DNA of 64,000 bases from assembly GCF_024346355.1 (NCBI RefSeq), contig NZ_JAGQCU010000003.1:62001-126000 (forward strand), in the 5' to 3' direction. Each line of letters opens with the position of its first letter. Position 1 is the first letter of the stretch. Both the position numbers and the translations under genes were made by a program. The DNA comes from Cyanobium sp. ATX 6A2. GTDB lineage: Bacteria; Cyanobacteriota; Cyanobacteriia; PCC-6307; Cyanobiaceae. This document shows positions 1 through 64,000 of this stretch, piece after piece. The notes below the pieces were generated by a model. That model was not told where the DNA came from. It did no database searches and worked only from the letters and a program-made list of their open reading frames with translations.

Positions 1-231
1 CTCAACCAGTCCGTGCTTCTCACCAGCGAGGCCGGTGGCTTCAGCGGCAGCCTGCGCGGCCAGGTGCTGCGCATCAGCCCCCAGGTCCGGCAGCGGGAGG
101 TGCTCTCCAGCGATCCCACCCAGGACGCCGACACCCGCATCGTGGAGGTGCGGGTTGGGCTGGATCCTGAGGATTCCCAACGGGTGCGTGACCTGACCGG
201 ACTGCGGGTGATCGCCCAGCTGGAGGACTGA
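1..231 (+). CDS. devB: DevB-like membrane fusion protein, C-terminal fragment
   Basis: The reading frame is open from the first base of the window and ends in TGA at 229-231, so only about the last 76 residues are present. The end of the fragment (VLRISPQV, then RIVEVRVGLDP and GLRVIAQLED) resembles the beta-barrel end of HlyD/DevB periplasmic adaptors. The stop overlaps the start of the next gene by one base, and a DevC-like permease and DevA-like ATPase follow. That order is the DevBCA exporter of cyanobacteria. The family assignment rests mainly on this context because the diagnostic lipoyl and coiled-coil regions lie outside the window. Confidence 0.75.
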   Translation, partial: LNQSVLLTSEAGGFSGSLRGQVLRISPQVRQREVLSSDPTQDADTRIVEVRVGLDPEDSQRVRDLTGLRVIAQLED

Positions 232-1403
232 TGGCCTGGAGGATCTGGCAGGGCCGGCGCATTCCGCTGGCCTGGTTGATGCTCACCCGTCAGCCGGTGC
301 GGCTGGCGGTGGCCCTGGCCGGCATCGCCTTCGCCGGCATCCTGATGTTCATGCAGCTCGGCTTCCGCGACGGGCTGTTCGACGCCAGTGTCACCATCCA
401 TCGCCAGTTCGATGCCGATCTGGTGCTGATGAGTCCTCGGACCATGAGCTCGATCGGCATGGCCTCCTTCCCCCGTCGGCGCCTGGTTCAGACGATGGCC
501 GATCCGGCCGTGCGCGGCATCACCCCGGTGAACTGGAGCCTGCTGCTCTGGCGCAATCCGGACACCCGCATCAACCGCTCGATCCTCACCCTCGGCTTCG
601 AGCCCGGAGATCCCCTCTTCCTCGACCCGGCCCTGGCCCGTCAGGCCGAGGCGCTCACCCAGCGAGGTCGGGTGTTGTTCGATGAGCGCTCCCGCCCCGA
701 GTTCGGATCGATTGCCGACCAGTTCCGTACCGGCGAGGTGGTGGAGACGGAGGTGGCCGGCAAGCGGGTGCGGGTGGCCGGCCTGCTCAACCTGGGGCCC
801 TCCTTCGGCGCCGACGGCAACATGATCACCAGCCGGGAAACCTTCCTGGATCTGGCGCCCACAAGCCCCCCCGGAAGCATCGAGCTGGGCCTCATCCGCC
901 TGGTGCCAGCAGCCGACTCCGAGATCGTGGCCCAGCGGCTGCAACGCCTGCTCCCCCCCGATGTCACCGTGTTCACCAAAGCGGGATTCGAGGAGTTCGA
1001 GAAGACCTACTGGCGCACCAGCACGGCGATCGGGTTCATCTTCACGCTCGGTGCGGCCATGGGCTTCATCGTCGGTTGCGTGATCGTTTACCAGATTCTC
1101 AGCTCCGATGTCTCCGATCACCTGCCCGAATACGCCACCTTGATGGCGATGGGCTACCCCCTGCCATCGCTGCTGCGGGTGGTGGGCCGTGAGGGACTGC
1201 TGCTGGCGGTGCTCGGCTACCTGCCCGCCTATGCCGCCGGACTCGGTCTCTACGCCCTGGTGCGCAGCGGCACCAACCTGCCCGTGTACATGAACACCGA
1301 TCGCGCCCTGGTGGTGCTGGTGATGATCCTGGTGATGTGTCTGGCCTCATCGGCGCTGGCGATGCGCCGTCTGGCCGATGCCGATCCAGCCGAGATTTTC
1401 TGA
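231..1403 (+). CDS. devC: DevC-type ABC exporter permease
   Basis: This 390-aa membrane protein has an N-terminal transmembrane segment (about residues 22-42), a large extracytoplasmic domain, and three C-terminal membrane segments starting near residue 270, the MacB/FtsX layout of DevC. It would be the permease working with the DevB adaptor and DevA ATPase to export a lipid or other hydrophobic substrate through a TolC-type channel. In filamentous cyanobacteria DevBCA exports heterocyst glycolipids. A unicellular picocyanobacterium needs a different substrate, which cannot be read from the sequence. The ATG start overlaps the devB stop by one base. Confidence 0.85.
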   Translation: MAWRIWQGRRIPLAWLMLTRQPVRLAVALAGIAFAGILMFMQLGFRDGLFDASVTIHRQFDADLVLMSPRTMSSIGMASFPRRRLVQTMADPAVRGITPVNWSLLLWRNPDTRINRSILTLGFEPGDPLFLDPALARQAEALTQRGRVLFDERSRPEFGSIADQFRTGEVVETEVAGKRVRVAGLLNLGPSFGADGNMITSRETFLDLAPTSPPGSIELGLIRLVPAADSEIVAQRLQRLLPPDVTVFTKAGFEEFEKTYWRTSTAIGFIFTLGAAMGFIVGCVIVYQILSSDVSDHLPEYATLMAMGYPLPSLLRVVGREGLLLAVLGYLPAYAAGLGLYALVRSGTNLPVYMNTDRALVVLVMILVMCLASSALAMRRLADADPAEIF

Positions 1404-1416
1404 TGGAGATCTGCTG

Positions 1417-2106
1417 ATGGGGATCGTGGTGCAGGGCCTCTGCCACAGCTATGGCAAGGGGGCCATGACCCGCCAGGTGCTGCAGGATGTGAACCTGCAG
1501 ATCGATCGCGGTGAGGTGGTGCTGCTCACCGGTCCGTCCGGGTGTGGCAAAACCACCCTGCTGACCCTGGTGGGGGCCCTGCGGCAGGTGCAGCACGGAT
1601 CTGTGCGGGTGTTGGGGCAGGAACTGGCCGGCGCCGGGCGCGCCAGCCGGCAGAGGCTGCGCCGACGCATCGGCATGATCTTTCAGGGGCACAACCTGCT
1701 GCGCTGCCTCAGCGCCGAACAGAACGTCCAGATGGGTGCCGACCTCCTGCCCGGACTGGGTTACCGGGCCCGGCGCGATCTCGCCCGCGAGTGGCTGCGG
1801 GCCGTGGGCCTGGGGGATCACCTGGCCAAGCTGCCCCACGATCTCTCCGGCGGCCAGAAACAGCGGGTGGCGATTGCCCGCGCCCTGGCTGCAGAACCCC
1901 AGCTGCTGCTGGCCGATGAGCCCACCGCCGCCCTCGATTCACGCAGTGGGCGGGATGTGGTGGAGCTGCTGCGGGGGCTGGCCCGTGAGCAGGGCTGCGC
2001 GGTGCTGATGGTCACCCACGACCCCCGCATCCTCGATGTGGGCGATCGTCTGGTGCGGATGGAGGACGGTCGTCTGGTCCGGTCTGTGGCTGAGGCAGTT
2101 GGTTAA
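1417..2106 (+). CDS. devA: DevA-type ABC exporter ATPase
   Basis: This 229-aa ABC ATPase has Walker A GPSGCGKTTLL near residues 40-50, signature LSGGQKQRVAIARAL, Walker B LLLADEPTAALD and an H-loop (VMVTHD). It belongs to the LolD/MacB-like DevA group and should energise the DevB-DevC exporter encoded just upstream. I chose the ATG at 1417 (MGIVVQGLCHSYG), 13 bases after the devC stop, because it matches the usual family N-terminus. The frame is also open from 1378 inside devC, but that extension is not family-like. Confidence 0.88.
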   Translation: MGIVVQGLCHSYGKGAMTRQVLQDVNLQIDRGEVVLLTGPSGCGKTTLLTLVGALRQVQHGSVRVLGQELAGAGRASRQRLRRRIGMIFQGHNLLRCLSAEQNVQMGADLLPGLGYRARRDLAREWLRAVGLGDHLAKLPHDLSGGQKQRVAIARALAAEPQLLLADEPTAALDSRSGRDVVELLRGLAREQGCAVLMVTHDPRILDVGDRLVRMEDGRLVRSVAEAVG

Positions 2107-2140
2107 GGTGATGGTTGACAAACTCTGAGGACAAGCCCAT

Positions 2141-2296
2141 ATGGCGAAACGTCGCAATCTGAAGAAGGAAAAGCAGGACCGCAACCGCGCCTACGCCAGA
2201 AAATTCAAGAAGCGCAAGCTGCGCAACGACGGCCGTGGTGAAGGGGTCGGCAACGGTGTGACCGGTACGGCCAACAACGGTGGCGCCGCGGACTGA
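2141..2296 (+). CDS. Small basic conserved cyanobacterial protein (51 aa)
   Basis: This short ORF starts with ATG 2141 and encodes a very basic N-terminal half (MAKRRNLKKEKQDRNRAYAR, then KFKKRKLRNDGR) followed by a Gly/Asn-rich tail. A GAGGA ribosome-binding sequence lies about ten bases upstream. Composition resembles a small ribosome- or RNA-binding protein. I recall similar tiny ORFs as conserved hypotheticals in marine Synechococcus and Prochlorococcus, but no function is known to me. It follows devA by 34 bases and could share its transcript. Confidence 0.7.
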   Translation: MAKRRNLKKEKQDRNRAYARKFKKRKLRNDGRGEGVGNGVTGTANNGGAAD

Positions 2297-2377
2297 ATCC
2301 TCACCGGATGCGGCCATGGGCCCCGGGGATCCTTCGGGATTCCCGGCCCCACTTCACCCCTGCCCTGCTCAGCAAGC

Positions 2378-3334
2378 ATGTTTCTGAGCGTCGTCATCCC
2401 CACCTACAACCGCCTGCCGATCCTGCGGAAGTGCCTGGCCGCCCTGGAGGCCCAGCAACTGGCGGAGCCGGTGAGCCGTTTCGAGGTGGTGCTCATTGAC
2501 GACGGTTCCAGTGATGACACCGTGGCCTGGATCGAGAGCCACCGCAACGAGCTGCCACACCTGCGACTGCTCCAGCAGGAGCACGGCGGCCCCGCTGAGG
2601 GTCGCAACCGCGGCGTGGCTGCCGCCCGAGGCGAGGTGGTGGTGTTCATCGACAGCGACCTGGTGGTGCGGCCCGATTTTCTGGTGCATCACGCCCGCGC
2701 CCTGAGCGCCGACTGGGAGCGCCACAACAACCGCCTGAGCTTCACCTACGGGGCCGTTGTCAACACCGCCAATTTCGACCACCCCAGCAGCGAGCGCCAC
2801 AAGCTGCGCGATCTCTCCTGGGCGTACTTCGCCACCGGCAATGTGGCCATCGAGCGCGAGCTGCTGGAGCGCGCCGGGCTGTTTGACACCGCCTTCCGCC
2901 TCTACGGCTGGGAGGATCTGGAGCTGGGTGAGCGTCTGCGCCGGCTGGGTGTGCGCCTGGTGCGCTGCCCCGAAGCCGTGGGCTACCACTGGCATCCCGC
3001 CCTCGATCTGGGCCAGATCCCGCGGCTGATTCAGGTGGAGCGTGAACGCGCGCGCATGGGCCTGGTGTTTTTCCGCAAACATCCCACCCGCAGGGTCCGC
3101 TTCATCGTGCAGTACACCTGGTTGCATCGGCTGCTCTGGGAGCTGGCCACCGTGTTTGGACTGCTCAATGAGCGCACCCTCGCGCCCCTGCTGCGCTGGC
3201 TGATCCGCAGTGGCAAGCCCGGACTGGCCATGGAGTTGCTGCGCCTGCCGCTCAACCGGATCGGCGTCAGCACCCTGTTCCAGCAAGCCCGCCGCCAGCG
3301 CCCGGGGAGCGCCGGGCCGGAGTCAGGCGGCTAA
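2378..3334 (+). CDS. Family 2 glycosyltransferase
   Basis: The 318-aa protein opens with the GT-A fold signature SVVIPTYNRLPILRKCL, followed by VVLIDDGSSDDT, the metal-binding DSD in FIDSDLVVRP (about residues 92-94) and a C-terminal galactosyltransferase-like motif (FRLYGWEDLELGERLRRLG). It should transfer a sugar from a nucleotide sugar to a cell-surface polysaccharide or glycolipid acceptor. Neither donor nor acceptor can be predicted. It lies after the DevBCA exporter genes, so an envelope role is plausible. No transmembrane segment is obvious. Confidence 0.88.
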   Translation: MFLSVVIPTYNRLPILRKCLAALEAQQLAEPVSRFEVVLIDDGSSDDTVAWIESHRNELPHLRLLQQEHGGPAEGRNRGVAAARGEVVVFIDSDLVVRPDFLVHHARALSADWERHNNRLSFTYGAVVNTANFDHPSSERHKLRDLSWAYFATGNVAIERELLERAGLFDTAFRLYGWEDLELGERLRRLGVRLVRCPEAVGYHWHPALDLGQIPRLIQVERERARMGLVFFRKHPTRRVRFIVQYTWLHRLLWELATVFGLLNERTLAPLLRWLIRSGKPGLAMELLRLPLNRIGVSTLFQQARRQRPGSAGPESGG

Positions 3335-3513
3335 GGGGGGCGAGGGGTTGATTTGATAGGGTTCTGCTGTCCTTTCAAACCGCACACCTGCGTGTTTCGG
3401 GTGATCGGCGCGACGGCTCTCGGGCTTGGCAGCGGGGCAATCTCCCGGCTGCGCCTCTCTGAGTTCGGCGTTCGATCCCTGGCAGGTGGTGGCCAACCCG
3501 AAACTTTTTCACC

Positions 3514-4221
3514 ATGGCTGTTGTCACTCTCTCCGAGATGATGGAGGCGGGCGCCCACTTCGGGCACCAGACCCGCCGTTGGAACCCGAAGATGTCGCGC
3601 TATATCTATTGCGCGCGCAACGGAGTTCACATCATTGATCTCGTGCAGACTGCCGTCTGCATGAACAACGCCTACAAATGGGTTCGCAGCGCTGCCCGCA
3701 GCGGCAAGCGCTTCCTGTTCGTGGGCACCAAAAAGCAGGCCTCCGAAGTGATCGCCCTCGAGGCCACCCGCTGCGGCGCCGCCTATGTCAACCAGCGCTG
3801 GTTGGGCGGCATGCTCACCAACTGGACCACGATGCGAGCTCGCATCGAACGTCTCAAGGACCTCGAGCGCATGGAGAGTTCCGGCGCCATCGCCATGCGG
3901 CCCAAGAAGGAAGCGGCCGTGCTGCGGCGCGAACTGGAGCGTCTGCAGAAATATCTGGGCGGCCTCAAGAACATGCGCCGACTGCCGGATGTGGTGGTGC
4001 TGGTGGATCAGCGCCGTGAATCCAACGCCGTGCTCGAGGCCCGCAAGCTCGATATCCCGCTGGTGTCGATGCTTGACACCAATTGCGATCCGGATCTCTG
4101 CGACGTGCCGATCCCCTGCAACGACGACGCGGTGCGGTCGGTACAGCTAGTGCTCGGTCGCCTGGCCGATGCCATCAATGAAGGCCGTCACGGCTCATCC
4201 GAGGAGCCTGAGCAGGCCTGA
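3514..4221 (+). CDS. rpsB: 30S ribosomal protein S2
   Basis: The 235-aa product carries the S2 hallmarks: N-terminal [18 protein letters not shown], then FVGTKKQA, the [12 protein letters not shown] segment, and the PDVVVLVDQ and [14 protein letters not shown] region. It is a component of the small ribosomal subunit head/platform. It is followed after 51 bases by tsf, the classical rpsB-tsf pair. The 179-base upstream leader has no gene and probably holds the promoter and any S2 autoregulatory element, but I could not define one. Confidence 0.97.
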
Positions 4222-4272
4222 GTTCAGCCGGAAACTCCGATCCCTTTTCCCACACCCAGATTTCCTCACGCC

Positions 4273-4932
4273 ATGGCTGAGATTTCAGCGAAGCTCGTCA
4301 AAACCCTGCGCGACAAGACCGGCGCCGGGATGATGGACTGTAAAAAGGCCCTCTCCGAAACCAACGGCGACACCGACAAAGCGATCGAATGGCTGCGCCA
4401 GAAAGGCATCGCCAGTGCCGAGAAGAAAGCGGGCCGCACCGCCGCTGAGGGAGCGATCGGCTCCTACATCCACACCGGTGCCCGGGTGGGTGTGCTGGTG
4501 GAGGTGAACTGCGAAACCGATTTCGTGGCCCGCGGGGACATCTTCCAGGAGCTGATCCGCAACGTGGCCATGCAGATCGCCGCCTGCCCCTCCGTCGACT
4601 ACGTGAAGGTGGAGGACATTCCCGCTGAGGTGGCCGACCGCGAAAAGCAGATTGAGATGGGCCGCGATGATCTCGCTGGCAAGAAGGAGGAGATGAAGGA
4701 GCGCATTGTCAGCGGCCGTATTGGCAAGCGCCTCAAGGAAATGACCCTGATGGACCAGCCCTACATCAAGGACACCGCCATGACCGTGTCCGAACTGGTC
4801 AAGCAGGTGGCCGGCAAGGTGGGCGAGAACATTCAGGTGCGGCGCTTCGTGCGTTTCAACCTGGGTGAGGGCATCGAGGTGGAATCCGCCGATTTCGCCG
4901 CCGAAGTGGCGGCCATGGGCGGCGCCCTCTGA
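4273..4932 (+). CDS. tsf: Elongation factor Ts
   Basis: The product begins with a UBA-like domain (residues 1-50, with [16 protein letters not shown]) and has the EF-Tu contact signature ETDFVAR near residues 79-85. It catalyses GDP release from EF-Tu. At 219 aa it is the short form seen in cyanobacteria and lacks part of the C-terminal region of the roughly 280-aa enterobacterial protein. It is cotranscribed with rpsB in most bacteria and the 51-base spacing fits that here. Confidence 0.97.
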
Positions 4933-5000
4933 GCAGCAGACCCATCACTGCGGAACTCCCCCAGGGCGAGGGTCAAGCCCCGCTGGACAGCCTCGCCGAG

Positions 5001-6014
5001 GTGCGGCGTCAGCTCGACCTTGGCTGCGCCCAGCTGGGGGAGGCCAATCCCGGCCTCTACCGCGACCTGGCGCTCTATCTGCAGGTGCTGCGGGAGGTGC
5101 TCGCTGAAGCGGTGGAGCGGGCCTGCTTCCACCTCGCCACCCGCTTTCACCCCCAGCGCTACTGCGAGCTGCCGGACGATCACCGCAATCGCCTGCACGA
5201 GGGCAACACGGCCCTCGTGCGGCAGACCACCAGCCTGCTGACCGTGGAACAGCTCAGCGGCCTGGCCGGCGAGCTGGCGGCCGGGCGCCAGCGACGCCAC
5301 CGCGACCTGTTGCACCAGCTGAGCCGACCGGCTACCGACGACCTGGGCATGGCGAGCGCTGAGCCCGAGGGTTCGGTGCAGCTCAATTTTGAGCCTCCGG
5401 TGGATTTCGGCTGGTCGGCTCTCGCCTCCCTGGGGGCGGGATCTCCCGTTCCGGATCGCGAACCGGCGCCAGAGCTCGACCCCCTGGACGATTCAGCTGA
5501 GCTGCTGGGCGTTGAGGGCATCCCCGCAGCCCTGGCCCAGGATGCCGCGGCGCCATGGGATTCGCCCCTGCTGCCGCAGGAGCCCCAGACGCTGCTCGCC
5601 TGGCTGGATGGCTACGAGCGCGCGCTGGTGCGGAGGCTGCGCAACCTCTCCCATGGTCTCAACGTGGAGCTGCTGCGTTCAGGCCTGAGCCGCAGCCTGT
5701 TGCCGTTGAGCCTCCTGGAGGCCGCCCTGCTCGGTCAGCTTGAGCCCCTGGCGGCTCCGGCCAACCTGCTGCGGGTGCAGCTGCCGGTGAGCCATCCCAG
5801 CGGCGGTCAGCTGGAGAGCGTGGCCATGCTGGTGCGGCCCGCTGATCTGGAGCTCGAGCACCCTCGCCTGCGCAGTTGTCGCGCCCGCCTGCAGTGCCAC
5901 CGCCAGGAGATACGCAGAATGGCCGATCAGCATCGCCGTCTGCAGCGACGGCTCCAGGCGCTCGAGGCGGAACGGCTGTGGCACCAGGACCACCCCAGGT
6001 ATCGGCAGCCCTAG
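5001..6014 (+). CDS. Conserved cyanobacterial hypothetical protein (337 aa)
   Basis: I do not recognise a named domain. The N-terminal third is alpha-helical (EANPGLYRDLALYLQVLREVL), the middle is acidic and Pro-rich, and the C-terminus ends in a likely coiled coil rich in Arg, Gln and His. GTG at 5001 is the only ordinary start found. The same frame continues open upstream to about the tsf stop with only CTG available, so the true N-terminus could be some 20 residues longer. It lies between tsf and recG, and its 3' end overlaps recG. Confidence 0.65.
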   Translation: MRRQLDLGCAQLGEANPGLYRDLALYLQVLREVLAEAVERACFHLATRFHPQRYCELPDDHRNRLHEGNTALVRQTTSLLTVEQLSGLAGELAAGRQRRHRDLLHQLSRPATDDLGMASAEPEGSVQLNFEPPVDFGWSALASLGAGSPVPDREPAPELDPLDDSAELLGVEGIPAALAQDAAAPWDSPLLPQEPQTLLAWLDGYERALVRRLRNLSHGLNVELLRSGLSRSLLPLSLLEAALLGQLEPLAAPANLLRVQLPVSHPSGGQLESVAMLVRPADLELEHPRLRSCRARLQCHRQEIRRMADQHRRLQRRLQALEAERLWHQDHPRYRQP

Positions 6015-8494
6015 ATCCGGCGGCGACCGACGCCTGGTTCCGCGCCCTGCAGCAGGCTCTGCAGCTGGAGGCCGAACGGGGTTTCACGGATCTGATGGGC
6101 CGCCGTGAGCGTTTCAGCGCTTTCCTGGCCCGCAGCCTGAGCCAACCGCCGTCGGGGTTCAGGGCCGATACCGTCGCCGTAGCGCTGGCGGCCGATTTCA
6201 GCAGCTATGGCCAGCTGAGCACCAGCCAGCGGCAGGTGCTGGTACGCCGCTGTCGCCAGCACCTGCACGGCTGGCGACAGCGCACGCGCCCACCCAGCGC
6301 TCCAGCGGCGCCGCAGCTGCGCCTGGCAGCCACAACGGACACCGGTGCGCAGGACAGCGCGCCAACCACCCTGAATCCGGACACCCCGCTGGCGGAGATT
6401 CGGGGCGTGGGACCACGCAGCGCCACACGCCTGGCCCAGCTGGGGCTGTTCGTGGTGCGTGACCTGGTGCATTACTACCCGCGCGACTATCTCGACTACG
6501 CCAACCTGGTGCGCATCAACGCTCTGGTGCCCGGCAGCACCGCCACGATCGTGGCCACGGTGCGCAGCTGCCGCAGTTTCGTCAGTCCCCGCAATCCCCA
6601 GCTGGCGATCCTGGAGCTGCAACTGGCCGATCCCACCGGTCGACTGCGCGTCAGCCGCTTCTTCGCCGGCCGCCGCTTCACCAGCCCCGCCTGGCTCAAG
6701 CTGCAGGAGCGGCAGTTTCCCAGCGGAGCCACACTGGCCGTGAGCGGGCTGGTGAAGGCGGGGCCCTATGGCCCCCAGTTTCAGGACCCCCTGATGGAGG
6801 TGCTGCGCAGCCCCCAGGCCCCCGTGCGCTCCCCCCAGATCGGTCGACTGATCCCCGTGTATGGCCTCACGGAGGGCCTCGGCGCCGACCGCATGCGCCA
6901 GGCGATCACGGCCGTGCTGCCGGTGCTGCGGCGCTGGCCGGAACCCCTGCCCAAGGGGCTGCTGGCCGAGGAGGGACTGATCGAGCGGGCCCTGGCCCTG
7001 CAGCAGATCCACGGCCCGGCCGACCGGGAGCAGCTGCAGGCCAGCCGCCGCCGCCTGGTGTTCGATGAGTTTCTGCTGATGCAGCTGGGCCTGCTGCAGC
7101 GCCGGCGGCAGCTCACCAGCAGGCCGGCACCGGCCCTCACCCCCGCGCCGCCGAGCCCCAGCGGGGCGGGTGGGGATCTGCTGCAGAGCTTCCTCAACCT
7201 GCTGCCCTTCACCTTCACCACCGCGCAGGCCCGGGTGCTGGACGAGATCCGTGCCGACCTGGCCCGCGAGCAGCCCATGGCCCGCCTGCTGCAGGGCGAT
7301 GTGGGCAGTGGCAAGACCGTGGTGGCGATCGCCGCCCTGCTCACCGCCATCGAAGCCGGCTGTCAGGGGGCGCTGATGGCCCCCACCGAGGTGCTGGCCG
7401 AGCAACATCACGCCCGCCTGGACGCCTGGCTGCCCCAGCTGCACGTGCGCTGCGCCCTGCTCACCGGCTCCACACCAGCGCGCCGGCGGCGCCAGCTGCT
7501 CGAGGATCTGGTCAACGGCCAGCTGCAGCTGCTCGTGGGCACCCATGCGCTACTGGAGGATCCGGTGCAGTTCGCCCGCCTGGGCCTGGTGGTGGTGGAC
7601 GAACAGCACCGCTTCGGTGTGCGCCAGCGCGACCGGCTGCTCCACAAGGGGCTGCAGCCCCACCTGCTGACCATGACGGCCACCCCGATTCCCCGCACCC
7701 TGGCGCTCTCCTTGCACGGCGACCTGGAGGTGAGCCAGATCGATGAGCTCCCCCCCGGGCGCACGCCCATCCGCACGCAACTGCTGCGGGCCTCCGAGCG
7801 GGCGCAGGCCTACGACCTGATCCGCAGCGAAGTGGTGAGGGGCCAAAGGGCCTATGTGGTCCTGCCCCTGGTGGAAGAGTCGGAGAAGAGCGATCTGCGC
7901 TCGGCTGTGGAGGTGCACCGCCAGCTCGCCGGCGAGGTGTTTCCAGAGCTGCAGGTGGGGCTCCTGCACGGCCGCCTGGCCAGCGCTGACAAGCAGGCGG
8001 CCATTGCTGCCTTCGCCCGCGGCGACACCCACGTACTCGTGAGCACCACCGTGGTGGAGGTGGGGGTGGACGTGCCCGAGGCCAGTGTGATGGTGATCGA
8101 ACATGCCGAACGCTTCGGGCTGGCCCAGCTGCATCAGCTGCGGGGCCGGGTGGGGCGCGGCGCGGCTGCCTCCCACTGTCTGCTGATCCACGACGGCCGC
8201 AACGCCGGAGCCCGCCAGCGTCTGGAGGTGCTGGTGCGCTCCAGCGATGGCTTCGAGATCGCCGAGATGGACCTGCGCCTGCGCGGCCCGGGCCAGGTGC
8301 TCGGCACCCGTCAGAGCGGTCTCCCCGATCTGGCCCTGGCCAGCCTGGCCGACGACGGTGAGGTGCTGGAACGGGCGCGCGCCGTGGCCAGGCGGATCCT
8401 GGAGCAGGATCCGGATCTCGCCGAACTTCCCCACCTGGCCAGGCTGTTGGACGGCCAGCGCCGCAGACTCAGCGAGCCAGCTCCGCTGAATTGA
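5978..8494 (+). CDS. recG: ATP-dependent DNA helicase RecG
   Basis: The protein has the RecG order: a wedge/OB domain (IRGVGPRSATRLAQLGLFVVRDLVHYYPRDY), Walker A LLQGDVGSGKTVVAIAAL, Walker B VVVDEQHRFGVRQR, motif III TMTATPIPRTLALSL and C-terminal helicase motifs VSTTVVEVGVDVPEA and QLRGRVGRG. RecG reverses stalled forks and branch-migrates Holliday junctions. The frame is open from TTG 5876, but that overlaps the upstream gene by 139 bases. GTG 5978 gives 838 aa and a 37-base overlap, so I prefer it. The extra 100 or so N-terminal residues relative to E. coli RecG are usual in cyanobacteria. Confidence 0.93.
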   Translation: MAPGPPQVSAALDPAATDAWFRALQQALQLEAERGFTDLMGRRERFSAFLARSLSQPPSGFRADTVAVALAADFSSYGQLSTSQRQVLVRRCRQHLHGWRQRTRPPSAPAAPQLRLAATTDTGAQDSAPTTLNPDTPLAEIRGVGPRSATRLAQLGLFVVRDLVHYYPRDYLDYANLVRINALVPGSTATIVATVRSCRSFVSPRNPQLAILELQLADPTGRLRVSRFFAGRRFTSPAWLKLQERQFPSGATLAVSGLVKAGPYGPQFQDPLMEVLRSPQAPVRSPQIGRLIPVYGLTEGLGADRMRQAITAVLPVLRRWPEPLPKGLLAEEGLIERALALQQIHGPADREQLQASRRRLVFDEFLLMQLGLLQRRRQLTSRPAPALTPAPPSPSGAGGDLLQSFLNLLPFTFTTAQARVLDEIRADLAREQPMARLLQGDVGSGKTVVAIAALLTAIEAGCQGALMAPTEVLAEQHHARLDAWLPQLHVRCALLTGSTPARRRRQLLEDLVNGQLQLLVGTHALLEDPVQFARLGLVVVDEQHRFGVRQRDRLLHKGLQPHLLTMTATPIPRTLALSLHGDLEVSQIDELPPGRTPIRTQLLRASERAQAYDLIRSEVVRGQRAYVVLPLVEESEKSDLRSAVEVHRQLAGEVFPELQVGLLHGRLASADKQAAIAAFARGDTHVLVSTTVVEVGVDVPEASVMVIEHAERFGLAQLHQLRGRVGRGAAASHCLLIHDGRNAGARQRLEVLVRSSDGFEIAEMDLRLRGPGQVLGTRQSGLPDLALASLADDGEVLERARAVARRILEQDPDLAELPHLARLLDGQRRRLSEPAPLN

Positions 8495-8504
8495 TCACAG
8501 AGCC

Positions 8505-9221
8505 GTGAGCACCCGCCCCTGGACTGCGATTCCGATCCACGACGCCGGCCAGCCCCTGGAGCCCCTGCCTGGCGCCCTGGTGCGGCTGGAACCCCACCCC
8601 TACGTGGCCCTGAGGGCTCCTTACGGCGAGAGCGGTTCCCCGTTTCGGCTGCGGCCGGAGGTGAACCGGAGACTGCTCCAGGCCCAGCAGCTGTTGCGCC
8701 AATCGCAGCCACACTGGGCTCTGGCGATCTTCGATGGCTGGCGGCCCCTGGCGGTGCAGGCCTTCATGGTGGATCACAGCATCATCAGCAGTTGCCGCGA
8801 GCGGGGGATCGATCCGGGGCAGGCGAGCCCTGAGCGGGAGGCCGTGGTGGCTGAGGTGGGTCGCTTCTGGGCACCGCCGAATGCCGATCCCGCAGCACCG
8901 CCGCCCCACAGCACCGGTGCGGCGGTGGATCTCACCCTCGCCGACAACGAGGGTGAGCCTCTGGAGATGGGCTCGGCCATCGATGCCATCGGGGTGGTGT
9001 CGGAGCCCGACCATTTCCTGCGGGCCAGCCAGCAGTGCGGTGATCGCCAACTGCAGGCCCGCTACCTGCTCTGGCACCAACGGCGCAGCCTGCTGCGCGA
9101 CGTGATGGATCAGGCCGGCTTCGTCCAGCACCCGAACGAGTGGTGGCATTTCAGCTGGGGCGATCAGCTCTGGGCCTGGCGCCGGGGCGAACCGGCGGCT
9201 CGCTTCGGGCGGGTGCGCTGA
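8505..9221 (+). CDS. VanX-like D-Ala-D-Ala dipeptidase (peptidase M15D)
   Basis: The 238-aa product shows the VanX/DdpX zinc site: HSTGAAVD (His and Asp seven residues apart) near residues 145-152, and EWWH near the C-terminus, which supplies the catalytic Glu and third His ligand. FDGWRP matches the conserved substrate-side Arg region. It likely hydrolyses D-Ala-D-Ala for peptidoglycan turnover. No vancomycin-resistance genes (VanA/VanH type) are nearby. No signal peptide is apparent, so it is probably cytoplasmic. Start is GTG 8505, ten bases after recG. The gene converges on sir. Confidence 0.82.
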   Translation: MSTRPWTAIPIHDAGQPLEPLPGALVRLEPHPYVALRAPYGESGSPFRLRPEVNRRLLQAQQLLRQSQPHWALAIFDGWRPLAVQAFMVDHSIISSCRERGIDPGQASPEREAVVAEVGRFWAPPNADPAAPPPHSTGAAVDLTLADNEGEPLEMGSAIDAIGVVSEPDHFLRASQQCGDRQLQARYLLWHQRRSLLRDVMDQAGFVQHPNEWWHFSWGDQLWAWRRGEPAARFGRVR

Positions 9222-9251
9222 TGGTGGAGCGGATCGACCCCAGACCCCGGT

Positions 9252-11045
9252 TCAGCTGGCGGCCACCGCCAGGAGCCGCTGCACATCCTCGCGGCCGCTC
9301 TTGACCACGAAGTCGCCGAAACCTCGGCGCAGTCCGCCCTGGCGCCAGGCCAGCAGCAACGGTTCGAGGGTGGCTTCGAGGGCGTCGAGGGGCATCTTCT
9401 CCAGGTAGGGCTCAGCCAGCCGGCTGAGCTGGGCACTGCCCCCCAGCCAGAGCTGGTATTGATCCACACCGCTGCCCACCAGGCCGAGCTCGGCCATGTA
9501 GGGACGGGAGCAGCCGTTGGGACAGCCGGTCATGCGCACCAGAATCGGTTTGTCGATCTGCAGCCGGTCAAGCAGGGTTTCGAGCCGATCGAGCACCGCC
9601 GGGAAGATGCGCTCCGATTCGGTGACCGCCAGCCCGCACAGGGGCAGGGCCGGGCAGGCGATGCCGTGGCGGGAGAGCAGGGAGGTTTCATCGGGCTTCT
9701 CCCAGCCCAGGGTGGCCAGTTCTGCCTTGAGGCTGGAGCGCTGGGCGGTGCCGATATTGCAGAGCAGCACATCCTGATTCGGGGTGACGCGCACCTCGAG
9801 CTTGTAGGTGTCCACCAGGCGTCGCAGACCGGCCTTGCGTTCACCGCTGAGGCGCCCGCAGAGGAGGGGCAGGCCCACAAACCACAGTCCGGGGCTCTGG
9901 CGGTGCCAGCCCAGGTAGTCCTCGAGCTTGGCCCGTGGCTCATCGCGCAGGGAACGGATCGGGTGCTGGAAGTAGCTGGAGCGCAGCTGCTCGCGGAACC
10001 AGTCGACACCGTTGTCGTGGATGAGGTATTTCATGCGCGCATGGCGCCGCTGCTCGCGATCACCGTGGTCGCGCTGCACGGCCACAACCGCCTGCACCAG
10101 ATCGAGCACGTGCTCAAAGGCCACGTAACCCAAGGGATCGGCCGTACGGGCGAAGGTTTCCTCTTTGTTGTGGGTGCGGCCCATGCCGCCGCCTACATAC
10201 ACGTTGCAGCCCTGGGGGCGACCCTGGGGGTCGCAGAACAGCACCAGGCCGATGTCCTGGGTGAGCAGATCCACCGAGTTGTCACCCGGCACGGTCACGG
10301 CCACCTTGAACTTCCGCGGCATGTAGGTGCTGCCGTAGAGGGGCTCTGCGGCATCGCCGCTGAACACCTCACCCTCGCTCTGGCGCTCCTTGACGCGGCG
10401 GGCGCTGGCGCTGGGTTTGATCCGGTAGCTCAGGTCGCCATCCACCCAGAGGTCGAGGTAGGAGCCCTCTGCCGCCTGGGGGGCGAGCAGATCGGCAATA
10501 TCATCAGCGAGGTCGCGGGCGGCGGGGTAGGCGCCCTTGGCGTAGGGCGCCGCAGGGGCCATCACGTTGCGGTTGATGTCCCCGCAGGCGGCCAGGGTGG
10601 AGCCCAGGTGCCGCACGATGGTGCCGATCACCTCCTTGAGATTCTCCTTGCGCACCCCGTGCATCTGGAAGGCCTGACGGGTGGTGGCCCGCAGGGTGCC
10701 GTTCCCGAGCTGATCGGAGAGTGAATCGAGAGCCAGGTAGAGGTCGGCGGGGATGCGGCCGCCGGGACTGCGCAGACGCAGCATCATCTGCCAATCCTTC
10801 TCGCGGCCCTTCTGGCGGTTGTCGCGATTGTCCTGCTGGTAGGAGCCGTGGAACTTGAGGATCTGAATGGCCGGCTCGGTGAAATTGGGCCTGTCATTGC
10901 CCAGTTCCGTGCCCAACGGCTCGTGCAGATGGCCGCTGTTGCTCTTGAGCTGCTCGAACTTGGTGGGCTCGCTGCTGCGCCGATCGTTCTGGCTGGAGCC
11001 AGCAGGCAGTGCGGTTCCGGCAGGCACTTGGGCGGACACGGTCAC
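9252..11045 (-). CDS. sir: Ferredoxin-dependent assimilatory sulfite reductase
   Basis: This protein reduces sulfite to sulfide with six electrons from ferredoxin. It has the substrate-side segment TLRATTRQAFQMHGV, a central GGGMGRTHNKEETFARTADPLG region, and the siroheme/4Fe-4S cysteines in CPALPLCGLAVTE and RMTGCPNGCSRPYMAELG. The frame stays open to 11747 inside glyS, but family N-termini begin near VTVSAQVP, so I place the start at GTG 11045 (597 aa). A second GTG lies two codons in. The gene is divergent from glyS with a 106-base promoter gap. Confidence 0.95.
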   Translation of the reverse strand: MTVSAQVPAGTALPAGSSQNDRRSSEPTKFEQLKSNSGHLHEPLGTELGNDRPNFTEPAIQILKFHGSYQQDNRDNRQKGREKDWQMMLRLRSPGGRIPADLYLALDSLSDQLGNGTLRATTRQAFQMHGVRKENLKEVIGTIVRHLGSTLAACGDINRNVMAPAAPYAKGAYPAARDLADDIADLLAPQAAEGSYLDLWVDGDLSYRIKPSASARRVKERQSEGEVFSGDAAEPLYGSTYMPRKFKVAVTVPGDNSVDLLTQDIGLVLFCDPQGRPQGCNVYVGGGMGRTHNKEETFARTADPLGYVAFEHVLDLVQAVVAVQRDHGDREQRRHARMKYLIHDNGVDWFREQLRSSYFQHPIRSLRDEPRAKLEDYLGWHRQSPGLWFVGLPLLCGRLSGERKAGLRRLVDTYKLEVRVTPNQDVLLCNIGTAQRSSLKAELATLGWEKPDETSLLSRHGIACPALPLCGLAVTESERIFPAVLDRLETLLDRLQIDKPILVRMTGCPNGCSRPYMAELGLVGSGVDQYQLWLGGSAQLSRLAEPYLEKMPLDALEATLEPLLLAWRQGGLRRGFGDFVVKSGREDVQRLLAVAAS

Positions 11046-11151
11046 GCGGGCGATCCTCAACTCGCCGACCGTAGCGAACGGCAGTGGTTGCAGGCCGGTG
11101 AACCGGCTCCAGCTCAATCCATAGAGTTGGCGGCTGTCGTGGCCCCGTTCC

Positions 11152-13317
11152 GTGTCGTCGTTACTGCTGGAGATCGGAACCGAGGAGCTGCCCGCCGATT
11201 TCGTCCGACTTGCCCTGCCGCAGCTGCAGTCGCGGGTGGCGGCAGATCTGGCGGCGCAGCGTCTCGAGCCGGCGTTGCTGGAGGTCACCGGAACGCCACG
11301 TCGCCTGGTGGTGCTCGCCCAGGGGCTTGCGGCGGCCCAGCAGGATCGCGAGGAGGAACGCAAGGGCCCCCCGGCGGCCCAGGCCTTCCGGGATGGCCAG
11401 CCCACTGCGGCTGCCATCGGTTTCGCCCGGCGCTGCGGTGTGGGGCCTGAGGCCCTGAAGGTGCGGGACACAGCGAAGGGTCCGTTCGTGTTCGCCCATG
11501 CAGTGGAGCGGGGTGAGCCCACCGCCGCGGTGCTGGTGCGTCTCATCCCCGACTGGATCCAGGCCCTGCAGGGCCGGCGCTTCATGCGCTGGGGCGCGGG
11601 CGAGCGGCGCTTCTCCAGGCCCATCCGCTGGCTGGTGGCCATGCTCGATGCCGATGTCCTGCCGGTGCAGCTCGAGGGCTGCGATCCAGCGGTGATGGCC
11701 GGGGCCACAAGCCGGGGCCACCGCCTCGCGGGGGAGGCCGTGACCATCCGCTCGGCCGGCAGCTACCGCCAGAATCTGGCTGACGCGGGGGTGGAGGTGG
11801 AGCGCCGGGTGCGGGCCCAGGCCATCCGGGCGGCGGTGGATGCCGCCGCCGAGCAGCACCGGGCCAGGCCCGACCTGCCGGTTGAGCTGTTCGACGAACT
11901 GGTGGACCTGGTGGAGGCACCCCTGCCGATCGAGGGGCGGATCGATGACCGCTACCTCGATCTGCCGCCCGAAGTGCTGGGCACCGTGATGCGGGCCCAC
12001 CAGCGCTACGTGCCGCTCTACGAGCGGCGGGAGAGCAGCGATCCCCTTGCCCTGCACGCCCGCGGTGTTCTGCAACCGCGTTTCCTCTGCATCGCCAGCG
12101 GTCGCCCTGAGGCCAGTGCCACCATCCAGCGCGGCAATGAACGGGTGCTCAAGGCCCGGCTGGCGGACGCTGAGTTCTTTCTCAATGCCGATCGTGCCGT
12201 CCCCAGCATCGACCGCCGCGACCAGTTGGCCCGGGTCACCTTTGCTGAGGGACTGGGCTCGCTGCGCGATCGTGTGGAACGGCTGGAATGGTGCACCGAT
12301 GTGCTGCTGGAGCAGCTGGAGCTGCCTGCTGGCACCGCCGCCAACGCCCGCCGTGCCGCGCACCTCTGCAAGCACGATCTGGTGAGTCAGATGGTGGGGG
12401 AGTTCCCCGAGCTGCAGGGGGTGATGGGCGGGAAATATCTGTTGGCTGAAGGGGAAGCCCCCGAGGTGGCCCTGGCCGTGCTCGAGCACTACCGCCCCCG
12501 GGGCGCCGGCGACGCCCTTCCTCACTCTGACGCTGGAGCGGTGGTGGCCCTGGCCGAACGGCTGGAGCTGCTGCTGAGCATCTATGCCAAGGGGGAGCGG
12601 CCCAGCGGCTCCTCCGACCCCTACGCCCTGCGTCGTGCCGGCAATGGCCTGCTCCAGATCCTCTGGGACCGGGGATGGAACCTGGACCTGCTGGCGCTGC
12701 TGCGGCGGGGCACGGAGCACTGGGCCGAGCGGCTGCCTCAGTTCGCCATCGATGCCAGTGGCCTCCGCGCTGAGCTGGCCGAGTTGCTGCGCCAACGGAT
12801 GGTGAGCCTGCTGGAAGAGCAGGGGGTGGCGCCCGATCTGGTGCAAGCCGTGGCTGGAGAGGGGATTGCACCGGAGCGGCTGCTGCGCCAGCCGGCCGAT
12901 GCCAGGGTGCGTGCCGATCTTCTGGTGGAGCTGCGCTCCACTGGGCGTCTGGAGGGCGTACGCGCCGTGGTCACCCGTGCCGCCCGGCTGGCGGAGAACG
13001 CCGATCTGCCTCTGGATCAGCGCCAGGTCACGGGCAGCGTGAATGAACAGCTGTTCGAGAAGAGCAGCGAGTCCGCCATGCTGGCGGTGCTGCGAGAGCT
13101 CGAACCTCTGGCCCGTGATGGTGCCGCCCAGTGCTATGGCGAACTGGCCTCAGCCCTGGCCAGCAGCGCCGGCACCCTGGCCGATTTCTTTGACGGTGAT
13201 CAGAGCGTGATGGTGATGGTCGATGACCCCGCGCTGCGCCGCAACAGACTCTCGCTGCTGGCCCTGCTCCGCAATCAGGCGGCCGTGCTGGCCGATTTCA
13301 GCTGCATCAGCGGCTGA
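11152..13317 (+). CDS. glyS: Glycyl-tRNA synthetase beta subunit
   Basis: The 721-aa product begins with the typical LLLEIGTEELPADFVRLALPQLQ and contains FMRWGAGERRFSRPIRWLVAM and the HD-like stretch HLCKHDLVSQMVGEFPELQGVMG, all diagnostic of GlyS. With GlyQ (not in this window) it forms the alpha2beta2 enzyme that charges tRNA-Gly. The start is GTG 11152. The 3' end, including the stop codon, lies within a long perfect inverted repeat shared with the convergent chlP gene. Confidence 0.96.
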   Translation: MSSLLLEIGTEELPADFVRLALPQLQSRVAADLAAQRLEPALLEVTGTPRRLVVLAQGLAAAQQDREEERKGPPAAQAFRDGQPTAAAIGFARRCGVGPEALKVRDTAKGPFVFAHAVERGEPTAAVLVRLIPDWIQALQGRRFMRWGAGERRFSRPIRWLVAMLDADVLPVQLEGCDPAVMAGATSRGHRLAGEAVTIRSAGSYRQNLADAGVEVERRVRAQAIRAAVDAAAEQHRARPDLPVELFDELVDLVEAPLPIEGRIDDRYLDLPPEVLGTVMRAHQRYVPLYERRESSDPLALHARGVLQPRFLCIASGRPEASATIQRGNERVLKARLADAEFFLNADRAVPSIDRRDQLARVTFAEGLGSLRDRVERLEWCTDVLLEQLELPAGTAANARRAAHLCKHDLVSQMVGEFPELQGVMGGKYLLAEGEAPEVALAVLEHYRPRGAGDALPHSDAGAVVALAERLELLLSIYAKGERPSGSSDPYALRRAGNGLLQILWDRGWNLDLLALLRRGTEHWAERLPQFAIDASGLRAELAELLRQRMVSLLEEQGVAPDLVQAVAGEGIAPERLLRQPADARVRADLLVELRSTGRLEGVRAVVTRAARLAENADLPLDQRQVTGSVNEQLFEKSSESAMLAVLRELEPLARDGAAQCYGELASALASSAGTLADFFDGDQSVMVMVDDPALRRNRLSLLALLRNQAAVLADFSCISG

Positions 13318-13328
13318 AATCGGCCAGC
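13287..13328. terminator. 16-bp perfect inverted repeat between convergent glyS and chlP
   Basis: GCTGGCCGATTTCAGC at 13287-13302 is the exact reverse complement of GCTGAAATCGGCCAGC at 13313-13328, with a 10-base loop. The repeat spans the glyS stop codon and ends 9 bases before the chlP stop. No T tract follows on either strand, so it is a candidate bidirectional terminator or mRNA 3'-end stabiliser rather than a textbook intrinsic terminator. Confidence 0.6.
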
Positions 13329-13337
13329 GGGAGGGGC

Positions 13338-14792
13338 TCAGACCACCCCGGCGGGTTCCCGTTCGCCACTGTCCAAGGCGGCTGCCTCCACTCCGGCTGC
13401 CTTCGGGTCGGTGGAAGCCGGATTGGCTGTGGGCTGCTCGTCGTGTGCCTGCGCCAGCAGCGCCGCCTGCTTTTTCTCCTTGGACGCGTTGATGCCGCCC
13501 TTGATGCTGCTCACCGCGAGCAGGGCATTGACCTCGGCGTCGTCGCGCACGGTGCTGGGCACCGGCTTGTAACCTTGGGGAGCCAGGGCGTTCCCGCGCA
13601 GCACGGCCCCCAGGGTGAGCAGCGTGAGCTTGAGCTGCTGCCAGGGATTCATGGTCACAACGCGCTTGTAGAGGTAACTGTCGAAGGTGAGACGCTGCAC
13701 ATCCTTGTCGTCGCACATCTCCACGAACGCTTCGCGGGCTGCATCGTTGCGGTAGAAAATATTCTGGAGGATCTCCAGCACCTTGTAGGTGGCGCCGTAC
13801 TGACGGTCCCACTTCTTGAGGTATGCCTTGAGGTCGGCTTCGCTGGGAATGCGTTGCCCCCCCGCACTGGCTGCCACGATCTGTTCGGCGCACATCCGGC
13901 CGCTCTTGGCGGCGAAATAGATGCCTTCGCCCGAGCTCTTGGTGACATAGCCGGCTGCATCGCCCACCAGGGCCATACGTCCCACCACCCGCCGTGGCCG
14001 CGGATGCTCAGGGATCGGGTGGGCCTCCACCTTGATCACCTCTCCCTTCACCAGCCGCTTCTTGGCCCGCTCGCGGATGCCCACCTGAAGGCTCTTGATG
14101 AGGGCCTGGTTCTGCTGCATCGTGCCGGTTCCCACGGCCACGTGGTCGTATTTAGGAAACACCCAGGCATAGAAATCGGGCGAGACATCGGTGCCGACGT
14201 ACATCTCCGCCAGATCCTCGTAGTAGCTCATCTCTTCGGGCGGCAGTTTGATGCGCTCCTGAAAGGCGATGGCGACGTTGTAATCGCCGGCATCCATGGC
14301 CTTGGCGACACGGCTGTTGGCGCCGTCAGCTCCCACAATCAGGTCAACGTCCAGGGTCTTGGTGTCCCCGGTGGCCTCACCGCCGCTGTAGTCGGAGTAG
14401 GTGAGGGTGTAGGGACCCTGACGGTTGGTGCCGGTGTCGATCTTGGTGACCAGGCCGTTCACCAGGTGGGCACCAAGGTCGGCGGCGCGATTGCGAAGGT
14501 AGGAATCCAGCACCTCGCGGCGGCACATGCCGATGTATTCATCCTCATTCTCGAGATGAATATCCACCTCGCGGTTGGAGGGGGAGATCATCCGCATGTT
14601 GCGCACCTTGCGATCGATGATCGAATCAGGCAGGTCAAATTCGCTCACCATGCACAGCGGGATGGCGCCACCGCAGGGCTTGGCATTATCGAGCTTGCGC
14701 TCGAAGATCCAGGTTTCGATGCCGGCCTTGGCCAGAATCTCAGCGGTGCAGGAACCACTGGGCCCGCCGCCCACAACTGCCACTCGCAACAT
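13338..14792 (-). CDS. chlP: Geranylgeranyl reductase
   Basis: ChlP reduces the geranylgeranyl chain to phytyl for chlorophyll and tocopherol synthesis. The N-terminal FAD dinucleotide fold is clear (LRVAVVGGGPSGSCTAEIL, then ETWIFERK), followed by ANSRVAKAMDAGDYNVAIAF and GDAAGYVTKSSGEGIYFA. I start at ATG 14792 immediately before the Rossmann motif, giving 484 aa. Upstream in-frame sequence is not family-like. The last 60 or so residues are a low-complexity Ala/Glu/Pro tail beyond the conserved ChlP end. The promoter should lie in the 250-base gap before the divergent VanY-like gene. Confidence 0.95.
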   Translation of the reverse strand: MLRVAVVGGGPSGSCTAEILAKAGIETWIFERKLDNAKPCGGAIPLCMVSEFDLPDSIIDRKVRNMRMISPSNREVDIHLENEDEYIGMCRREVLDSYLRNRAADLGAHLVNGLVTKIDTGTNRQGPYTLTYSDYSGGEATGDTKTLDVDLIVGADGANSRVAKAMDAGDYNVAIAFQERIKLPPEEMSYYEDLAEMYVGTDVSPDFYAWVFPKYDHVAVGTGTMQQNQALIKSLQVGIRERAKKRLVKGEVIKVEAHPIPEHPRPRRVVGRMALVGDAAGYVTKSSGEGIYFAAKSGRMCAEQIVAASAGGQRIPSEADLKAYLKKWDRQYGATYKVLEILQNIFYRNDAAREAFVEMCDDKDVQRLTFDSYLYKRVVTMNPWQQLKLTLLTLGAVLRGNALAPQGYKPVPSTVRDDAEVNALLAVSSIKGGINASKEKKQAALLAQAHDEQPTANPASTDPKAAGVEAAALDSGEREPAGVV

Positions 14793-15042
14793 CGAATGCT
14801 CGCCCGGAAGGGAGTTGAGAAGTGGCCGGAAGCTAACACCGTTATCCGCGAGCCAGGGGCCAGAACCGGGCTCCCCACCTAGGATCTTCACGGTGTGTTG
14901 TCTGCGAGCCACGCACTCCGGTCCCTCCCCGCCGCCGTCAGCCATCGCTTCGCCTCAGCCTGCTTCCCCGCTCCCCGGCGCCCGGCGCCTGCAGTCCGGC
15001 GGCGGCATCCGTGGCTCGGGTGGGACAGCTGACGACATCCCC

Positions 15043-15735
15043 GTGGCGCAGCGCAGCCAGCCGGCGCGCCCTCCCCGTTCCTCCCTCCTCAATCGTCTGG
15101 GGCTCCTTGGTCTGGGCGTATCGGTGTTGAGCGTCGCCCTCGCACTCGCGTTTCCCGAGCCCCTGCGGCTCTGGCTGAGCCCCCCCCCGGTGCAGGGTCT
15201 GGATGCTCGCACCAGCGCCGACGGCCGACTGTTGGGTCACTTTCCCTATGGGGAAGCGTCCCCCGACGACCTTGTGGATGTGGCCCCCGGCCAGGCCCTG
15301 CACCGCGATGCCGCCGAAGCGCTGCTGGCGATGCAGCGTGCCGCCGCCGCCGATGGGGTTGAGCTGGTGGTGCTCAGTGCCTTCAGGCCGGCGGAGCTTC
15401 AGGAGGAGCTGTTCTTTGCCATCAAGTCGGAGCGCAATCAAAGCGCCCTGGAGCGGGCCCAGGTCAGCGCCCCTCCCGGCTTCTCCGAGCACAGCACCGG
15501 CTATGCGGTGGATCTGGGCGATGCCTACGCGCCCCAGAGTCAGCTGTCGGTGAATTTTGAGGGAACCCAGGCCTTCGCCTGGCTGCAGGCCAACGCCGCC
15601 CGCTATCACTTCACCCTCTCCTTTCCCCCCGGCAACGCCCAGGGGGTGAGCTACGAGCCCTGGCACTGGCGCTTCGAGGGCACGGCAGCGGCCCTGCAGC
15701 TGTTCGAGCCGGCCCACCGCCTTACCCGCAGCTGA
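15043..15735 (+). CDS. VanY-type D-alanyl-D-alanine carboxypeptidase (M15B)
   Basis: The protein has an N-terminal membrane anchor (LLNRLGLLGLGVSVLSVALA) and a periplasmic M15 peptidase domain with SAFRPAELQEELF, SEHSTGYAVDLGD (zinc His and Asp) and EPWHWRFEG (catalytic Glu and third His). It should trim the terminal D-Ala from peptidoglycan stem peptides. I chose GTG 15043, giving 230 aa and a short basic N-region before the anchor. The frame is open further upstream and GTG 14893 is an alternative. It is a second M15-family enzyme besides the VanX-like gene at 8.5 kb. Confidence 0.85.
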   Translation: MAQRSQPARPPRSSLLNRLGLLGLGVSVLSVALALAFPEPLRLWLSPPPVQGLDARTSADGRLLGHFPYGEASPDDLVDVAPGQALHRDAAEALLAMQRAAAADGVELVVLSAFRPAELQEELFFAIKSERNQSALERAQVSAPPGFSEHSTGYAVDLGDAYAPQSQLSVNFEGTQAFAWLQANAARYHFTLSFPPGNAQGVSYEPWHWRFEGTAAALQLFEPAHRLTRS

Positions 15736-15765
15736 AACACTGGTCTTGCGGTGAGGTGACTGTTC

Positions 15766-16119
15766 ATGGTTCAGCGTTGGCTGCGTGGCTCCAGCCAGCG
15801 CCCCGTGCCTGCAGGCCCTATTCCCCGGCGACCGGCGCCGCAACAGCTGTTGCTCCTTGCCAGCACCACCGCCGCCGCGGGTTGGCTCGCGGAAGCGCTG
15901 CAGAGCCACCCCCACTGGAGCGGAGCGTTGCACCGACTGGGGCACGGAGATGACCCACTGGACATCGACCCGGCGCCAACGGGGTGTCGCGCTGTTCTGG
16001 TGGTGCGGCATCCGGCCCTGGAGGCGATCCCGCTGCAGTGCTGGCGGCGAACCGGTGAGCTGTTGCCCTATGGAACGGACGAGGGTGAATTCGGCTTCGG
16101 CCCCGGAGGGGGCGACTGA
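15766..16119 (+). CDS. Hypothetical protein (117 aa)
   Basis: The ATG-started ORF lies 30 bases downstream of the VanY-like gene and ends 83 bases before typA. The product has a basic, Pro-rich N-terminus, a short hydrophobic strand-helix (QQLLLLASTTAAAGWLAEAL) and an acidic, Gly-rich end. No domain is recognisable. Position on the coding strand between two good genes and base composition like its neighbours support it only moderately. Confidence 0.5.
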   Translation: MVQRWLRGSSQRPVPAGPIPRRPAPQQLLLLASTTAAAGWLAEALQSHPHWSGALHRLGHGDDPLDIDPAPTGCRAVLVVRHPALEAIPLQCWRRTGELLPYGTDEGEFGFGPGGGD

Positions 16120-16202
16120 ACCCGACGACCGTCCTGCCTTGCATGCATCATCGGTTAGTGTGCAGGGGACATAACAGTCCAGAAAGCAGGAATTCTTAAA
16201 GT

Positions 16203-18011
16203 ATGAGCGGCGCACACCCCGGCACGCCGATTCGCAATGTTGCGATCATTGCCCACGTTGACCACGGCAAAACCACCCTGGTTGATGCGCTGCTGGCCCA
16301 GTCGGGCATCTTTCGCGACAACGAAGCGGTGCCCACCTGCGTGATGGACTCCAACGATCTAGAGCGGGAGCGGGGCATCACCATCCTCTCCAAGAACACC
16401 GCGGTGGATTACGAGGGGATCCGCATCAACATCGTGGACACGCCCGGTCACTCCGACTTCGGCGGCGAGGTGGAACGGGTGCTGGGCATGGTGGATGGCT
16501 GTCTGTTGATCGTTGATGCCAACGAGGGGCCCATGCCCCAGACCCGATTCGTGCTCAAGAAGGCCCTTGAAAAGGGCCTGCGACCGATCGTATTCGTGAA
16601 CAAGATCGATCGGGCCCGAGTGGACCCGGAAGTGGCCGTCGACAAGGTGCTGGATCTGTTCCTCGAGCTCGGAGCCGACGACGACCAGTGTGATTTCCCC
16701 TACCTGTTCGGCAGCGGCATGGCCGGCTACGCCAAGCCCGACATGAAGACGGACAGCGACACCATGCGGCCGCTGTTCGAGGCCATCCTGCGCCATGTCC
16801 CACCGCCGGTGGGAGATCCCACCAAGCCCCTGCAGCTCCAGGTCACCACGCTCGACTACAGCGATTTTCTTGGCCGGATCATGATCGGCCGCATTCACAA
16901 CGGCAGCATCAAAGCCGGTCAGCCCGTGTCGCTGCTGCGTGACGACGGCAGCGTCAAGCGCGGTCGCATCAGCAAGCTGCTCGGCTTCCAGGGCCTGCAG
17001 CGGGTGGAGATCGAGCAGGCCAGTGCCGGCGATCTGGTGGCCGTGGCTGGATTCGATGAGGTGAACATCGGCGAAACCATCGCCTGTCCCGACGAACCCA
17101 AGGCCCTGCCGCTGATCAAGGTGGATGAACCCACCCTGCAGATGACCTTCGTGGTCAACGACTCTCCGTTCGCGGGAAAGGAAGGCAAGTTCGTCACCAG
17201 CCGTCAGGTGCGTGACCGCCTGCAGAAAGAGCTCCTCACCAATGTGGCGCTGCGCGTGGAAGACACCGACTCACCGGACCGCTGGTCCGTGAGCGGACGG
17301 GGTGAACTGCACCTCGGCATCCTCATCGAAACCATGCGCCGGGAGGGCTATGAGTTCCAGGTGAGCCAGCCACAGGTGATCTTCCGCACCATCGACGGCA
17401 CACCCCATGAGCCCTTTGAGACCCTGGTGCTGGATGTACCCGAGGCAGCTGTGGGGGCATGCATCGAAAAGCTCGGCGTGCGCAAGGCCGAGATGCAGAA
17501 CATGGAAACCACCAGCGACGGCCGGACCCAGTTGGAATTCCTGGTTCCCGCACGGGGACTGATCGGTTTCCGGGGGGAGTTCATCCGGGCCACCCGCGGT
17601 GAGGGCATCATGAGCCACTCCTTCCTCGATTATCGGCCGATGCAGGGCGAGTTCGACACCCGTCGCAACGGTGTGCTGATTGCCTTCGAAGAAGGAACGG
17701 CCACCTTCTATGCCCTCAAGAACGCCGAGGATCGCGGACAGTTCTTCATCACCCCCGGCACCAAGGTGTACAAGGGCATGATCGTGGGTGAGAACACCAG
17801 AGCCCAGGACATTGATATCAACGTCTGCAAGGCCAAGCAGGTCACCAATATCCGCTCCGCCGGCGCTGAGGTGCTCGACACCCTGCAGGCCCCGCTGCAG
17901 ATGAGCCTGGAGCGCGCTCTGGAGTACATCGGATCGGACGAGATGCTGGAAGTCACGCCGGAGTCGATCCGCCTGCGCAAGCTGCCGGTGAAGAAGGCCG
18001 CTCGGCGTTGA
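16203..18011 (+). CDS. typA: Translational GTPase TypA/BipA
   Basis: The 602-aa GTPase has G1 [16 protein letters not shown]2/G3 region ERERGITI and [21 protein letters not shown], and G4 NKID, followed by EF-G-like domains III and V and a BipA-specific C-terminal domain. BipA associates with ribosomes under stress and assists 50S assembly at low temperature. Start is ATG 16203. A TTAGTGT element about 45 bases upstream is a possible -10. The stop overlaps the next start (TTGA). Confidence 0.96.
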
Positions 18012-18412
18012 CAGTGGATCCGGAGGAGGCCCAACTCCTCGCCGATCCGCGGCTGAAGGAAGCGATCCGGCTGTTCAATGCGGCCGACTGGTACGCCTGC
18101 CATGACAGCTTCGAGGCGCTCTGGCACGAAACGGCCGGACCCATGCGGCCTGTGTTACAGGGACTTCTGCAGATCGCCGTGGGTCAGCTGCACCATGCCA
18201 ACGGCAACCAGCGTGGAGCCACCGTGCTCACCGGCGAAGGTCTGGGGAGATTGCGGACGGCGGGAGCCCAGGCCCTGGGACTGAACCTGGACGTCCTCAG
18301 GGCCAGCGGTCGTTCCTGGTTGGAGGCCCTGCAGGCCGGCGAGGCTGCCCCCGAGCTGCCAGCTCCGGCCCTGGTTCCTGCCCCGGCGGAGGTCGATGGG
18401 GCCCCTCGGTAG
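18008..18412 (+). CDS. DUF309 family protein
   Basis: The 134-aa product contains the DUF309 core AIRLFNAADWYACHDSFEALWHETAGP, with the conserved helical His/Glu/Trp pattern, and LQGLLQIAVGQLHHANGNQRGA. The function of this family is unknown, and it is widespread in cyanobacteria and plastids. TTG 18008 overlaps the typA stop, and GTG 18014 is an alternative two codons in. The C-terminal 25 residues are Pro/Ala-rich and overlap the following gene by 17 bases, suggesting a typA-DUF309-lpt transcript. Confidence 0.85.
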   Translation: MTVDPEEAQLLADPRLKEAIRLFNAADWYACHDSFEALWHETAGPMRPVLQGLLQIAVGQLHHANGNQRGATVLTGEGLGRLRTAGAQALGLNLDVLRASGRSWLEALQAGEAAPELPAPALVPAPAEVDGAPR

Positions 18413-18896
18413 ATTCCCTGGATCGGCACCACCGCCCGTTCGGCTGCCCTTCCACGTACCTGTGCACGCTGTCTCCCTGCTGAGCGCACGCTCCCTGGTG
18501 GGTCTTGGCCTCACCGGCCTGGTTCTGTGCATGGCGCTGCCCCGTGCCGGACGTGCCCAGCCCAGCGACGCGGCGGTCACCCCCGGCACGGGGATCGTCT
18601 CGATCGAGTCCGACCTGCAACGGGCCGACAACCTCACCGGCGTGATCACGGCATCGGGCAATGTGCGCATCGTCTATCCCGATCGCCGGGTGGTGGCCAC
18701 GGCCCGGCAGGCCCAATACTTCAGCCGCGAGGGACGAGTGGTGCTGAGCGGTGATGTGGACGTGATTCAGCTGGAGGGCCCCTCAATCCAGGCCGAGCGC
18801 ATCACCTACCTGGTGGATCAGGAACGGGTGATCGCCGAACCCGCCAGCGGAGAACAGGTGCTCAGCCGCTTCCCCGTGGCGCCGCCGGCGCCATGA
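18396..18896 (+). CDS. lptA: LptA/OstA-like periplasmic LPS transport protein
   Basis: A signal peptide (LVGLGLTGLVLCMALPRAGRA) is followed by an OstA/LptA beta-jellyroll repeat pattern: NLTGVITASGNVRIVYPDR, ATARQAQYFSREGRVVLSGDVDV, QAERITYLVDQERVIAEP. LptA bridges the periplasm to carry LPS from LptFGC to the outer-membrane LptD. I use ATG 18396, which has a GGAGG ribosome-binding sequence. GTG 18462 would give a shorter, more classical signal peptide. The gene sits directly before lptB and lptF with ATGA overlaps. Confidence 0.82.
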   Translation: MGPLGRFPGSAPPPVRLPFHVPVHAVSLLSARSLVGLGLTGLVLCMALPRAGRAQPSDAAVTPGTGIVSIESDLQRADNLTGVITASGNVRIVYPDRRVVATARQAQYFSREGRVVLSGDVDVIQLEGPSIQAERITYLVDQERVIAEPASGEQVLSRFPVAPPAP

Positions 18897-19621
18897 CCCT
18901 GACCCTCGACGACGTGCTCCTGGCCATCGCTGGCCGGGTGCTCGTCAACCATGTGTCGATCACACTGGAACCTGGCGAGGTGGTGGGACTGCTGGGACCG
19001 AACGGGGCCGGCAAAACCACCACCTTTGGCCTGGTCACAGGTCTGCTGCGTCCTGATGGCGGCCGGGTGCTCCTGGATGGCGATGACATCTCCAGGCTGC
19101 CGATGCCCAGCCGGGCTCGCCTCGGCATCGGCTACCTCCCCCAGGAAGCCAGCGTCTTCCGCCAGCTGAGTGTGCGCGACAACCTGCGTCTCACCCTGGA
19201 GCAGAGCGGCACTCCGAGGCCTTTGCGACGCCAGCGTCTGGATACCTTGATCGCTGAGTTCCATCTCGGCGCCTTCGAACAGCGCCGCGGCTTTCAGCTC
19301 TCCGGTGGCGAGCGCCGGCGCTGTGAGGTTGCCCGGGCGCTGGCGGTGGGGGAAGCGGGTCCCCGCTTCCTGCTCCTCGATGAACCCTTTGCCGGGGTCG
19401 ACCCGATCGCGGTGGCCGATCTGCAGCAGCTGATCGGCGGTCTGCGCCGCCGCGGTATGGGCGTGCTGATCACCGACCACAACGTGCGCGAGACCCTGGC
19501 GATCACCGATCGGGCCTACATCCTCTCGGAAGGAGCGATTCTGGCCTCGGGAACATCGGAGGATGTGGGCCACGATCCACTGGTGAGAAGCCACTACCTC
19601 GGCGAGGGATTCCGGTTGTGA
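18893..19621 (+). CDS. lptB: LPS export ABC transporter ATPase LptB
   Basis: The 242-aa ATPase has Walker A GLLGPNGAGKTTTFGLV, the LptB-typical GIGYLPQEASVFRQLSVRDN region, signature LSGGERRRCEVARAL, Walker B FLLLDEPFAGVDPIAV and the H-loop LITDHNVRETL. It drives LPS extraction from the inner membrane together with LptF/LptG permeases. The ATG overlaps the lptA stop by four bases and the stop overlaps lptF by four bases, so the three genes are translationally coupled. Confidence 0.93.
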   Translation: MTLTLDDVLLAIAGRVLVNHVSITLEPGEVVGLLGPNGAGKTTTFGLVTGLLRPDGGRVLLDGDDISRLPMPSRARLGIGYLPQEASVFRQLSVRDNLRLTLEQSGTPRPLRRQRLDTLIAEFHLGAFEQRRGFQLSGGERRRCEVARALAVGEAGPRFLLLDEPFAGVDPIAVADLQQLIGGLRRRGMGVLITDHNVRETLAITDRAYILSEGAILASGTSEDVGHDPLVRSHYLGEGFRL

Positions 19622-20796
19622 CCGTGTGGCATCGGGCACTGCAGGGCCTCACCAGCCCCTGGCGACGGTTGCCGCTGATCGATCGCTGGCTTCTGGGTGA
19701 GCTGATCGGACCGCTGCTGTTCGGCATCGGTGCCTTCACGGCCGTCTCGCTCTCTGTCGGGACGGTGTTCGATCTTGTGCGCCGCATCGCTGAATCGGGC
19801 CTGTCGGTGGGCATCGCGCTGCAGGTGCTGGCCCTGGAGCTGCCCTCCTTCCTGGTGCTCTCCTTTCCGATGGCCACGCTGATGGCCTGCCTGCTCACCT
19901 ACAGCAAGCTCTCGGGCAACAGCGAGCTCACGGCCCTGCGCAGCGTGGGTGTGACCACCTGGCGCATGGTGCTACCGGCTCTGGCCCTGGCCCTGGCGAT
20001 GACGCTGCTCACGTTCGGCTTCAACGAAGCCGTGGTGCCCCACACCCTGCTGCAGGCCGAGGCCACCCGGGACCGGGCCGTGGGCCGGGCGGTGGTGGGG
20101 GAGGACCGGCAACGGGTGAGTTATTCGCAGTTCGGCACGGTGACCCAGCCTGACGGCAGCCGGGAGCGCACGCTCACCCACTTCTTTTACGCCCAGCGTC
20201 TCAACCAGGGGGTGATGGAGCAGGTAACCGTGCTCGATCTCTCCCAGCCCGGACAGCGGCTGATGCTCACCGCTGAGGAAGGCCGCTGGAACGAACCGGA
20301 GGCGATGTGGGAGTTCCTGAACGGCAAGCTCTACGTGGTGAGTGCACAGGGGGGCGAAAGCATCACCTCGGCGCGCTTTGATCGCTACCTCTACCCGCTC
20401 GGCAACCAGCCCCTGCGGGTGGCCCAGCTGCCCACCGACGCCGAGATGCTCACGATCGGTCAGGCCCGCACGGCCGAGCGCCTGCTGCGGGAATCGGGCG
20501 ATCCCCAGGCCGCCCGCAAGCTGCGCGTGCGCATCCAGGAGAAGTTCTCCTTCCCGGCGGTCTGCCTGGTGTTCGGGCTGCTGGGCAGCAGCCTGGGGGT
20601 GCGACCCAATGGTCGCCGCAGCCGCAGCCAGGGCTTCGGCATCAGTGTGTTGCTGATCTTCGGCTACTACGTGGTGGCCTTCAGCTTCAGCGCCATGGGC
20701 GTCAACGGCGCTCTGACACCCCAGCTCGCAGCCTGGCTGCCGGTGGCCATCTTCCTGGTCATCGGCGCCGGGCTGCTGCGCCAGGCCAGCCGCTAG
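19618..20796 (+). CDS. LptF/LptG (YjgP/YjgQ) family permease
   Basis: The 392-aa product has the family layout: one transmembrane segment near residue 35, two more by residue 130 (with [25 protein letters not shown] cut across the second), a periplasmic beta-jellyroll domain, and three C-terminal segments ([17 protein letters not shown], then [16 protein letters not shown] and a last one). It forms the membrane path of the Lpt exporter. Only one LptF/G homologue is seen, as is usual in cyanobacteria, where it may act as a homodimer. GTG 19618 overlaps the lptB stop. Confidence 0.9.
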
Positions 20797-20828
20797 GCGT
20801 CAGACTGGGTGTAGGTATCCCTTCCACC

Positions 20829-21764
20829 TTGCTCGATCTGTTGCGTGACCCGGTGACGGCCCTTGGCCTCACCGCCTTCTTCCTGCTGCTGTCTGTGCTG
20901 CCCCTGGCCTTCTGGTCCCTGAGCGGGGAACGCAGCAGTGCTCCCGTGCGCGTGCTGGTTGCGGCCGCCAATCTCTGCCTCACGGCCCAGCTGGTGCTGC
21001 GCTGGCTGGATTCCGGCCACTTTCCCATCAGCAACCTCTACGAATCGCTCTGCTTCCTGGCCTGGGGCTGCACCCTGGTGCAACTGCTGGTGGAACGCAG
21101 CTGGCCTTCGCCCCTGGTGCCGGCGGCCGCCACCCCGGTGGCCCTGGGCTGTGTGGCCTTCGCCAGCTTTGCCCTGCCCGATCGTCTTCAGGAAGCCTCT
21201 CCCCTGGTGCCGGCCCTGCGCTCCAGCTGGCTGATGATGCATGTGAGTGTGATCATGCTCAGCTATGCCGCCCTGCTGGTGGGATCCCTGCTCTCGGTGG
21301 CGGTGCTGTTCACCAGCCGCGGTCACGATCTTGAGCTGCGCAGCAGCTCGATCGGCAGTGGCGGTTTCCGCCAGGCCCGCCTGGCCAGTGACGGTCCCGG
21401 GGCCATGGCCGCCCCGCTGCAGCTGAGCAGCGTGTCGATGTCGGTGGCCGAGCAGCTCGATTCACTCAGCTATCGCACCATCACCGTGGGCTTCCTGCTG
21501 CTCTCGGTGGGGCTGGTGAGCGGTGCGGTGTGGGCCAATGAAGCCTGGGGCAGCTGGTGGAGCTGGGATCCAAAGGAAACGTGGGCCCTGATCTGCTGGC
21601 TGGTGTACGCCGCCTACCTGCACACCCGCCTGATCCGCGGCTGGCAGGGCCGGAGGCCGGCCCTGGTGGCCAGCGCCGGCCTGGTGGTGATTGCCGTCTG
21701 TTATATCGGCGTCAACCTGCTCGGCATCGGCCTGCATAGCTACGGCTGGTTCTTTGACAGCTGA
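20829..21764 (+). CDS. ccsA: Cytochrome c biogenesis protein CcsA
   Basis: The 311-aa polytopic membrane protein contains the system II heme-handling signature [15 protein letters not shown] near residues 240-255, conserved histidines in [12 protein letters not shown] and HTRLIRGW, and about eight membrane segments. With CcsB (not in this window) it delivers heme to apocytochromes c on the lumenal side, needed for cytochrome f and c6. It starts with TTG 20829, 32 bases after the lptF-like gene, and converges on rpe. Confidence 0.93.
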
Positions 21765-21782
21765 ACGCAACCAGTGGGCCGA

Positions 21783-22466
21783 TCAGGCGGCCACCGGTTC
21801 GGGCCTGCGGCTGCGGCGGATCCCCTCGATCGCTTCGGCGTAGTCGCTGGCGCCGAACACGCCGGAGCCACTGACGATGGCGTTGGCACCAGCCTCGATC
21901 ACCTTCCAGGCATTGGCAGGCTTGATGCCGCCATCCACCTCGATCCAGGGATCCACGCCCTTCGCGTCGCACATCCGGCGCAGGGCGCGGATCTTGTCCA
22001 CCTGGTTGTCGATGAAGCTCTGGCCACCGAAGCCGGGGTTCACGCTCATCACCAGCACCAGATCGCAGAGCTCGAGGCAGTATTCGAGGGTGTCGATGGG
22101 GGTGCTGGGGTTCAGAACCGCGCCCGCCATCTTGCCGAGGTCGCGGATCTGGGCCAGGTTGCGGTGCAGATGCGGGCAGGCCTCCACCTGCACGGAAATG
22201 ATGTCGGCGCCGGCCTTGGCGAAGTCGGCCACGTAGTTCTCCGGCTCCACGATCATCAGGTGCACATCGAGGGGCTTGCTGGTGACGGGACGCAGCGCCT
22301 GCACGATCAGGGGGCCGATGGTGATGTTGGGCACAAAGCGCCCATCCATCACATCGACATGGATCCAGTCGGCTCCGGCCTGATCCACAGCGCGCACGTC
22401 ATCACCCAGCCGGGAGAAATCGGCCGACAGGATCGACGGGGAGACCACCAGTGACTTCGCGCTCAT
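21783..22466 (-). CDS. rpe: Ribulose-phosphate 3-epimerase
   Basis: The TIM-barrel product has the family signatures [72 protein letters not shown] and [12 protein letters not shown]. It interconverts ribulose-5-phosphate and xylulose-5-phosphate in the Calvin and pentose-phosphate cycles. ATG 22466 (MSAKSLVV, 227 aa) is chosen over the longer frame because homologues start there. It is divergent from glpX, another Calvin-cycle gene. Confidence 0.96.
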
Positions 22467-22711
22467 GGGGATGCCGGCAAGGAAAGATCCATTGTAGGAA
22501 CGGGCCAGGCTTGGCACTCGGGCAGAGGATCAGGCCTGGGGCTGCGGATCATGACTGGGGCCGCTGATACAGTGACGCGGCTTCAGGCCCGGGAGGCAGC
22601 GCAGGGGCGGAGTTCCGGGTTCAGGGCTGACGGGGACTCCCGATCAGCGATCCGAGCACCGCTTCTGAGGTCCGGCTCCCGCGTCAGCCCCTTCCTCCCT
22701 GCCGGATCACC

Positions 22712-23716
22712 GTGGATCGCACCCTCATTCAGGAAATACTCGAGGTCGTTGAACAGGCGGCCATCGCCTCGGCCCGCCTCACCGGCATGGGGCTCAAGAA
22801 CGAAGCCGATGCCGCGGCGGTGGAAGCCATGCGCGAGCGCATGGGCCAGATTCAGATGCAGGGCCGCATCGTCATCGGTGAGGGCGAGCGCGATGAGGCG
22901 CCCATGCTCTACATCGGCGAGGAGGTGGGCAGCGGCACGGGCCCCGGGGTTGATTTCGCCGTGGATCCCTGTGAGGGCACCAACCTCTGCGCCAACAGCC
23001 AGCGCGGCTCGATGGCGGTGCTGGCGGCCTCCGATCGCGGCGGCCTGTTCAATGCCCCCGACTTCTACATGAACAAGCTGGCCGCGCCTCCGGCCGCCAA
23101 GGGCAAGGTGGACATCCGCAAGTCGGCCACCGAGAACATCGAGATCCTCAGCCAGTGTCTGGGCCTCCCCACCACCGATCTGGTGATCGTGGTGATGGAC
23201 CGTGCCCGCCACAAGAGCCTGATCGCCGAGATCCGCACCACAGGCGCCCGTGTGCAGCCGATCTCCGACGGCGATGTGCAGGCGGCCATCGCCTGCGGGT
23301 TCGCCGGCACCGGCACCCACTGCCTGATGGGCATCGGCGCTGCTCCGGAGGGGGTGATCTCCGCCGCCGCCCTGCGGGCCCTGGGTGGCCACTTCCAGGG
23401 ACAGCTGGTGTACGACCCGGCCGTGGCCCAGACCCAGGAGTGGGAGGGCCTCACCCGCGAGGGCAACCTGGCCCGTCTGGCCGAGATGGGGATCAGTGAT
23501 CCCGACAAGGTGTATGAAGCCCAGGAGCTGGCCTGCGGCGAGAATGTGGTGTTCGCCGCGTCCGGCATCACCGATGGCCTCCTGTTCGACGGGGTGAAAT
23601 TCGAGACGGACTGCACCCGCACCAGCTCCCTGGTGATCAGCACCCTCGACAACACCGCCCGGTTCACGACCACGGTGCATATCAAGGAGGGAGCCCAGAG
23701 CATCGCCCTGCGCTGA
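22712..23716 (+). CDS. glpX: Class II fructose-1,6-/sedoheptulose-1,7-bisphosphatase
   Basis: This 334-aa GlpX-type enzyme carries the metal-binding segments [32 protein letters not shown] and [18 protein letters not shown], plus [20 protein letters not shown]. In cyanobacteria it is the dual FBPase/SBPase of the Calvin cycle. GTG 22712 fits the family start ([20 protein letters not shown]). The 245-base gap to the divergent rpe gene has no ORF and should contain both promoters. Confidence 0.96.
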
Positions 23717-23756
23717 GGCCCTCCCCCCGGCTGATCAGCCCCATTCCCCCCTCTCC

Positions 23757-25067
23757 ATGCACATCGCGGTCGTCGGACTGAGCCATCGCACCGCCCCGGT
23801 GGAGATCCGGGAACGGCTCAGCATCCCGGAGCAGACGATGGAGGACTCCCTCCAGCAGCTGCGCAGCGACGATCAGGTGCTGGAGGCCTCCATCCTCAGC
23901 ACCTGCAACCGGCTCGAGATCTACACCCTGCTGCGCAACCCGGAGCAAGGAATCTCAGCGGTGGGCCAGTTCCTCAGCCAGGTGTCAGGCCTGGCGATCG
24001 AGGAGCTCAGCCCGCACCTGTTCACCTACCACCACGAGGATGCGGTGGCCCACCTGATGCGGGTGGCCGCCGGGCTCGACTCCCTGGTGCTGGGGGAGGG
24101 CCAGATCCTCTCCCAGGTGAAGCGCATGGTGCGCCTGGGTCAGGAGCATCGCTCCCTCGGCCCGATCCTCAACCGCCTGCTCAACCAGGCCGTGAGCACC
24201 GGCAAACGGGTGCGCACCGAGACCAAGCTCGGCACTGGCGCCGTGTCGATCAGCTCGGCCGCCGTGGAGCTCGCCCAGCTGAAGGTGGGCCAGGCCCGCG
24301 GGCGCGACGAGATGGTGTCGCTGGATCAGGAACAGGTGGCCGTGGTGGGCGCGGGCCGCATGGCCCGCCTCTTGCTCCAGCACCTCCAGGCCAAGGGATG
24401 CCGCGGGGTGGTGCTGCTCAACCGCACCGTCAACCGGGCAGAGTTGCTGGCGGCCGACTTCCCCGATCTGCCGGTGCAGTGCCGGCCGCTGGACGATCTC
24501 GACCACTGCCTGAGCACCTGCTCGCTGGTGTTCACCAGCACCGCGGCCGAGGAACCGATCATCTCCACTGAGCGCCTCTGCGGACTCAACCGGCGCAGCT
24601 CGCTGATGCTCATCGACATCGGCGTGCCCCGCAATATCGCCGCCGACACCGTGTCCCTGGCGGGGGTGCAGGCGTTTGACGTGGACGATCTCCAGGAGGT
24701 GGTGAGCCGCAACCAGGAGGCCCGGCGCGAGATGGCCGCAGAGGCCCAGGTGATGCTTGAGGACGAGGCGCGACTGTTTCTGGAGTGGTGGGATGGTCTG
24801 GAGGCCGTGCCGGTGGTGAACCGGCTGCGCCGTCAGCTTGAGGACATCCGCGAACAGGAACTGCAGAAGGCACTCAGCCGCATGGGCCCCGACCTTTCGG
24901 CCCGTGAACGCAAGGTGGTGGAGGCCCTCAGCAAGGGAATCGTCAACAAGATCCTGCACACCCCGGTCACCAACATCCGCGCCCCCCAGCCACGCCAGCA
25001 GCGCCACAGCGCCATGCGGGTGCTGGAGGAGCTGTTCGAGCTCCACGAGCCTCCCCAGAGCGACTGA
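23757..25067 (+). CDS. hemA: Glutamyl-tRNA reductase
   Basis: HemA makes glutamate-1-semialdehyde, the committed step of tetrapyrrole synthesis. The catalytic cysteine lies in ILSTCNRLEIY (about residue 50), followed by HLMRVAAGLDSLVLGEGQILSQVK, the NADPH fold VAVVGAGRMARLLLQHL and the C-terminal dimerisation helix. Length (436 aa) is normal for the cyanobacterial form. It follows glpX by 40 bases and may share its transcript. Confidence 0.96.
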   Translation: MHIAVVGLSHRTAPVEIRERLSIPEQTMEDSLQQLRSDDQVLEASILSTCNRLEIYTLLRNPEQGISAVGQFLSQVSGLAIEELSPHLFTYHHEDAVAHLMRVAAGLDSLVLGEGQILSQVKRMVRLGQEHRSLGPILNRLLNQAVSTGKRVRTETKLGTGAVSISSAAVELAQLKVGQARGRDEMVSLDQEQVAVVGAGRMARLLLQHLQAKGCRGVVLLNRTVNRAELLAADFPDLPVQCRPLDDLDHCLSTCSLVFTSTAAEEPIISTERLCGLNRRSSLMLIDIGVPRNIAADTVSLAGVQAFDVDDLQEVVSRNQEARREMAAEAQVMLEDEARLFLEWWDGLEAVPVVNRLRRQLEDIREQELQKALSRMGPDLSARERKVVEALSKGIVNKILHTPVTNIRAPQPRQQRHSAMRVLEELFELHEPPQSD

Positions 25068-25196
25068 CGGTGGCCTGGGGAGGCCTTCCGGCGCCCGCTC
25101 CCTGCAACAGTTCTACCGCGTCCCCTCTCTCACCCCTGGCCTAATGCCCAGCCGCTCACCTACGGTCGCCACAGTCCATCCCTGGGGACGGCGGGC

Positions 25197-26492
25197 ATGA
25201 AACGGGTACTGGCGATCATCCTGGGCGGGGGAGCGGGTACCCGCCTCTACCCGCTCACCAAGATGCGGGCAAAACCAGCCGTTCCGCTGGCGGGGAAATA
25301 TCGATTGATCGATATCCCGATCAGCAACTGCATCAATAGTGAGATCAACAAGATCTACGTGTTGACACAGTTCAACAGTGCCTCCCTCAACCGGCATCTG
25401 ACCATGACCTACAACCTCTCGGCCGGTTTTGGCCAGGGTTTCGTTGAGGTGCTGGCCGCCCAGCAAACTCCCGACAGCCCCAGCTGGTTTGAAGGCACGG
25501 CCGATGCCGTGCGCAAGTACCAGTGGCTGTTCCAGGAATGGGATGTCGACCACGTGCTGATCCTCTCCGGTGATCAGCTCTACAGGATGGACTACAGCCG
25601 CTTTGTGCGGCACCACATCGACAGCGGCGCTGACCTTTCGGTGGGGGCGCTGCCCGTGGATCCGGAGCAGGCCCAGGGCTTCGGACTGATGCGCACCGAT
25701 TCCGAGGGCCGCATTCAGGAATTCCGGGAAAAACCCAAGGGTGAGGAGCTGGAGGCGATGCGTGTCGACACCCAGAGCCTGGGCCTGTCGGCAGAGGAAG
25801 CGGCCAGGCGCCCGCACCTCGCCTCGATGGGGATCTACGTGTTCAGCCGCGACATCCTCTTCGATCTGCTCAACTCCCACCCAGCCGCCAAGGACTTCGG
25901 CAAGGAGATCATCCCGATCTCCCTCCAACGCGGGGACAATCTGCAGACGTATCTCTTCGATGACTACTGGGAGGACATCGGCACGATCGGCGCTTTCTAC
26001 GAAGCCAATCTCGCCCTCACCCAGCAGCCTAATCCGCCGTTTTCCTTCTACGACGAGAAGTTCCCCATCTACACGCGTCCCCGCTACCTGCCGCCGAGCA
26101 AGCTGCAGGACGCCCAGGTGACCGAATCGATCATCGGTGAAGGGTCCCTGCTGAAGGCCTGCAGCATTCACCGGTGTGTGCTTGGCGTGCGTTCCCGGGT
26201 CGAAGACCAGGTGGTGCTCCAGGACACCCTGGTGATGGGCGCCGATTATTTTGAATCCTCCGAGGAGCGCGATGCCCTGCGGGAGCGTGGTGCCACACCG
26301 ATCGGGATCGGACAGGGCACCACGATCAAGGGAGCGATTGTGGACAAGAATGTGCGCATCGGCGAAAATGTCACAATCACCAACAAAGATCGCATCGATG
26401 AGGCCGATCGGCCGGAGCTCAACTTCTACATCCGCAACGGCATCGTGGTGGTGGTGAAGAACGGCACCATTGCCGATGGCACCGTGATCTGA
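25197..26492 (+). CDS. glgC: Glucose-1-phosphate adenylyltransferase
   Basis: The 431-aa ADP-glucose pyrophosphorylase has the N-terminal [26 protein letters not shown] cut here as [19 protein letters not shown], then [14 protein letters not shown], the [13 protein letters not shown] loop, [16 protein letters not shown] and a C-terminal left-handed beta-helix. It supplies ADP-glucose for glycogen and is allosterically activated by 3-phosphoglycerate in cyanobacteria. The 129-base gap after hemA and the 184-base gap before gnd suggest its own transcription unit. Confidence 0.97.
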
Positions 26493-26676
26493 CTCCCGCC
26501 GCTGGATCATCGTTGCCCAGTTGCAGTTTTGCTGCTCGCTTCTCGCCTCTGGCCGCCGAGAGGCAGCCCGGTGCCTCAGGATCTGGAACCCATGACACAG
26601 CATCCTGATGTTGTGACGGTTCTGGACGCTGCGCCCCTTGCCTGTTCACACTGAGCGAAAGCTACCTGCAACTTTC

Positions 26677-28095
26677 ATGGGAACGGCACATTTCGGCCTC
26701 ATCGGGCTGGGTGTGATGGGCGAGAACCTGGTGCTCAACGCAGAGCGCAACGGGTTTTCAAGCGTCGTCTACAACCGCACCGTCGCCAAGACGGACGCCT
26801 TCCTCGCCGGCCGGGGCGCGGGCAAGGACATCAGCGGTGCCAGCACCCTCGAGGAGTTCGTGGCGGCCCTGGAGCGGCCCCGCCGGATCCTGATGATGGT
26901 GAAGGCGGGTCAGCCCGTGGACGACATGATCGCCACGATCTCACCGCTCCTGGAAGAGGGCGATCTGCTCATCGATGGCGGCAATTCGCTGTTCGCCGAC
27001 ACCGAACGGCGGGTGAAGGAGCTGGAGAGCCTGAGCTTCGGTTACATCGGCATGGGGGTGTCGGGCGGTGCCAAGGGCGCCCTGGAGGGGCCGAGCATGA
27101 TGCCCGGCGGCACCCGCGCTGCCTACGACGCCATCGAGCCCCTGGTGCGCAAGATGGCAGCCCAGGTGGACGACGGTCCCTGCGTGACCTACATCGGTCC
27201 TGGCGGTGCCGGTCACTTCGTCAAGACCGTGCACAACGGCATCGAGTACGGCATTGAGCAGATCCTGGCCGAGGCCTACGACCTGATGAAGCGGGTCGCC
27301 GGACTGGACGGCGACCAGATGGCGGCTGTGCTCGGCCAGTGGAACCAGAGCGAGGAACTGGCCTCCTACCTGGTGGAGATCACGGAGGTGTGTCTGCGCA
27401 CCAAGGACCCCGAGACCGGCGCGGATCTGGTGGAACTGATCGTGGATGCCGCCGGCCAGAAGGGCACCGGCCTGTGGACCGTGGTCAGCGCCCTGGAGAT
27501 GGGTGTGCCGGTGCCCACCATCTACGCGGCCCTCAATGCCCGGGTGATGAGCTCGCTGCGCGAGGAGCGCCTGGCGGCCGAGGCCGTGATCCCCGGGCCG
27601 GCACGCCACAGCTTCGATCTGGGCAGTCCCGACGACGCCATGGCGCCCCTGCGCGATGCCTGCACCGCCGCCTGCGTGGTGAGCTACGGCCAGGGGATGG
27701 CGCTGCTGCAGGAAGCCTCGCGGCTGTACGACTATCAGCTCGACTTCGCCGCCATCGGCCAGATCTGGAAGGGGGGCTGCATCATCCGGGCCCGCCTGCT
27801 GCAGCGCATTCAGAACGCCTACAACGCCAACCAGGAGCTGCCCAACCTGATGCTGGATCCCTGGTTCGCGGCCCAGATCAACCGCTGTCTGCCCGGCCTG
27901 CGACAGGTGGTGGCCGGAGCCGCCCAGGCCGGCATCCCCGTGCCCTGTCTGTCGAGCACGCTCGACTACATCGACAGCTACCGCAGCGGCCGCCTGCCCC
28001 AGAACCTGGTGCAGGCCATGCGCGACTGCTTCGGCTCCCACACCTACGAGCGGCTGGATCGGCCCGGCTCGTTCCACACTGAGTGGTTGAGCTGA
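26677..28095 (+). CDS. gnd: 6-phosphogluconate dehydrogenase (decarboxylating)
   Basis: The 472-aa enzyme has the NADP-binding LIGLGVMGENLVLNAERNG, the substrate-site segment IGMGVSGGAKGALEGPSMMPGG reported here as GVSGGAKGALEGPSMMPGG, GGAGHFVKTVHNGIEYG and IIRARLLQRI. It oxidises 6-phosphogluconate to ribulose-5-phosphate in the oxidative pentose-phosphate pathway. ATG 26677 gives the usual N-terminus, while the frame also opens at TTG 26638. The 3' end overlaps the long frame of pgl, and the pair forms an OPP operon. Confidence 0.97.
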   Translation: MGTAHFGLIGLGVMGENLVLNAERNGFSSVVYNRTVAKTDAFLAGRGAGKDISGASTLEEFVAALERPRRILMMVKAGQPVDDMIATISPLLEEGDLLIDGGNSLFADTERRVKELESLSFGYIGMGVSGGAKGALEGPSMMPGGTRAAYDAIEPLVRKMAAQVDDGPCVTYIGPGGAGHFVKTVHNGIEYGIEQILAEAYDLMKRVAGLDGDQMAAVLGQWNQSEELASYLVEITEVCLRTKDPETGADLVELIVDAAGQKGTGLWTVVSALEMGVPVPTIYAALNARVMSSLREERLAAEAVIPGPARHSFDLGSPDDAMAPLRDACTAACVVSYGQGMALLQEASRLYDYQLDFAAIGQIWKGGCIIRARLLQRIQNAYNANQELPNLMLDPWFAAQINRCLPGLRQVVAGAAQAGIPVPCLSSTLDYIDSYRSGRLPQNLVQAMRDCFGSHTYERLDRPGSFHTEWLS

Positions 28096-28103
28096 GCGCC
28101 TCG

Positions 28104-28841
28104 ATGAGCACCCTGCACCCCCCTTCCTCCCCCGCTGCCAACTACCGCCTGGAGGTGGTGGCGTCAGCCGAGGCCCTGGCGCGTCGCTGCTCGGAGACGA
28201 TCGCCTCGGCGATCGACCTGGCCCTGGCGGAACGGGACCGCTGCCAGATCGCCCTGGCCGGGGGGCGCACACCAGCTGCCACCTACCGCCTTCTGGGCCA
28301 GCAGCATCTGCCCTGGGAGCGGGTGGATGTGCTGCTTGGCGACGAGCGCTGGGTGAGTGCCGATGACGAGGCCAGCAATGCCCGCCTGCTGCGCACCACC
28401 TTGATGGCCCCAGGGCCCGGGCACGACGCACGCCTGCATCCGGTGCCCACCCAGCTGGCCAGCCCCGAGCAGGGCGCCGAGGCCTACGGCGCCACCCTGG
28501 TCCAGCTCTGCGCAGGCACTCCTCCGGTGCTGGATCTGGTGCTGCTGGGTCTGGGAGACGACGGTCACACCGCCTCACTGTTCCCCGGCACCAGCGCCAC
28601 CCGTGTGCGCGACCGGCCCGTGGCCGTGAGCGAGGGCAAGGGCATGCCGCGGATCACTCTCACCGCGCCGGTGCTCTGCGCCGCTCGCCAGGTGGTGTTT
28701 CTGGTCAGCGGCAGCGACAAGGCCCTGGCTCTCAACCGTCTGCTCGATCCAGCCGAGCCCTCCGAGCGCACCCCGGCCCGGCTGGTGCGGCCGGCAGCGC
28801 CGGTGCTGGTGTTCGCCGACAATGCAGCGGCGTCGCGCTGA
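28104..28841 (+). CDS. pgl: 6-phosphogluconolactonase
   Basis: The 245-aa SugarP isomerase-fold protein has IALAGGRTPAATYRLL, the LLGDERWVSADDEASNARLLR segment (LLGDERWV is the signature), VLLGLGDDGHTASLFPG and RITLTAPVL. It hydrolyses 6-phosphogluconolactone, the step before Gnd. I use ATG 28104 (MSTLHPP), eight bases after the gnd stop, rather than GTG 28083 inside gnd. The gene is followed five bases later by a CIA30 gene. Confidence 0.95.
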   Translation: MSTLHPPSSPAANYRLEVVASAEALARRCSETIASAIDLALAERDRCQIALAGGRTPAATYRLLGQQHLPWERVDVLLGDERWVSADDEASNARLLRTTLMAPGPGHDARLHPVPTQLASPEQGAEAYGATLVQLCAGTPPVLDLVLLGLGDDGHTASLFPGTSATRVRDRPVAVSEGKGMPRITLTAPVLCAARQVVFLVSGSDKALALNRLLDPAEPSERTPARLVRPAAPVLVFADNAAASR

Positions 28842-28846
28842 ATCCC

Positions 28847-29389
28847 GTGCTCGAGATCACCGCCGGAGCTGGGTTCAGCGGCTGGCACGCCCTCAACGAC
28901 ACAATCATGGGCGGCCGCAGCCAGGGGGAGTGCCGGGTTGGACCCGGTGGCCTGGTGTTCGAAGGCGAGGTGATCGCCGAGGGCGGCGGCTTCATCAGCT
29001 GCCGATCGCCGGTGTTCTCCCCGCCCCTCGATCTCTCCGCCCACGAGGGGCTGGAGCTCGAGCTGAGCGGTGAGGGTCGCCGCTTCAAGCTGGCGGTGGC
29101 CTGCGCCGACGGTGTGGCCGGTCTCACCGAGCTGATCCCGGGCGGGTTGCGCTGGGTGTGTGAATTCCCCACCGAGCCCGAGGGCATCACCAGGCTGCGT
29201 CTGCCCTTCGCACAGCTGAGCCCCTCCGTGCGAGCCCAACCCCTGGGCCTGCCGCTGCGCTTCCAGGCAGGGCGGGTGAACCGGCTGCAGGTGCTGCACT
29301 CGCGCTTCGGCGACGACGGCTCCGCCAACAGCGGCTTCCGCCCCGGCCCCATCCACTTCAGCCTGCACGCCATCCGTGCCTACCCCTGA
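28847..29389 (+). CDS. CIA30 (NDUFAF1-like) domain protein
   Basis: The 180-aa protein matches the CIA30 family: WHALNDTIMGGRSQGECRV at the N-terminus, GGGFISCRSPVFS, and the C-terminal FGDDGSANSGFRPGPIHFSLHAIRAY beta-sandwich region (GFRPGPIHFSLHAI is the recognisable part). In mitochondria CIA30 assists complex I assembly. Cyanobacterial homologues may serve NDH-1 or PSII but this is not established for this branch. GTG 28847 lies 5 bases after pgl, placing it in the gnd-pgl transcript. Confidence 0.85.
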   Translation: MLEITAGAGFSGWHALNDTIMGGRSQGECRVGPGGLVFEGEVIAEGGGFISCRSPVFSPPLDLSAHEGLELELSGEGRRFKLAVACADGVAGLTELIPGGLRWVCEFPTEPEGITRLRLPFAQLSPSVRAQPLGLPLRFQAGRVNRLQVLHSRFGDDGSANSGFRPGPIHFSLHAIRAYP

Positions 29390-29792
29390 GCTGCCGCCGC
29401 CGGCGGAGCTGTGTGCGCTGGTGGCCGCCGCCGCCGATCTCTGCCGCCGGCCACTGCGCCATGGCGTGCGCTGCCAGGAGAGCACCGCCGCCGGGGCCCC
29501 CGCAGAGCGCGCCGCCGAGGCCCTTCAGGAATGCTGCCTGCTGCTTGAGGCACGCGATGCCGCCGGCGAGCGCCTGCCAGCGGACGACCTGGAGTTGGAT
29601 CTCTACCCCAGCGGTGTTGACCTGCATCTCACCCTCGCCTGGTGCGCTGATCAGGATCGCCCCCTGCTCTGGCATGGAAGCCACCCGGTGTGGTTGCGCG
29701 GCGACAGCGGCGCGCGCTGCGAGCGGCCAGCCGCAGGCGCCCCCCTCGAGGCCTTGGCCCGCCGCCTGCGGGCGCTGCTGGTGGGCGGTTGA
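29376..29792 (+). CDS. Conserved hypothetical protein (138 aa)
   Basis: The GTG-started ORF overlaps the CIA30 gene by 14 bases, the kind of coupling seen between real operon genes here. The product starts with a helical Cys/Ala-rich region (LCALVAAAADLCRRPLRHG), continues with ECCLLLEARDAAGERLPADD and ends with a basic helix. No domain is recognised. The four consecutive genes gnd, pgl, CIA30 and this one look cotranscribed. It converges on ilvD. Confidence 0.6.
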   Translation: MPTPELPPPAELCALVAAAADLCRRPLRHGVRCQESTAAGAPAERAAEALQECCLLLEARDAAGERLPADDLELDLYPSGVDLHLTLAWCADQDRPLLWHGSHPVWLRGDSGARCERPAAGAPLEALARRLRALLVGG

Positions 29793-29816
29793 TCCGGGGG
29801 GCGGGGGGTATGGGGC

Positions 29817-31505
29817 TCAGCGGTTGGCGCTGAGTTCGCTCTGATCGGTTACCGCCCCCAGGCTGCTGGAGCTCACCAGACGCGCGTATTTGCCCAGCAC
29901 ACCGGTGCGGTAGCGGGGCTCGGGCTTCACCCAGGCGGCCCGGCGCCGGGCCAGCTCCTCCTGGTTCACATGGAGCTGGATCAGCAGCTGGTTGGCATCC
30001 ACGCTGATGCTGTCGCCCTCGTGCACCAGGCCGATGGTGCCGCCCACGGCGGCCTCGGGGGCCACGTGGCCGATCACCAGGCCGAAGGAGCCCCCGGAGA
30101 AGCGCCCATCGGTGATCAGGGCCACCGAATCGATCAAGCCCTGGCCCACGATCGCGGCGGTGGGGCTGAGCATCTCCCTCATCCCAGGCCCCCCCACCGG
30201 TCCCTCGTTGCGCACCACCACCACATCGCCGGGGTGGATCTGCTTGTCGAGGATGGCGGCGAGGCAGGTCTCCTCGCTCTCGAACACCCGGGCCGGCCCC
30301 GTGATCACCGGGTTCTTCACCCCGCTGATCTTGGCCACTGCACCCTCTTCGGCCAGGTTGCCCTTGAGGATGGCCAGGTGACCCTTGGGGTAGAGCGGAT
30401 TGCTCAGCGGCCGGATCACGTCCTGGTCCGCGGGCGGCTCGGAGGGCACGGCGGCCAGCACGTCGCGAAGGGTCTTGCCCTCGATCGTTTGGCAGTCGCC
30501 GTGCAGCAGGCCGGCATCGAGCAACAGCTTCATCACCTGGGGGGTGCCGCCGGCGTTGTGCAGATCCACGGTCACGTAGCGGCCGCTGGGCTTGAGATCG
30601 CAGATCACCGGCACGCGCTGGCGAATCGTTTCAAAATCCTCGATGGCCAGCGGCACGCCGGCGGTGCGGGCCACAGCCAGCAGATGCAGCACCGAGTTGG
30701 TGGATCCCCCCACCGCCATGATCACGCTGATGGCGTTTTCAAAAGCTTCGCGGGTGAGCAGATCCCGCGGACGGATGTCGGCCTCGATGGCCTGCATCAG
30801 CACTTCGGCGCTGCGGGCGGCGCTGTCAGCTTTCTCGGGGTCTTCGGCTGCCATCGTGGAGCTGTAGGGCAGGCTCAGGCCCATCACCTCAAAGGCGGCA
30901 CTCATGGTGTTGGCAGTGAACATTCCACCGCAGCTGCCGGCACCGGGACAGGCGTTCTTCTCGATGGCGTTGAGTTCGTCCTGGTCGATCTGGCCGCCAC
31001 TGAACTGCCCCACCGCTTCAAAAGCACTGACAACGGTGAGATCACAGGCGCCCAGTTTTCCGGGCTTGATCGTGCCGCCATACACAAAAATGGCGGGAAT
31101 GTTCATGCGCGCCATGGCCAGCATGGCCCCGGGCATGTTCTTGTCACAGCCCCCGATCGCCAGCAGAGCGTCCATGCTCTGGGCGTTGCAGGCGGTTTCG
31201 ATCGAGTCGGCGATCACCTCTCGGCTCACCAGGGAATACTTCATCCCCTCGGTGCCCATGGAGATGCCATCACTCACCGTGATGGTGCCGAACATCTGGG
31301 GCATGCCACCGGCATGATGGGCGGCCTGTTCGGCCCGCCGGGCCAGGTCGTTCAGGCCCAGGTTGCAGGGTGTGATGGTGCTGTAGCCGTTGGCGATGCC
31401 GACGATCGGCTTGCTGAAGTCGTCATCACCAAAGCCCACCGCCCGCAGCATGGCCCGGTTGGGGGAGCGCTGAATCCCCTGGGTGACGGCGGCGGAGCGG
31501 AGCAT
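29817..31505 (-). CDS. ilvD: Dihydroxy-acid dehydratase
   Basis: The 562-aa enzyme of branched-chain amino acid synthesis has the Fe-S and metal-binding motifs [14 protein letters not shown] and [19 protein letters not shown], plus [13 protein letters not shown] and the C-terminal [20 protein letters not shown]. It dehydrates dihydroxy-isovalerate and -methylvalerate to the 2-keto acids and carries an oxygen-sensitive or plant-like 2Fe-2S cluster. The ATG at 31505 is family-typical ([21 protein letters not shown] shortened). It is followed upstream on the same strand by a small membrane protein gene. Confidence 0.97.
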
Positions 31506-31551
31506 GGGGAGCGGGCAGCGAGGCAGATCAGCAACCTACCCAGCGGCGGTG

Positions 31552-31938
31552 TCAGCCCTGGGGCTGCAACTGCTCAAGCTGGCGGCGCACCGCCTCGATC
31601 GCCTGGTTGAGTTCGTGCACCTTGTCGTGCAGCGCTTTGTCATGGGCCGTTGCCTCCCCCACCGACTGGGAGGAAGCGGGGGAGCGCAGCAGCGGCTCGT
31701 CGTGGGGATCGGCGCCGCCCTGCAGGCGCGAGAGCGCCAGGTTGCGCTGTTGCCGGGCGGCCAGTCGCCGCCGTTCGGCCACAGACAACAACCACCAGGC
31801 CAGGCCAGCGGCGCCGAGCACAGCACCGGCCACGGCACTGGCCAGGAGTGCGGAACTCTGATCGCAGGGGACAGCGCTGCCGGCATCCGGTCGGGCCCGA
31901 TCCGCGGCGACGCGATCCTGAGGGGGGCGGTCAGCCAT
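31552..31938 (-). CDS. Single-pass membrane protein with C-terminal coiled coil (128 aa)
   Basis: No family is recognised. The product has a polar N-terminus, one clear transmembrane segment (ALLASAVAGAVLGAAGLAWW, about residues 30-50), a basic stretch after it (ERRRLAARQQRN) and a C-terminal predicted coiled coil (KALHDKVHELNQAIEAVRRQ). That pattern suggests an inner-membrane anchored protein with a cytoplasmic coiled coil. It lies between upp-like and ilvD on the same strand and could be cotranscribed with ilvD (46-base gap). Confidence 0.65.
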   Translation of the reverse strand: MADRPPQDRVAADRARPDAGSAVPCDQSSALLASAVAGAVLGAAGLAWWLLSVAERRRLAARQQRNLALSRLQGGADPHDEPLLRSPASSQSVGEATAHDKALHDKVHELNQAIEAVRRQLEQLQPQG

Positions 31939-32013
31939 GGGACTGGATGGGGACGGGGAGGGTTGGACAGAAGCGCTGAGAGGCGCTGGGCGGCAGCGGG
32001 CCAGGTGGAGAGC

Positions 32014-32670
32014 CTAGGCAGTCGTCGCGGCCATGTCCGCCAGGCACGCACCGAACAGCCGTTCGCTCACCTGGCCGATGCCGGGACTGATGCAGCCGTC
32101 TGCGCTGAGCTCAGGATCGATGCAGGCGGTGTAGAGGGTGAGGTCCGCGAACGTCTCGCCCAGCCGCTTGAGTCCTGGACTGGCAGCCAGGGCGGTGATC
32201 ACGCGCAACCTGGGGCCGCTCACACCACGCTCGCGCAAGGCCGCCAGCAGGGCATCCAGCTCGCCATCAATGCCCACCTCGGCGGCGAACACCAGCACAC
32301 CACAGCGCGCATCAATGCTGGCCAGGGGCAGGGGCTGGCCGCAGTGCAGATGCTGCACCCGGGCTGCAGGCAGCACCGCCTTGGCGCCATCCCACAGACC
32401 CAGTCCCTCGGGGCAGAGGGGAATAGCCAGGATCGGCACCGAGACGTCCACCACCTGGCCTTCGCAGCAGGCCAGGTCGGTCTCGACGCTGATGGGGCGA
32501 TGGGGCAGCCAGTCCCGCAGGGCCTCGTAGGTGAGCCAGCGCCCCAGTTCAGCAGTGGCGGTGCCGTAGAGCGGGGCGGGGGTGCGGCGGTCACGCAGCA
32601 CCGAGAGCCAGTGCCCGATCAGGGGGTGGGGGGGGACCACCACCCGCAGGGTCATCGCCATGGTTGCCAT
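32014..32670 (-). CDS. Uracil phosphoribosyltransferase homologue with degenerate PRPP loop
   Basis: N-terminal VVVPPHPLIGHWLSVLRDR, then GRWLTYEALRDWLP, and the C-terminal LYTACIDPELSADGCISPGIGQVSERLFG closely follow Upp. The uracil-binding tail is therefore recognisable. The PRPP-binding loop that reads VDPMLATGGS in E. coli is here VFAAEVGIDG, lacking the acidic pair and Gly-Gly. The enzyme may be inactive or changed in activity. ATG 32670 starts MATMAMTLR. ATGs at 32661 and 32655 are alternatives. It is divergent from the pentapeptide-repeat gene with a 30-base gap. Confidence 0.78.
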   Translation of the reverse strand: MATMAMTLRVVVPPHPLIGHWLSVLRDRRTPAPLYGTATAELGRWLTYEALRDWLPHRPISVETDLACCEGQVVDVSVPILAIPLCPEGLGLWDGAKAVLPAARVQHLHCGQPLPLASIDARCGVLVFAAEVGIDGELDALLAALRERGVSGPRLRVITALAASPGLKRLGETFADLTLYTACIDPELSADGCISPGIGQVSERLFGACLADMAATTA

Positions 32671-32700
32671 AACTTGAACCTGCACCGTAGGAGCGCACCC

Positions 32701-33246
32701 ATGTCCAGCCCCCCGCCCTTGAGCGGCGTCCTGCCGCGGCTGGCGCCGTCGGTACTCCTGAGCCTGGCGCTGACACTGGTGCTTTGCTCCGCCGGCCTGC
32801 TGCTGGCAGCGACACCGGCCGCAGCGATCACGGCACCGGAGCTGCGGGGCCAGCGGGCCCAGCAGGATCTCCAGCCCGACATGCACGGTCGCCAGCTGCT
32901 GCAGGCGGAATTTCTCAAGGCCGCGCTGGAGGGCTACGACTTCAGCGAGGCTGACCTGCGGGGTGCGGTGTTCAACAACAGCAACCTGCAGGGGGCCGAT
33001 CTGAGTGGCACCAATCTCGAGGATGTGGTGGCCTACGCCACACGCTTCAACGACAGCGACCTGCGCGGTGCGGTGTTGCGGAACGCGATGTTGATGCAGA
33101 GCCGGTTCGGCGGTGCCCGTATCGACGGAGCCGACTTCACAGACGCGGTGCTGGATTTGCCCGAGCAGAAGCAGCTCTGCAAGCGGGCTAGTGGCACCAA
33201 CCCGCTCACCGGCGTGAGCACCCGCGACAGCCTGGATTGCCGATGA
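32701..33246 (+). CDS. Secreted pentapeptide-repeat protein
   Basis: The 181-aa product has a signal peptide (APSVLLSLALTLVLCSAGLL, cleavage after ATPAAA) and then about eight pentapeptide repeats of the A(D/N)LXX type (FSEADLRGAVFNNSNLQGAD, LSGTNLED, DSDLRGAVLRNAML), forming a right-handed beta-helix. Location should be thylakoid lumen or periplasm, where several cyanobacterial pentapeptide proteins occur. Two Cys near the C-terminus (KQLCKRA, SLDCR) could form a disulfide. AGGAG precedes the ATG at 32701. The stop overlaps the CobW gene start by four bases. Confidence 0.88.
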   Translation: MSSPPPLSGVLPRLAPSVLLSLALTLVLCSAGLLLAATPAAAITAPELRGQRAQQDLQPDMHGRQLLQAEFLKAALEGYDFSEADLRGAVFNNSNLQGADLSGTNLEDVVAYATRFNDSDLRGAVLRNAMLMQSRFGGARIDGADFTDAVLDLPEQKQLCKRASGTNPLTGVSTRDSLDCR

Positions 33247-34358
33247 ACGCGTCCACCATGGGCCCATCCAGTCTCAAGACCGAGACGGCCATCAGCCCGG
33301 CGGGTTCAGCGTCAGCCGGACGACTGCCTGTGACGGTGGTGACCGGTTTCCTGGGGGCCGGCAAGACCACCCTGCTTCGCCGCTTGCTGCTGGGCAGTGG
33401 CCAGCGGCTGGCGGTGCTCGTGAATGAGTTCGGCGAGGTGGGCATCGATGGCGACCTGCTGCGCAGCTGCGGCTTCTGCCCGGAGGAGGAGCTCGACGGT
33501 CGCCTGGTGGAGCTCACCAATGGCTGCCTCTGCTGCACGGTGCAGGACGATTTCCTACCCACCATGACCACCCTGCTGGAGCGGGCGGATCAGCTCGACG
33601 GGATCGTGGTGGAAACGAGCGGACTGGCCCTGCCCGAGCCCCTGGTGGCTGCCTTCCAGTGGCCTGAGATCCGCTCGCGCACGCGGGTGAACGGCGTGGT
33701 CACCGTGGTCGATGGCGAAGCCCTCGCTGCTGGTGCGGTGGTGGCCGACCCCGCCGTGCTCGAGGCCCAGCGCCGGGCCGATCCCAGCCTCGATCACGCC
33801 ACCGCCATCGACGAGCTGTTCGCCCAGCAACTCGCGTGCGCCGATCTGGTGCTGATCAGCCGGGCCGACTGCGTGGATCCCGCCCAGCTGGAGCGGGTGC
33901 GCGAGCGGCTGCAAAGCCAGATCCGCCCCGGCACGCCTGTGCTGCCGATGGCGCGGGGCGCCGTGGCACCGGAACTGGTGCTGGGACTCGACCATGACCC
34001 ACACAGCCACAGCCACGATCACGATCACAAGCACGAGCACGAGCACGAGCACCATCACCACGTGGCGATCGAGGCGAAGGCCCTGCGGCTCGCCGGAAGG
34101 TTTGAGCGCGCAGCCGTGGAGCGGGCCCTGCGCCAGTTGATCCAGAGCCACGGCGTGGTGCGTCTCAAGGGTCGACTGCGCCTGAGCGGCAAGGCCAGGG
34201 TGCTGGAACTCCAAGCTGTGGGCCCGCGGCTTGAGAGCTGGTTCAGCGACCCGGCAGGCCGTCAGCCCGATGCGGCACCTGGCCTGGAGGTGGTGGTGCT
34301 GGGGTTTCAACTGCCAGCTGATGACCTGCAGACGACCCTGGCCGCCCTGCTCGGCTGA
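33243..34358 (+). CDS. CobW/COG0523 GTPase with His-rich metal-binding segment
   Basis: The 371-aa G3E GTPase has Walker A VVTGFLGAGKTTLLRRLL, the CxCC metal site GCLCCTVQDD, Walker B-like IVVETSGLALPEP and the CobW C-terminal domain. Between the two domains there is a segment with 13 His in 24 residues (HSHSHDHDHKHEHEHEHHHH). Such proteins act as zinc or other metal chaperones, and the family also includes CobW of cobalamin synthesis. No zur operator or cob genes are adjacent. ATG 33243 overlaps the pentapeptide gene stop. Confidence 0.92.
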   Translation: MNASTMGPSSLKTETAISPAGSASAGRLPVTVVTGFLGAGKTTLLRRLLLGSGQRLAVLVNEFGEVGIDGDLLRSCGFCPEEELDGRLVELTNGCLCCTVQDDFLPTMTTLLERADQLDGIVVETSGLALPEPLVAAFQWPEIRSRTRVNGVVTVVDGEALAAGAVVADPAVLEAQRRADPSLDHATAIDELFAQQLACADLVLISRADCVDPAQLERVRERLQSQIRPGTPVLPMARGAVAPELVLGLDHDPHSHSHDHDHKHEHEHEHHHHVAIEAKALRLAGRFERAAVERALRQLIQSHGVVRLKGRLRLSGKARVLELQAVGPRLESWFSDPAGRQPDAAPGLEVVVLGFQLPADDLQTTLAALLG

Positions 34359-34387
34359 TGGGGGAGGGGCAGCGACCCTTCCATCAG
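34355..34387. terminator. Imperfect hairpin between convergent genes
   Basis: CTGATGG at 34355-34361 pairs with CCATCAG at 34381-34387, extended inward by AGGG/CCCT across a bulge. It covers the stop codon of the CobW gene and ends a few bases before the stop of the opposite-strand gene at 34393. No T tract is present. It is a candidate shared terminator. Confidence 0.45.
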
Positions 34388-34392
34388 ACCCT

Positions 34393-34725
34393 TCAGTCGA
34401 GGGGGATCTCCCCCTTGGCGCAGATGCCGTCCCAGCACAGAGCGGTGTCGGCGCTCCAGTGGGGTTGCACGGGGACCCAGCCGCGACCTCCCCGCAGCAT
34501 GCGCACCAGGCCCCGGCCGTCGTGCTCAAACCACACCTGCTCCCGGCCCACCACCAGGCTCCAGCGCTGACCGATGCTCTCGATCCGCATCAGGCAGTCC
34601 CGCCAGGGGCCCCCGTCGAGACGGCACTGCAAGGCCACCGGGGGCAGCTGCCCATCGGCCCGACTGGCTGCTGGCTCAATCCCTCCGAGCAGCACGGCCG
34701 CCAGCACTGCCACCAGCACCCCCAT
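34393..34725 (-). CDS. Hypothetical exported protein (110 aa)
   Basis: No family is recognised. ATG 34725 starts a signal peptide (MGVLVAVLAAVLLGGIEPAA). The mature part has three Cys (LQCRLDGGPWRDCLMRIESI and ALCWDGIC contribute four in total) and ends KGEIPLD, suggesting a small disulfide-containing periplasmic or lumenal protein. The frame is open upstream to 34941, but that stretch overlaps purS and lacks protein-like character. It converges on the CobW gene and is divergent from purS. Confidence 0.6.
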   Translation of the reverse strand: MGVLVAVLAAVLLGGIEPAASRADGQLPPVALQCRLDGGPWRDCLMRIESIGQRWSLVVGREQVWFEHDGRGLVRMLRGGRGWVPVQPHWSADTALCWDGICAKGEIPLD

Positions 34726-34868
34726 CCCGGGTCTTCCCAACCAGAGCCGGCAGGCCGAGGGGCTGGAGGCAGCTGACACCGGCACCACCGCATCTGCTTT
34801 CAACCTGCGCCGCAGGGGCAGGCGGAAGGCCGTTGGACTGCCAAGATTTAACAAAATCCGGCTCTTCC

Positions 34869-35137
34869 GTGCCCACCTATCTCGCTCGTGTTCAGGTCTC
34901 CCTGAGACCATCGGTGCTCGACCCCGCCGGGGAGGCCACACGCGCAGCGGCGGCCCGGCTGGGGGTTGAGGGTGTGCGCAAGCTGCGCATCGGCAAGGCC
35001 ATCGAGCTGGAGCTGGAGGCCCCCGATCGGGCCACCGCCCAGAGCCAGCTGGAGCTGCTCAGTGATCGCCTGCTGGCCAATCCCGTGATCGAGAACTGGA
35101 GCCTGGAGATCCGCGAGCCTGCAGGGGGGAAACGGGC

Positions 35138-35141
<4 letters not shown>
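34869..35141 (+). CDS. purS: Phosphoribosylformylglycinamidine synthase subunit PurS
   Basis: The 90-aa product ([20 protein letters not shown], then [13 protein letters not shown] and [12 protein letters not shown]) matches PurS, the small subunit that bridges PurQ and PurL and channels ammonia. GTG 34869 gives the normal family length; the longer frame to 34833 adds 12 non-family residues. The stop overlaps the purQ start by four bases. PurL is not in this window, as is common in cyanobacteria. Confidence 0.9.
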
Positions 35142-35796
<655 letters not shown>

Positions 35797-35797
<1 letters not shown>

Positions 35798-35819
35798 AAA
35801 AAGGCCCCGGCAGGGGCCT
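35797..35819 (-). terminator. Intrinsic terminator for the 2-Cys peroxiredoxin gene
   Basis: Read on the minus strand, AGGCCCC and GGGGCCT form a 7-bp GC-rich stem with a four-base loop (35802-35819) followed by six T residues (35797-35802 complement). It lies about 45 bases past the peroxiredoxin stop and abuts the purQ stop, so it may also weakly stop plus-strand transcription, which lacks a T run. Confidence 0.8.
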
Positions 35820-35864
35820 GATCAGCGGCAGGGAGGCTCAACCTCCCGCTGGGAGGCGGCTGCC

Positions 35865-36455
35865 TCAGTTGACGGCGGCGAAGAAATCCTTCGACTTCAC
35901 CGGGTCAGGGTTCATGGTCTTGTCACCGGGTTGCCAGTTGGCGGGACACACCTCGTCGGGGTGACTCTGCACATACTGGAAGGCCTGCAGCACCCGCAGG
36001 GTCTCGTCGACGCTGCGGCCCACGGGCAGGTTGTTGATCGTGCTGTGCGCGATCACGCCCTCGGGATCGATGATGAACAGACCGCGCAGGGCCACGCCGG
36101 CCTCCTCATCGAGCACGTTGTAGGCGCGGGCGATCTCCTTCTTGAGGTCGGCCACAAGGGGATAGTTGCACTCTCCCAGGCCACCGCTGGTGCGCTCGGT
36201 CTGCACCCAGGCCAGGTGTGAGAACTGGCTGTCCACCGACACGCCCAGCACCTCGGTGTTGCGGCTGGTGAAATCGGCGTAGCGGTCGGAGAAGGCGGTG
36301 ATCTCCGTGGGGCAGACGAAGGTGAAGTCGAGGGGGTAAAAGAACAGCACCACGTACTTGCCGCGGTACTGACTCAGAGAGACATCCTTGAATTCCTGGT
36401 CCACCACCGCAGTGGCGGTGAAGTCCGGGGCCTGGAGACCGACAAGTCGGGACAT
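35865..36455 (-). CDS. Typical 2-Cys peroxiredoxin
   Basis: The 196-aa thiol peroxidase has the peroxidatic Cys48 in FTFVCPTEI and the resolving Cys170 in DEVCPANW, so it is a typical 2-Cys (AhpC/Prx1) enzyme. A GGLG insert at 91-94 is present and the C-terminus ends KDFFAAVN, that is FF where overoxidation-sensitive forms have YF. It should reduce peroxides with thioredoxin. ATG 36455 ([12 protein letters not shown]) is family-typical. The promoter lies in the 264-base divergent region upstream. Confidence 0.95.
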
Positions 36456-36649
36456 GCTCGCTGAAAAGGGTGAAAGGGCTGACGGACTGGAGAACGGGCT
36501 CAGGGCTGGTGGTTCAGCGCCGAAGCCGAAACTGCTGAGCGCCGAGACTGGCCAGATGGAGAACCGGACTGCGACGGGCAACAGCTGCGAAAAACAGCTG
36601 GACGCGACTGGCAGGCGCTTCTAGTAGGCGAACTCGTACCGACTTCCAG

Positions 36650-36662
36650 TTGTCTTTGACAA
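36650..36662. promoter_or_regulatory. Small dyad in the divergent promoter region
   Basis: TTGTC-TTT-GACAA is a perfect 5-3-5 dyad about 195 bases upstream of the 2-Cys peroxiredoxin start and 58 bases before the small gene at 36720. It could be an operator or simply overlap a -35 box (TTGACA on the plus strand, TTGTCA on the minus). Nothing else is recognised in the 264-base gap. Confidence 0.35.
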
Positions 36663-36719
36663 GTTATCACAACCGCCCTTCGGCTGGGCCATAGGCTGAC
36701 CTCAGAGCGGCATTCGTCC

Positions 36720-36944
36720 ATGACCTGGGATCCAGCGGTCTTGCGCAAGCACAACACCACCAGTCACTTTCGCCTGCTCAGCCAGCTGCGCGGCGAACTG
36801 AGGGACAACCCCCTGGTGAGACCCAAGGAGGGCGAGCGCATCGGCGAGGTGAACCGCAGCAAATCCCTGGTGCGGGCGGTGGAGAACAAGATTGCCAGCA
36901 TGGCCCGCAGCCGCCGCTCCGGTGGCCCCGAGCCGCGTCGCTGA
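36720..36944 (+). CDS. Conserved cyanobacterial small protein (74 aa)
   Basis: The product (MTWDPAVLRKHNTTSHFRLL, then SQLRGELRDNPLVRP and a basic C-terminus SMARSRRSGGPEPRR) looks like a conserved hypothetical I recall from marine Synechococcus and Prochlorococcus. It is helical and basic, and no function is known to me. Its ATG faces a divergent promoter region shared with 2-Cys peroxiredoxin, and the mutarotase gene follows 20 bases later. Confidence 0.7.
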   Translation: MTWDPAVLRKHNTTSHFRLLSQLRGELRDNPLVRPKEGERIGEVNRSKSLVRAVENKIASMARSRRSGGPEPRR

Positions 36945-36963
36945 ACGCCATCCCCCTCACACC

Positions 36964-37815
36964 ATGGTCCTGGTTCAGCGCGAGGCTCCCTACCCCCACT
37001 GGGAGTTCAGTGACCCCGGCAGTGGCGACCTGCTGCGGGTGGTGCCCGAACGCGGCGGCCTGATCAGCGGTTGGCGCAGCGGCGGGCGCGAGCGGCTTTA
37101 CCTGGACCTGGAGCGCTTCAGCGACCCGGCCCTGTCGGTGCGTGGTGGGGTGCCGGTGCTGTTTCCGATCTGCGGCGGCCTGCCGGGCGGGGTGCTGTCC
37201 CTGAGCCAGGGTCGCTTCTCCATGCCCCAGCACGGCTTCGCCCGCGACCTGCCCTGGCTGATGCGCCCCCTCGAGGACGGCCGTGGCGTGGCCCTGGAGC
37301 TGGAGCACTGCGGCGCCACCCTGGCGCACTACCCATTCCGCTTTCAGCTGCAGCTCGAGGTGCGGCTGGCGCCCCGCGTTCTCGAGATCAGCGCCGAGGT
37401 GCGCAACCAGGGCGAGCAGACCATGCCGTTCAGCTTCGGGCTGCACCCCTATTTCGCCATCGCCGATCTGGCCACGGCGCGGTTCGAAGGGCTTCCGGCC
37501 CGCTGCCTGGATCAGCGCACTGGCCAGGAGTGCAACACCGACCAGCAGCTCGATCTGCTGGCCGAGGGCATCGACCTGCTGGCTGGCCCTGCCCAGGCGG
37601 TGCGTCTGCTCGACCCCAGCGCCGGCACAGCGCTGGAGCTGGAGACCACCGCCCCCCTTGATCTGGTGGTGATCTGGAGCGACCCGCCCCGACCGATGGC
37701 CTGCCTGGAGCCCTGGAGCGCTCCCCGCGGTGCCCTGGCCACTGGTAAGCGCCGGCTGGAGCTGGGGCCTGGGGCATCGATGCGCCTGAGCAGCCGTTAC
37801 CGGGTTCTGGCCTGA
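36964..37815 (+). CDS. Aldose 1-epimerase (galactose mutarotase) family protein
   Basis: The 283-aa product shows the family beta-supersandwich pattern, with GGVPVLFPICGGLPGG, MPQHGFARDLPW (catalytic-site His), SFGLHPYFAI (second His) and CLEPWSAPRGAL. It resembles the YeaD-like hexose-6-phosphate mutarotase subgroup found in cyanobacteria more than classical GalM. It interconverts sugar anomers. ATG 36964 is chosen over an in-frame extension to 36892 that would overlap the upstream gene. Confidence 0.88.
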   Translation: MVLVQREAPYPHWEFSDPGSGDLLRVVPERGGLISGWRSGGRERLYLDLERFSDPALSVRGGVPVLFPICGGLPGGVLSLSQGRFSMPQHGFARDLPWLMRPLEDGRGVALELEHCGATLAHYPFRFQLQLEVRLAPRVLEISAEVRNQGEQTMPFSFGLHPYFAIADLATARFEGLPARCLDQRTGQECNTDQQLDLLAEGIDLLAGPAQAVRLLDPSAGTALELETTAPLDLVVIWSDPPRPMACLEPWSAPRGALATGKRRLELGPGASMRLSSRYRVLA

Positions 37816-37858
37816 GGCCTGGCGGCGCACGCGTGTGGCTCTGGAGGAGCCCATGGCC

Positions 37859-37917
37859 TTGCAAATGAGCCTTGCTAATGAGAATCGCTTGCAAAAGGGG
37901 CCCTGGTCGATCTAGGT
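37859..37917 (+). promoter_or_regulatory. Promoter overlapped by Fur-box-like sequence
   Basis: GCTAATGAGAATCGCTTGC at 37874-37892 matches 13 of 19 positions of the classical Fur box GATAATGATAATCATTATC. A related 11-mer TTGCAAATGAG (37859) repeats as TTGCTAATGAG (37872) thirteen bases on. A possible -35 TTGCAA (37889) and -10 CTAGGT (37912) are 17 bases apart, so bound repressor would cover the -35. This points to iron-dependent control of the downstream Crp-family gene. Confidence 0.6.
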
Positions 37918-37953
37918 TGCGATCAGTTCTCAACAAGCACCGCTGCGCTCGTG

Positions 37954-38547
37954 ATGGGGTTCCGCTTTCTGCCCGACGATCCCGTGGCTGCCGTCCGCGT
38001 CCCCGCTGGTCAGTCCGTACTGATCGACTCCAACCTGCACTCGGCCTGCAGTTCCATCGAAGTTCTGGAAGGGGTGGCCCGCGTCTACTGCCCCTGCGAG
38101 GAAACCGAGGGCATGACCATCGCCTTCCTGCAGCCCGGAGATCACCTGCGCACCGATCGGCTGTGCAGCGAGGGCGTGTGCGTGGAGGCCCTCACACCCC
38201 TGTGCTTCCGCAGTCAGGGGGCGATCGCCGACCTCCAGGGCTTCGATGCTGTCAACGAGTGGACCCTGCAGCTGCTGCGCATCCGTCACCTGGGGTCGGC
38301 CGAACAGCGCCTCCATGCCCTGTTGGCTCTGTTGGTGAACAGGTTGGGCCGGCGCTGCGGCGAGTGGTGCGACCTGCCCTTCCGGCTCACCCATGAGCGC
38401 ATCGGCGAGCTGATTGGCACCACCCGCGTCACCACCACCCGGCTGATCTCCCGATTCCGCAGCGCCCAGCTGCTCGAAGTGCCCAGTGGGACTTCAGGGT
38501 TGCGACTGGCACCGTCCCTGATCGAAACAGCTCCTCTGGCGGCCTGA
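37954..38547 (+). CDS. Crp/Fnr-family transcriptional regulator, IdiB-like
   Basis: The 197-aa protein has an N-terminal cupin-like effector domain (VLEGVARVYCPCEETEGMTI, AFLQPGDHLRTDRL) and a C-terminal winged helix with recognition helix FRLTHERIGELIGTTRVTTT near residues 145-165. The effector domain lacks the clear cAMP-binding RxS loop. It resembles small Crp proteins of picocyanobacteria such as the iron-responsive IdiB. The Fur-like promoter and the ferritin gene next door support an iron role. GTG 37951 directly before the ATG is an alternative start. The stop overlaps the next gene. Confidence 0.82.
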   Translation: MGFRFLPDDPVAAVRVPAGQSVLIDSNLHSACSSIEVLEGVARVYCPCEETEGMTIAFLQPGDHLRTDRLCSEGVCVEALTPLCFRSQGAIADLQGFDAVNEWTLQLLRIRHLGSAEQRLHALLALLVNRLGRRCGEWCDLPFRLTHERIGELIGTTRVTTTRLISRFRSAQLLEVPSGTSGLRLAPSLIETAPLAA

Positions 38548-38825
38548 TGGATCTGGCCATGCCCACCGTCACCTCTGCCCACAGCCTGCTCGGCAGCCTC
38601 TGCCGGGAAGCAGATACGTCCCGCCAGCGCTGCCGCCAGCTTCTCCACTGTCTGCAGCGTTGCCAGGATGACCGTCTGGGCACCCGCCTGCGCCTGGAAC
38701 TCGACCACCTGCACCAGCGCCGCCGCGACCTGCTCAGCGCCGCCCGCAGCTGGCAACGTCGCGGAGTCCGGGATCAGCTGGCCCTGGCCTTTCTGATCGA
38801 ACTCTGCAGTCGTCCCCTCACCTGA
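38547..38825 (+). CDS. Small helical protein coupled to the Crp-family gene (92 aa)
   Basis: ATG 38547 shares its A with the regulator's stop codon, so the two are translationally coupled. The product is mostly alpha-helical and rich in Arg, Leu and Cys (SLCREADTSRQRCRQLLHCL, LRLELDHLHQRRRDLLSAAR), with four Cys and three His, which could bind metal. No family is recognised. It ends two bases before the convergent ferritin stop. Confidence 0.6.
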   Translation: MDLAMPTVTSAHSLLGSLCREADTSRQRCRQLLHCLQRCQDDRLGTRLRLELDHLHQRRRDLLSAARSWQRRGVRDQLALAFLIELCSRPLT

Positions 38826-38827
38826 AC

Positions 38828-39403
38828 TCAGGACAGGCTGATCGGGCTGTGGGCACCGGCGCTCAGTTCGCCATCAATCACCAGCAGGGCTGCGGGCTGG
38901 TTCTGCGCAAACCGCACCCGACCCAGCAGATGGGCCGCTTCATGCTCTGCCGCCACCTGCTGCTGCACCGCCGGGTCGAGGAACACCGTGGTGCGCACAT
39001 CACCGCAGCGCTCGGCCAGGGCATAGAGCTGCTGCAGGGAGCTGGTGACATCGGCCTCCATCGCGAACACGGCCGTGAAGATCTCCTCGGCGCCGCTCCA
39101 GCTCTGGCGGGGAGCGGCGAGAGGCTCCAGCACCACGCCCTGGCCACGAGCAATCAGGTAGTCGGCCACGCAGGCGGCATGGCTCTGCTCAGCGAGCGAC
39201 TCCTGTTTGAGGTAGCCGGCAAAGCCACGCAACTCCCGCTCCGCAAACCAGATCGCCAGGGCGAAGTAGGCGGCGCTGGCCTGCCGCTCCAGGGTGAGGT
39301 GCTGATGCAGCCCCTCGATCAGGGTCTCCTCCATGGGCTGGGCCACCGCCCGGCCGGCCGGGCCGGTGGAGATGCGGCTGCCAGTGCTGGAGGTGGTTGT
39401 CAT
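38828..39403 (-). CDS. Ferritin
   Basis: The 191-aa four-helix protein has the ferroxidase ligands in QHLTLERQASAAYFALAIWF (Glu), QESLAEQSHAACVADYL (Glu and His) and a third Glu in FAMEADVT, with AEHEAAHLLGRV at the C-terminal helix. It oxidises and stores iron in a 24-subunit shell. The first 25 residues are a flexible extension; an internal ATG (MEETLIEGLHQHL) is an alternative start. It lies head to head with a SepF-like gene and tail to tail with the Crp-family pair. Confidence 0.92.
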   Translation of the reverse strand: MTTTSSTGSRISTGPAGRAVAQPMEETLIEGLHQHLTLERQASAAYFALAIWFAERELRGFAGYLKQESLAEQSHAACVADYLIARGQGVVLEPLAAPRQSWSGAEEIFTAVFAMEADVTSSLQQLYALAERCGDVRTTVFLDPAVQQQVAAEHEAAHLLGRVRFAQNQPAALLVIDGELSAGAHSPISLS

Positions 39404-39571
39404 GGCAGCTCGCGCAGGGGTCGGAGCCCGAAACCGGGCACGTCACAAAAGATACCCGGACTGGTGATCTGCGCCGGGAACGACTCGTCACAGAAAAGCG
39501 AAGCCCATCTGTAGTCCACGGGCCGGCAGGTTCCTGCCCACCCAGTCTGAACCGAGCCCAGCTGGACCCCC

Positions 39572-39940
39572 ATGCTCACCGACTCGTGGCTCACAGCGCC
39601 GACAGCGGTGGAACCGCAGCCGCGCCGGTGGGATTCACCGGGCTATGGCCGCCAGGTGCTCGTGTTCACACCGCGCAGCTTCTGTGACGCCCGCAGGGTG
39701 ATCGAGGCTGTACGGGCTCACCACACCGTGCTGGTGAACTCAGCCTGGCTGGAGGACAGCCCTGGCCAGCGGCTGATCGATTTCGTGTGCGGGGGCATTG
39801 CCGCGATCTGCGGCCAGGTGCACCGCATCGCCGAGGATGTGTTCCTGTTCGCGCCAGGCGACGTGCTGGTGCACGGGGACCGCGAGGCGGCAGCGCGCCC
39901 AGCCACTGACGCTATGCCCATAGAGGCTTATCCGAAGTGA
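39572..39940 (+). CDS. Short SepF-like protein
   Basis: The 122-aa product is almost only the SepF/DUF552 core: VLVFTPRSFCDARRVIEAVR, VLVNSAWLEDSPGQRLIDFV, CGGIAAICGQVHRIAEDVFL, FAPGDVLV. SepF links FtsZ to the membrane. Full cyanobacterial SepF (Cdv2) is longer, with an N-terminal amphipathic helix and linker that this protein lacks. It is therefore probably a paralogue with a different partner. It stands next to ferritin and peroxiredoxin genes rather than division genes. Confidence 0.78.
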   Translation: MLTDSWLTAPTAVEPQPRRWDSPGYGRQVLVFTPRSFCDARRVIEAVRAHHTVLVNSAWLEDSPGQRLIDFVCGGIAAICGQVHRIAEDVFLFAPGDVLVHGDREAAARPATDAMPIEAYPK

Positions 39941-39947
39941 CTATGGG
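39917..39947 (+). promoter_or_regulatory. Inverted repeat between SepF-like and Prx5 genes
   Basis: CCCATAG (39917-39923) and CTATGGG (39941-39947) are exact inverted 7-mers around the SepF-like stop codon, and a small dyad CTATG-CC-CATAG begins at 39912. A TATGGGTTAGTGT stretch resembling a -10 region follows, 60 bases before the peroxiredoxin ATG. It may be an operator for prx or a weak terminator. Confidence 0.35.
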
Positions 39948-40006
39948 TTAGTGTGGTGTGCATGCCGGAGGGCCGGCAGCCGTTCCTCTTGTTCCAACAG
40001 CGATCC

Positions 40007-40579
40007 ATGGCCGTTCTCGAGCGCGTTCCCAACGTCACGTTCAAAACCCGCGTGCGGGACGAATCCGTGCCCGGGCCCAACCCCTACCGCTGGCAGGACC
40101 TCAGCAGCGACGACATCTTCAAAGGCAGGAAGGTGGTGCTGTTCGCCCTGCCCGGTGCCTTCACCCCCACCTGCTCCTCCAGTCACCTGCCGCGCTACGA
40201 GGAGCTCTACGACGAGTTCCGCGCCCACGGCGTGGATCAGATCATCTGCCTGTCGGTGAACGATGCCTTCGTGATGTTCCAGTGGGGCAAGCAGGTGGGC
40301 GCCAAGAGCGTATTCCTGTTGCCCGATGGCAATGCTGAATTCACCCGCAAGATGGGCATGCTCGTCGATAAGTCGAACCTGGGTTTCGGCCTGCGCTCCT
40401 GGCGCTACTCGATGCTGGTGAACGACGGACACATCGAGAAGGTGTTCCTGGAGCCCGAATTCGGCGACAACTGCCCGATTGATCCGTTCGAAACGTCGGA
40501 TGCGGACACCATGCTGGCCTACATCAAGGGCAGCGAATCTGCCGGCGTCAAAGCTCCGAGGCGGGAGTTCGAGGGCTGA
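40007..40579 (+). CDS. Prx5-type peroxiredoxin
   Basis: The 190-aa product matches the AhpC-TSA/Prx5 group: the peroxidatic Cys lies in [20 protein letters not shown], followed by [19 protein letters not shown] and [20 protein letters not shown]. No glutaredoxin domain is attached. It reduces H2O2 or alkyl hydroperoxides, with glutathione or thioredoxin as donor. ATG 40007 is family-typical, and the frame is open to 39953. Its 3' end overlaps the convergent superoxide dismutase gene by 32 bases. Confidence 0.92.
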
Positions 40580-41285
40580 GCCCGGCGGCCTCGGCATAGC
40601 GCCGGTTCACTTCACTCCAGTTCACCAGCGACCACCAGGAGCGGATGTAATCAGGCCGGCGGTTCTGGTAGCTGAGGTAATAGGCGTGCTCCCATACGTC
40701 CAGGCCCAGCAGCGGCGTGCCCCGCTCGATCCCGCTGAGGTTCATCAGCGGGTTGTCCTGGTTGGCCGTGGTGGTGATCGCCAGATCACCGTTCGGCTTC
40801 AGGATCAGCCAGGCCCAGCCCGAGCCGAAGCGGGCGGCGGCGGCCGCCTCGAATTGCTCTCTGAGGACGTCCGCGGAGCCGAATCTGCCGTTGATGGCCT
40901 CCAGGAGCGCTTCCGAGGGCTCCCCGCCCTCGCCCGCGGGGGCCATGGCCGTCCAGAACTGGCTGTGGTTCCAGTGGCCGCCGGCGTTGTTGCGCATGGC
41001 CTCCGGGAGCCGCCGCGCCCGCCCCTGCAGCTCCTCGAGCGACAGGCCCGCCAGCTCCGGGCGCTCGGCGAGGGCGGCGTTGAGCTTGGCCACATAGCCG
41101 CCGTGGTGCCGGTCGTGGTGGATCTCCATCGTGCGCGCGTCGATGGCGGGCTCGAGGGCATCGGCGGGGTAGGGCAAGGGTGGGAGGCTGAAATCCGCCC
41201 GCGCTGGCGGAGCACCGCTGAGCAGCAGCCCCAGGCAGCACACGGCCACCAGCAGGCGGCGCAGGAGGGGGGTCAGCAGCGGCAT
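40548..41285 (-). CDS. Exported superoxide dismutase (Mn/Fe family)
   Basis: The protein starts with a signal peptide ([20 protein letters not shown], cleavage near ARADF), then the SodA/B fold with ligands in [19 protein letters not shown] and [28 protein letters not shown] and the [11 protein letters not shown] context favour manganese. Mature length is about 205 residues, normal for the family. It should act in periplasm or thylakoid lumen. ATG 41285 starts the signal peptide. An Fe or Ni SOD elsewhere would be the cytoplasmic enzyme. Confidence 0.92.
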
Positions 41286-41348
41286 GGAGGGCCTGTCGGG
41301 ATGCGGCGGCGGTTCTACGCAACAGCTTGAACGCAACAGCCGTGGGCG

Positions 41349-41885
41349 TCAGCCCTGGGCGATCAGCTCCACCAGGGCTGCCGTGGGGGCCGGCCCGAGC
41401 ACCACGATGGCCGTCGCTCCGCTGGCCAGGGGGATCTCCAGCCGCACCGGCCCACCGTCCCGGGGCGCTCTGGCGAGTCCATCGAGGGCGAACTGGGCAC
41501 TGCCCGCCGGAATCGTCCCGGAATCGGGTGGTACCAGTTCTTGGCTGCGGTTGGGAAGGCTCCAGCGGCCGGCGAAGGCATCACGGAGCTCCAGTGCGGC
41601 GCTGTGACTCGGTGCCTGGCCTGGCTGTGGGGCAGGCGCCAGGGCCGTGAGCCGCAGCCGCGCGCCGTCGGGGTAGGCGGGATCGGGCTGATGGAACAGG
41701 CTCACGGCCCAGCGCTGCCCCTGGCCATCGCTGAGGGTCCATCGGGCTGGAGGCTCCGCGGCCCCGAGCGCGGCAGGCCAAAACACCACGGCCATCAGCA
41801 GCACCGCCACCACCACCAGAGCCCGCCCGCCGCGCCGCCGCCGGGGGGTTCCGCCTCGGGCGACGGCCTGCTGGGGATCGGCCAT
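41349..41885 (-). CDS. Exported DUF3122-like protein
   Basis: A basic N-terminus (TPRRRRGGRALVVVAVLLMA) leads into a signal anchor ending LGAAEP. The mature domain has WTLSDGQGQRWAVSLFHQPD, YPDGARLRLTAL and RWSLPNRSQELVPPDSG, with a C-terminal VRLEIPL strand, which I assign to the cyanobacterial DUF3122 group. The function is unknown. ATG 41885 gives 178 aa. It lies 63 bases upstream of the exported superoxide dismutase on the same strand, so the two may be cotranscribed. Confidence 0.7.
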   Translation of the reverse strand: MADPQQAVARGGTPRRRRGGRALVVVAVLLMAVVFWPAALGAAEPPARWTLSDGQGQRWAVSLFHQPDPAYPDGARLRLTALAPAPQPGQAPSHSAALELRDAFAGRWSLPNRSQELVPPDSGTIPAGSAQFALDGLARAPRDGGPVRLEIPLASGATAIVVLGPAPTAALVELIAQG

Positions 41886-42007
41886 GGGTGTGCTGCCGGA
41901 CTGATCGCGCTCCCTGAGCATGCAGCACCCAGCTGCGCTCAGCCACACAACGCCACAAACGATTGCGCTCTATGCGGCTATGGTCATAAAAGTTACGCAC
42001 CGCTGCC

Positions 42008-43129
42008 ATGGTCTCCGCCCCGGACACCGCCATCTCCCTGGTCGCCGCCGCCGGCGGTGGCCCCCTGCTGTTCCGGCAGCTCTTTGACGCCGACACCGGC
42101 ACCTTCACTTACCTGCTGGCCGAAGCGCCCAGCCGTCAGGGCGTGATCATCGACACCGTGTTTGAGCAACACGGGCGCGATCTCTCCCTGATCCGCGAGC
42201 TGGGCATCACCTTGGTGGCCTCCATCGACACCCACGTGCATGCCGACCACGTCACCGGCAGCTGGCTGATGCATGCCGCCACGGGCTGTGCGATCGGCGT
42301 GGCTGCGCTCGGCCGGGCCGAGAACGTGACCCTGCCGCTGCAACACGGCGACCGGGTTCCGTTCGGCAGCCGCCATCTGCAGGTGCGCAGCACCCCGGGG
42401 CACACCGATGGCTGCCTCAGCTACGTGCTCGATGACCAGTCGATGGCCTTCACGGGCGATGCCCTGCTGGTGCGGGGCTGCGGGCGCTGTGATTTCCAGC
42501 AGGGCGATGCCCACACCCTGTGGAGCTCGATCACCGGCCAGATCTTCTCCCTGCCCAATTCCTGCCTGCTGTACCCCGGCCACGACTACACCGGCCGCAC
42601 GGTCACCTCGGTGGTGGAGGAGAAGGCCTTCAACGCCCGTCTCGGCGCCGGTGCCAGCGAACGCGACTTCGTGGGCCACATGGAGAACATGAAGCTCCCC
42701 CACCCCCATCGCATCGCCGAGGCCCTGCCGGGCAACCTGCGTTCCGGCAAACCCACCACACCGCTGACAACCCCGGTGTGGGCGCCGGTGGTCCGCAGCT
42801 ATGCCGGCCTGCCGGAACTCACCCCGGCCTGGGTGGCGGCCCACCGTCAGGACGTGACGATCCTGGACGTGCGCTCCAGCGAGGAACTGGAGGGCCCGGA
42901 TGGTCACGTGGCCGGCAGCGTGGCCATCCCGCTACCCGATCTGGCCGATCGCCAGGCCGAGATACCCGGCGATCGCCCGGTGGTGGTGGTGTGCCACTCG
43001 GGCAGCCGTTCGGCCCTCGCCACCCAGCAGCTGCTCAAGGCGGGGCACTCCGAGGTGGCCAACCTGCGCGGTGGCCTGCGCCGCTGGGCCGACGAGGGCT
43101 ATCCCCTGGAGGGTCCCGAGCTGACCTGA
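42008..43129 (+). CDS. ETHE1-like persulfide dioxygenase fused to rhodanese
   Basis: The N-terminal half (to about residue 235) is a metallo-beta-lactamase-fold dioxygenase: THVHADHVTG (HxHxDH), STPGHTDGC and TGDALLVRGCGRCDFQQGD are persulfide-dioxygenase signatures with Fe(II) ligands. The C-terminal half is a rhodanese domain with active-site VVVCHSGSRSA. Together they would oxidise glutathione persulfide to sulfite and move sulfane sulfur. It heads a four-gene operon, and a TATGGT -10-like element lies 23 bases upstream of ATG 42008. Confidence 0.93.
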   Translation: MVSAPDTAISLVAAAGGGPLLFRQLFDADTGTFTYLLAEAPSRQGVIIDTVFEQHGRDLSLIRELGITLVASIDTHVHADHVTGSWLMHAATGCAIGVAALGRAENVTLPLQHGDRVPFGSRHLQVRSTPGHTDGCLSYVLDDQSMAFTGDALLVRGCGRCDFQQGDAHTLWSSITGQIFSLPNSCLLYPGHDYTGRTVTSVVEEKAFNARLGAGASERDFVGHMENMKLPHPHRIAEALPGNLRSGKPTTPLTTPVWAPVVRSYAGLPELTPAWVAAHRQDVTILDVRSSEELEGPDGHVAGSVAIPLPDLADRQAEIPGDRPVVVVCHSGSRSALATQQLLKAGHSEVANLRGGLRRWADEGYPLEGPELT

Positions 43130-43133
43130 CCCC

Positions 43134-43155
43134 AGCCCCGGCTGAGGCCGGGGCT
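43134..43155 (+). terminator. Strong hairpin after the persulfide dioxygenase gene
   Basis: AGCCCCGGC-TGAG-GCCGGGGCT is a perfect 9-bp GC stem with a 4-base loop, five bases after the stop. It is followed only by CCCGTTTCC, so termination is probably partial. It could set the ratio of the first gene to the three downstream genes or stabilise the upstream mRNA. Confidence 0.6.
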
Positions 43156-43215
43156 CCCGTTTCCACGTTCTGTCCATCCACATCGTTGCCCGATCGCCAA
43201 GCGATCGCCATCCCC

Positions 43216-43755
43216 ATGACCACCACCCGATCCATGCAGCACGCCAGCAGCGTGTCGGCCCACACCCTCGCCGAGCAGCTCGCCAACCGTGAGGTGACGG
43301 TGATCGACGTGCGCGAACCGGTGGAGTACGCCTCCGGTCACATCGACGGCAGCCTCAACATCCCCCTGACCCGACTCCCCCAGGCCGTTCTGCCCCAGGG
43401 GCCCCTGGTGCTCGTGTGTCAGAGCGGCAACCGCAGCAGCCGTGCCGTGCGGATGCTGCAGGCCCAGGGCCACGCCCAGCCGGTGACCGACCTGGAGGGC
43501 GGCGTGCCGTCGTGGGAGCAGGCCGGCCTGGCACTGCGCCGGCTCAAGGGAGCGCCGCTGCCACTGATGCGCCAGGTGCAGATCGCCGCCGGCTCGCTGG
43601 TGCTGCTCGGGCTGCTCCTCCATGCCACGGTGGCGCCGGTCTGGATCCTGCTCAGCTGGATCGTGGGAGCGGGCCTGGTGTTCGCGGGGATCAGCGGCTT
43701 CTGTGGCATGGCCCGTCTGCTGGCGGCCATGCCCTGGAACCGGATCTCCCTGTGA
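43216..43755 (+). CDS. Membrane-anchored rhodanese (YgaP-like, rhodanese plus DUF2892)
   Basis: Residues 15-110 form a rhodanese domain (VIDVREPVEYASGHIDGSLN, active-site LVCQSGNRSSRA). The C-terminal part has two transmembrane segments of the DUF2892 type (IAAGSLVLLGLLLHATVAPV, ILLSWIVGAGLVFAGISGFC). This architecture matches E. coli YgaP, an inner-membrane sulfurtransferase. ATG 43216 follows the dioxygenase gene by 86 bases, and the stop overlaps the TauE/SafE gene by four bases. Confidence 0.9.
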   Translation: MTTTRSMQHASSVSAHTLAEQLANREVTVIDVREPVEYASGHIDGSLNIPLTRLPQAVLPQGPLVLVCQSGNRSSRAVRMLQAQGHAQPVTDLEGGVPSWEQAGLALRRLKGAPLPLMRQVQIAAGSLVLLGLLLHATVAPVWILLSWIVGAGLVFAGISGFCGMARLLAAMPWNRISL

Positions 43756-44594
43756 TCGACGCCAGCTCGGCCCTGCTGCTGGGCGGCGGGACGCTGATCG
43801 GCTTTCTGTTGGCCGTGCTCGGTGCTGGCGGGTCGATCCTGCTGTTGCCACTGCTGGTGAGCGGGGCCGGGCTGCCCACCCGTGAGGCCGTGCCCCTGTC
43901 GTTGATCGTGGTGGGGCTGCTCGCCCTGGCCAACACCCCCCCCTATCTGCGGCGGGGCTGGGTCGCACCCCGCCCCGCCCTGCTGCTGGGGGTACCGGCC
44001 CTCGCTGGCAGCTGGGTCGGCGGATCGCTGGTGAAGGCGGGCGTGATCCCCGAGCCCCTGCAGCTGGCCCTGTTCACGGCGGCGGCGTTGCTGGCCGCCT
44101 GGCTGCTCACCCGTCGTGCCGCCCTGGTGGAGGGTGCCCTCAAGCCCGAGCCCAAGGGGCGGGTTGGGCCCCTGGCCCTGCAGGGGGTGCTGGTGGGACT
44201 GCTCACCGGCATCGCCGGCGTGGGCGGTGGCTTCGCCATCGTGCCTGCTCTGGTGCTGCTGGCGGGTCTGCCGATGGCCGTGGCCAGCGGCACCAGCCTG
44301 CTGCTGATTGCCAGCAATGCTCTGGTGGCCCTGCTGGCCCTCGGCCACTGGCCCAGGGAGGTGCTGCCGCTGCTGATCCCCCTGCTGCTCGGCGGGGCCG
44401 TGGGGGGGGGGGCCGGCCAGTGGCTGGCCCCCCACCTGCCGGAGCTGCGGCTGCGTCAGGGATTCTCAGCCCTGCTGCTGGGTTCTGCGCTGCTCACCGG
44501 CGTGGAGGCATGGCGCCGTCAGATCCCGGCAGCCGAGGCCACCCGCCCTGCTCCTGTCTCCATTCCCTCCCCTGTCACGTCCCCTTCGCCATGA
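43752..44594 (+). CDS. TauE/SafE family sulfite or sulfur-anion exporter
   Basis: The 280-aa polytopic protein has the TauE/SafE start GGGTLIGFLLAVLGAGGSIL, a duplicated motif in the second half (GVLVGLLTGIAGVGGGFAIV) and about eight membrane segments. In this operon it likely exports sulfite made by the dioxygenase, although other family members move organosulfonates. GTG 43752 overlaps the rhodanese stop and TGA 44594 overlaps the next ATG, so genes two to four are translationally coupled. Confidence 0.9.
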   Translation: MIDASSALLLGGGTLIGFLLAVLGAGGSILLLPLLVSGAGLPTREAVPLSLIVVGLLALANTPPYLRRGWVAPRPALLLGVPALAGSWVGGSLVKAGVIPEPLQLALFTAAALLAAWLLTRRAALVEGALKPEPKGRVGPLALQGVLVGLLTGIAGVGGGFAIVPALVLLAGLPMAVASGTSLLLIASNALVALLALGHWPREVLPLLIPLLLGGAVGGGAGQWLAPHLPELRLRQGFSALLLGSALLTGVEAWRRQIPAAEATRPAPVSIPSPVTSPSP

Positions 44595-45037
44595 CCAGCA
44601 CCCGACAGTTCCGCTTCCGGCTGCAGAGCCAGCACCCGGCCCCCGAGCGCACCAGCACCGATCTGGCTGTGCAGTGGTTGAACGCTGAGGACAACTGGGA
44701 GCCTCAGAACCTCAGCCTCACCATGCCAGGGTTCCGGATCTACCTGATCTCCCTGCTGCTCTGTCAGCACTACTACCTGGTGGCCAATGCCCGTGAGCGC
44801 CAGCTTCCCCTGGCACGGGTGGAGGCGGAGTTTTCCGTCACGGCCACTCAGGACTGGATCCTGAAGAGCGTGATCGGCACGTTCCATGTGCAGTTGGATG
44901 CGGGGGATGGAAGAGGCCTGCCGGCACAGGGATCAGAGGCCGACATCGCTGGAATCCAGGAGCGGATGAAGGCCTGCCCGGTATCGCGCAACCTTCAGGA
45001 AGGGGTGGAGAAGATCACCACGATTCAGATCAGATGA
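44591..45037 (+). CDS. OsmC-like protein
   Basis: The 148-aa product matches the OsmC/Ohr fold: LLLCQHYYLVANARERQLPL carries the first Cys and MKACPVSRNL the second (CPVS is diagnostic). Such proteins reduce organic hydroperoxides or handle thiols. Within a persulfide operon the substrate may be a persulfide or polysulfide. ATG 44591 overlaps the exporter stop. Confidence 0.85.
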   Translation: MTSTRQFRFRLQSQHPAPERTSTDLAVQWLNAEDNWEPQNLSLTMPGFRIYLISLLLCQHYYLVANARERQLPLARVEAEFSVTATQDWILKSVIGTFHVQLDAGDGRGLPAQGSEADIAGIQERMKACPVSRNLQEGVEKITTIQIR

Positions 45038-45060
45038 CAGCACAGATGATTGCTGTGATC
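45033..45060 (+). terminator. Possible weak terminator of the persulfide operon
   Basis: ACAGCA (45037-45042) and TGCTGT (45051-45056) pair around an 8-base loop, extended by GAT/ATC across a G-G mismatch, beginning at the OsmC stop codon. There is no T tract, and the convergent tRNA gene follows. Confidence 0.35.
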
Positions 45061-45081
45061 CGATGATGAAGCACACCGAAA

Positions 45082-45155
45082 TGGCTCGGGGGAGACTTGA
45101 ACTCCCGACCTTGGGGTTATGAATCCCACGCTCTAACCAGCTGAGCTACCGAGCC
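45082..45155 (-). tRNA. tRNA-Met (anticodon CAT)
   Basis: The minus strand folds into a complete 74-base cloverleaf: acceptor stem GGCTCGG/CCGAGCC, D arm GCTC/GAGC, anticodon arm with loop TTCATAA, five-base variable loop AGGTC and T arm GGGAG-TTCAAGT-CTCCC. CCA is not encoded. Anticodon CAT allows elongator Met, initiator or lysidine-modified Ile. The paired first acceptor base rules out an initiator, and the overall sequence resembles elongator tRNA-Met. A tRNA-Ile2 identity cannot be fully excluded by eye. Confidence 0.92.
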
Positions 45156-45172
45156 GCGGTGTGTGGAGTGTA

Positions 45173-46345
45173 TCAGGCGCGGGGTGGCAGGAAGGTGAGC
45201 GGATTCACAGCACTGCCGCCAGCTGGATGGATTTCGAAGTGCAGGTGAGGACCAGTGCTGTTGCCGGTGCTGCCCATCAGGGCGATCACCGTGCCCTGGC
45301 GCACCTCCTGCCCGGCGCTCACCATCAGACGGCTGTTGTGGGCATAGAGGGAACGGCTGCCATCGGGATGCTGCAGGGTCACCAGATAGCCGAAGCCACC
45401 CGAGTTCCAGCCGGAAAACACCACGCGCCCAGTGCGGGCAGCCTTGATCGGGGTACCGACGTTGTTGGCCATGTCGATGCCGCGGTGCATGCGGCCCCAG
45501 CGCCAGCCGTAGCCAGAGGTGAACACCCCGCTGGTGGGCCAGATCCAGGTGTGGGCACCGTGATCATGAAAGGGCTGCTGGGGTTGGCCGAGGTTCGGTT
45601 GGTCGGGCCAGCTCAGGCCGCCGCTGGTGCTGGGCCTCAGGCCGAGCACGGCACGCTGACGCACCGGGGCCGACTGGACCAGCTTGATCTCAGTTCCGGC
45701 CACCAGCCTGGCGGTGTCCAGGCCGGGATTGAAGCGCACCAACTCCTGCATGGTGATCCCGTAGCGCTGCGCGATCTGCAGCAGGGAGTCACCCAGGCGG
45801 ACAACCCCTTTGGTCTGCACCGGCGGTGGAGCGCTGGGCAGCGGCGGCGTGCGGCGCACATCGGTGTTGTCGAGGGAGGCGATGCGCTGAGCCGCCTGGC
45901 TCTGCTGGTTGGGCAGCACCACCCACTCACCGCTCTGGAAGCGGTGGCTGGTGCCCACGTCATTGAGATTGGCCAGGGACTGGCTCTGCAGCCCCATCTG
46001 CCGCGACAGGTCGGCCACACTCACCGGCTGACGAACGCGCACCCAGAGGCGATCGGTGGACGGCAGGCCCGCCAACAGCTCCCCGTCCGACATGGGACTG
46101 CTGGACAGGGGACTGCGGGTCAGGGGGGGTTCCACCTGTGCTGCCGCCTCAGGGGTTGCAAGCGGCGCGGTGGAGAGGTTGCTGACGACGGGGGCTGCCA
46201 AGCCGGATGGAACGGAAAGCAGCCGCTGGTCGAGCGGCAACTCTTCGGGGTTCCGCTGGGAAACAGCGACACCGATGGCGGGGATAGCAACAACTCCAGG
46301 CAGGAGAAGTAGCAAACCGGTATGAAGTGCGTGTTTTGGCTTCAT
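45173..46345 (-). CDS. LysM and M23 peptidase domain protein
   Basis: The 390-aa exported protein has a signal peptide (LLLLLPGVVAIPAIGVAVS), two LysM-like segments (VRVRQPVSVADLSRQMGLQS near 100-145 and GVVRLGDSLLQIAQRYGITM near 185-230) and a C-terminal M23 domain with HRGIDMANNVGTPI and TGPHLHFEIHPAG (zinc ligands). It is probably a peptidoglycan endopeptidase or a NlpD/EnvC-like amidase activator. The H-x-H pair looks intact, so activity is plausible. ATG 46345 starts the signal peptide. Confidence 0.92.
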   Translation of the reverse strand: MKPKHALHTGLLLLLPGVVAIPAIGVAVSQRNPEELPLDQRLLSVPSGLAAPVVSNLSTAPLATPEAAAQVEPPLTRSPLSSSPMSDGELLAGLPSTDRLWVRVRQPVSVADLSRQMGLQSQSLANLNDVGTSHRFQSGEWVVLPNQQSQAAQRIASLDNTDVRRTPPLPSAPPPVQTKGVVRLGDSLLQIAQRYGITMQELVRFNPGLDTARLVAGTEIKLVQSAPVRQRAVLGLRPSTSGGLSWPDQPNLGQPQQPFHDHGAHTWIWPTSGVFTSGYGWRWGRMHRGIDMANNVGTPIKAARTGRVVFSGWNSGGFGYLVTLQHPDGSRSLYAHNSRLMVSAGQEVRQGTVIALMGSTGNSTGPHLHFEIHPAGGSAVNPLTFLPPRA

Positions 46346-46470
46346 TCAATCTGTCCCCAAACGACAAAGCCCAGTGGAGAAGCCTGCATCCCTGGACCGC
46401 GCAGACAGTAGCGGATGGATTGGGGAGCAGCAAGTTCAGGGCAGACTGCAGCTGCCACGGCACTTGTGCT

Positions 46471-46484
46471 GGGGGGGGGGGGGG
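46471..46484. repeat. Homopolymeric G14 tract
   Basis: Fourteen consecutive G residues lie between the M23 peptidase gene and the trmL stop codon, one base from it (stop TGA complement at 46486-46488). This is by far the longest homopolymer noticed in the window. Tracts of this kind slip during replication and are also error-prone in sequencing. Confidence 0.85.
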
Positions 46485-46485
46485 C

Positions 46486-46971
46486 TCAGGACTGCGCCAG
46501 CTCCCCCAACTGGCGCAGGGCCTCAAACAGCACCACCGCAGTGGCCGTGGCCAGGTTGAGGCTGCGCACACCGCCGCCCGAATGATGCCGGGAGCGGGCC
46601 ATGGGAATCGTCAGGCAACTGTCGGCCTCCGCCAGCAGCGCCGGCGGCAGGCCCTCGGTTTCGCGGCCGAACAGCAGCCAGTCATCGGCAGCGAAGGCGA
46701 AGCTGGCATAGCTGCTGCGCCCGTGGGCGCTGAGAGCCACCAGGCGACCGCCCCGCCGCTGCCGTTCGTCTTGAAACTGCTGCCAGTTGGGGTGACGGTG
46801 CAGGGGCACCCAGGGCCAGTAGTCGAGACCGGCGCGTCGCAGGGTGCGGTCGCTGATCTCAAAGCCCAGCGGCTCCACTAGGTGCAGCTCCTGGCCCGTG
46901 GCGGCACAGGTGCGCGCCACGTTGCCGGTGTTGGGCGGAATCTGGGGCTGGTAAAGCACCACCTGGGGCAT
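46486..46971 (-). CDS. trmL: tRNA (cytidine(34)-2'-O)-methyltransferase TrmL
   Basis: The 161-aa SPOUT enzyme has PQIPPNTGNVARTCAATGQEL at the N-terminus (NTGNVARTCA is diagnostic), LVEPLGFEISDRTLRRAGLDY, LLFGRETEGLPPALL and the knot motif RSLNLATATAVVLFEALRQ. It 2'-O-methylates the wobble base of tRNA-Leu species. Length equals the E. coli protein. ATG 46971 is chosen. Confidence 0.94.
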   Translation of the reverse strand: MPQVVLYQPQIPPNTGNVARTCAATGQELHLVEPLGFEISDRTLRRAGLDYWPWVPLHRHPNWQQFQDERQRRGGRLVALSAHGRSSYASFAFAADDWLLFGRETEGLPPALLAEADSCLTIPMARSRHHSGGGVRSLNLATATAVVLFEALRQLGELAQS

Positions 46972-46989
46972 GGACGTGGCGACGGGAGG

Positions 46990-47541
46990 TCAGCTGCGGG
47001 GCACCGGCTGGCTGAGGGCCAGCAGATCGATGGCACGGCCTGCCACCACCAGCCAGAGATGGCGGCAATGGCCACTGAGCAGCTCCTCCAGGGCGCCGAG
47101 GCGATCCCGGAAGCGGCCGCCGATGGCGGTGGGCGGAACCACTCCCCAGCCTGTCTGCTCGCTCACCAGCAGCACCGGTGCGCAGCGGGCCGCGAGGCTG
47201 GCCAGCAGGGCGTCGACCTCCGTGCTCCAGGGCAGGTCATCGAGCTCCAGCCCCCAGCTCACCCAGGTGCCGAGGGAATCCACCAGGGCCAGATCAGCGG
47301 GCGGCAGGGCCAACAGGGCCGCCGCCAGCCCCGCACCCACCTCTTGGCAGTGCCAGCTGGCAGGTCGGCGGCGGCGGTGCCGGGCCAGGCGCACCTGCCA
47401 CTGGGGGTCGTCGGGCAGCTCGGGGCCGGTGGCCAGGTAGTGCACCGTTCGGTCACTGCCGCTGGCCCGGTGTTCGGCCCAACGGCTCTTGCCGCTGCGG
47501 GCCGGACCGGTGATCAGCTCCAGGTGCCAGGCCTCATTCAT
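46990..47541 (-). CDS. cobU: Adenosylcobinamide kinase / cobinamide-phosphate guanylyltransferase
   Basis: The 183-aa protein starts ELITGPARSGKSRWAE (Walker A), with VHYLATGPELPDDPQWQVRL, the guanylylated-His region ARHRRRRPASWHCQEV and the Walker B-like LALVDSLGTWVSWGLE. It acts late in cobalamin or pseudocobalamin assembly. I use ATG 47541, matching the family start; GTG 47577 would add 12 residues created by a local 18-bp duplication and overlap pxcA by eight bases. Confidence 0.92.
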   Translation of the reverse strand: MNEAWHLELITGPARSGKSRWAEHRASGSDRTVHYLATGPELPDDPQWQVRLARHRRRRPASWHCQEVGAGLAAALLALPPADLALVDSLGTWVSWGLELDDLPWSTEVDALLASLAARCAPVLLVSEQTGWGVVPPTAIGGRFRDRLGALEELLSGHCRHLWLVVAGRAIDLLALSQPVPRS

Positions 47542-47573
47542 GGGCAGGGCCTCACTGATGGGCAGGGCCTCAG
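47530..47573. repeat. 18-bp tandem duplication at the cobU start
   Basis: GGCCTCATTCATGGGCAG (47530-47547) is followed by GGCCTCACTGATGGGCAG (47548-47565, two mismatches) and a partial third copy GGCCTCAG. The unit is six codons, so frame is kept, and only the first copy holds an ATG on the minus strand. The duplication produces the repeated EALPISEALPM stretch in the longer cobU frame. Confidence 0.75.
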
Positions 47574-48718
47574 CCACCGCCGTTCATGGTGCGCAACGTG
47601 GCCACCGAGGAGGGCGAGACTCGGTTGAGATAGCGGAAGATCCAATATTTGAAGACCGTTGCCAGCACAACTGGGAAGGTGGCAATAAAGAGCATAATGA
47701 AGTTTTCGCGGGCCGGCAATCCCAGGTGATGCGCCACGCCATTGAGCAGCACTGTCCAGCCTTCCGGGCTATGGAAACCCACGAATACATCGGTGAACAG
47801 AATGATGGCAAAGGCCTTGGCACTGTCGCTGAGGCCATAGACGAGCTCATCGAGAAATGCTCGCAGTACCTTGATTTCACGGCGACCAAGCAGGCACATC
47901 AACACAAAGCCAAGCAGGCCTCCCACATCGGCCAGCACGTTCTTCACCGCTTCGGAACTGCGCTGGTCGGCCTCCTCCTTCAGCAGCTGGGCCCGTTCGG
48001 CCAGCAAGCCCTGCATCTGCTGCGCTTCAGGCACCGGCTTGCCACGCAGCAGGGCATCGAATTCCACTTCTTCCTTGAACACCCGCAGTTTCTCCACGGC
48101 CTCCTCCTCCAGTGCTGGTTTGGGATAGGTGAGAAAGGGGGTGTCGGGGGCGAATCGGTCTACCAGCGGCGACACCACCAGGGCGCGGCTGAGCTGTTGC
48201 ACCAGCAGCGGCACCAGCACCAGCAACAGCAGGATGCGCAGCGACACCAGCGTGGCGTCCCGCCGCCGCCGGAAGCCTTCCAGCAGGTTCACCTCGGCAG
48301 CGGGATCGAGCTGACGGCGGAAGCGATCCAGCACGCCGATCAGGCTGCGCGGCAGCAGCTCCGGTGATCGGGAGAGGGCCGTGGGGGAGCGCTGGCGGGC
48401 GGGGTCGTAGCGCTCCAGCACCGCTTCCACGACCAGCAGCTGGCGCTGGGCATCGGGGCCGAGGACCTGGCGGTGATCCTCCAGGGCAGCGAGGGAGGCG
48501 CGGCACACCTCCAGAGCCGCCTGAAAACGGCGGTGCAGCTGCACCTGGGCGGCGCGCGGCAGGGGCAGCTGCTGATCGAGCTGCACCGATCGGGCGTTGA
48601 AGTGGTCGCGCTCGATCGCCTCGATCGTGCGGGCGGCCTGTATGGCCCGCTGCAGATCACGACTGATCTGACTGTTCTGGGCCCTGCTGAAGGTGCCCAG
48701 CCAATCGTTCAGACCCAT
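47570..48718 (-). CDS. pxcA: Proton extrusion protein PxcA (CemA-like)
   Basis: The 382-aa protein has a long soluble N-terminal helical region and four C-terminal membrane segments typical of PxcA/CemA: RILLLLVLVPLLVQQLSRAL, VGGLLGFVLMCLLG, FAIILFTDVFVGFHSPEGW and FIMLFIATFPVVLATVFKYW, ending IFRYLNRVSPSSVATLRTMN. It is needed for light-induced proton extrusion and, indirectly, inorganic carbon uptake at the plasma membrane. ATG 48718 (MGLNDWLGTF) is typical. The longer frame to 48820 is Trp/Cys-rich and unlikely to be coding. Confidence 0.93.
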   Translation of the reverse strand: MGLNDWLGTFSRAQNSQISRDLQRAIQAARTIEAIERDHFNARSVQLDQQLPLPRAAQVQLHRRFQAALEVCRASLAALEDHRQVLGPDAQRQLLVVEAVLERYDPARQRSPTALSRSPELLPRSLIGVLDRFRRQLDPAAEVNLLEGFRRRRDATLVSLRILLLLVLVPLLVQQLSRALVVSPLVDRFAPDTPFLTYPKPALEEEAVEKLRVFKEEVEFDALLRGKPVPEAQQMQGLLAERAQLLKEEADQRSSEAVKNVLADVGGLLGFVLMCLLGRREIKVLRAFLDELVYGLSDSAKAFAIILFTDVFVGFHSPEGWTVLLNGVAHHLGLPARENFIMLFIATFPVVLATVFKYWIFRYLNRVSPSSVATLRTMNGGG

Positions 48719-48740
48719 GGATGGGATAACAGGATTGGCA

Positions 48741-49406
48741 TCAACGGGAGAACACCCACCAGGTGAGCATGGGCACAATCGTGCCCACCACCAACAGCAC
48801 CACCACCCAGGTGAAGGCACTGCTGGCCTCTGTCTCCTCCCGGCTGGGAATGTTGCTCTGGACCGCGACCACAGTGGCCATCACCGGCTCACCAGGATCC
48901 TCACCACCCTGCAACACGGTGAGCACCCGGCTGATGCCATCGAGGCTGGCCTGTCGGTAACGCGCCCCGTCGCGAATCGGCACCGCCATGGTGCTGCGGC
49001 CCGTGCTGCGCAGCAGGGCGGGGCTGAGCTGGGTACTCAGATCCTCGGAACTCACCACAGCGGCACTATTGGTCTGGCTGTCGAGCAGGAACAACAGCTG
49101 GCCAGCGGCGGCGGCCGGATCGCGCCAGCGCGCCAGCAGCTGGCGGCCCAGCTCCGGCAGGGCCAGGCCGTAGTCGAGCTGATTCACCGTCACCAGCCGG
49201 GCATCCACGCGCTCGGCCTGGAAACTCTCCAGCTCGCGTGCCACTTCGGAGCTGGCGGCGCGGCTGAGCACGCCGGCCGTATCGGTCACGCGGTCCTCCG
49301 GGGCGGTGGAGGGAAAGTCGACCACCGACAGCGCCATGGCGGAGCCGCACGGGGCGAGGAGCAACAGCAAAGCCGCCAGGGCGGCCAGCAGCGAAGAGCG
49401 GAACAA
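48741..49406 (-). CDS. psb32: Psb32-like TPM-domain protein
   Basis: A signal peptide (SSLLAALAALLLLLAPCGSA) precedes a TPM/repair domain (DRVTDTAGVLSRAASSEVAR, ELESFQAERVDARLVTVNQL) and a C-terminal membrane anchor (AFTWVVVLLVVGTIVPMLTW). This layout matches Psb32, which protects PSII and helps its repair. The start codon is TTG 49406. The gene is divergent from the CCB factor gene with only 61 bases between them, and follows pxcA's start by 22 bases on the same strand. Confidence 0.86.
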   Translation of the reverse strand: MFRSSLLAALAALLLLLAPCGSAMALSVVDFPSTAPEDRVTDTAGVLSRAASSEVARELESFQAERVDARLVTVNQLDYGLALPELGRQLLARWRDPAAAAGQLLFLLDSQTNSAAVVSSEDLSTQLSPALLRSTGRSTMAVPIRDGARYRQASLDGISRVLTVLQGGEDPGEPVMATVVAVQSNIPSREETEASSAFTWVVVLLVVGTIVPMLTWWVFSR

Positions 49407-49467
49407 CGGCCTGGGGCGCAGCTGGCCCTAGTTTGCCGCCTGCAGTCCGCTCTGTCCCGTCGCCGCC

Positions 49468-50121
49468 ATGGCCCTGCCGCCGCCAGCCAGGCTGAGCCTC
49501 GGAGTGGGGGTGGCCGGTTTGATGCTGGTGGTGACCAACCAGCTCACCGCTGGTGCCCAGGATCCCGCCCTCACCCGCGCCGGTGTGCTGGCGGCCCTGC
49601 TGGCGGTGGGCCTGATGCTGGTGGCGGTGCTCTGGACCCGGGCCGTGCCGGAGGCGGCCGGCCGGGCCAGCCTGCAGGGCCGAGAGGGGCTGGAACTGGT
49701 CGCCGATCTGCGGGAGCCGCTGCGGCAGGAACTGGGCTGGGGCAGCCAGATGCTGCTCACCGCCAGTCCGGCGGCGGTGGTGCTGGTGTGGTGGCGGGGC
49801 CGGGTGCTGCTGCGCCGCGGCCTGCTGGCGGAGGCGACGTTCAGCCCCGGGCCGATCTGCCGCCGCGCCCTGGAGCGCCAGCAGGCGATTTCGCTGGTGA
49901 ACCTGGAGATCTACCCCGGCCGGGATGAATTCGAGGCCCTGCTGCCGGGACTGCCGGCGGTGCTGGTGCAGCCCCTGGCGGACCAGGGCGTGGTGCTGCT
50001 GGGCGGGTGGTCGGCCCGCTGCTTCAGTCGCAGCGATCTCACCTGGACGGAGGGCTGGGCCCGGCGGCTCACAGCTGAAATGCTGGCGGACGCTGCTGGC
50101 GGTGATCCCGATCCGGCCTGA
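49468..50121 (+). CDS. CCB-type cytochrome b6f cofactor assembly protein
   Basis: The 217-aa protein has two N-terminal transmembrane segments (LSLGVGVAGLMLVVTNQL, AGVLAALLAVGLMLVAVLW) and a soluble domain with EGLELVADLREPLRQELGWG, SPAAVVLVWWRGRVLLRRGL and FEALLPGLPAVLVQPL. This fits the CCB2/CCB4 group (cofactor assembly of complex C, subunit B), which attaches heme ci to cytochrome b6. Its 3' end overlaps the convergent lptC-like gene by 53 bases. Confidence 0.82.
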   Translation: MALPPPARLSLGVGVAGLMLVVTNQLTAGAQDPALTRAGVLAALLAVGLMLVAVLWTRAVPEAAGRASLQGREGLELVADLREPLRQELGWGSQMLLTASPAAVVLVWWRGRVLLRRGLLAEATFSPGPICRRALERQQAISLVNLEIYPGRDEFEALLPGLPAVLVQPLADQGVVLLGGWSARCFSRSDLTWTEGWARRLTAEMLADAAGGDPDPA

Positions 50122-51253
50122 GGGGGCCGGCGTCGCTTCCCTCGGCGGTGCCGGGCAGCCTCAGCTCGCTGCGCACGCGGCCGCCGCCGGGGCTGCTGAA
50201 CTCCGCGAAGCCGTCGTCGCCGATGCGGCCAACCAGTCGCTCGGCCGTGGTTTCCAGTCCGTTGGCCTCCCGGCGCAGCACCACCGAGCCGCTGGCCTCC
50301 ACCGTGCCAGCGCCCCAGTTCCAGCGGCAGCGGGCCGCCTGCAGCTGCTCGCCCGGCTGCTGCAGCCTGCAGCCGTTCTGCACCTGCAGGATCTCGCTGA
50401 GGGCATCAAGACGGAAGCCGCCACCGCTGAAGCGGATCGGGCCGTAGTGGCCCTGGAAGGGCGCGCTGCTGGTGGCCTGGCGACGGCCGAGATCAAGGCG
50501 GGTCGCCCGGGCGTCGATCACAGCCTGGCGCTGGGGATCGTCCAACCGCACCGGGGCCTGCAGGTCGATGGTCTGCTCGTTGGTGTTGCCGCTGAAACCG
50601 GGGGAGGTGAGCCGCTGCACCAGGCCGTCCCCCAGCTGGCGCTGGCCCAGGATCGGGCCCCGGCCCTGCAGCAGGCCGCTGCCCGGCGACCAGTCGAGCT
50701 CCTCGAGGCTCAGGCGCAGCGGTTGCTCACCGCCCTGGCGCAGCAGGGGGCTCCGGCGCAGTTCCAGCCGGTCTTTGTCGATCAGAAAGCGGGCCAGCCC
50801 GGCGCTGAGCTCCAGGTCGGCGCTGGTGGCCTTGGGATCGCGATCGATCTCCATGCGCTCCTGGGCCGGATACCAGCGCAGTCGCAGGCCCGTGAGCACC
50901 AGCGGAAGCTCCTTATCGAGGCGTTCCAGCTGGATCGGACCCTCCAGCTGCACCAGTTCACCGTCGTTGAGAACCACCCCGTTGGCGGCTGAAAAGCGAT
51001 AGAGCGGCTTGCCCTGTTCATAGAGCACGCCGGTGAGGTCGCGCGACTGGGCCAGCTTGCGGCTGAGGTCGTAGCGGGTTTCCGGGCTGCTCAGCTCCCA
51101 GAGTGGGCGGCCCTGCTGATCCTGGCGGCGCAGATTGAGGGCCCGGAACACGAACGGCTGAGCCGGCTCCTCGCTCTGTGGTGGGGCTGCACAGCCCAGC
51201 AGGGTGAACGCCAGCAGCACGCTGGCGGGGCTTCCGGCCCGCGGGCGGCTCAC
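50069..51253 (-). CDS. lptC: LptC-like lipoprotein
   Basis: A lipoprotein signal (SVLLAFTLLGCAAPP, lipobox LLGC) precedes a long OstA/LptC beta-strand array (LWELSSPETRYDLSRKLAQS, VVLNDGELVQLEGPIQLERL and repeats of SAFLID-type strands). At 394 aa it is about twice the E. coli LptC, as in other cyanobacteria. It likely links LptB-LptF to LptA in LPS export. GTG 51253 overlaps the metG stop (GTGA), so it is coupled to metG rather than to the lpt cluster at 18.4 kb. Confidence 0.8.
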   Translation of the reverse strand: MSRPRAGSPASVLLAFTLLGCAAPPQSEEPAQPFVFRALNLRRQDQQGRPLWELSSPETRYDLSRKLAQSRDLTGVLYEQGKPLYRFSAANGVVLNDGELVQLEGPIQLERLDKELPLVLTGLRLRWYPAQERMEIDRDPKATSADLELSAGLARFLIDKDRLELRRSPLLRQGGEQPLRLSLEELDWSPGSGLLQGRGPILGQRQLGDGLVQRLTSPGFSGNTNEQTIDLQAPVRLDDPQRQAVIDARATRLDLGRRQATSSAPFQGHYGPIRFSGGGFRLDALSEILQVQNGCRLQQPGEQLQAARCRWNWGAGTVEASGSVVLRREANGLETTAERLVGRIGDDGFAEFSSPGGGRVRSELRLPGTAEGSDAGPLRPDRDHRQQRPPAFQL

Positions 51254-52821
51254 AGCGGGGCGTCGAGTTCGAGGCGCTGCATCACCGGCTCCGGATCGGG
51301 CAGGGGCGCGCCACTGGCGAGCACACCCCAACGCAGGGCGACCACCCAGTCACTGGGTTGCTGCTCGCCATGGCCGCTGGAGTTGAAGGGCTCCTGGCCC
51401 AGCTGAGCCAGCATGCGCGCGGACAGCTCCGGCAGCAGGGGCGCCAGCAGCACCGCCAGCCAGCGGCTGGCTTCGAGCACGGCATAGAGATCGGCGGCGA
51501 CCGCAGCTTCCTGTGCGGGCTGCTTCATCGCCTTCCAGGGGGCCTGGTCGTTGAGGTAGCCGTTGGCGGTGTTGGCCAGCTGCAGGATCGCCTCGGCGGC
51601 GGCACGGAAGTCGAGCCCCTCCAGGCCTCCATTCACCGCCTCAGCCGCCTGGTTGGCCGCCTGCGCCAGCGGGTGGCGATCGTCGCCTCCGGCACCGGCG
51701 GGCGGCACGGCGGCGGCGAACCACTTACGCGCCATGGAGCTGGTGCGGTTGAGCAGGTTGCCGATCGTGTTGGCCAGATCACTGTTCACCAGGTCGGTGA
51801 AGCGCTGCTGCTGGAAATCGCCGTCATCGCCGAAGGGGATGTCGCGCAGCAGGTACCAGCGCACGGCATCGCGGCCGCAGCGCTCCAGCAGCAGCTCCGG
51901 ATCGAGCACGTTGCCCAGGGATTTCCCCATCTTCTGGCCCTCACGGGTGAGGAAGCCATGGCCGAACACCCGTTCGGGGAGCGGCAGGCCGGCGGAGAGC
52001 AGCATCGCCGGCCAGTAGACGGCATGGAAGCGGAGGATGTCCTTGCCGATCACGTGCAACTGGGCGGGCCAGCCGCGCTGCAGGATCGTGTCCAGCAGCA
52101 CCGGTTCGTCCGGCTCGAGCAGGGCGGTGAGGTAGCCGAGCAAGGCGTCGAACCACACATAGAAGGTGTGGCCGGCATGGCCCGGCACGGGAATGCCCCA
52201 GGGCAGATCCACCCTGGAGATGGAGAAGTCGCGCAGGCCCTGGGCCACGAAGTTCTCCACCTCCCGGCGGCGACTGGCCGGGGTGATGAAGCCCGGCCGG
52301 CGGATCAGCTCCTCGATCGCTTGCTGGTAACGGGACAGACGGAAGAACAGGTTCAGCTCGTCGCGCCACTCCAGGGGCCGGCGGTGAATCGGACACTCCG
52401 GATCCTCGGACTCGTGGGGGTCGTCCTTGAATTCCTCACAGGCCACGCAATACCAGCCCTGCTGGCGGCCCTCCAGCACATCACCGGAGGCCTCCACCCG
52501 TGCAAAGAACTGCTCCACCAGCAGGCGGTGGCGGGGATCGCTGGTGCGGATGAAGCGGTCGTGGCTGATCTGCCAGCGGCTCCAGAGAGCGCGATAGCCC
52601 TCGCTCACCGCGTCGCAGTGGGCCTGGGGGCTGAAACCGGCGGCCTCGGCGGTGCGCTGAATCTTCTGACCGTGCTCATCGCAGCCGGTGATGAAGGTCA
52701 CCCGCTCCCCCCGCAGGCGCCGGTGGCGGGCGATCGCATCGCAGGCCAGGGTGGTGTAGGTGCTGCCCAGGTGCGCCCGGTCGTTGGCGTAGTAGAGGGG
52801 GGTGGTGAGGGTGTAGGACAT
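51250..52821 (-). CDS. metG: Methionyl-tRNA synthetase
   Basis: The 523-aa class I synthetase has the HIGH-equivalent TPLYYANDRAHLGSTYTT, the zinc-type insert with CVACEEFKDD and CPIH, and the KMSKS-equivalent KMGKSLGNVLDPE. It lacks a C-terminal tRNA-binding EMAP domain, as is normal for cyanobacterial forms. It charges elongator and initiator tRNA-Met. ATG 52821 gives the usual N-terminus (MSYTLTTPLYYAND). The stop overlaps the lptC-like start. Confidence 0.97.
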   Translation of the reverse strand: MSYTLTTPLYYANDRAHLGSTYTTLACDAIARHRRLRGERVTFITGCDEHGQKIQRTAEAAGFSPQAHCDAVSEGYRALWSRWQISHDRFIRTSDPRHRLLVEQFFARVEASGDVLEGRQQGWYCVACEEFKDDPHESEDPECPIHRRPLEWRDELNLFFRLSRYQQAIEELIRRPGFITPASRRREVENFVAQGLRDFSISRVDLPWGIPVPGHAGHTFYVWFDALLGYLTALLEPDEPVLLDTILQRGWPAQLHVIGKDILRFHAVYWPAMLLSAGLPLPERVFGHGFLTREGQKMGKSLGNVLDPELLLERCGRDAVRWYLLRDIPFGDDGDFQQQRFTDLVNSDLANTIGNLLNRTSSMARKWFAAAVPPAGAGGDDRHPLAQAANQAAEAVNGGLEGLDFRAAAEAILQLANTANGYLNDQAPWKAMKQPAQEAAVAADLYAVLEASRWLAVLLAPLLPELSARMLAQLGQEPFNSSGHGEQQPSDWVVALRWGVLASGAPLPDPEPVMQRLELDAPL

Positions 52822-52973
52822 GCGGCGGTCGATGGCCAGCAGGCGCGCCCGGCCGCCATCACGGCGCCCTGGGGTGTAACGAGTTCCGGCCCTGCCGCTC
52901 GCAAGCCGATCCCGGGAATCCGGCGCCTGAGCTGGATCCTACCCATCACCTGCCTCCACCCCGCCGATGTGCC

Positions 52974-54851
52974 ATGTCTGACCAACAGCTGCCCGTGGTG
53001 GTGTGGGGAGGTGGCACGGGAGGGGCGGCAGCGGCGATCCAGGCCGGTCGCGCCGGCGCTCGCACCCTGCTGCTCACCCCGGGCCCCTGGCTGGGAGGCA
53101 TGGTGAGTGCCGCCGGTGTCTGCTGTCCCGACGGCAACGAACTCAGCCCCTGGCAGACCGGCCTCTGGGGAGCACTGCTGCGCCAGTTGGCGGCGGAAGA
53201 GCCCGAAGGGCTCGACCACAACTGGGTGAGCTGCTTCGGCTACCGGCCGGCCAGGGCCGAGGCCATCCTGCGCCGCTGGCTGCAGGCCGCGGGGGTGGAG
53301 TGGTGGCCCCACTGTCGGCTGCGGGCGGTGTGCCGGCGCGGCGATCGCATCGCCCTGCTGGAGCTGGAACGGTGGGGCAAGGCGATCACCGTGGCGCCCC
53401 AGCTGGCCATCGACGGCAGCGACCGGGGCGAGCTGATGGCCCTGGCCGGCAGCGCCCACCGCTTCGGTTGGGAGAGCCGTGAGCTCTGGCAGGAGCCCAG
53501 CGCGCCGCCGGCCTCACGCCTGGCCGCCGAGCCGTTCTTCACCCAGCAGCCGGTGCAGTCACCCACCTGGGTGGCGATGGGCCGGCTGCGGCACGACCGC
53601 CGTTGCCCCGATCCGGCCCCACATCCGGCGGCGCCCTTCGCGGCGGCCACGGAGGCCTTCGGCCTGGAGCGCACGATCACCTACGGCCGCCTGCCGGGGG
53701 ATCTGGTGATGCTCAACTGGCCCCTGCACGGCAACGACTGGCACAGCGGCCTGGAGCGGGCCTTCAGCAGCGCTGGCTGCACCGCTGCCGCCGCCGCTGA
53801 CGCCGAAGCCCAGCTGTTCGCCGCCATGCAGGAGCACAGCCTGGCCTTCGCGGCGGCCCTGGAGCAGGCCAGCGCCGGCTGGCTGGAGCCGGCGCCGGTC
53901 TTCCCCCAGGCCGCTGGGGCAGCTGCCCTGGAGGGCCCCTCACCCCTGGCGTTGATGCCCTACTGGCGCGAGGGGCGCCGGCTCGAGGGGCTGGTGACCG
54001 TGACCGAGCAGCACCTGCTCCCCGCCGGGTCCGGGGCCTGCATCGCGCCCCTCGGCGGCGATGGGGGGGCGCTGGACGCCATCGCCGTGGGCAACTACGC
54101 CAACGACCACCACTACCCCGGAGCCGACTGGCCCCTGGCCCCCAAGAGCTGCCGCTGGGGCGGGCGCTGGAGCGGCACGCCCTTCACGATTCCCTATGGC
54201 GCCCTGGTGAGCCGCGACACCAGCAACCTGCTGGCGGCCGACAAGTGCTTCAGCGTAAGCCACATGGCCAACGGCGCCACCCGGCTGCAGCCGCTGATCC
54301 TCAACATCGGCCAGGCGGCCGGGCTGGCGGCGGCCCTCTGCCTTCAGCGCGGTTGCTCGCCGGCCGAGCTGCCGGTGCGGGACCTGCAGCAGGCCCTGAT
54401 CGCCGATGCTTTGGCACCGGCCGCTCCCCTGCCCCTCTGGGACACCCCCTGGCACCACCCCGCCTGGCGGCGGCGCCAGCAGGCGGTGCTCGACGATCCC
54501 GGCCTGCTGGATGTCAGGGGGGAGTTGGCCGGAAGTCAGAAGCGCCCCGGGGCTCTGGAGGCCGACCTGGACCCGACCCAGGCCCCGGCCACAGTCCACG
54601 AGCAGCTCTGGAGCGGTGCCCTGGTGGGCGACGGCCAGGGTGGGTTCCGCCTCGAAACCGGGGCCGACTCCCCTGCCGGAGCATCCCGGAGCTGGCCCCT
54701 GATCACCCTGGAGCCGGCCGTGCATCACTGGCTCGGGCAGGAAGCGGACGCTGCTGCAGAAGGCCCTGTGCGGCTGTTGGCTGTGGCCAACCCCTGGGGG
54801 CCCTGGTTGCGGGTGACGCGGCTTCAGGCGCCGGCCACGAGCCGCAGCTGA
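52974..54851 (+). CDS. FAD-dependent oxidoreductase (PF12831 type)
   Basis: The 625-aa flavoprotein begins with the dinucleotide-binding VVVWGGGTGGAAAAIQAGRA and contains the FAD-closing region typical of PF12831: YGALVSRDTSNLLAADKCFS and VSHMANGATRLQPLILNIG, QAAGLAAALC. The group includes enzymes annotated xanthan lyase-like; the substrate is unknown. There is no signal peptide. ATG 52974 follows a 152-base divergent gap from metG. The 3' end overlaps the convergent ribonuclease gene by 28 bases. Confidence 0.85.
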   Translation: MSDQQLPVVVWGGGTGGAAAAIQAGRAGARTLLLTPGPWLGGMVSAAGVCCPDGNELSPWQTGLWGALLRQLAAEEPEGLDHNWVSCFGYRPARAEAILRRWLQAAGVEWWPHCRLRAVCRRGDRIALLELERWGKAITVAPQLAIDGSDRGELMALAGSAHRFGWESRELWQEPSAPPASRLAAEPFFTQQPVQSPTWVAMGRLRHDRRCPDPAPHPAAPFAAATEAFGLERTITYGRLPGDLVMLNWPLHGNDWHSGLERAFSSAGCTAAAAADAEAQLFAAMQEHSLAFAAALEQASAGWLEPAPVFPQAAGAAALEGPSPLALMPYWREGRRLEGLVTVTEQHLLPAGSGACIAPLGGDGGALDAIAVGNYANDHHYPGADWPLAPKSCRWGGRWSGTPFTIPYGALVSRDTSNLLAADKCFSVSHMANGATRLQPLILNIGQAAGLAAALCLQRGCSPAELPVRDLQQALIADALAPAAPLPLWDTPWHHPAWRRRQQAVLDDPGLLDVRGELAGSQKRPGALEADLDPTQAPATVHEQLWSGALVGDGQGGFRLETGADSPAGASRSWPLITLEPAVHHWLGQEADAAAEGPVRLLAVANPWGPWLRVTRLQAPATSRS

Positions 54852-56791
54852 TCGCGTAGCGGATCCACCTGCTGCACCCGCAGCAGCAGGGGCGTGGCCG
54901 GCTCGGCTCCCTCCGGGGCAAGGGCGGGCAGATCCATCGCCAGATCCTCCACATGCACCAAGGCGAGCCGGTCCTGGGCCCGCAACCAGCGCAGGAAGCA
55001 GCAGGCCCACTGCTGGCCGCGGTGGGCCTCGAACCACACCTGCTGCCAATGGCGCTGATCCTCGCGGCTGATCTGCACCGCCTGGCGGGCGGGGCCGTCC
55101 AGCTCGTCCAGCAGGGCAAGCATGGCCGCCGCGTCGAGCGGCTCCTCCCCCCGCTCCAGGGCCAGGAGCTGGCGCTGCACCAGCAGATCGCCGTAGCGGC
55201 GGATCGGGGAGGTGGCCTGCACGTAGGCCGGTAGTCCCAGGCTGAAGTGGGGAGCGGGGGCGCAGCCGGTGTGCCCGCGGCTGAGGCAGGCCTTGATCGC
55301 CGCGTGGCGCACCGGCCCCGGGGGCAGGGCCTCCAGCACGTGGGCCGGAGGCAGCTCCGCGGTGGGCTGGCTGCGGTACGGCAGGGCCAGCCCGTGCCGG
55401 CGGCCGTGCTCGGCCACCACCGCACCGGCCAGGATCATCGCCTCGGCAACGAGTTGTCGGGCGGGGCCCGGCTCGCTGATCTCCAGTTCCGGAGCGCCGT
55501 CCTGTTCGCGGATGCGGCCCTCCGGCTGGTCCAGCAGCAGGGCCCCCCGGGCCTGGCGCCAGGCCCGGCGGCGCTGCAGCAGCGCCTGCAGCTCGGCCAG
55601 CTGCCGCTCCTGGGGCGGGGCCAGCTCGATCAGGTCGTCGGCGTCGCTGTAGGAGAGCCGGTAGCTGGGTGCAACCCAGCTGCGGCAGAGGCCGCTGGCG
55701 GCCACGGCACCGTCGTCGTCGAGGTCCACCCAGAGGCTCCAGGCGGCACAGCGCTGGCCGGCCCGCAGGCTGAAGGGTCCGTTGCTGAGCTGGGGAGGGA
55801 ACATCGGCAGGGTGCCCCGGGCCAGATAGAGACTCGTTCCCCGCCTCCGTGCCTCCAGATCCAACGGCGAGCCGGGTGCCACCAGCCGGCCGGGATCGGC
55901 CACGTGAACCCACAGCAGCGGGCGACCCGCCGCGCCCGGTTCCAGTGCCAGCCCGTCATCGAGATCCAGGGTGTCCTCGTCGTCGATGGTCACGACGTGC
56001 TGGCCACTGAGATCCACCCGCTCGGCATCCCCCGGCAGATCCTGGCCGGCGAGCGCCAGGAGGCGCTCGGCCTCCGCCTCCTGAGCGGGCGAGAACCCGA
56101 GCTGCCAGGGGGTCTGGCTCAGGGATGGCAGGTGGTGGCGCTGCCACTGGCCGAGGTCCACCAGCAGGTGACGGATGCCGCCGCTGTCGGCATGGCAGTG
56201 GGCGGCCTGCAGCGCCTTGCGCAGTTCGACGGGCAGGGGGGTGGCCGTGTCTTCGCCGGCCCAGCGCCGCAGCAGCTCAAGGTCCCGGCGTTGGTCTGTG
56301 GTCAGGGCCTCGGCGACGATCGGCTGCCGCGCCTGCAAGGCCCGATGCCAGAGCTGCTGCTGGTGGCGCTGCAGGGCCTGCTGGCGGCGCTGGCGGCGCA
56401 ACTGGCGCAGTTCGGAAGCGGTGCGGGGAGTGATGCCTGAGGGGCGCAGGCGGAACAGGAACTGGGGCCCCTGCAGCCAGAGCCAGCCGGCGGCAAGCTG
56501 CAGGGGGTCCTGGCCACCCAGCACCAGATCGCACCAGGACGCCAGGCCGAGTTCGTCCCCACACGCCTCCACCAGCAGCCACCAGGCGGAGCCCAGGTCG
56601 CGAGGGCCAGGCACCACTCCGGTCAGATCCTCCTGACTGAACGTCCAGGGGGCGAGTCCCAGCCGTGGCGGGGGCGATGCGGCTGGAGGCAGAGCGCAGA
56701 TGGGCTGAACGTCCCGCCGCGGCAGGATCAGCGGCTTGGCCGACCAGCCCACCGCCAGCTGCAGCTTGGTGCCCTGGGCACTGAGCACCAC
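54824..56791 (-). CDS. RNase II/R family 3'-5' exoribonuclease
   Basis: The RNB catalytic core is clear: HVVTIDDEDTLDLDDGLALE (active-site Asp cluster near residue 270), LLWVHVADPGRLVAPGSPLD, GTLPMFPPQLSN, and the C-terminal YVQATSPIRRYGDLLVQRQL. It degrades RNA from the 3' end. GTG 56791 is the first ordinary start, but the frame continues open upstream with family-like sequence (HPGDLAGVLLDRSGE), so translation may begin at a CTG near 56872 or elsewhere. It lies directly downstream of rpsR and rpmG. Confidence 0.9.
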   Translation of the reverse strand: MVLSAQGTKLQLAVGWSAKPLILPRRDVQPICALPPAASPPPRLGLAPWTFSQEDLTGVVPGPRDLGSAWWLLVEACGDELGLASWCDLVLGGQDPLQLAAGWLWLQGPQFLFRLRPSGITPRTASELRQLRRQRRQQALQRHQQQLWHRALQARQPIVAEALTTDQRRDLELLRRWAGEDTATPLPVELRKALQAAHCHADSGGIRHLLVDLGQWQRHHLPSLSQTPWQLGFSPAQEAEAERLLALAGQDLPGDAERVDLSGQHVVTIDDEDTLDLDDGLALEPGAAGRPLLWVHVADPGRLVAPGSPLDLEARRRGTSLYLARGTLPMFPPQLSNGPFSLRAGQRCAAWSLWVDLDDDGAVAASGLCRSWVAPSYRLSYSDADDLIELAPPQERQLAELQALLQRRRAWRQARGALLLDQPEGRIREQDGAPELEISEPGPARQLVAEAMILAGAVVAEHGRRHGLALPYRSQPTAELPPAHVLEALPPGPVRHAAIKACLSRGHTGCAPAPHFSLGLPAYVQATSPIRRYGDLLVQRQLLALERGEEPLDAAAMLALLDELDGPARQAVQISREDQRHWQQVWFEAHRGQQWACCFLRWLRAQDRLALVHVEDLAMDLPALAPEGAEPATPLLLRVQQVDPLRDQLRLVAGA

Positions 56792-56879
56792 AGCCAGGGT
56801 GGGGCTGCGCTCACCGCTGCGGTCGAGCAGAACCCCGGCCAGGTCACCCGGGTGGAGAGGGTCGGAAGCCAGACGCTGC

Positions 56880-57101
56880 TCAGCCTTCGGGGTTGACGAA
56901 GGAGAGCAGGGCCACGATGCGGGCGCGCTTCACCGCGTACGTCAGGTCACGCTGCTGCTTGGCCGTGAGCCCGGTGAGCCGGCGGGGCAGGATCTTGCCG
57001 CGCTCGGTGATGAACTTCTTGAGCAGATCGACGTCTTTGTAGTCGATCGGGTCGCCCGGCTTGATGGGCGAGAGGCGCTTCTTGAAAAAGTTTCCGGCCA
57101 T
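56880..57101 (-). CDS. rpsR: 30S ribosomal protein S18
   Basis: The 73-aa protein has the S18 signature [60 protein letters not shown]. It binds S6 on the small-subunit platform. ATG 57101. It follows rpmG on the same strand and precedes the RNB gene; rpmG-rpsR-rnb is the usual picocyanobacterial order. Confidence 0.97.
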
Positions 57102-57190
57102 GGGAGTGGAATGGAGAAGGGAGAACGTCCGCAGTGCAGATGGGTCGGTACCGGATCACTCCGGCGACGGGCCGATTCAGAGGCCGCCGA

Positions 57191-57385
57191 TCACTTGATT
57201 TCCTTGTGAACGGTCGACTTGTTGCAGTGCGGGCAGAACTTCTTCAGCTCCAGCCGTTCGGTGGTGTTGCGGCGGTTCTTCTCGGAGGTGTAGCGGGACA
57301 CTCCCGGAGACCGCTTGGCGGGGTTGGACCGGCATTCCGTGCACTCGAGAGTGATCACGATCCGGACGCCCTTGTTCTTAGCCAT
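57191..57385 (-). CDS. rpmG: 50S ribosomal protein L33
   Basis: The 64-aa protein has [40 protein letters not shown] and [13 protein letters not shown] split by position, with two CxxC pairs, so it is the zinc-binding form of L33. ATG 57385 is divergent from pheT with a 130-base gap holding both promoters. Confidence 0.97.
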
Positions 57386-57515
57386 GAAGGACGTTGCGCC
57401 GCGTCAGCGAAGCATGTGGACAAGGGGACACCCTACCTCGTGAGGTGACGGGCTCAGGGAGGCTGTCTGAGGCCCCTGCCTAGGATTCGGGGCTCTGCCA
57501 ACCAGGAAGCGATTC

Positions 57516-59963
57516 ATGCGGGTTTCCCACCAGTGGCTGCGGGAACTGGTGAGCGGTCCGGGCGGGCTGGCCGAGCTGGATCTGGCGATCGACACCCTGG
57601 CGGAGCGATTGTCGATCGCCGGCTTTGAGGTGGAGGCGGTGGAGGACCTGGCCGCCCGAGCGGAGGGCGTGGTGGTGGGCCGGGTGATCAGCCGCGAGCC
57701 CCATCCCGATGCCACCAAGCTGAGCGTGTGCAGCGTGGACGTGGGAGGGGAACAGCCGCTGCAGATCGTGTGCGGCGCCGCCAACGTGCGCGCCGGCATT
57801 CACGTCCCGGTGGCGCTGGTGGGGTCCACCCTGCCGGCGGTGAATCTCACCATCAAGCCGGCGGAGCTGCGCGGGGTGGCCAGCAGCGGCATGATCTGCT
57901 CCCTGGCGGAACTGGGCTTCAGTGACGGCTCCGGCGGCATCGCCGTGCTCGACGAACTGCTCGATGTGCTGCCGGCGCTGGGAACAGCCGTGGGCCCAAG
58001 CCTGGGCCTCGACGATCAGGTGCTGGAGCTGGCGATCACGGCCAACCGGCCCGATGGCCTCTCGATGCGGGGCATCGCCCGGGAAGTGGCGGCCCTGTGC
58101 GGCGGGCAGACCCGTTTCAGCGGCAGTGAGCCGGCCTGTGCCAGTGAGCCGCTGCGAGTCGACCGGGCCGCCCAGATGGCCATGGAGGAGGGAGGTCTGT
58201 TCAGCCTCACGGCCCTCAGCGGCATCCACGTGGCCCCTTCGCCGCTGTGGCTCCAGCGCCGGCTGGAGAAAGCCGGCATCCGCCCGATCAACAACGTGGT
58301 GGACATCACCAATCTGGTGATGCTGGAAACGGGCCAGCCCCTACACGCCTTCGACCGCGATGCTGTGGCGGCACTCCGTGGCGGTGAAGCCGATCCGCAG
58401 CACATCGGCCTGCGCCAGGCCCGGCCCGGAGAGAGTTTCACCAGCCTCGATGGCGAGCAGCGACGGTTGAGCGAGGCCGCCCTGGTGGTGACCTACGCCG
58501 ACCAGCCCATCGCCCTGGCAGGGGTGATCGGTGGTGCCGGCGAGGCCGTGCACGAGGGCACGGGCACCATCTGGCTGGAGGCGGCCGTGTTCCCGGCCCG
58601 TCGGGTGCGCCAGTCGGCCCGCAGCGTGGGGCTGCGCACCGAAGCCAGCAGCCGCTTCGAGAAGGGCCTGCCCCCTGAGGCCACCCTGAGCGCGGCCGAC
58701 CGGGCCTGCGCCTTGCTGGTGGAGCTGGCCGGCGCCACGGTGCAGGGCCGCTGGCTGCACCGCCGGCTGCAGCAGCCCCAGGTGCCCCTGCTGCTGCGCC
58801 GCGACGCCCTGCACAACCTGCTGGGCCCGGTGCTGGTGGACGGCGCACCGACAGACCTGGACGACGGGCGCATCAGCGGCACCCTGGAGGCGATCGGCTG
58901 CGAGCCGGAAGCCTGCGACCAGGGCTGGCTGGTGCGGGTGCCGCCCTCCCGGGCCCTTGATCTGTGCCGGGAGGTGGATCTGATCGAGGAGGTGGCCCGG
59001 CTTGTGGGCTACGACCAGTTCGCCTGCCACCTGCCCGATCCCATCGAGCCCGGTGGTCTCGATCCCGCCCAGCAGGCCGAGCGGCGCCTGCGCCGGGCCC
59101 TCTGCGCCGCCGGGCTGCAGGAGACGTGCAGCTTCTCGCTGGTGGCGGCGGGCGAGGGGCGTATCCCCCTGGCCAATCCCCTGCTGGCCGACTACGGCCA
59201 TCTGCGCGATCAGTTGCAGGGGGAGCTGCTGGAGGCGGCCCGGCGCAACCTGCAGAGTGGCCGGGTGGGGTTCTGGGCGTTCGAAATCGGCCAGGTGTTT
59301 CAGCAGGGCGGCAGCAAGACACGCACGCTGCTGACGGGGGTGATCTGCGGCGAGCGTCGATCTGAGCTCTGGCGCACCAGTGGCAAGCCGGCCCCGCCCG
59401 ACTATTTCCAGGCGCGCGGTGTGCTGCAGCAGGCCCTGGACACCCTCAGGCTGCCACTGGAAGACAGCCTGCTGAGCAGCCATTCCCTGCTTCACCCCGG
59501 CCGGGCGGCAGAGCTGGTGGTGGAGGGCCGGCCGGCCGGCTGGTTCGGTCAGCTCCATCCCGGCCAGGCCGAGATCCACGACCTGCCCGAGGCCACCTAC
59601 GTGTTCGAGCTTGACCTGGACGCCCTGCTCAACGCCGCCACCCGCCGCAACCGCTGGCAGGCCGCCTTCAGCCCCTTCGCCACCGTACCGGCGGCCGAAC
59701 GCGACCTGGCCGTCGTGGTACCCGCCAGCACCCGTTCAGCCCAGTTGCTGCAGGTGATCCGCAAGGCCGGCCGGCCCCTGCTGGAGCAGGCCGAACTGAT
59801 CGATCGCTACGAGGGCGACCAGCTCGCCAGCGGCCAGTGCAGCCAGGCCTTCCGGCTGCGCTACCGGGATCCCCAGCGCACCCTCACCGAAGCGGAGGTG
59901 GAGAGCGCCCACGGCCTCATTCAGGCGGCTTTGGAGAGGCAGCTGGGAGCCCAGTTGCGCTGA
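57516..59963 (+). CDS. pheT: Phenylalanyl-tRNA synthetase beta subunit
   Basis: The 815-aa beta subunit shows the N-terminal EMAP-like tRNA-binding domain (VVGRVISREPHPDATKLSVC), the B3/B4 editing domain (RPDGLSMRGIAREVAALCGG, NNVVDITNLVMLETGQPLHA), the B5 region with RTEASSRFEKGLPPEATL and the C-terminal FDX-ACB anticodon domain (AAERDLAVVVPASTRSAQLL). It pairs with PheS elsewhere. ATG 57516 (MRVSHQWLRELV) is typical. The last 47 bases overlap the convergent rlmD gene. Confidence 0.97.
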   Translation: MRVSHQWLRELVSGPGGLAELDLAIDTLAERLSIAGFEVEAVEDLAARAEGVVVGRVISREPHPDATKLSVCSVDVGGEQPLQIVCGAANVRAGIHVPVALVGSTLPAVNLTIKPAELRGVASSGMICSLAELGFSDGSGGIAVLDELLDVLPALGTAVGPSLGLDDQVLELAITANRPDGLSMRGIAREVAALCGGQTRFSGSEPACASEPLRVDRAAQMAMEEGGLFSLTALSGIHVAPSPLWLQRRLEKAGIRPINNVVDITNLVMLETGQPLHAFDRDAVAALRGGEADPQHIGLRQARPGESFTSLDGEQRRLSEAALVVTYADQPIALAGVIGGAGEAVHEGTGTIWLEAAVFPARRVRQSARSVGLRTEASSRFEKGLPPEATLSAADRACALLVELAGATVQGRWLHRRLQQPQVPLLLRRDALHNLLGPVLVDGAPTDLDDGRISGTLEAIGCEPEACDQGWLVRVPPSRALDLCREVDLIEEVARLVGYDQFACHLPDPIEPGGLDPAQQAERRLRRALCAAGLQETCSFSLVAAGEGRIPLANPLLADYGHLRDQLQGELLEAARRNLQSGRVGFWAFEIGQVFQQGGSKTRTLLTGVICGERRSELWRTSGKPAPPDYFQARGVLQQALDTLRLPLEDSLLSSHSLLHPGRAAELVVEGRPAGWFGQLHPGQAEIHDLPEATYVFELDLDALLNAATRRNRWQAAFSPFATVPAAERDLAVVVPASTRSAQLLQVIRKAGRPLLEQAELIDRYEGDQLASGQCSQAFRLRYRDPQRTLTEAEVESAHGLIQAALERQLGAQLR

Positions 59964-61362
59964 GGCGCAGCACGGCCAGGGCCTCCACGTGGCTGGTCTG
60001 GGGAAAGAAGTCGATCGGCTGCACGCTCTCCAGGCGGTAGGGGCCCTGGGGAGCCACCAGGGCACCCAGATCCCGGGCCAGGGTGGCGGGATCGCAGCTC
60101 AGGTAGAGCAGGGCCGGCGGCGGTGCCGCCAGGATCGTGGCCAGCACCGCGGGCTCGAGGCCCTTGCGGGGTGGATCCAGGAACAGGGCCTGGCAGTCGT
60201 GGATGAGCTCAGCCAGCAGGGCATCCACGGCACCTTCGCGAAAGCGGCAGCGTTCGGCCAGACCGTTGAGCACCGCGTTGCGGCGTGCCAGGTCGACAGC
60301 AGCCCCACTGCGCTCGATACCCAGCACGGTCCAGCCTGCGGCAGCCATGGGCAGCCCGTAGGTGCCGATGCCGCAATAGGCATCGATCAGGGTGGCGGGG
60401 GGCTCAGCGGCGAGGGCAGAGCACAGCAGCGGCACCACGGCCTCCGCCTGGGCGGTGTTCACCTGGAAGAAACAGTCGGCGCCCACCTGCAGCTCCAGGC
60501 CCGCAAAGCGTTCCTGCAGCCAGTCACGCCCGGCAACCACGACGGTGGTGGGACCCAGGAGCGTGTTGCTGGGCTGATTCTGAATGTTGAGGCACACGCC
60601 CACCACCTGGGGCCAGCGCTGCAGCCAGCGGCCGGCCAGCTCCTCGATGCCGGGCAGCTGGCGGTGGCTGCTCACCAGGGTGATCAGCAGCTCGCCGCTG
60701 TGGAATCCCAACCGCAGAGCCAGGTGGCGCAGGCCGCCGCCGGAGCGCAGGTGGCGGTCCACCGGCCAGTCGCTGGCCTCCAGATCGGCCTTGAGGGGCT
60801 CGATCAAGGCATCGAGGCGGGGATCGAGCACCGGACAGTGGTTGAGATTCACGATCTGGTGGCTGCCCGGGCGGTAGTAGCCGGCCTTGATCGTCCCGTC
60901 CGCCCGCCGCTCGAGGGGCAGCACAGCCCGGTTGCGGTAGCCGAGGCCATCGCCGGCCCCCAGGGTGGGGGCCACCAGCGCTGCGCAGTCGTGACCCAGG
61001 CGGGCGATGCGCTGCAGGGCGTCGATCAGCTTCTGGCGCTTCCAGCGCTGCTGGGCCGGTTGCTCGAGGTGCTGGACGCTGCAGCCGCCACAGCGTTCGG
61101 CGAGAATGCAGGGCGGTCGGCGCCGCTCGGGCGCGGGCTCCAGCACGGCCAGCAGGTCGGCAGACCAGTGGCTGCGAGAGCGGTGGCCCAGCCGCAGCCT
61201 CAGCGTTTCACCGGGCAGCCCCCCGGGAACGAACAGCACCTGGCTGTCATGGCGCACCACGGCCTGGCCGTCGTGAGAGAGGCCGGAGACGATCCCCTGC
61301 AGCTGCTGGCCCTCCGCCAGGGGCTGCAGCTGCTGGGATTGCCCGGGGTTGTGTGTGTCCAT
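59917..61362 (-). CDS. rlmD: 23S rRNA (uracil-5-)-methyltransferase RlmD/RumA
   Basis: The 481-aa enzyme has an N-terminal TRAM domain ([20 protein letters not shown]), a 4Fe-4S site ([16 protein letters not shown] with later NLNHCPVLD), the SAM motif [20 protein letters not shown] and the catalytic cysteine [15 protein letters not shown]. It methylates U1939 of 23S rRNA or another U54-like site. ATG 61362. It is divergent from apcD. Confidence 0.93.
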
Positions 61363-61480
61363 CCGATCCGCCGTGCCGCCGGGGCGAACCTACGGCGTGC
61401 AAAGGGCCGTTACACCTTCCCCGTCCCATACCGGAGACCCGATTGGGCTGGATAGAGTGAGCAGGCGTGTGGTCGCTGCG

Positions 61481-61975
61481 ATGAGCGTCGTTCGGGATCT
61501 ACTCCTCCAGGCGGATGATCAATTGCGCTACCCGAGCACGGGTGAGCTCCGCTCGATGGTGGAGTTCCTCAGCGGCGGCGAACGGCGGCTGGCAGTGGTG
61601 CGGGTGCTCACCGAGAACGAGAAGAAGATCGTTGATGAGGCTGCCAAGCAACTGTTCACCCGCCAGCCCGACTACGTGGCCCCGGGCGGCAACGCCTACG
61701 GCCAGAAGCAGCGCGCTCAGTGCCTGCGTGACTACAGCTGGTATCTGCGCCTGGTCACCTATGGGGTCCTGGCTGCCAGCACCGAGCTGATCCAGAAAAT
61801 CGGTCTGGAAGGCGCCCGCGAGATGTACAACAGTCTGGGCGTGCCGATGCCTGGGATGGTGGAGGCGATGCGCACGATGAGGGATGCCGCCCTTGCTCTG
61901 CTCAGCAGCGAAGACGGTGCCCTGGCCGGTCCCTACTTCGACTACCTGATCCAGGGCATGCAGACCTCCACCTGA
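61481..61975 (+). CDS. apcD: Allophycocyanin B alpha subunit
   Basis: The 164-aa product is the ApcD-type phycobilisome terminal emitter: [20 protein letters not shown], then [20 protein letters not shown] with chromophore Cys81, [20 protein letters not shown] and [20 protein letters not shown]. It passes energy to photosystem I or II. ATG 61481 is family-typical, although the frame is open upstream to 61349. A GATAGAGT -10-like element lies 27 bases before the ATG. A strong terminator follows. Confidence 0.95.
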
Positions 61976-62014
61976 GCCCGTCCATCACAACGGGCGACGA
62001 CGCTCCCACACCCC

Positions 62015-62052
62015 AGACCCAGTCGAGATCCTCTCGACTGGGTCTTTCTTTT
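62015..62052 (+). terminator. Strong intrinsic terminator of apcD
   Basis: AGACCCAGTCGAGA (62015-62028) pairs perfectly with TCTCGACTGGGTCT (62032-62045), a 14-bp stem with a three-base loop, followed by TTCTTTT. It starts 40 bases after the apcD stop. It is the clearest Rho-independent terminator in the window. Confidence 0.93.
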
Positions 62053-62453
62053 AGACCAGGCTCGAGACGCATCCGCGACACAGGAGACGCTGAGCATGTT
62101 GGGTCTGAGTGCGGGCTCGCATGGCCGCTGGAGGCCGGAGTTGGAACGCGGGCAGGCCTGACTCGAGCCTGCTCAGGTCGCGCAGATAGGTCCTATCACT
62201 GGACTTGCCAAGAGATGCATACGCGACTTCTGCGACAGACCTCCTGGGGCTCAACGGCGAAGGGGATGGGGGCACCTACAGCCCACGACCAGCACAACTG
62301 GCTCGTCACGCTAGTCTCGACGGAGACACGCAGCAGGACTGGAGCAGAGTCTCCAATGATACGGCTGATCCTATGGGCCAGGCCCGGTGGCGCGACCGTA
62401 AGACGACCGCCGCCGGGAGGCGTGCCGCTTGCACATCTCACGCCGGAACGACG

Positions 62454-62482
62454 TGCGTACCTGTGTTTGAAACAGGTACGCA
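62454..62482. repeat. 11-bp perfect hairpin in the 62 kb intergenic region
   Basis: TGCGTACCTGT (62454-62464) and ACAGGTACGCA (62472-62482) form an 11-bp stem with a seven-base loop GTTTGAA. A near copy of one arm (CTACCTGCGTAT) occurs 60 bases further on. There is no adjacent T run, so a structured RNA element or protein-binding site is as likely as a terminator. Confidence 0.6.
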
Positions 62483-62519
62483 GGACCCAGCAACGCAGTG
62501 CCGGCAGTGCTTCTTGCGG

Positions 62520-62541
62520 CCTGTCCAGGGGCTTGGACAGG
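62520..62541. repeat. 8-bp hairpin next to the 62.45 kb stem-loop
   Basis: CCTGTCCA (62520-62527) pairs with TGGACAGG (62534-62541) around a six-base loop GGGGCT. The TGGACAGG arm recurs at 62557-62564, so two alternative pairings are possible, which could allow switching between structures. Confidence 0.55.
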
Positions 62542-62775
62542 GTCTACCTGCGTATCTGGACAGGCACCGACCCTGGGCCATCCACCGTCAACCCTGCCCA
62601 GCGGCGACAGGGCGGAGAACAGGCCCCAAGGTGGCGGGTGTGTGGGACCCGTGGCCAACAATCAAAATCACCACAAATCCACGTTTCGCGGCGCGCCAGT
62701 GTGGGTGTTGACTATCCCGTCTGAGACGCGCTCTGGGTCTTGATGCGCTGCTTAGGTGCGACAGCCGGGAACTGC

Positions 62776-63933
62776 TCAGGGATTTCGGTAGAGCTCCTTC
62801 AGCATCTGGTAGGCCTCGTTCAGGCGGCGCATCGTCTCCTCTGAGCCCCCGGAGTCGGGATGGTGGGCCAGTGCCATCTCCCGGTAGGCCTCGCGAATCG
62901 CGCCGAGGGTGAGCCGATGCCCTGGGGCCGTGGGCAGCTGCAACTGCTTGAGGGCACCCTGGAGCGTCATCGTGTGCTCCAGGGTCTGGAAGGAGGTGCC
63001 CCGGCGGCGGCGGCGGAATCGGTGCACAAAGCGGCGGATCAGCGTGGGCAGACGCAGATCCAGCGTGGAAGCGCTGAAGGGATCCTCCAGGATCCCGGCC
63101 ACCACCATCACCCGCTCGAAGCTGGCGGGGCCCGGCGGCCAGGCCGGGGAGAGGCCGCTCATCACCAGGCCGATCAGCGTCCAGCTGAACGGCCTGCCCT
63201 CGCTCTGGTCGCACTGGGGCCAAATGTCCTGGGCCAGCCACACCATCGCCGCCTCCAGCACCGCCGGGTGGGCCGGCTTGCCGTAGAGCTCCTGCCAGTG
63301 GGTTGCGGCCCGCTCCAGGGCGCGATCAATCACCTCGGATCCCAGTTGGGGCAGCGGTTCGGACGACTCCGCCGGGCCTTCCGCCGGGGGCTGCAGGCTG
63401 CGTCGCACCTGCTCGGAGCGGCGGCGCACGAATCCGGGCAGATCAATCCCCCGGCCACCACCTGAGCGTGTGTCCCGCTGGGAGTGCTCCGCTTCGCCCC
63501 AGCTGGCGGGGGCAACACGATCGGCCCTGGCGGGGCCGGCGTCGAACTCCAGATCCAGCGCCAGCTCACCACTGCCCTCGCGGGCCACGAGCACCAGGCT
63601 GCCCCGTTCATCGAACAGTCCCGGCTGCTCCACAGCGGCCTCAGTGCTCCTTCCCGAGTCGGGGGTGTCGCCGTCAGCCGGGGACTCCTCAGCGCCGGTG
63701 GCTGCAGCAGCGCCAATACCGTCGTCCCCGGCCGGCACAGCCGCTGCCGCCATCTCGTCAAGGCCGCCATCGTCGGGTTCGAGGATGTTGCGCAGCAGTC
63801 GCTCCACGATCGCGCCGCGGCTGCGCAGGCCGTATTCCCCCTTCAGGGCATCGAGGCGGGCCACCAGCTCGGCACTGAGCTTGAGCTGGATACTGCGCTG
63901 GGGCGGATCGCCCCGCAAGTCGTCATCACGCAC
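62776..63933 (-). CDS. J-domain protein with RHH-like N-terminus
   Basis: The 385-aa protein has an N-terminal ribbon-helix-helix-like segment (RSIQLKLSAELVARLDALKG, RSRGAIVERLLRNILE), a disordered acidic Ala/Gly/Asp-rich linker, a middle helical domain (EVIDRALERAATHWQELYGK, FSWTLIGLVMSGLSP) and a C-terminal J domain (TLGAIREAYREMALAHHPDS, GGSEETMRRLNEAYQMLKEL) with the usual HPD motif. It should recruit DnaK to a DNA- or protein-bound target. GTG 63933. The function is unknown. Confidence 0.82.
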   Translation of the reverse strand: MRDDDLRGDPPQRSIQLKLSAELVARLDALKGEYGLRSRGAIVERLLRNILEPDDGGLDEMAAAAVPAGDDGIGAAAATGAEESPADGDTPDSGRSTEAAVEQPGLFDERGSLVLVAREGSGELALDLEFDAGPARADRVAPASWGEAEHSQRDTRSGGGRGIDLPGFVRRRSEQVRRSLQPPAEGPAESSEPLPQLGSEVIDRALERAATHWQELYGKPAHPAVLEAAMVWLAQDIWPQCDQSEGRPFSWTLIGLVMSGLSPAWPPGPASFERVMVVAGILEDPFSASTLDLRLPTLIRRFVHRFRRRRRGTSFQTLEHTMTLQGALKQLQLPTAPGHRLTLGAIREAYREMALAHHPDSGGSEETMRRLNEAYQMLKELYRNP

Positions 63934-63953
63934 GGGCCTGGAGTCGCGACGGG

Positions 63954-64000
63954 TCAGTTCCTCAACAGACCGCGCATCACCTCCTGCTGGGCCTCCACCG
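63954..64000 (-). CDS. C-terminal end of a gene running off the window
   Basis: On the minus strand a frame is open from the window edge and ends VEAQQEVMRGLLRN followed by TGA at 63956-63954, 21 bases before the J-domain gene start. Only 14 residues are visible, so no family can be named. The short spacing suggests cotranscription with the J-domain gene. Confidence 0.45.
   Translation of the reverse strand, partial: VEAQQEVMRGLLRN

Follow-up and report, generated by a model that had tools for sequence, protein, structure and literature searches.

A conserved four-gene operon with a probable role in inducible persulfide removal in Cyanobium sp. ATX 6A2 and related picocyanobacteria

Introduction

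Picocyanobacteria are important primary producers. Oxygenic photosynthesis is reported to be inhibited by sulfide (PMC8002359), and the question of how these organisms deal with reactive sulfur is raised by a locus of Cyanobium sp. ATX 6A2, in which four genes of sulfur-related families follow each other head to tail (positions 42008-45037, + strand, of the 64,000-nucleotide stretch of DNA analysed here, termed the window). A sequence-only reading had proposed that the locus oxidises persulfide and exports sulfite, and had noted that neither an SQR gene nor a BigR/ArsR regulator lies nearby. Here, we ask whether the four genes form a conserved unit, how this unit might be regulated and from where its substrate might originate.

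Results

Organisation of the four genes and their products

The first gene, pdo (42008-43129, + strand, 373 aa), encodes a persulfide dioxygenase fused to a rhodanese of the BpPRF type. Pfam (Lactamase_B and Rhodanese) and PDB matches place an ETHE1-like MBL dioxygenase domain and a C-terminal rhodanese in one chain, which is colinear with BpPRF (5ve3) across residues 15-366 (phmmer E 3.8e-122). BpPRF (PDB 5ve3-5ve5), which we take to be from Burkholderia phytofirmans, is likewise a PDO-rhodanese fusion and is compared here as an enzyme alone. The sequences THVHADH, PGHT, TGDAL, YPGHDY and CHSGSRS are all found in the pdo product, presumably representing the iron-ligand motifs and the rhodanese active-site cysteine. 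The second gene, rhd (43216-43755, + strand, 179 aa), encodes a YgaP-like membrane-anchored rhodanese (Pfam Rhodanese E 3.4e-19; YgaP-like_TM 25.4 bits, barely above the cut-off of 25.3) with a CQSGNR loop, the motif lying at residue 68. It is followed by tauE (43752-44594, + strand, 280 aa, GTG start), the product of which belongs to the TauE/SafE family of membrane proteins (Pfam TauE E 9.3e-36) and is a putative exporter of sulfite or sulfur oxyanions, and by osmC (44591-45037, + strand, 148 aa, ATG start), assigned by its predicted structure to a divergent OsmC-fold protein. The start codons of genes 2 to 4 are choices, as longer open frames extend upstream. With these starts, rhd and tauE overlap by the four nucleotides GTGA at 43752 and tauE and osmC by ATGA at 44591, so that both the head-to-tail order with four-base overlaps of the last three genes and the gene identities of the sequence-only reading are borne out, OsmC by its predicted fold. 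Downstream, a tRNA-Met gene follows on the opposite strand (45082-45155, ARAGORN).

Counting against a single operon, pdo and rhd are separated by a gap of 86 bp containing a GC-rich hairpin (43136-43153, + strand), which possibly splits pdo from the rest. The folding z-score of the gap is -2.47, with 5 of 200 shuffles folding equally well. A terminator at this position was rejected because the hairpin carries no T run and because the two flanking genes overlap each other in 3 of 23 relatives; a consensus scan of the gap returned neither a terminator-like nor a promoter-like site. Attenuation by the hairpin is conceivable.

The fourth gene encodes a divergent OsmC-fold protein

Against Pfam OsmC, the osmC product scores 19.0 bits (E 0.002) and does not reach the cut-off of 27.5. 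Its AlphaFold model (pLDDT 86.8) retrieves OsmC/Ohr structures at the top of both the Foldseek and the VIA lists, the best VIA match being 3cje (Z 11.2, rmsd 2.8, 119 aligned). VIA ranks 1 to 19 are titled OsmC/Ohr or similar, barring 1ml8 and 2egt, and S-adenosylmethionine synthetases follow from rank 20 onward with Z up to 8.3. As judged from the model, the protein has an OsmC fold. The two cysteines C58 and C129 are invariant in 29/29 aligned homologues. A profile built from this alignment recovered no OsmC among the PDB sequences, the best match being a ribosomal protein (E 0.33), and no match to the product was found among 72,556 plasmid records. Its distance from the OsmC/Ohr proteins characterised so far is large, and the proposed removal of thiols or hydroperoxides is conjectural.

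Conservation of the gene order in relatives

The four-gene order recurs in related Cyanobium/Synechococcus genomes, so that the lack of conserved clustering named by the sequence-only reading as a refuting outcome was not observed. The four genes stand intact in a row at 23 fetched loci, and the arrangement is therefore not due to chance; the operon is conserved in many picocyanobacteria, the genomes compared being relatives whose counts are not independent. Exact 4-nt overlaps among these 23 loci join rhd to tauE in 16, tauE to osmC in 13 and pdo to rhd in 3. Around 46 OsmC-bearing loci of named genomes, pdo is present at 36, rhd at 39, tauE at 42, arsR at 34 and sqr at 15, and every one of the 46 carries rhd or tauE. 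In many relatives sqr and arsR lie directly upstream of pdo. An osmC homologue is absent from 28 of the 55 genomes encoding a PDO, which counts against the persulfide-removal model favoured below.

A conserved inverted repeat upstream of pdo

A candidate promoter/operator element of 26 bp (41969-41994, + strand) ends 13 bp before the pdo start. Its core, TATGCGGCTATGGTCATA at 41971-41988, has a single exact match in the 3.0 Mb genome, and the element forms an imperfect inverted repeat, TATG-N10-CATA, present upstream of 46 of the 53 pdo genes examined. In 151 genomes the core has 42 exact matches, 37 of them no more than 250 bp before pdo and 4 before rhd-osmC or tauE-osmC; the 42nd lies at a contig end adjoining arsR. 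A similar dyad of the same spacing with different inner bases is found at 35 of 38 arsR promoters, including that of the own genome, a count reached after the pattern was widened on inspected sequences and duplicate rows were removed (strict pattern: 24/42). Among SQR promoters the dyad occurs in 1 of 30, namely that of the own-genome SQR; this counts against sqr as part of the regulon, and it is therefore not claimed as a member.

The element is likely the promoter/operator of the operon, and it could be a promoter only. A plain sigma-70-type promoter kept by descent and unrelated to ArsR is the rather unlikely alternative, suggested by the hexamer TATG(G/C)T, which occupies a position in the element resembling that of a -10 box, and by the distance of 12-17 bp between the element end and the assigned start codon at most loci, the pattern having been derived from the same loci. 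Against a plain promoter stand the occurrence of the element before rhd-osmC and tauE-osmC units detached from pdo, the equally spaced dyad at the arsR promoters and the report that BigR binds the -10 region of its own operon (PMC5823870).

Regulator and SQR genes elsewhere in the genome

Within the window neither an SQR gene nor a thiol-based repressor gene lies beside the operon, as the sequence-only reading had stated; genome-wide this does not hold, since genes for both were found on other contigs. An ArsR-family gene is located on contig C4, unlinked to the operon, with a product 78% identical to the query protein of a relative. Such a gene is present in 52/55 genomes with a PDO vs 1/96 without. 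The family has three conserved cysteine columns (42, 41 and 42 of 42 rows), of which the first aligns with that of YgaV and presumably lies in helix alpha-2, while the last has no mapped counterpart in BigR (sensing pair Cys42 and Cys108). The own-genome protein scores 45 bits against the NCBIfam BigR model, below the cut-off of 155, and its best PDB matches are the repressor SmtB and Rv0081.

The SmtB match at the top of this list would also suit a peroxide or metal stress operon, in which ArsR would respond to H2O2 or a metal and OsmC would serve as the main peroxidase. Genes for an Fe/Mn-SOD, a peroxiredoxin and a ferritin among the neighbours in the window point the same way, as do the cyanobacterial ArsR protein RexT, which is reported to sense H2O2 (PMC8960804), and a Rhodococcus OsmC-like protein regarded as a defence against oxidative stress (PMC5157978). 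However, the two sensing cysteines of RexT are described in helix alpha-3 (PMC8960804), whereas the first cysteine of the family studied here aligns with that of YgaV, and a key peroxidase fits poorly with the 28 PDO genomes lacking this OsmC; we consider a stress operon improbable.

Two SQR-like genes were found. The gene on contig C12 (G000:C12:40301-41623) matches mitochondrial SQR (6mo6/6oi5) with E 1.2e-83 and flavocytochrome c far more weakly (E 3.2e-21), and is provisionally labelled a type II SQR; the nearest NCBIfam model is that of type III SQR, selenoprotein subtype, at 182.6 bits, far under its cut-off of 525. The second lies on contig C4. SYNPCC7002_RS15585, a pAQ7 FAD-dependent oxidoreductase assumed to be the SQR of PCC 7002, yields weak matches in this genome when used as query, with E 6.8e-15 for the C4 gene and E 8.6e-7.

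A type II SQR match above 300 bits is missing in 15 of the 55 PDO genomes, and a second pdo of the own genome lies downstream of a Sulf_transp (YeeE/YedE-type) gene without the 26-bp element. Both observations speak for thiosulfate or sulfane-sulfur assimilation or a housekeeping function, with constitutive expression and the dioxygenase as an overflow valve. This interpretation is improbable, given that the operon includes a TauE-type exporter, is paired with an ArsR gene and is preceded by the conserved dyad. As context, the ferredoxin-type assimilatory sulfite reductase Sir, stated by the sequence-only reading to be encoded in the same genome and to be a possible source of sulfide overflow, is indeed found at 9252-11747 on the - strand (NF010029, 737.6 bits, cut-off 457; TIGR02042, 731.0 bits, cut-off 731.5).

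A divergent DUF3122-like gene

Divergent from the operon, a gene for a DUF3122-like protein (41349-41948, - strand, 199 aa; Pfam DUF3122 E 0.0016, below cut-off) shares a 59-bp intergenic region with the element. All 23 of its aligned homologues match DUF3122 at E <=0.1, the best at 1e-12. A hydrophobic N-terminal segment suggests that the protein is probably exported. Of 58 hits, 42 have a gene for PDO, SQR-II or ArsR no more than 10 kb away, and the protein family clusters with sulfide genes far more often than expected by chance. No known fold clearly matches the structural model (best Foldseek E 0.026, best VIA Z 7.6), and thus no function is drawn from it; a literature search on DUF3122 returned no paper.

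Discussion

We favour with good confidence an inducible persulfide-removal operon, controlled by the ArsR-family protein through TATG-N10-CATA. The gene families, the conserved order, the element, the co-occurrence of regulator and operon and the SQR-like genes were computed directly, and from these we infer enzyme activities in Cyanobium sp. ATX 6A2, the pairing of repressor and site, the inducer, the export substrate and the role of OsmC as follows. SQR, encoded elsewhere in the genome and adjacent in many relatives, would convert sulfide to persulfide, or persulfide might form intracellularly. The dioxygenase-rhodanese would oxidise glutathione persulfide to sulfite, while sulfane sulfur would be passed on by the rhodanese domain of this fusion and by the membrane-anchored YgaP-like protein, and TauE would move sulfite or related anions out of the cell. 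The OsmC-like protein would probably act on persulfide or peroxide via its two cysteines. The ArsR-family repressor, which has three conserved cysteines and is unlinked here but encoded divergently from the operon in the majority of relatives, most likely binds TATG-N10-CATA over the promoter and would be released upon build-up of reactive sulfur. The persulfide oxidation and sulfite export of the sequence-only reading are thus supported by sequence and family knowledge; a genome-wide lack of SQR and ArsR is not.

More tentatively, and on balance doubtful, the genes might constitute a dedicated picocyanobacterial sulfide-oxidation regulon, with two little-recognised components, in which a specialised OsmC subfamily serves as persulfide reductase or sulfur carrier and not as hydroperoxidase, an exported DUF3122-like protein handles extruded sulfur outside the cytoplasm and ArsR acts on one operator even if relocated.

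This kind of system is already known. Dioxygenase, sulfur transferase and TauE are co-encoded here as in the PDO circuits of the bigR and ScCsoR type. The bigR operon of Xylella and Agrobacterium is alike in its dioxygenase and sulfur transferase, its TauE-related exporter and its ArsR-type repressor at the -10 region (PMC5823870). It differs in that Blh is described as a DUF442-ETHE1 protein (PMC5823870), whereas the pdo product is a PDO-rhodanese (NF040641, 84.7 bits vs a cut-off of 625), and in that the regulator is unlinked here and stays under the BigR model cut-off. The circuit of Streptomyces coelicolor comprises a PDO-rhodanese fusion (ScPDO), a separate rhodanese, TauE and a thiol-based repressor of their promoters; however, this repressor is CsoR-like and not ArsR-like, its operator is ATACC-N6-GGTAT, and OsmC is not mentioned in the available part of the report (PMC7533328). 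A pairing of an OsmC-like protein, so named by description, with SQR and dioxygenase-rhodanese is reported for Rhodococcus erythropolis MI2, the cluster of which encodes an OsmC-like protein, a flavin amine oxidase, SQR, a metallo-beta-lactamase/rhodanese fusion and a rhodanese; the cluster is described as induced by the organic disulfide DTDB, with joint rises of the OsmC-like protein, SQR, the fusion and the rhodanese (PMC5157978). This organism is an actinobacterium with another gene order, and the available part of that report does not mention TauE (PMC5157978).

In cyanobacteria, an SQR-PDO route is reported for Synechococcus (Picosynechococcus) PCC 7002: E. coli given its SQR and PDO oxidised sulfide, with sulfite and thiosulfate as products (PMC7042703), and polysulfide raised pdo, rhod and tauE and lowered sqr (PMC12466478), the fall of sqr counting against the favoured model. 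Unlike here, the SQR is called type I and the available parts of these reports do not mention an OsmC partner, whereas the own-genome SQR is nearer to mitochondrial SQR. Of 130 cyanobacterial genomes surveyed, 59 were found to have SQR and 85 PDO, with 54 having both (PMC7042703 / PMC12466478). For picocyanobacteria, no description of the gene set was found in mainly open-access literature searched largely at title level, nor any paper joining "sulfide quinone" and Cyanobium.

Given a conserved sulfide operon and candidates for its regulator and operator, the sulfide tolerance of picocyanobacteria can be tested directly, and two protein families, the divergent OsmC and DUF3122, gain a functional context. 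Moreover, with its regulator unlinked, this locus would exemplify in nature how an operon can keep the operator site after losing the regulator gene next to it.

Organization of the operon and its products

The persulfide dioxygenase-rhodanese gene pdo (42008-43129), rhd (43216-43755), whose product is a rhodanese anchored in the membrane by a YgaP-like segment, tauE for a TauE family protein (43752-44594) and osmC (44591-45037) form four open frames on the forward strand, and the two 4-nt overlaps described in the sequence-only reading were seen at the rhd/tauE and tauE/osmC junctions. The next feature 3' of the operon is a tRNA-Met on the opposite strand, and consensus scans of 41700-45300 detected no sigma-70 promoter and no terminator. 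The pdo product aligns over residues 15-366 with BpPRF, a PDO-rhodanese fusion of solved structure (5ve3; E 3.8e-122), and it retains the motifs that we take to be the metal ligands and the rhodanese loop.

The osmC product stays under the cut-off of the Pfam OsmC model (E 0.002). Its AlphaFold model, which was built with 27 aligned homologues as input (pLDDT 86.8), predicts that it has the OsmC fold: 3cje was matched with Z 11.2 and rmsd 2.8 over 119 aligned residues, while unrelated S-adenosylmethionine synthetases reached Z values of up to 8.3. C58 and C129 are unchanged in 29 of 29 homologues. As to its role, it can be described only as a two-cysteine protein of predicted OsmC fold tied to the exporter and the membrane rhodanese. 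A separate ordinary OsmC-family gene is located on contig C43 of the same genome.

Upstream of the operon (37951-41336) lies a redox-flavoured set of genes encoding a Crp-like regulator, a ferritin, a SepF-like protein, a peroxiredoxin and an Fe/Mn superoxide dismutase. The Sir frame of the window (9252-11747) comprises 831 aa, and alignments to the best Sir models begin only at about residue 254, leaving the N-terminal 250 residues outside; its start was possibly called too early.

Conservation in the family and beyond

In a family sample of 151 genomes, our own counted in, a PDO match of at least 326 bits is present in 55 genomes and a homologue of the osmC product in 27, all 27 of them among the 55. 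Clustering in relatives, suggested earlier as a check, was borne out: the order pdo-rhd-tauE-osmC recurs repeatedly around the homologues, with tauE, osmC or pdo sometimes missing. The genome_contigs collection was scanned with two short peptide patterns from the OsmC alignment, a search that detects only relatives retaining both; it yielded 46 loci, several truncated at contig ends and some from strains also in the family sample. Their gene content amounts to pdo in 36, rhd in 39, tauE in 42, arsR in 34 and sqr in 15, and rhd or tauE accompanies osmC in all 46. Cyanobacterial names are carried by 44 loci (Cyanobium, Synechococcus, Vulcanococcus, Aphanothece or unnamed cyanobacteria); the other two, L217 and L226, are picocyanobacterial operons from bins of metagenomes named for Bifidobacterium breve and Chitinophagaceae, where the contigs were probably placed in error. 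Among 23 loci in which all four genes are intact and consecutive, and with start codons picked by alignment, the overlap is exactly 4 nt for rhd-tauE in 16 and for tauE-osmC in 13. Broken or partial pdo copies, split in two or with an internal stop, were observed at G148:C71, G102:C1:790792 and G005:C10, which suggests decaying duplicates in some relatives.

A conserved upstream element and a candidate ArsR regulator

Directly upstream of pdo, at 41969-41994, lies a candidate promoter/operator element, TCTATGCGGCTATGGTCATAAAAGTT. Its pattern, drawn by eye from the same pdo upstream regions in which it was counted, precedes 46 of 53 pdo genes; the more telling checks are therefore those that follow. 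One of the remaining seven (L096) has a copy with one mismatch, and the other six, including the second pdo of our genome, have no adjoining rhd or tauE. The core TATGCGNNTATNNTCATA matches exactly once in our genome and 42 times across 37 of the 151 genomes, every one of which has PDO and ArsR; 37 of these 42 matches are located at most 250 bp upstream of pdo on the same strand. Of the remaining five exact matches, two precede tauE-osmC units (G090, G148), two precede rhd-osmC units separate from pdo (G143 and G048, the latter with a pdo about 1.3 kb upstream that has its own copy), and one adjoins arsR and sqr at a contig end (G128). With one mismatch allowed, the reversed pattern gave 2 matches in the 55 PDO genomes versus more than 80 for the true pattern, as we read the results table; in PDO-less genomes the true pattern has scattered one-mismatch matches.

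The sequence-only reading had noted no BigR/ArsR regulator nearby; this holds for the neighbourhood, but an ArsR relative is encoded on contig C4 and shares 78% identity with the G083 query. Related genomes have an ArsR-family gene (about 112 aa) 5' of pdo and in divergent orientation; at loci that also contain sqr, it sits between the two. ArsR is present in 52 of 55 PDO genomes versus 1 of 96 others (limits: PDO 326 bits, ArsR 120 bits). Three cysteine columns are kept in 42, 41 and 42 of 42 alignment rows, a few strains being entered twice. The protein scores 78.9 bits against the general ArsR/SmtB model NF033788, above its cut-off of 55, and misses the cut-off of the NCBIfam BigR model; its first conserved cysteine aligns with a YgaV cysteine, and mapping the others onto those of BigR was attempted without success.

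A dyad TATG/AATG-N10-CATA or a near form, with spacing equal to that of the element, was found no more than about 60 nt from the start in 35 of 38 arsR promoters, that of our genome included, using a pattern broadened after a stricter form gave 24 of 42; 7,600 shuffled 130-nt stretches contained 8 matches. It is not a general feature of SQR promoters (1 of 30). According to the available part of one report, BigR binds the -10 region of its own operon (PMC5823870), which fits an element containing a -10-like hexamer. Upstream of the SQR genes at L145 and L147 another inverted repeat, of the form TTTATGC-N7-CGCATTAA, is visible by eye, possibly a related operator.

SQR and further sulfide loci

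Similarly, the earlier statement that no SQR lies nearby stands for the neighbourhood, but not for the genome, in which sqr and the operon occupy separate places. Contig C12 encodes an SQR-like protein of 441 aa (E 1.2e-83 against mitochondrial SQR), followed by a rhodanese gene. It is presumably type II; the nearest NCBIfam model is type III SQR, with a score far under cut-off. A second SQR-like gene on C4 is 46% identical to it. Of the 40 family genomes whose SQR match exceeds 300 bits, at least 10 have sqr on the strand of pdo and no more than 1.2 kb from it, and at least 15 have it within 15 kb, lower bounds from 25 of 70 pdo places compared.

The region around the C12 gene (L077, 34000-50000) is a second sulfide island, containing the downstream rhodanese, a divergent TPMT-type methyltransferase, two DUF3122-like paralogues, another rhodanese and a Tll0287-like protein. 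Elsewhere on C12 (L078, 8796-10832) a second PDO-rhodanese, 71% identical, is preceded by two short YeeE/YedE-type frames, the first Sulf_transp and the second judged by eye; the conserved element is absent upstream.

A DUF3122-like neighbour

Divergent from the operon lies a gene (41349-41948) whose product is DUF3122-like and has a hydrophobic segment near its N terminus. Of the 151 family genomes, 33 encode relatives, and all 33 have PDO. Of 58 matches, 35 were no farther than 5 kb and 42 no farther than 10 kb from a PDO, SQR-II or ArsR gene, versus about 0.8 and 1.6 expected by random placing, the 58 including the query, which was selected by position, and related genomes that are not independent. 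Among 40 matches examined, 12 have a pdo or sqr in divergent orientation no more than 1.5 kb away, with arsR intervening in G076. Structure comparisons of the model gave no clear fold match, and a literature search returned no paper naming DUF3122.

Relation to known systems and proposed pathway

This kind of system is already known: the Xylella bigR operon and, in the part of the account available, a Streptomyces circuit of PDO, rhodanese, TauE and CsoR (PMC7533328) are of the same general kind. A precedent for the OsmC partner, likened by gene content, is a cluster of Rhodococcus erythropolis MI2 whose OsmC-like protein, SQR, metallo-beta-lactamase/rhodanese fusion and rhodanese were, in the accessible portion of the source, co-induced by an organic disulfide (PMC5157978); it is an independent pointer for the osmC product. 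Literature searches returned no published account of the picocyanobacterial operon with its own OsmC subfamily, of the ArsR-element pair with an unlinked regulator in our genome, or of the DUF3122-like neighbour.

In the proposed pathway, SQR would convert sulfide to persulfide, PDO-rhodanese would oxidize glutathione persulfide to sulfite, rhodaneses would shuttle sulfane sulfur and TauE would export the sulfite, while ArsR would repress via the element, with release once reactive sulfur has modified its cysteines. These enzyme reactions are most likely as drawn, judging from family knowledge and from PCC 7002, whose SQR and PDO formed sulfite and thiosulfate in E. coli (PMC7042703, in part) and in which polysulfide raised pdo, rhod and tauE and lowered sqr (PMC12466478, in part). 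With SQR-like genes on C12 and C4, Cyanobium sp. ATX 6A2 is probably able to make persulfide from sulfide itself.
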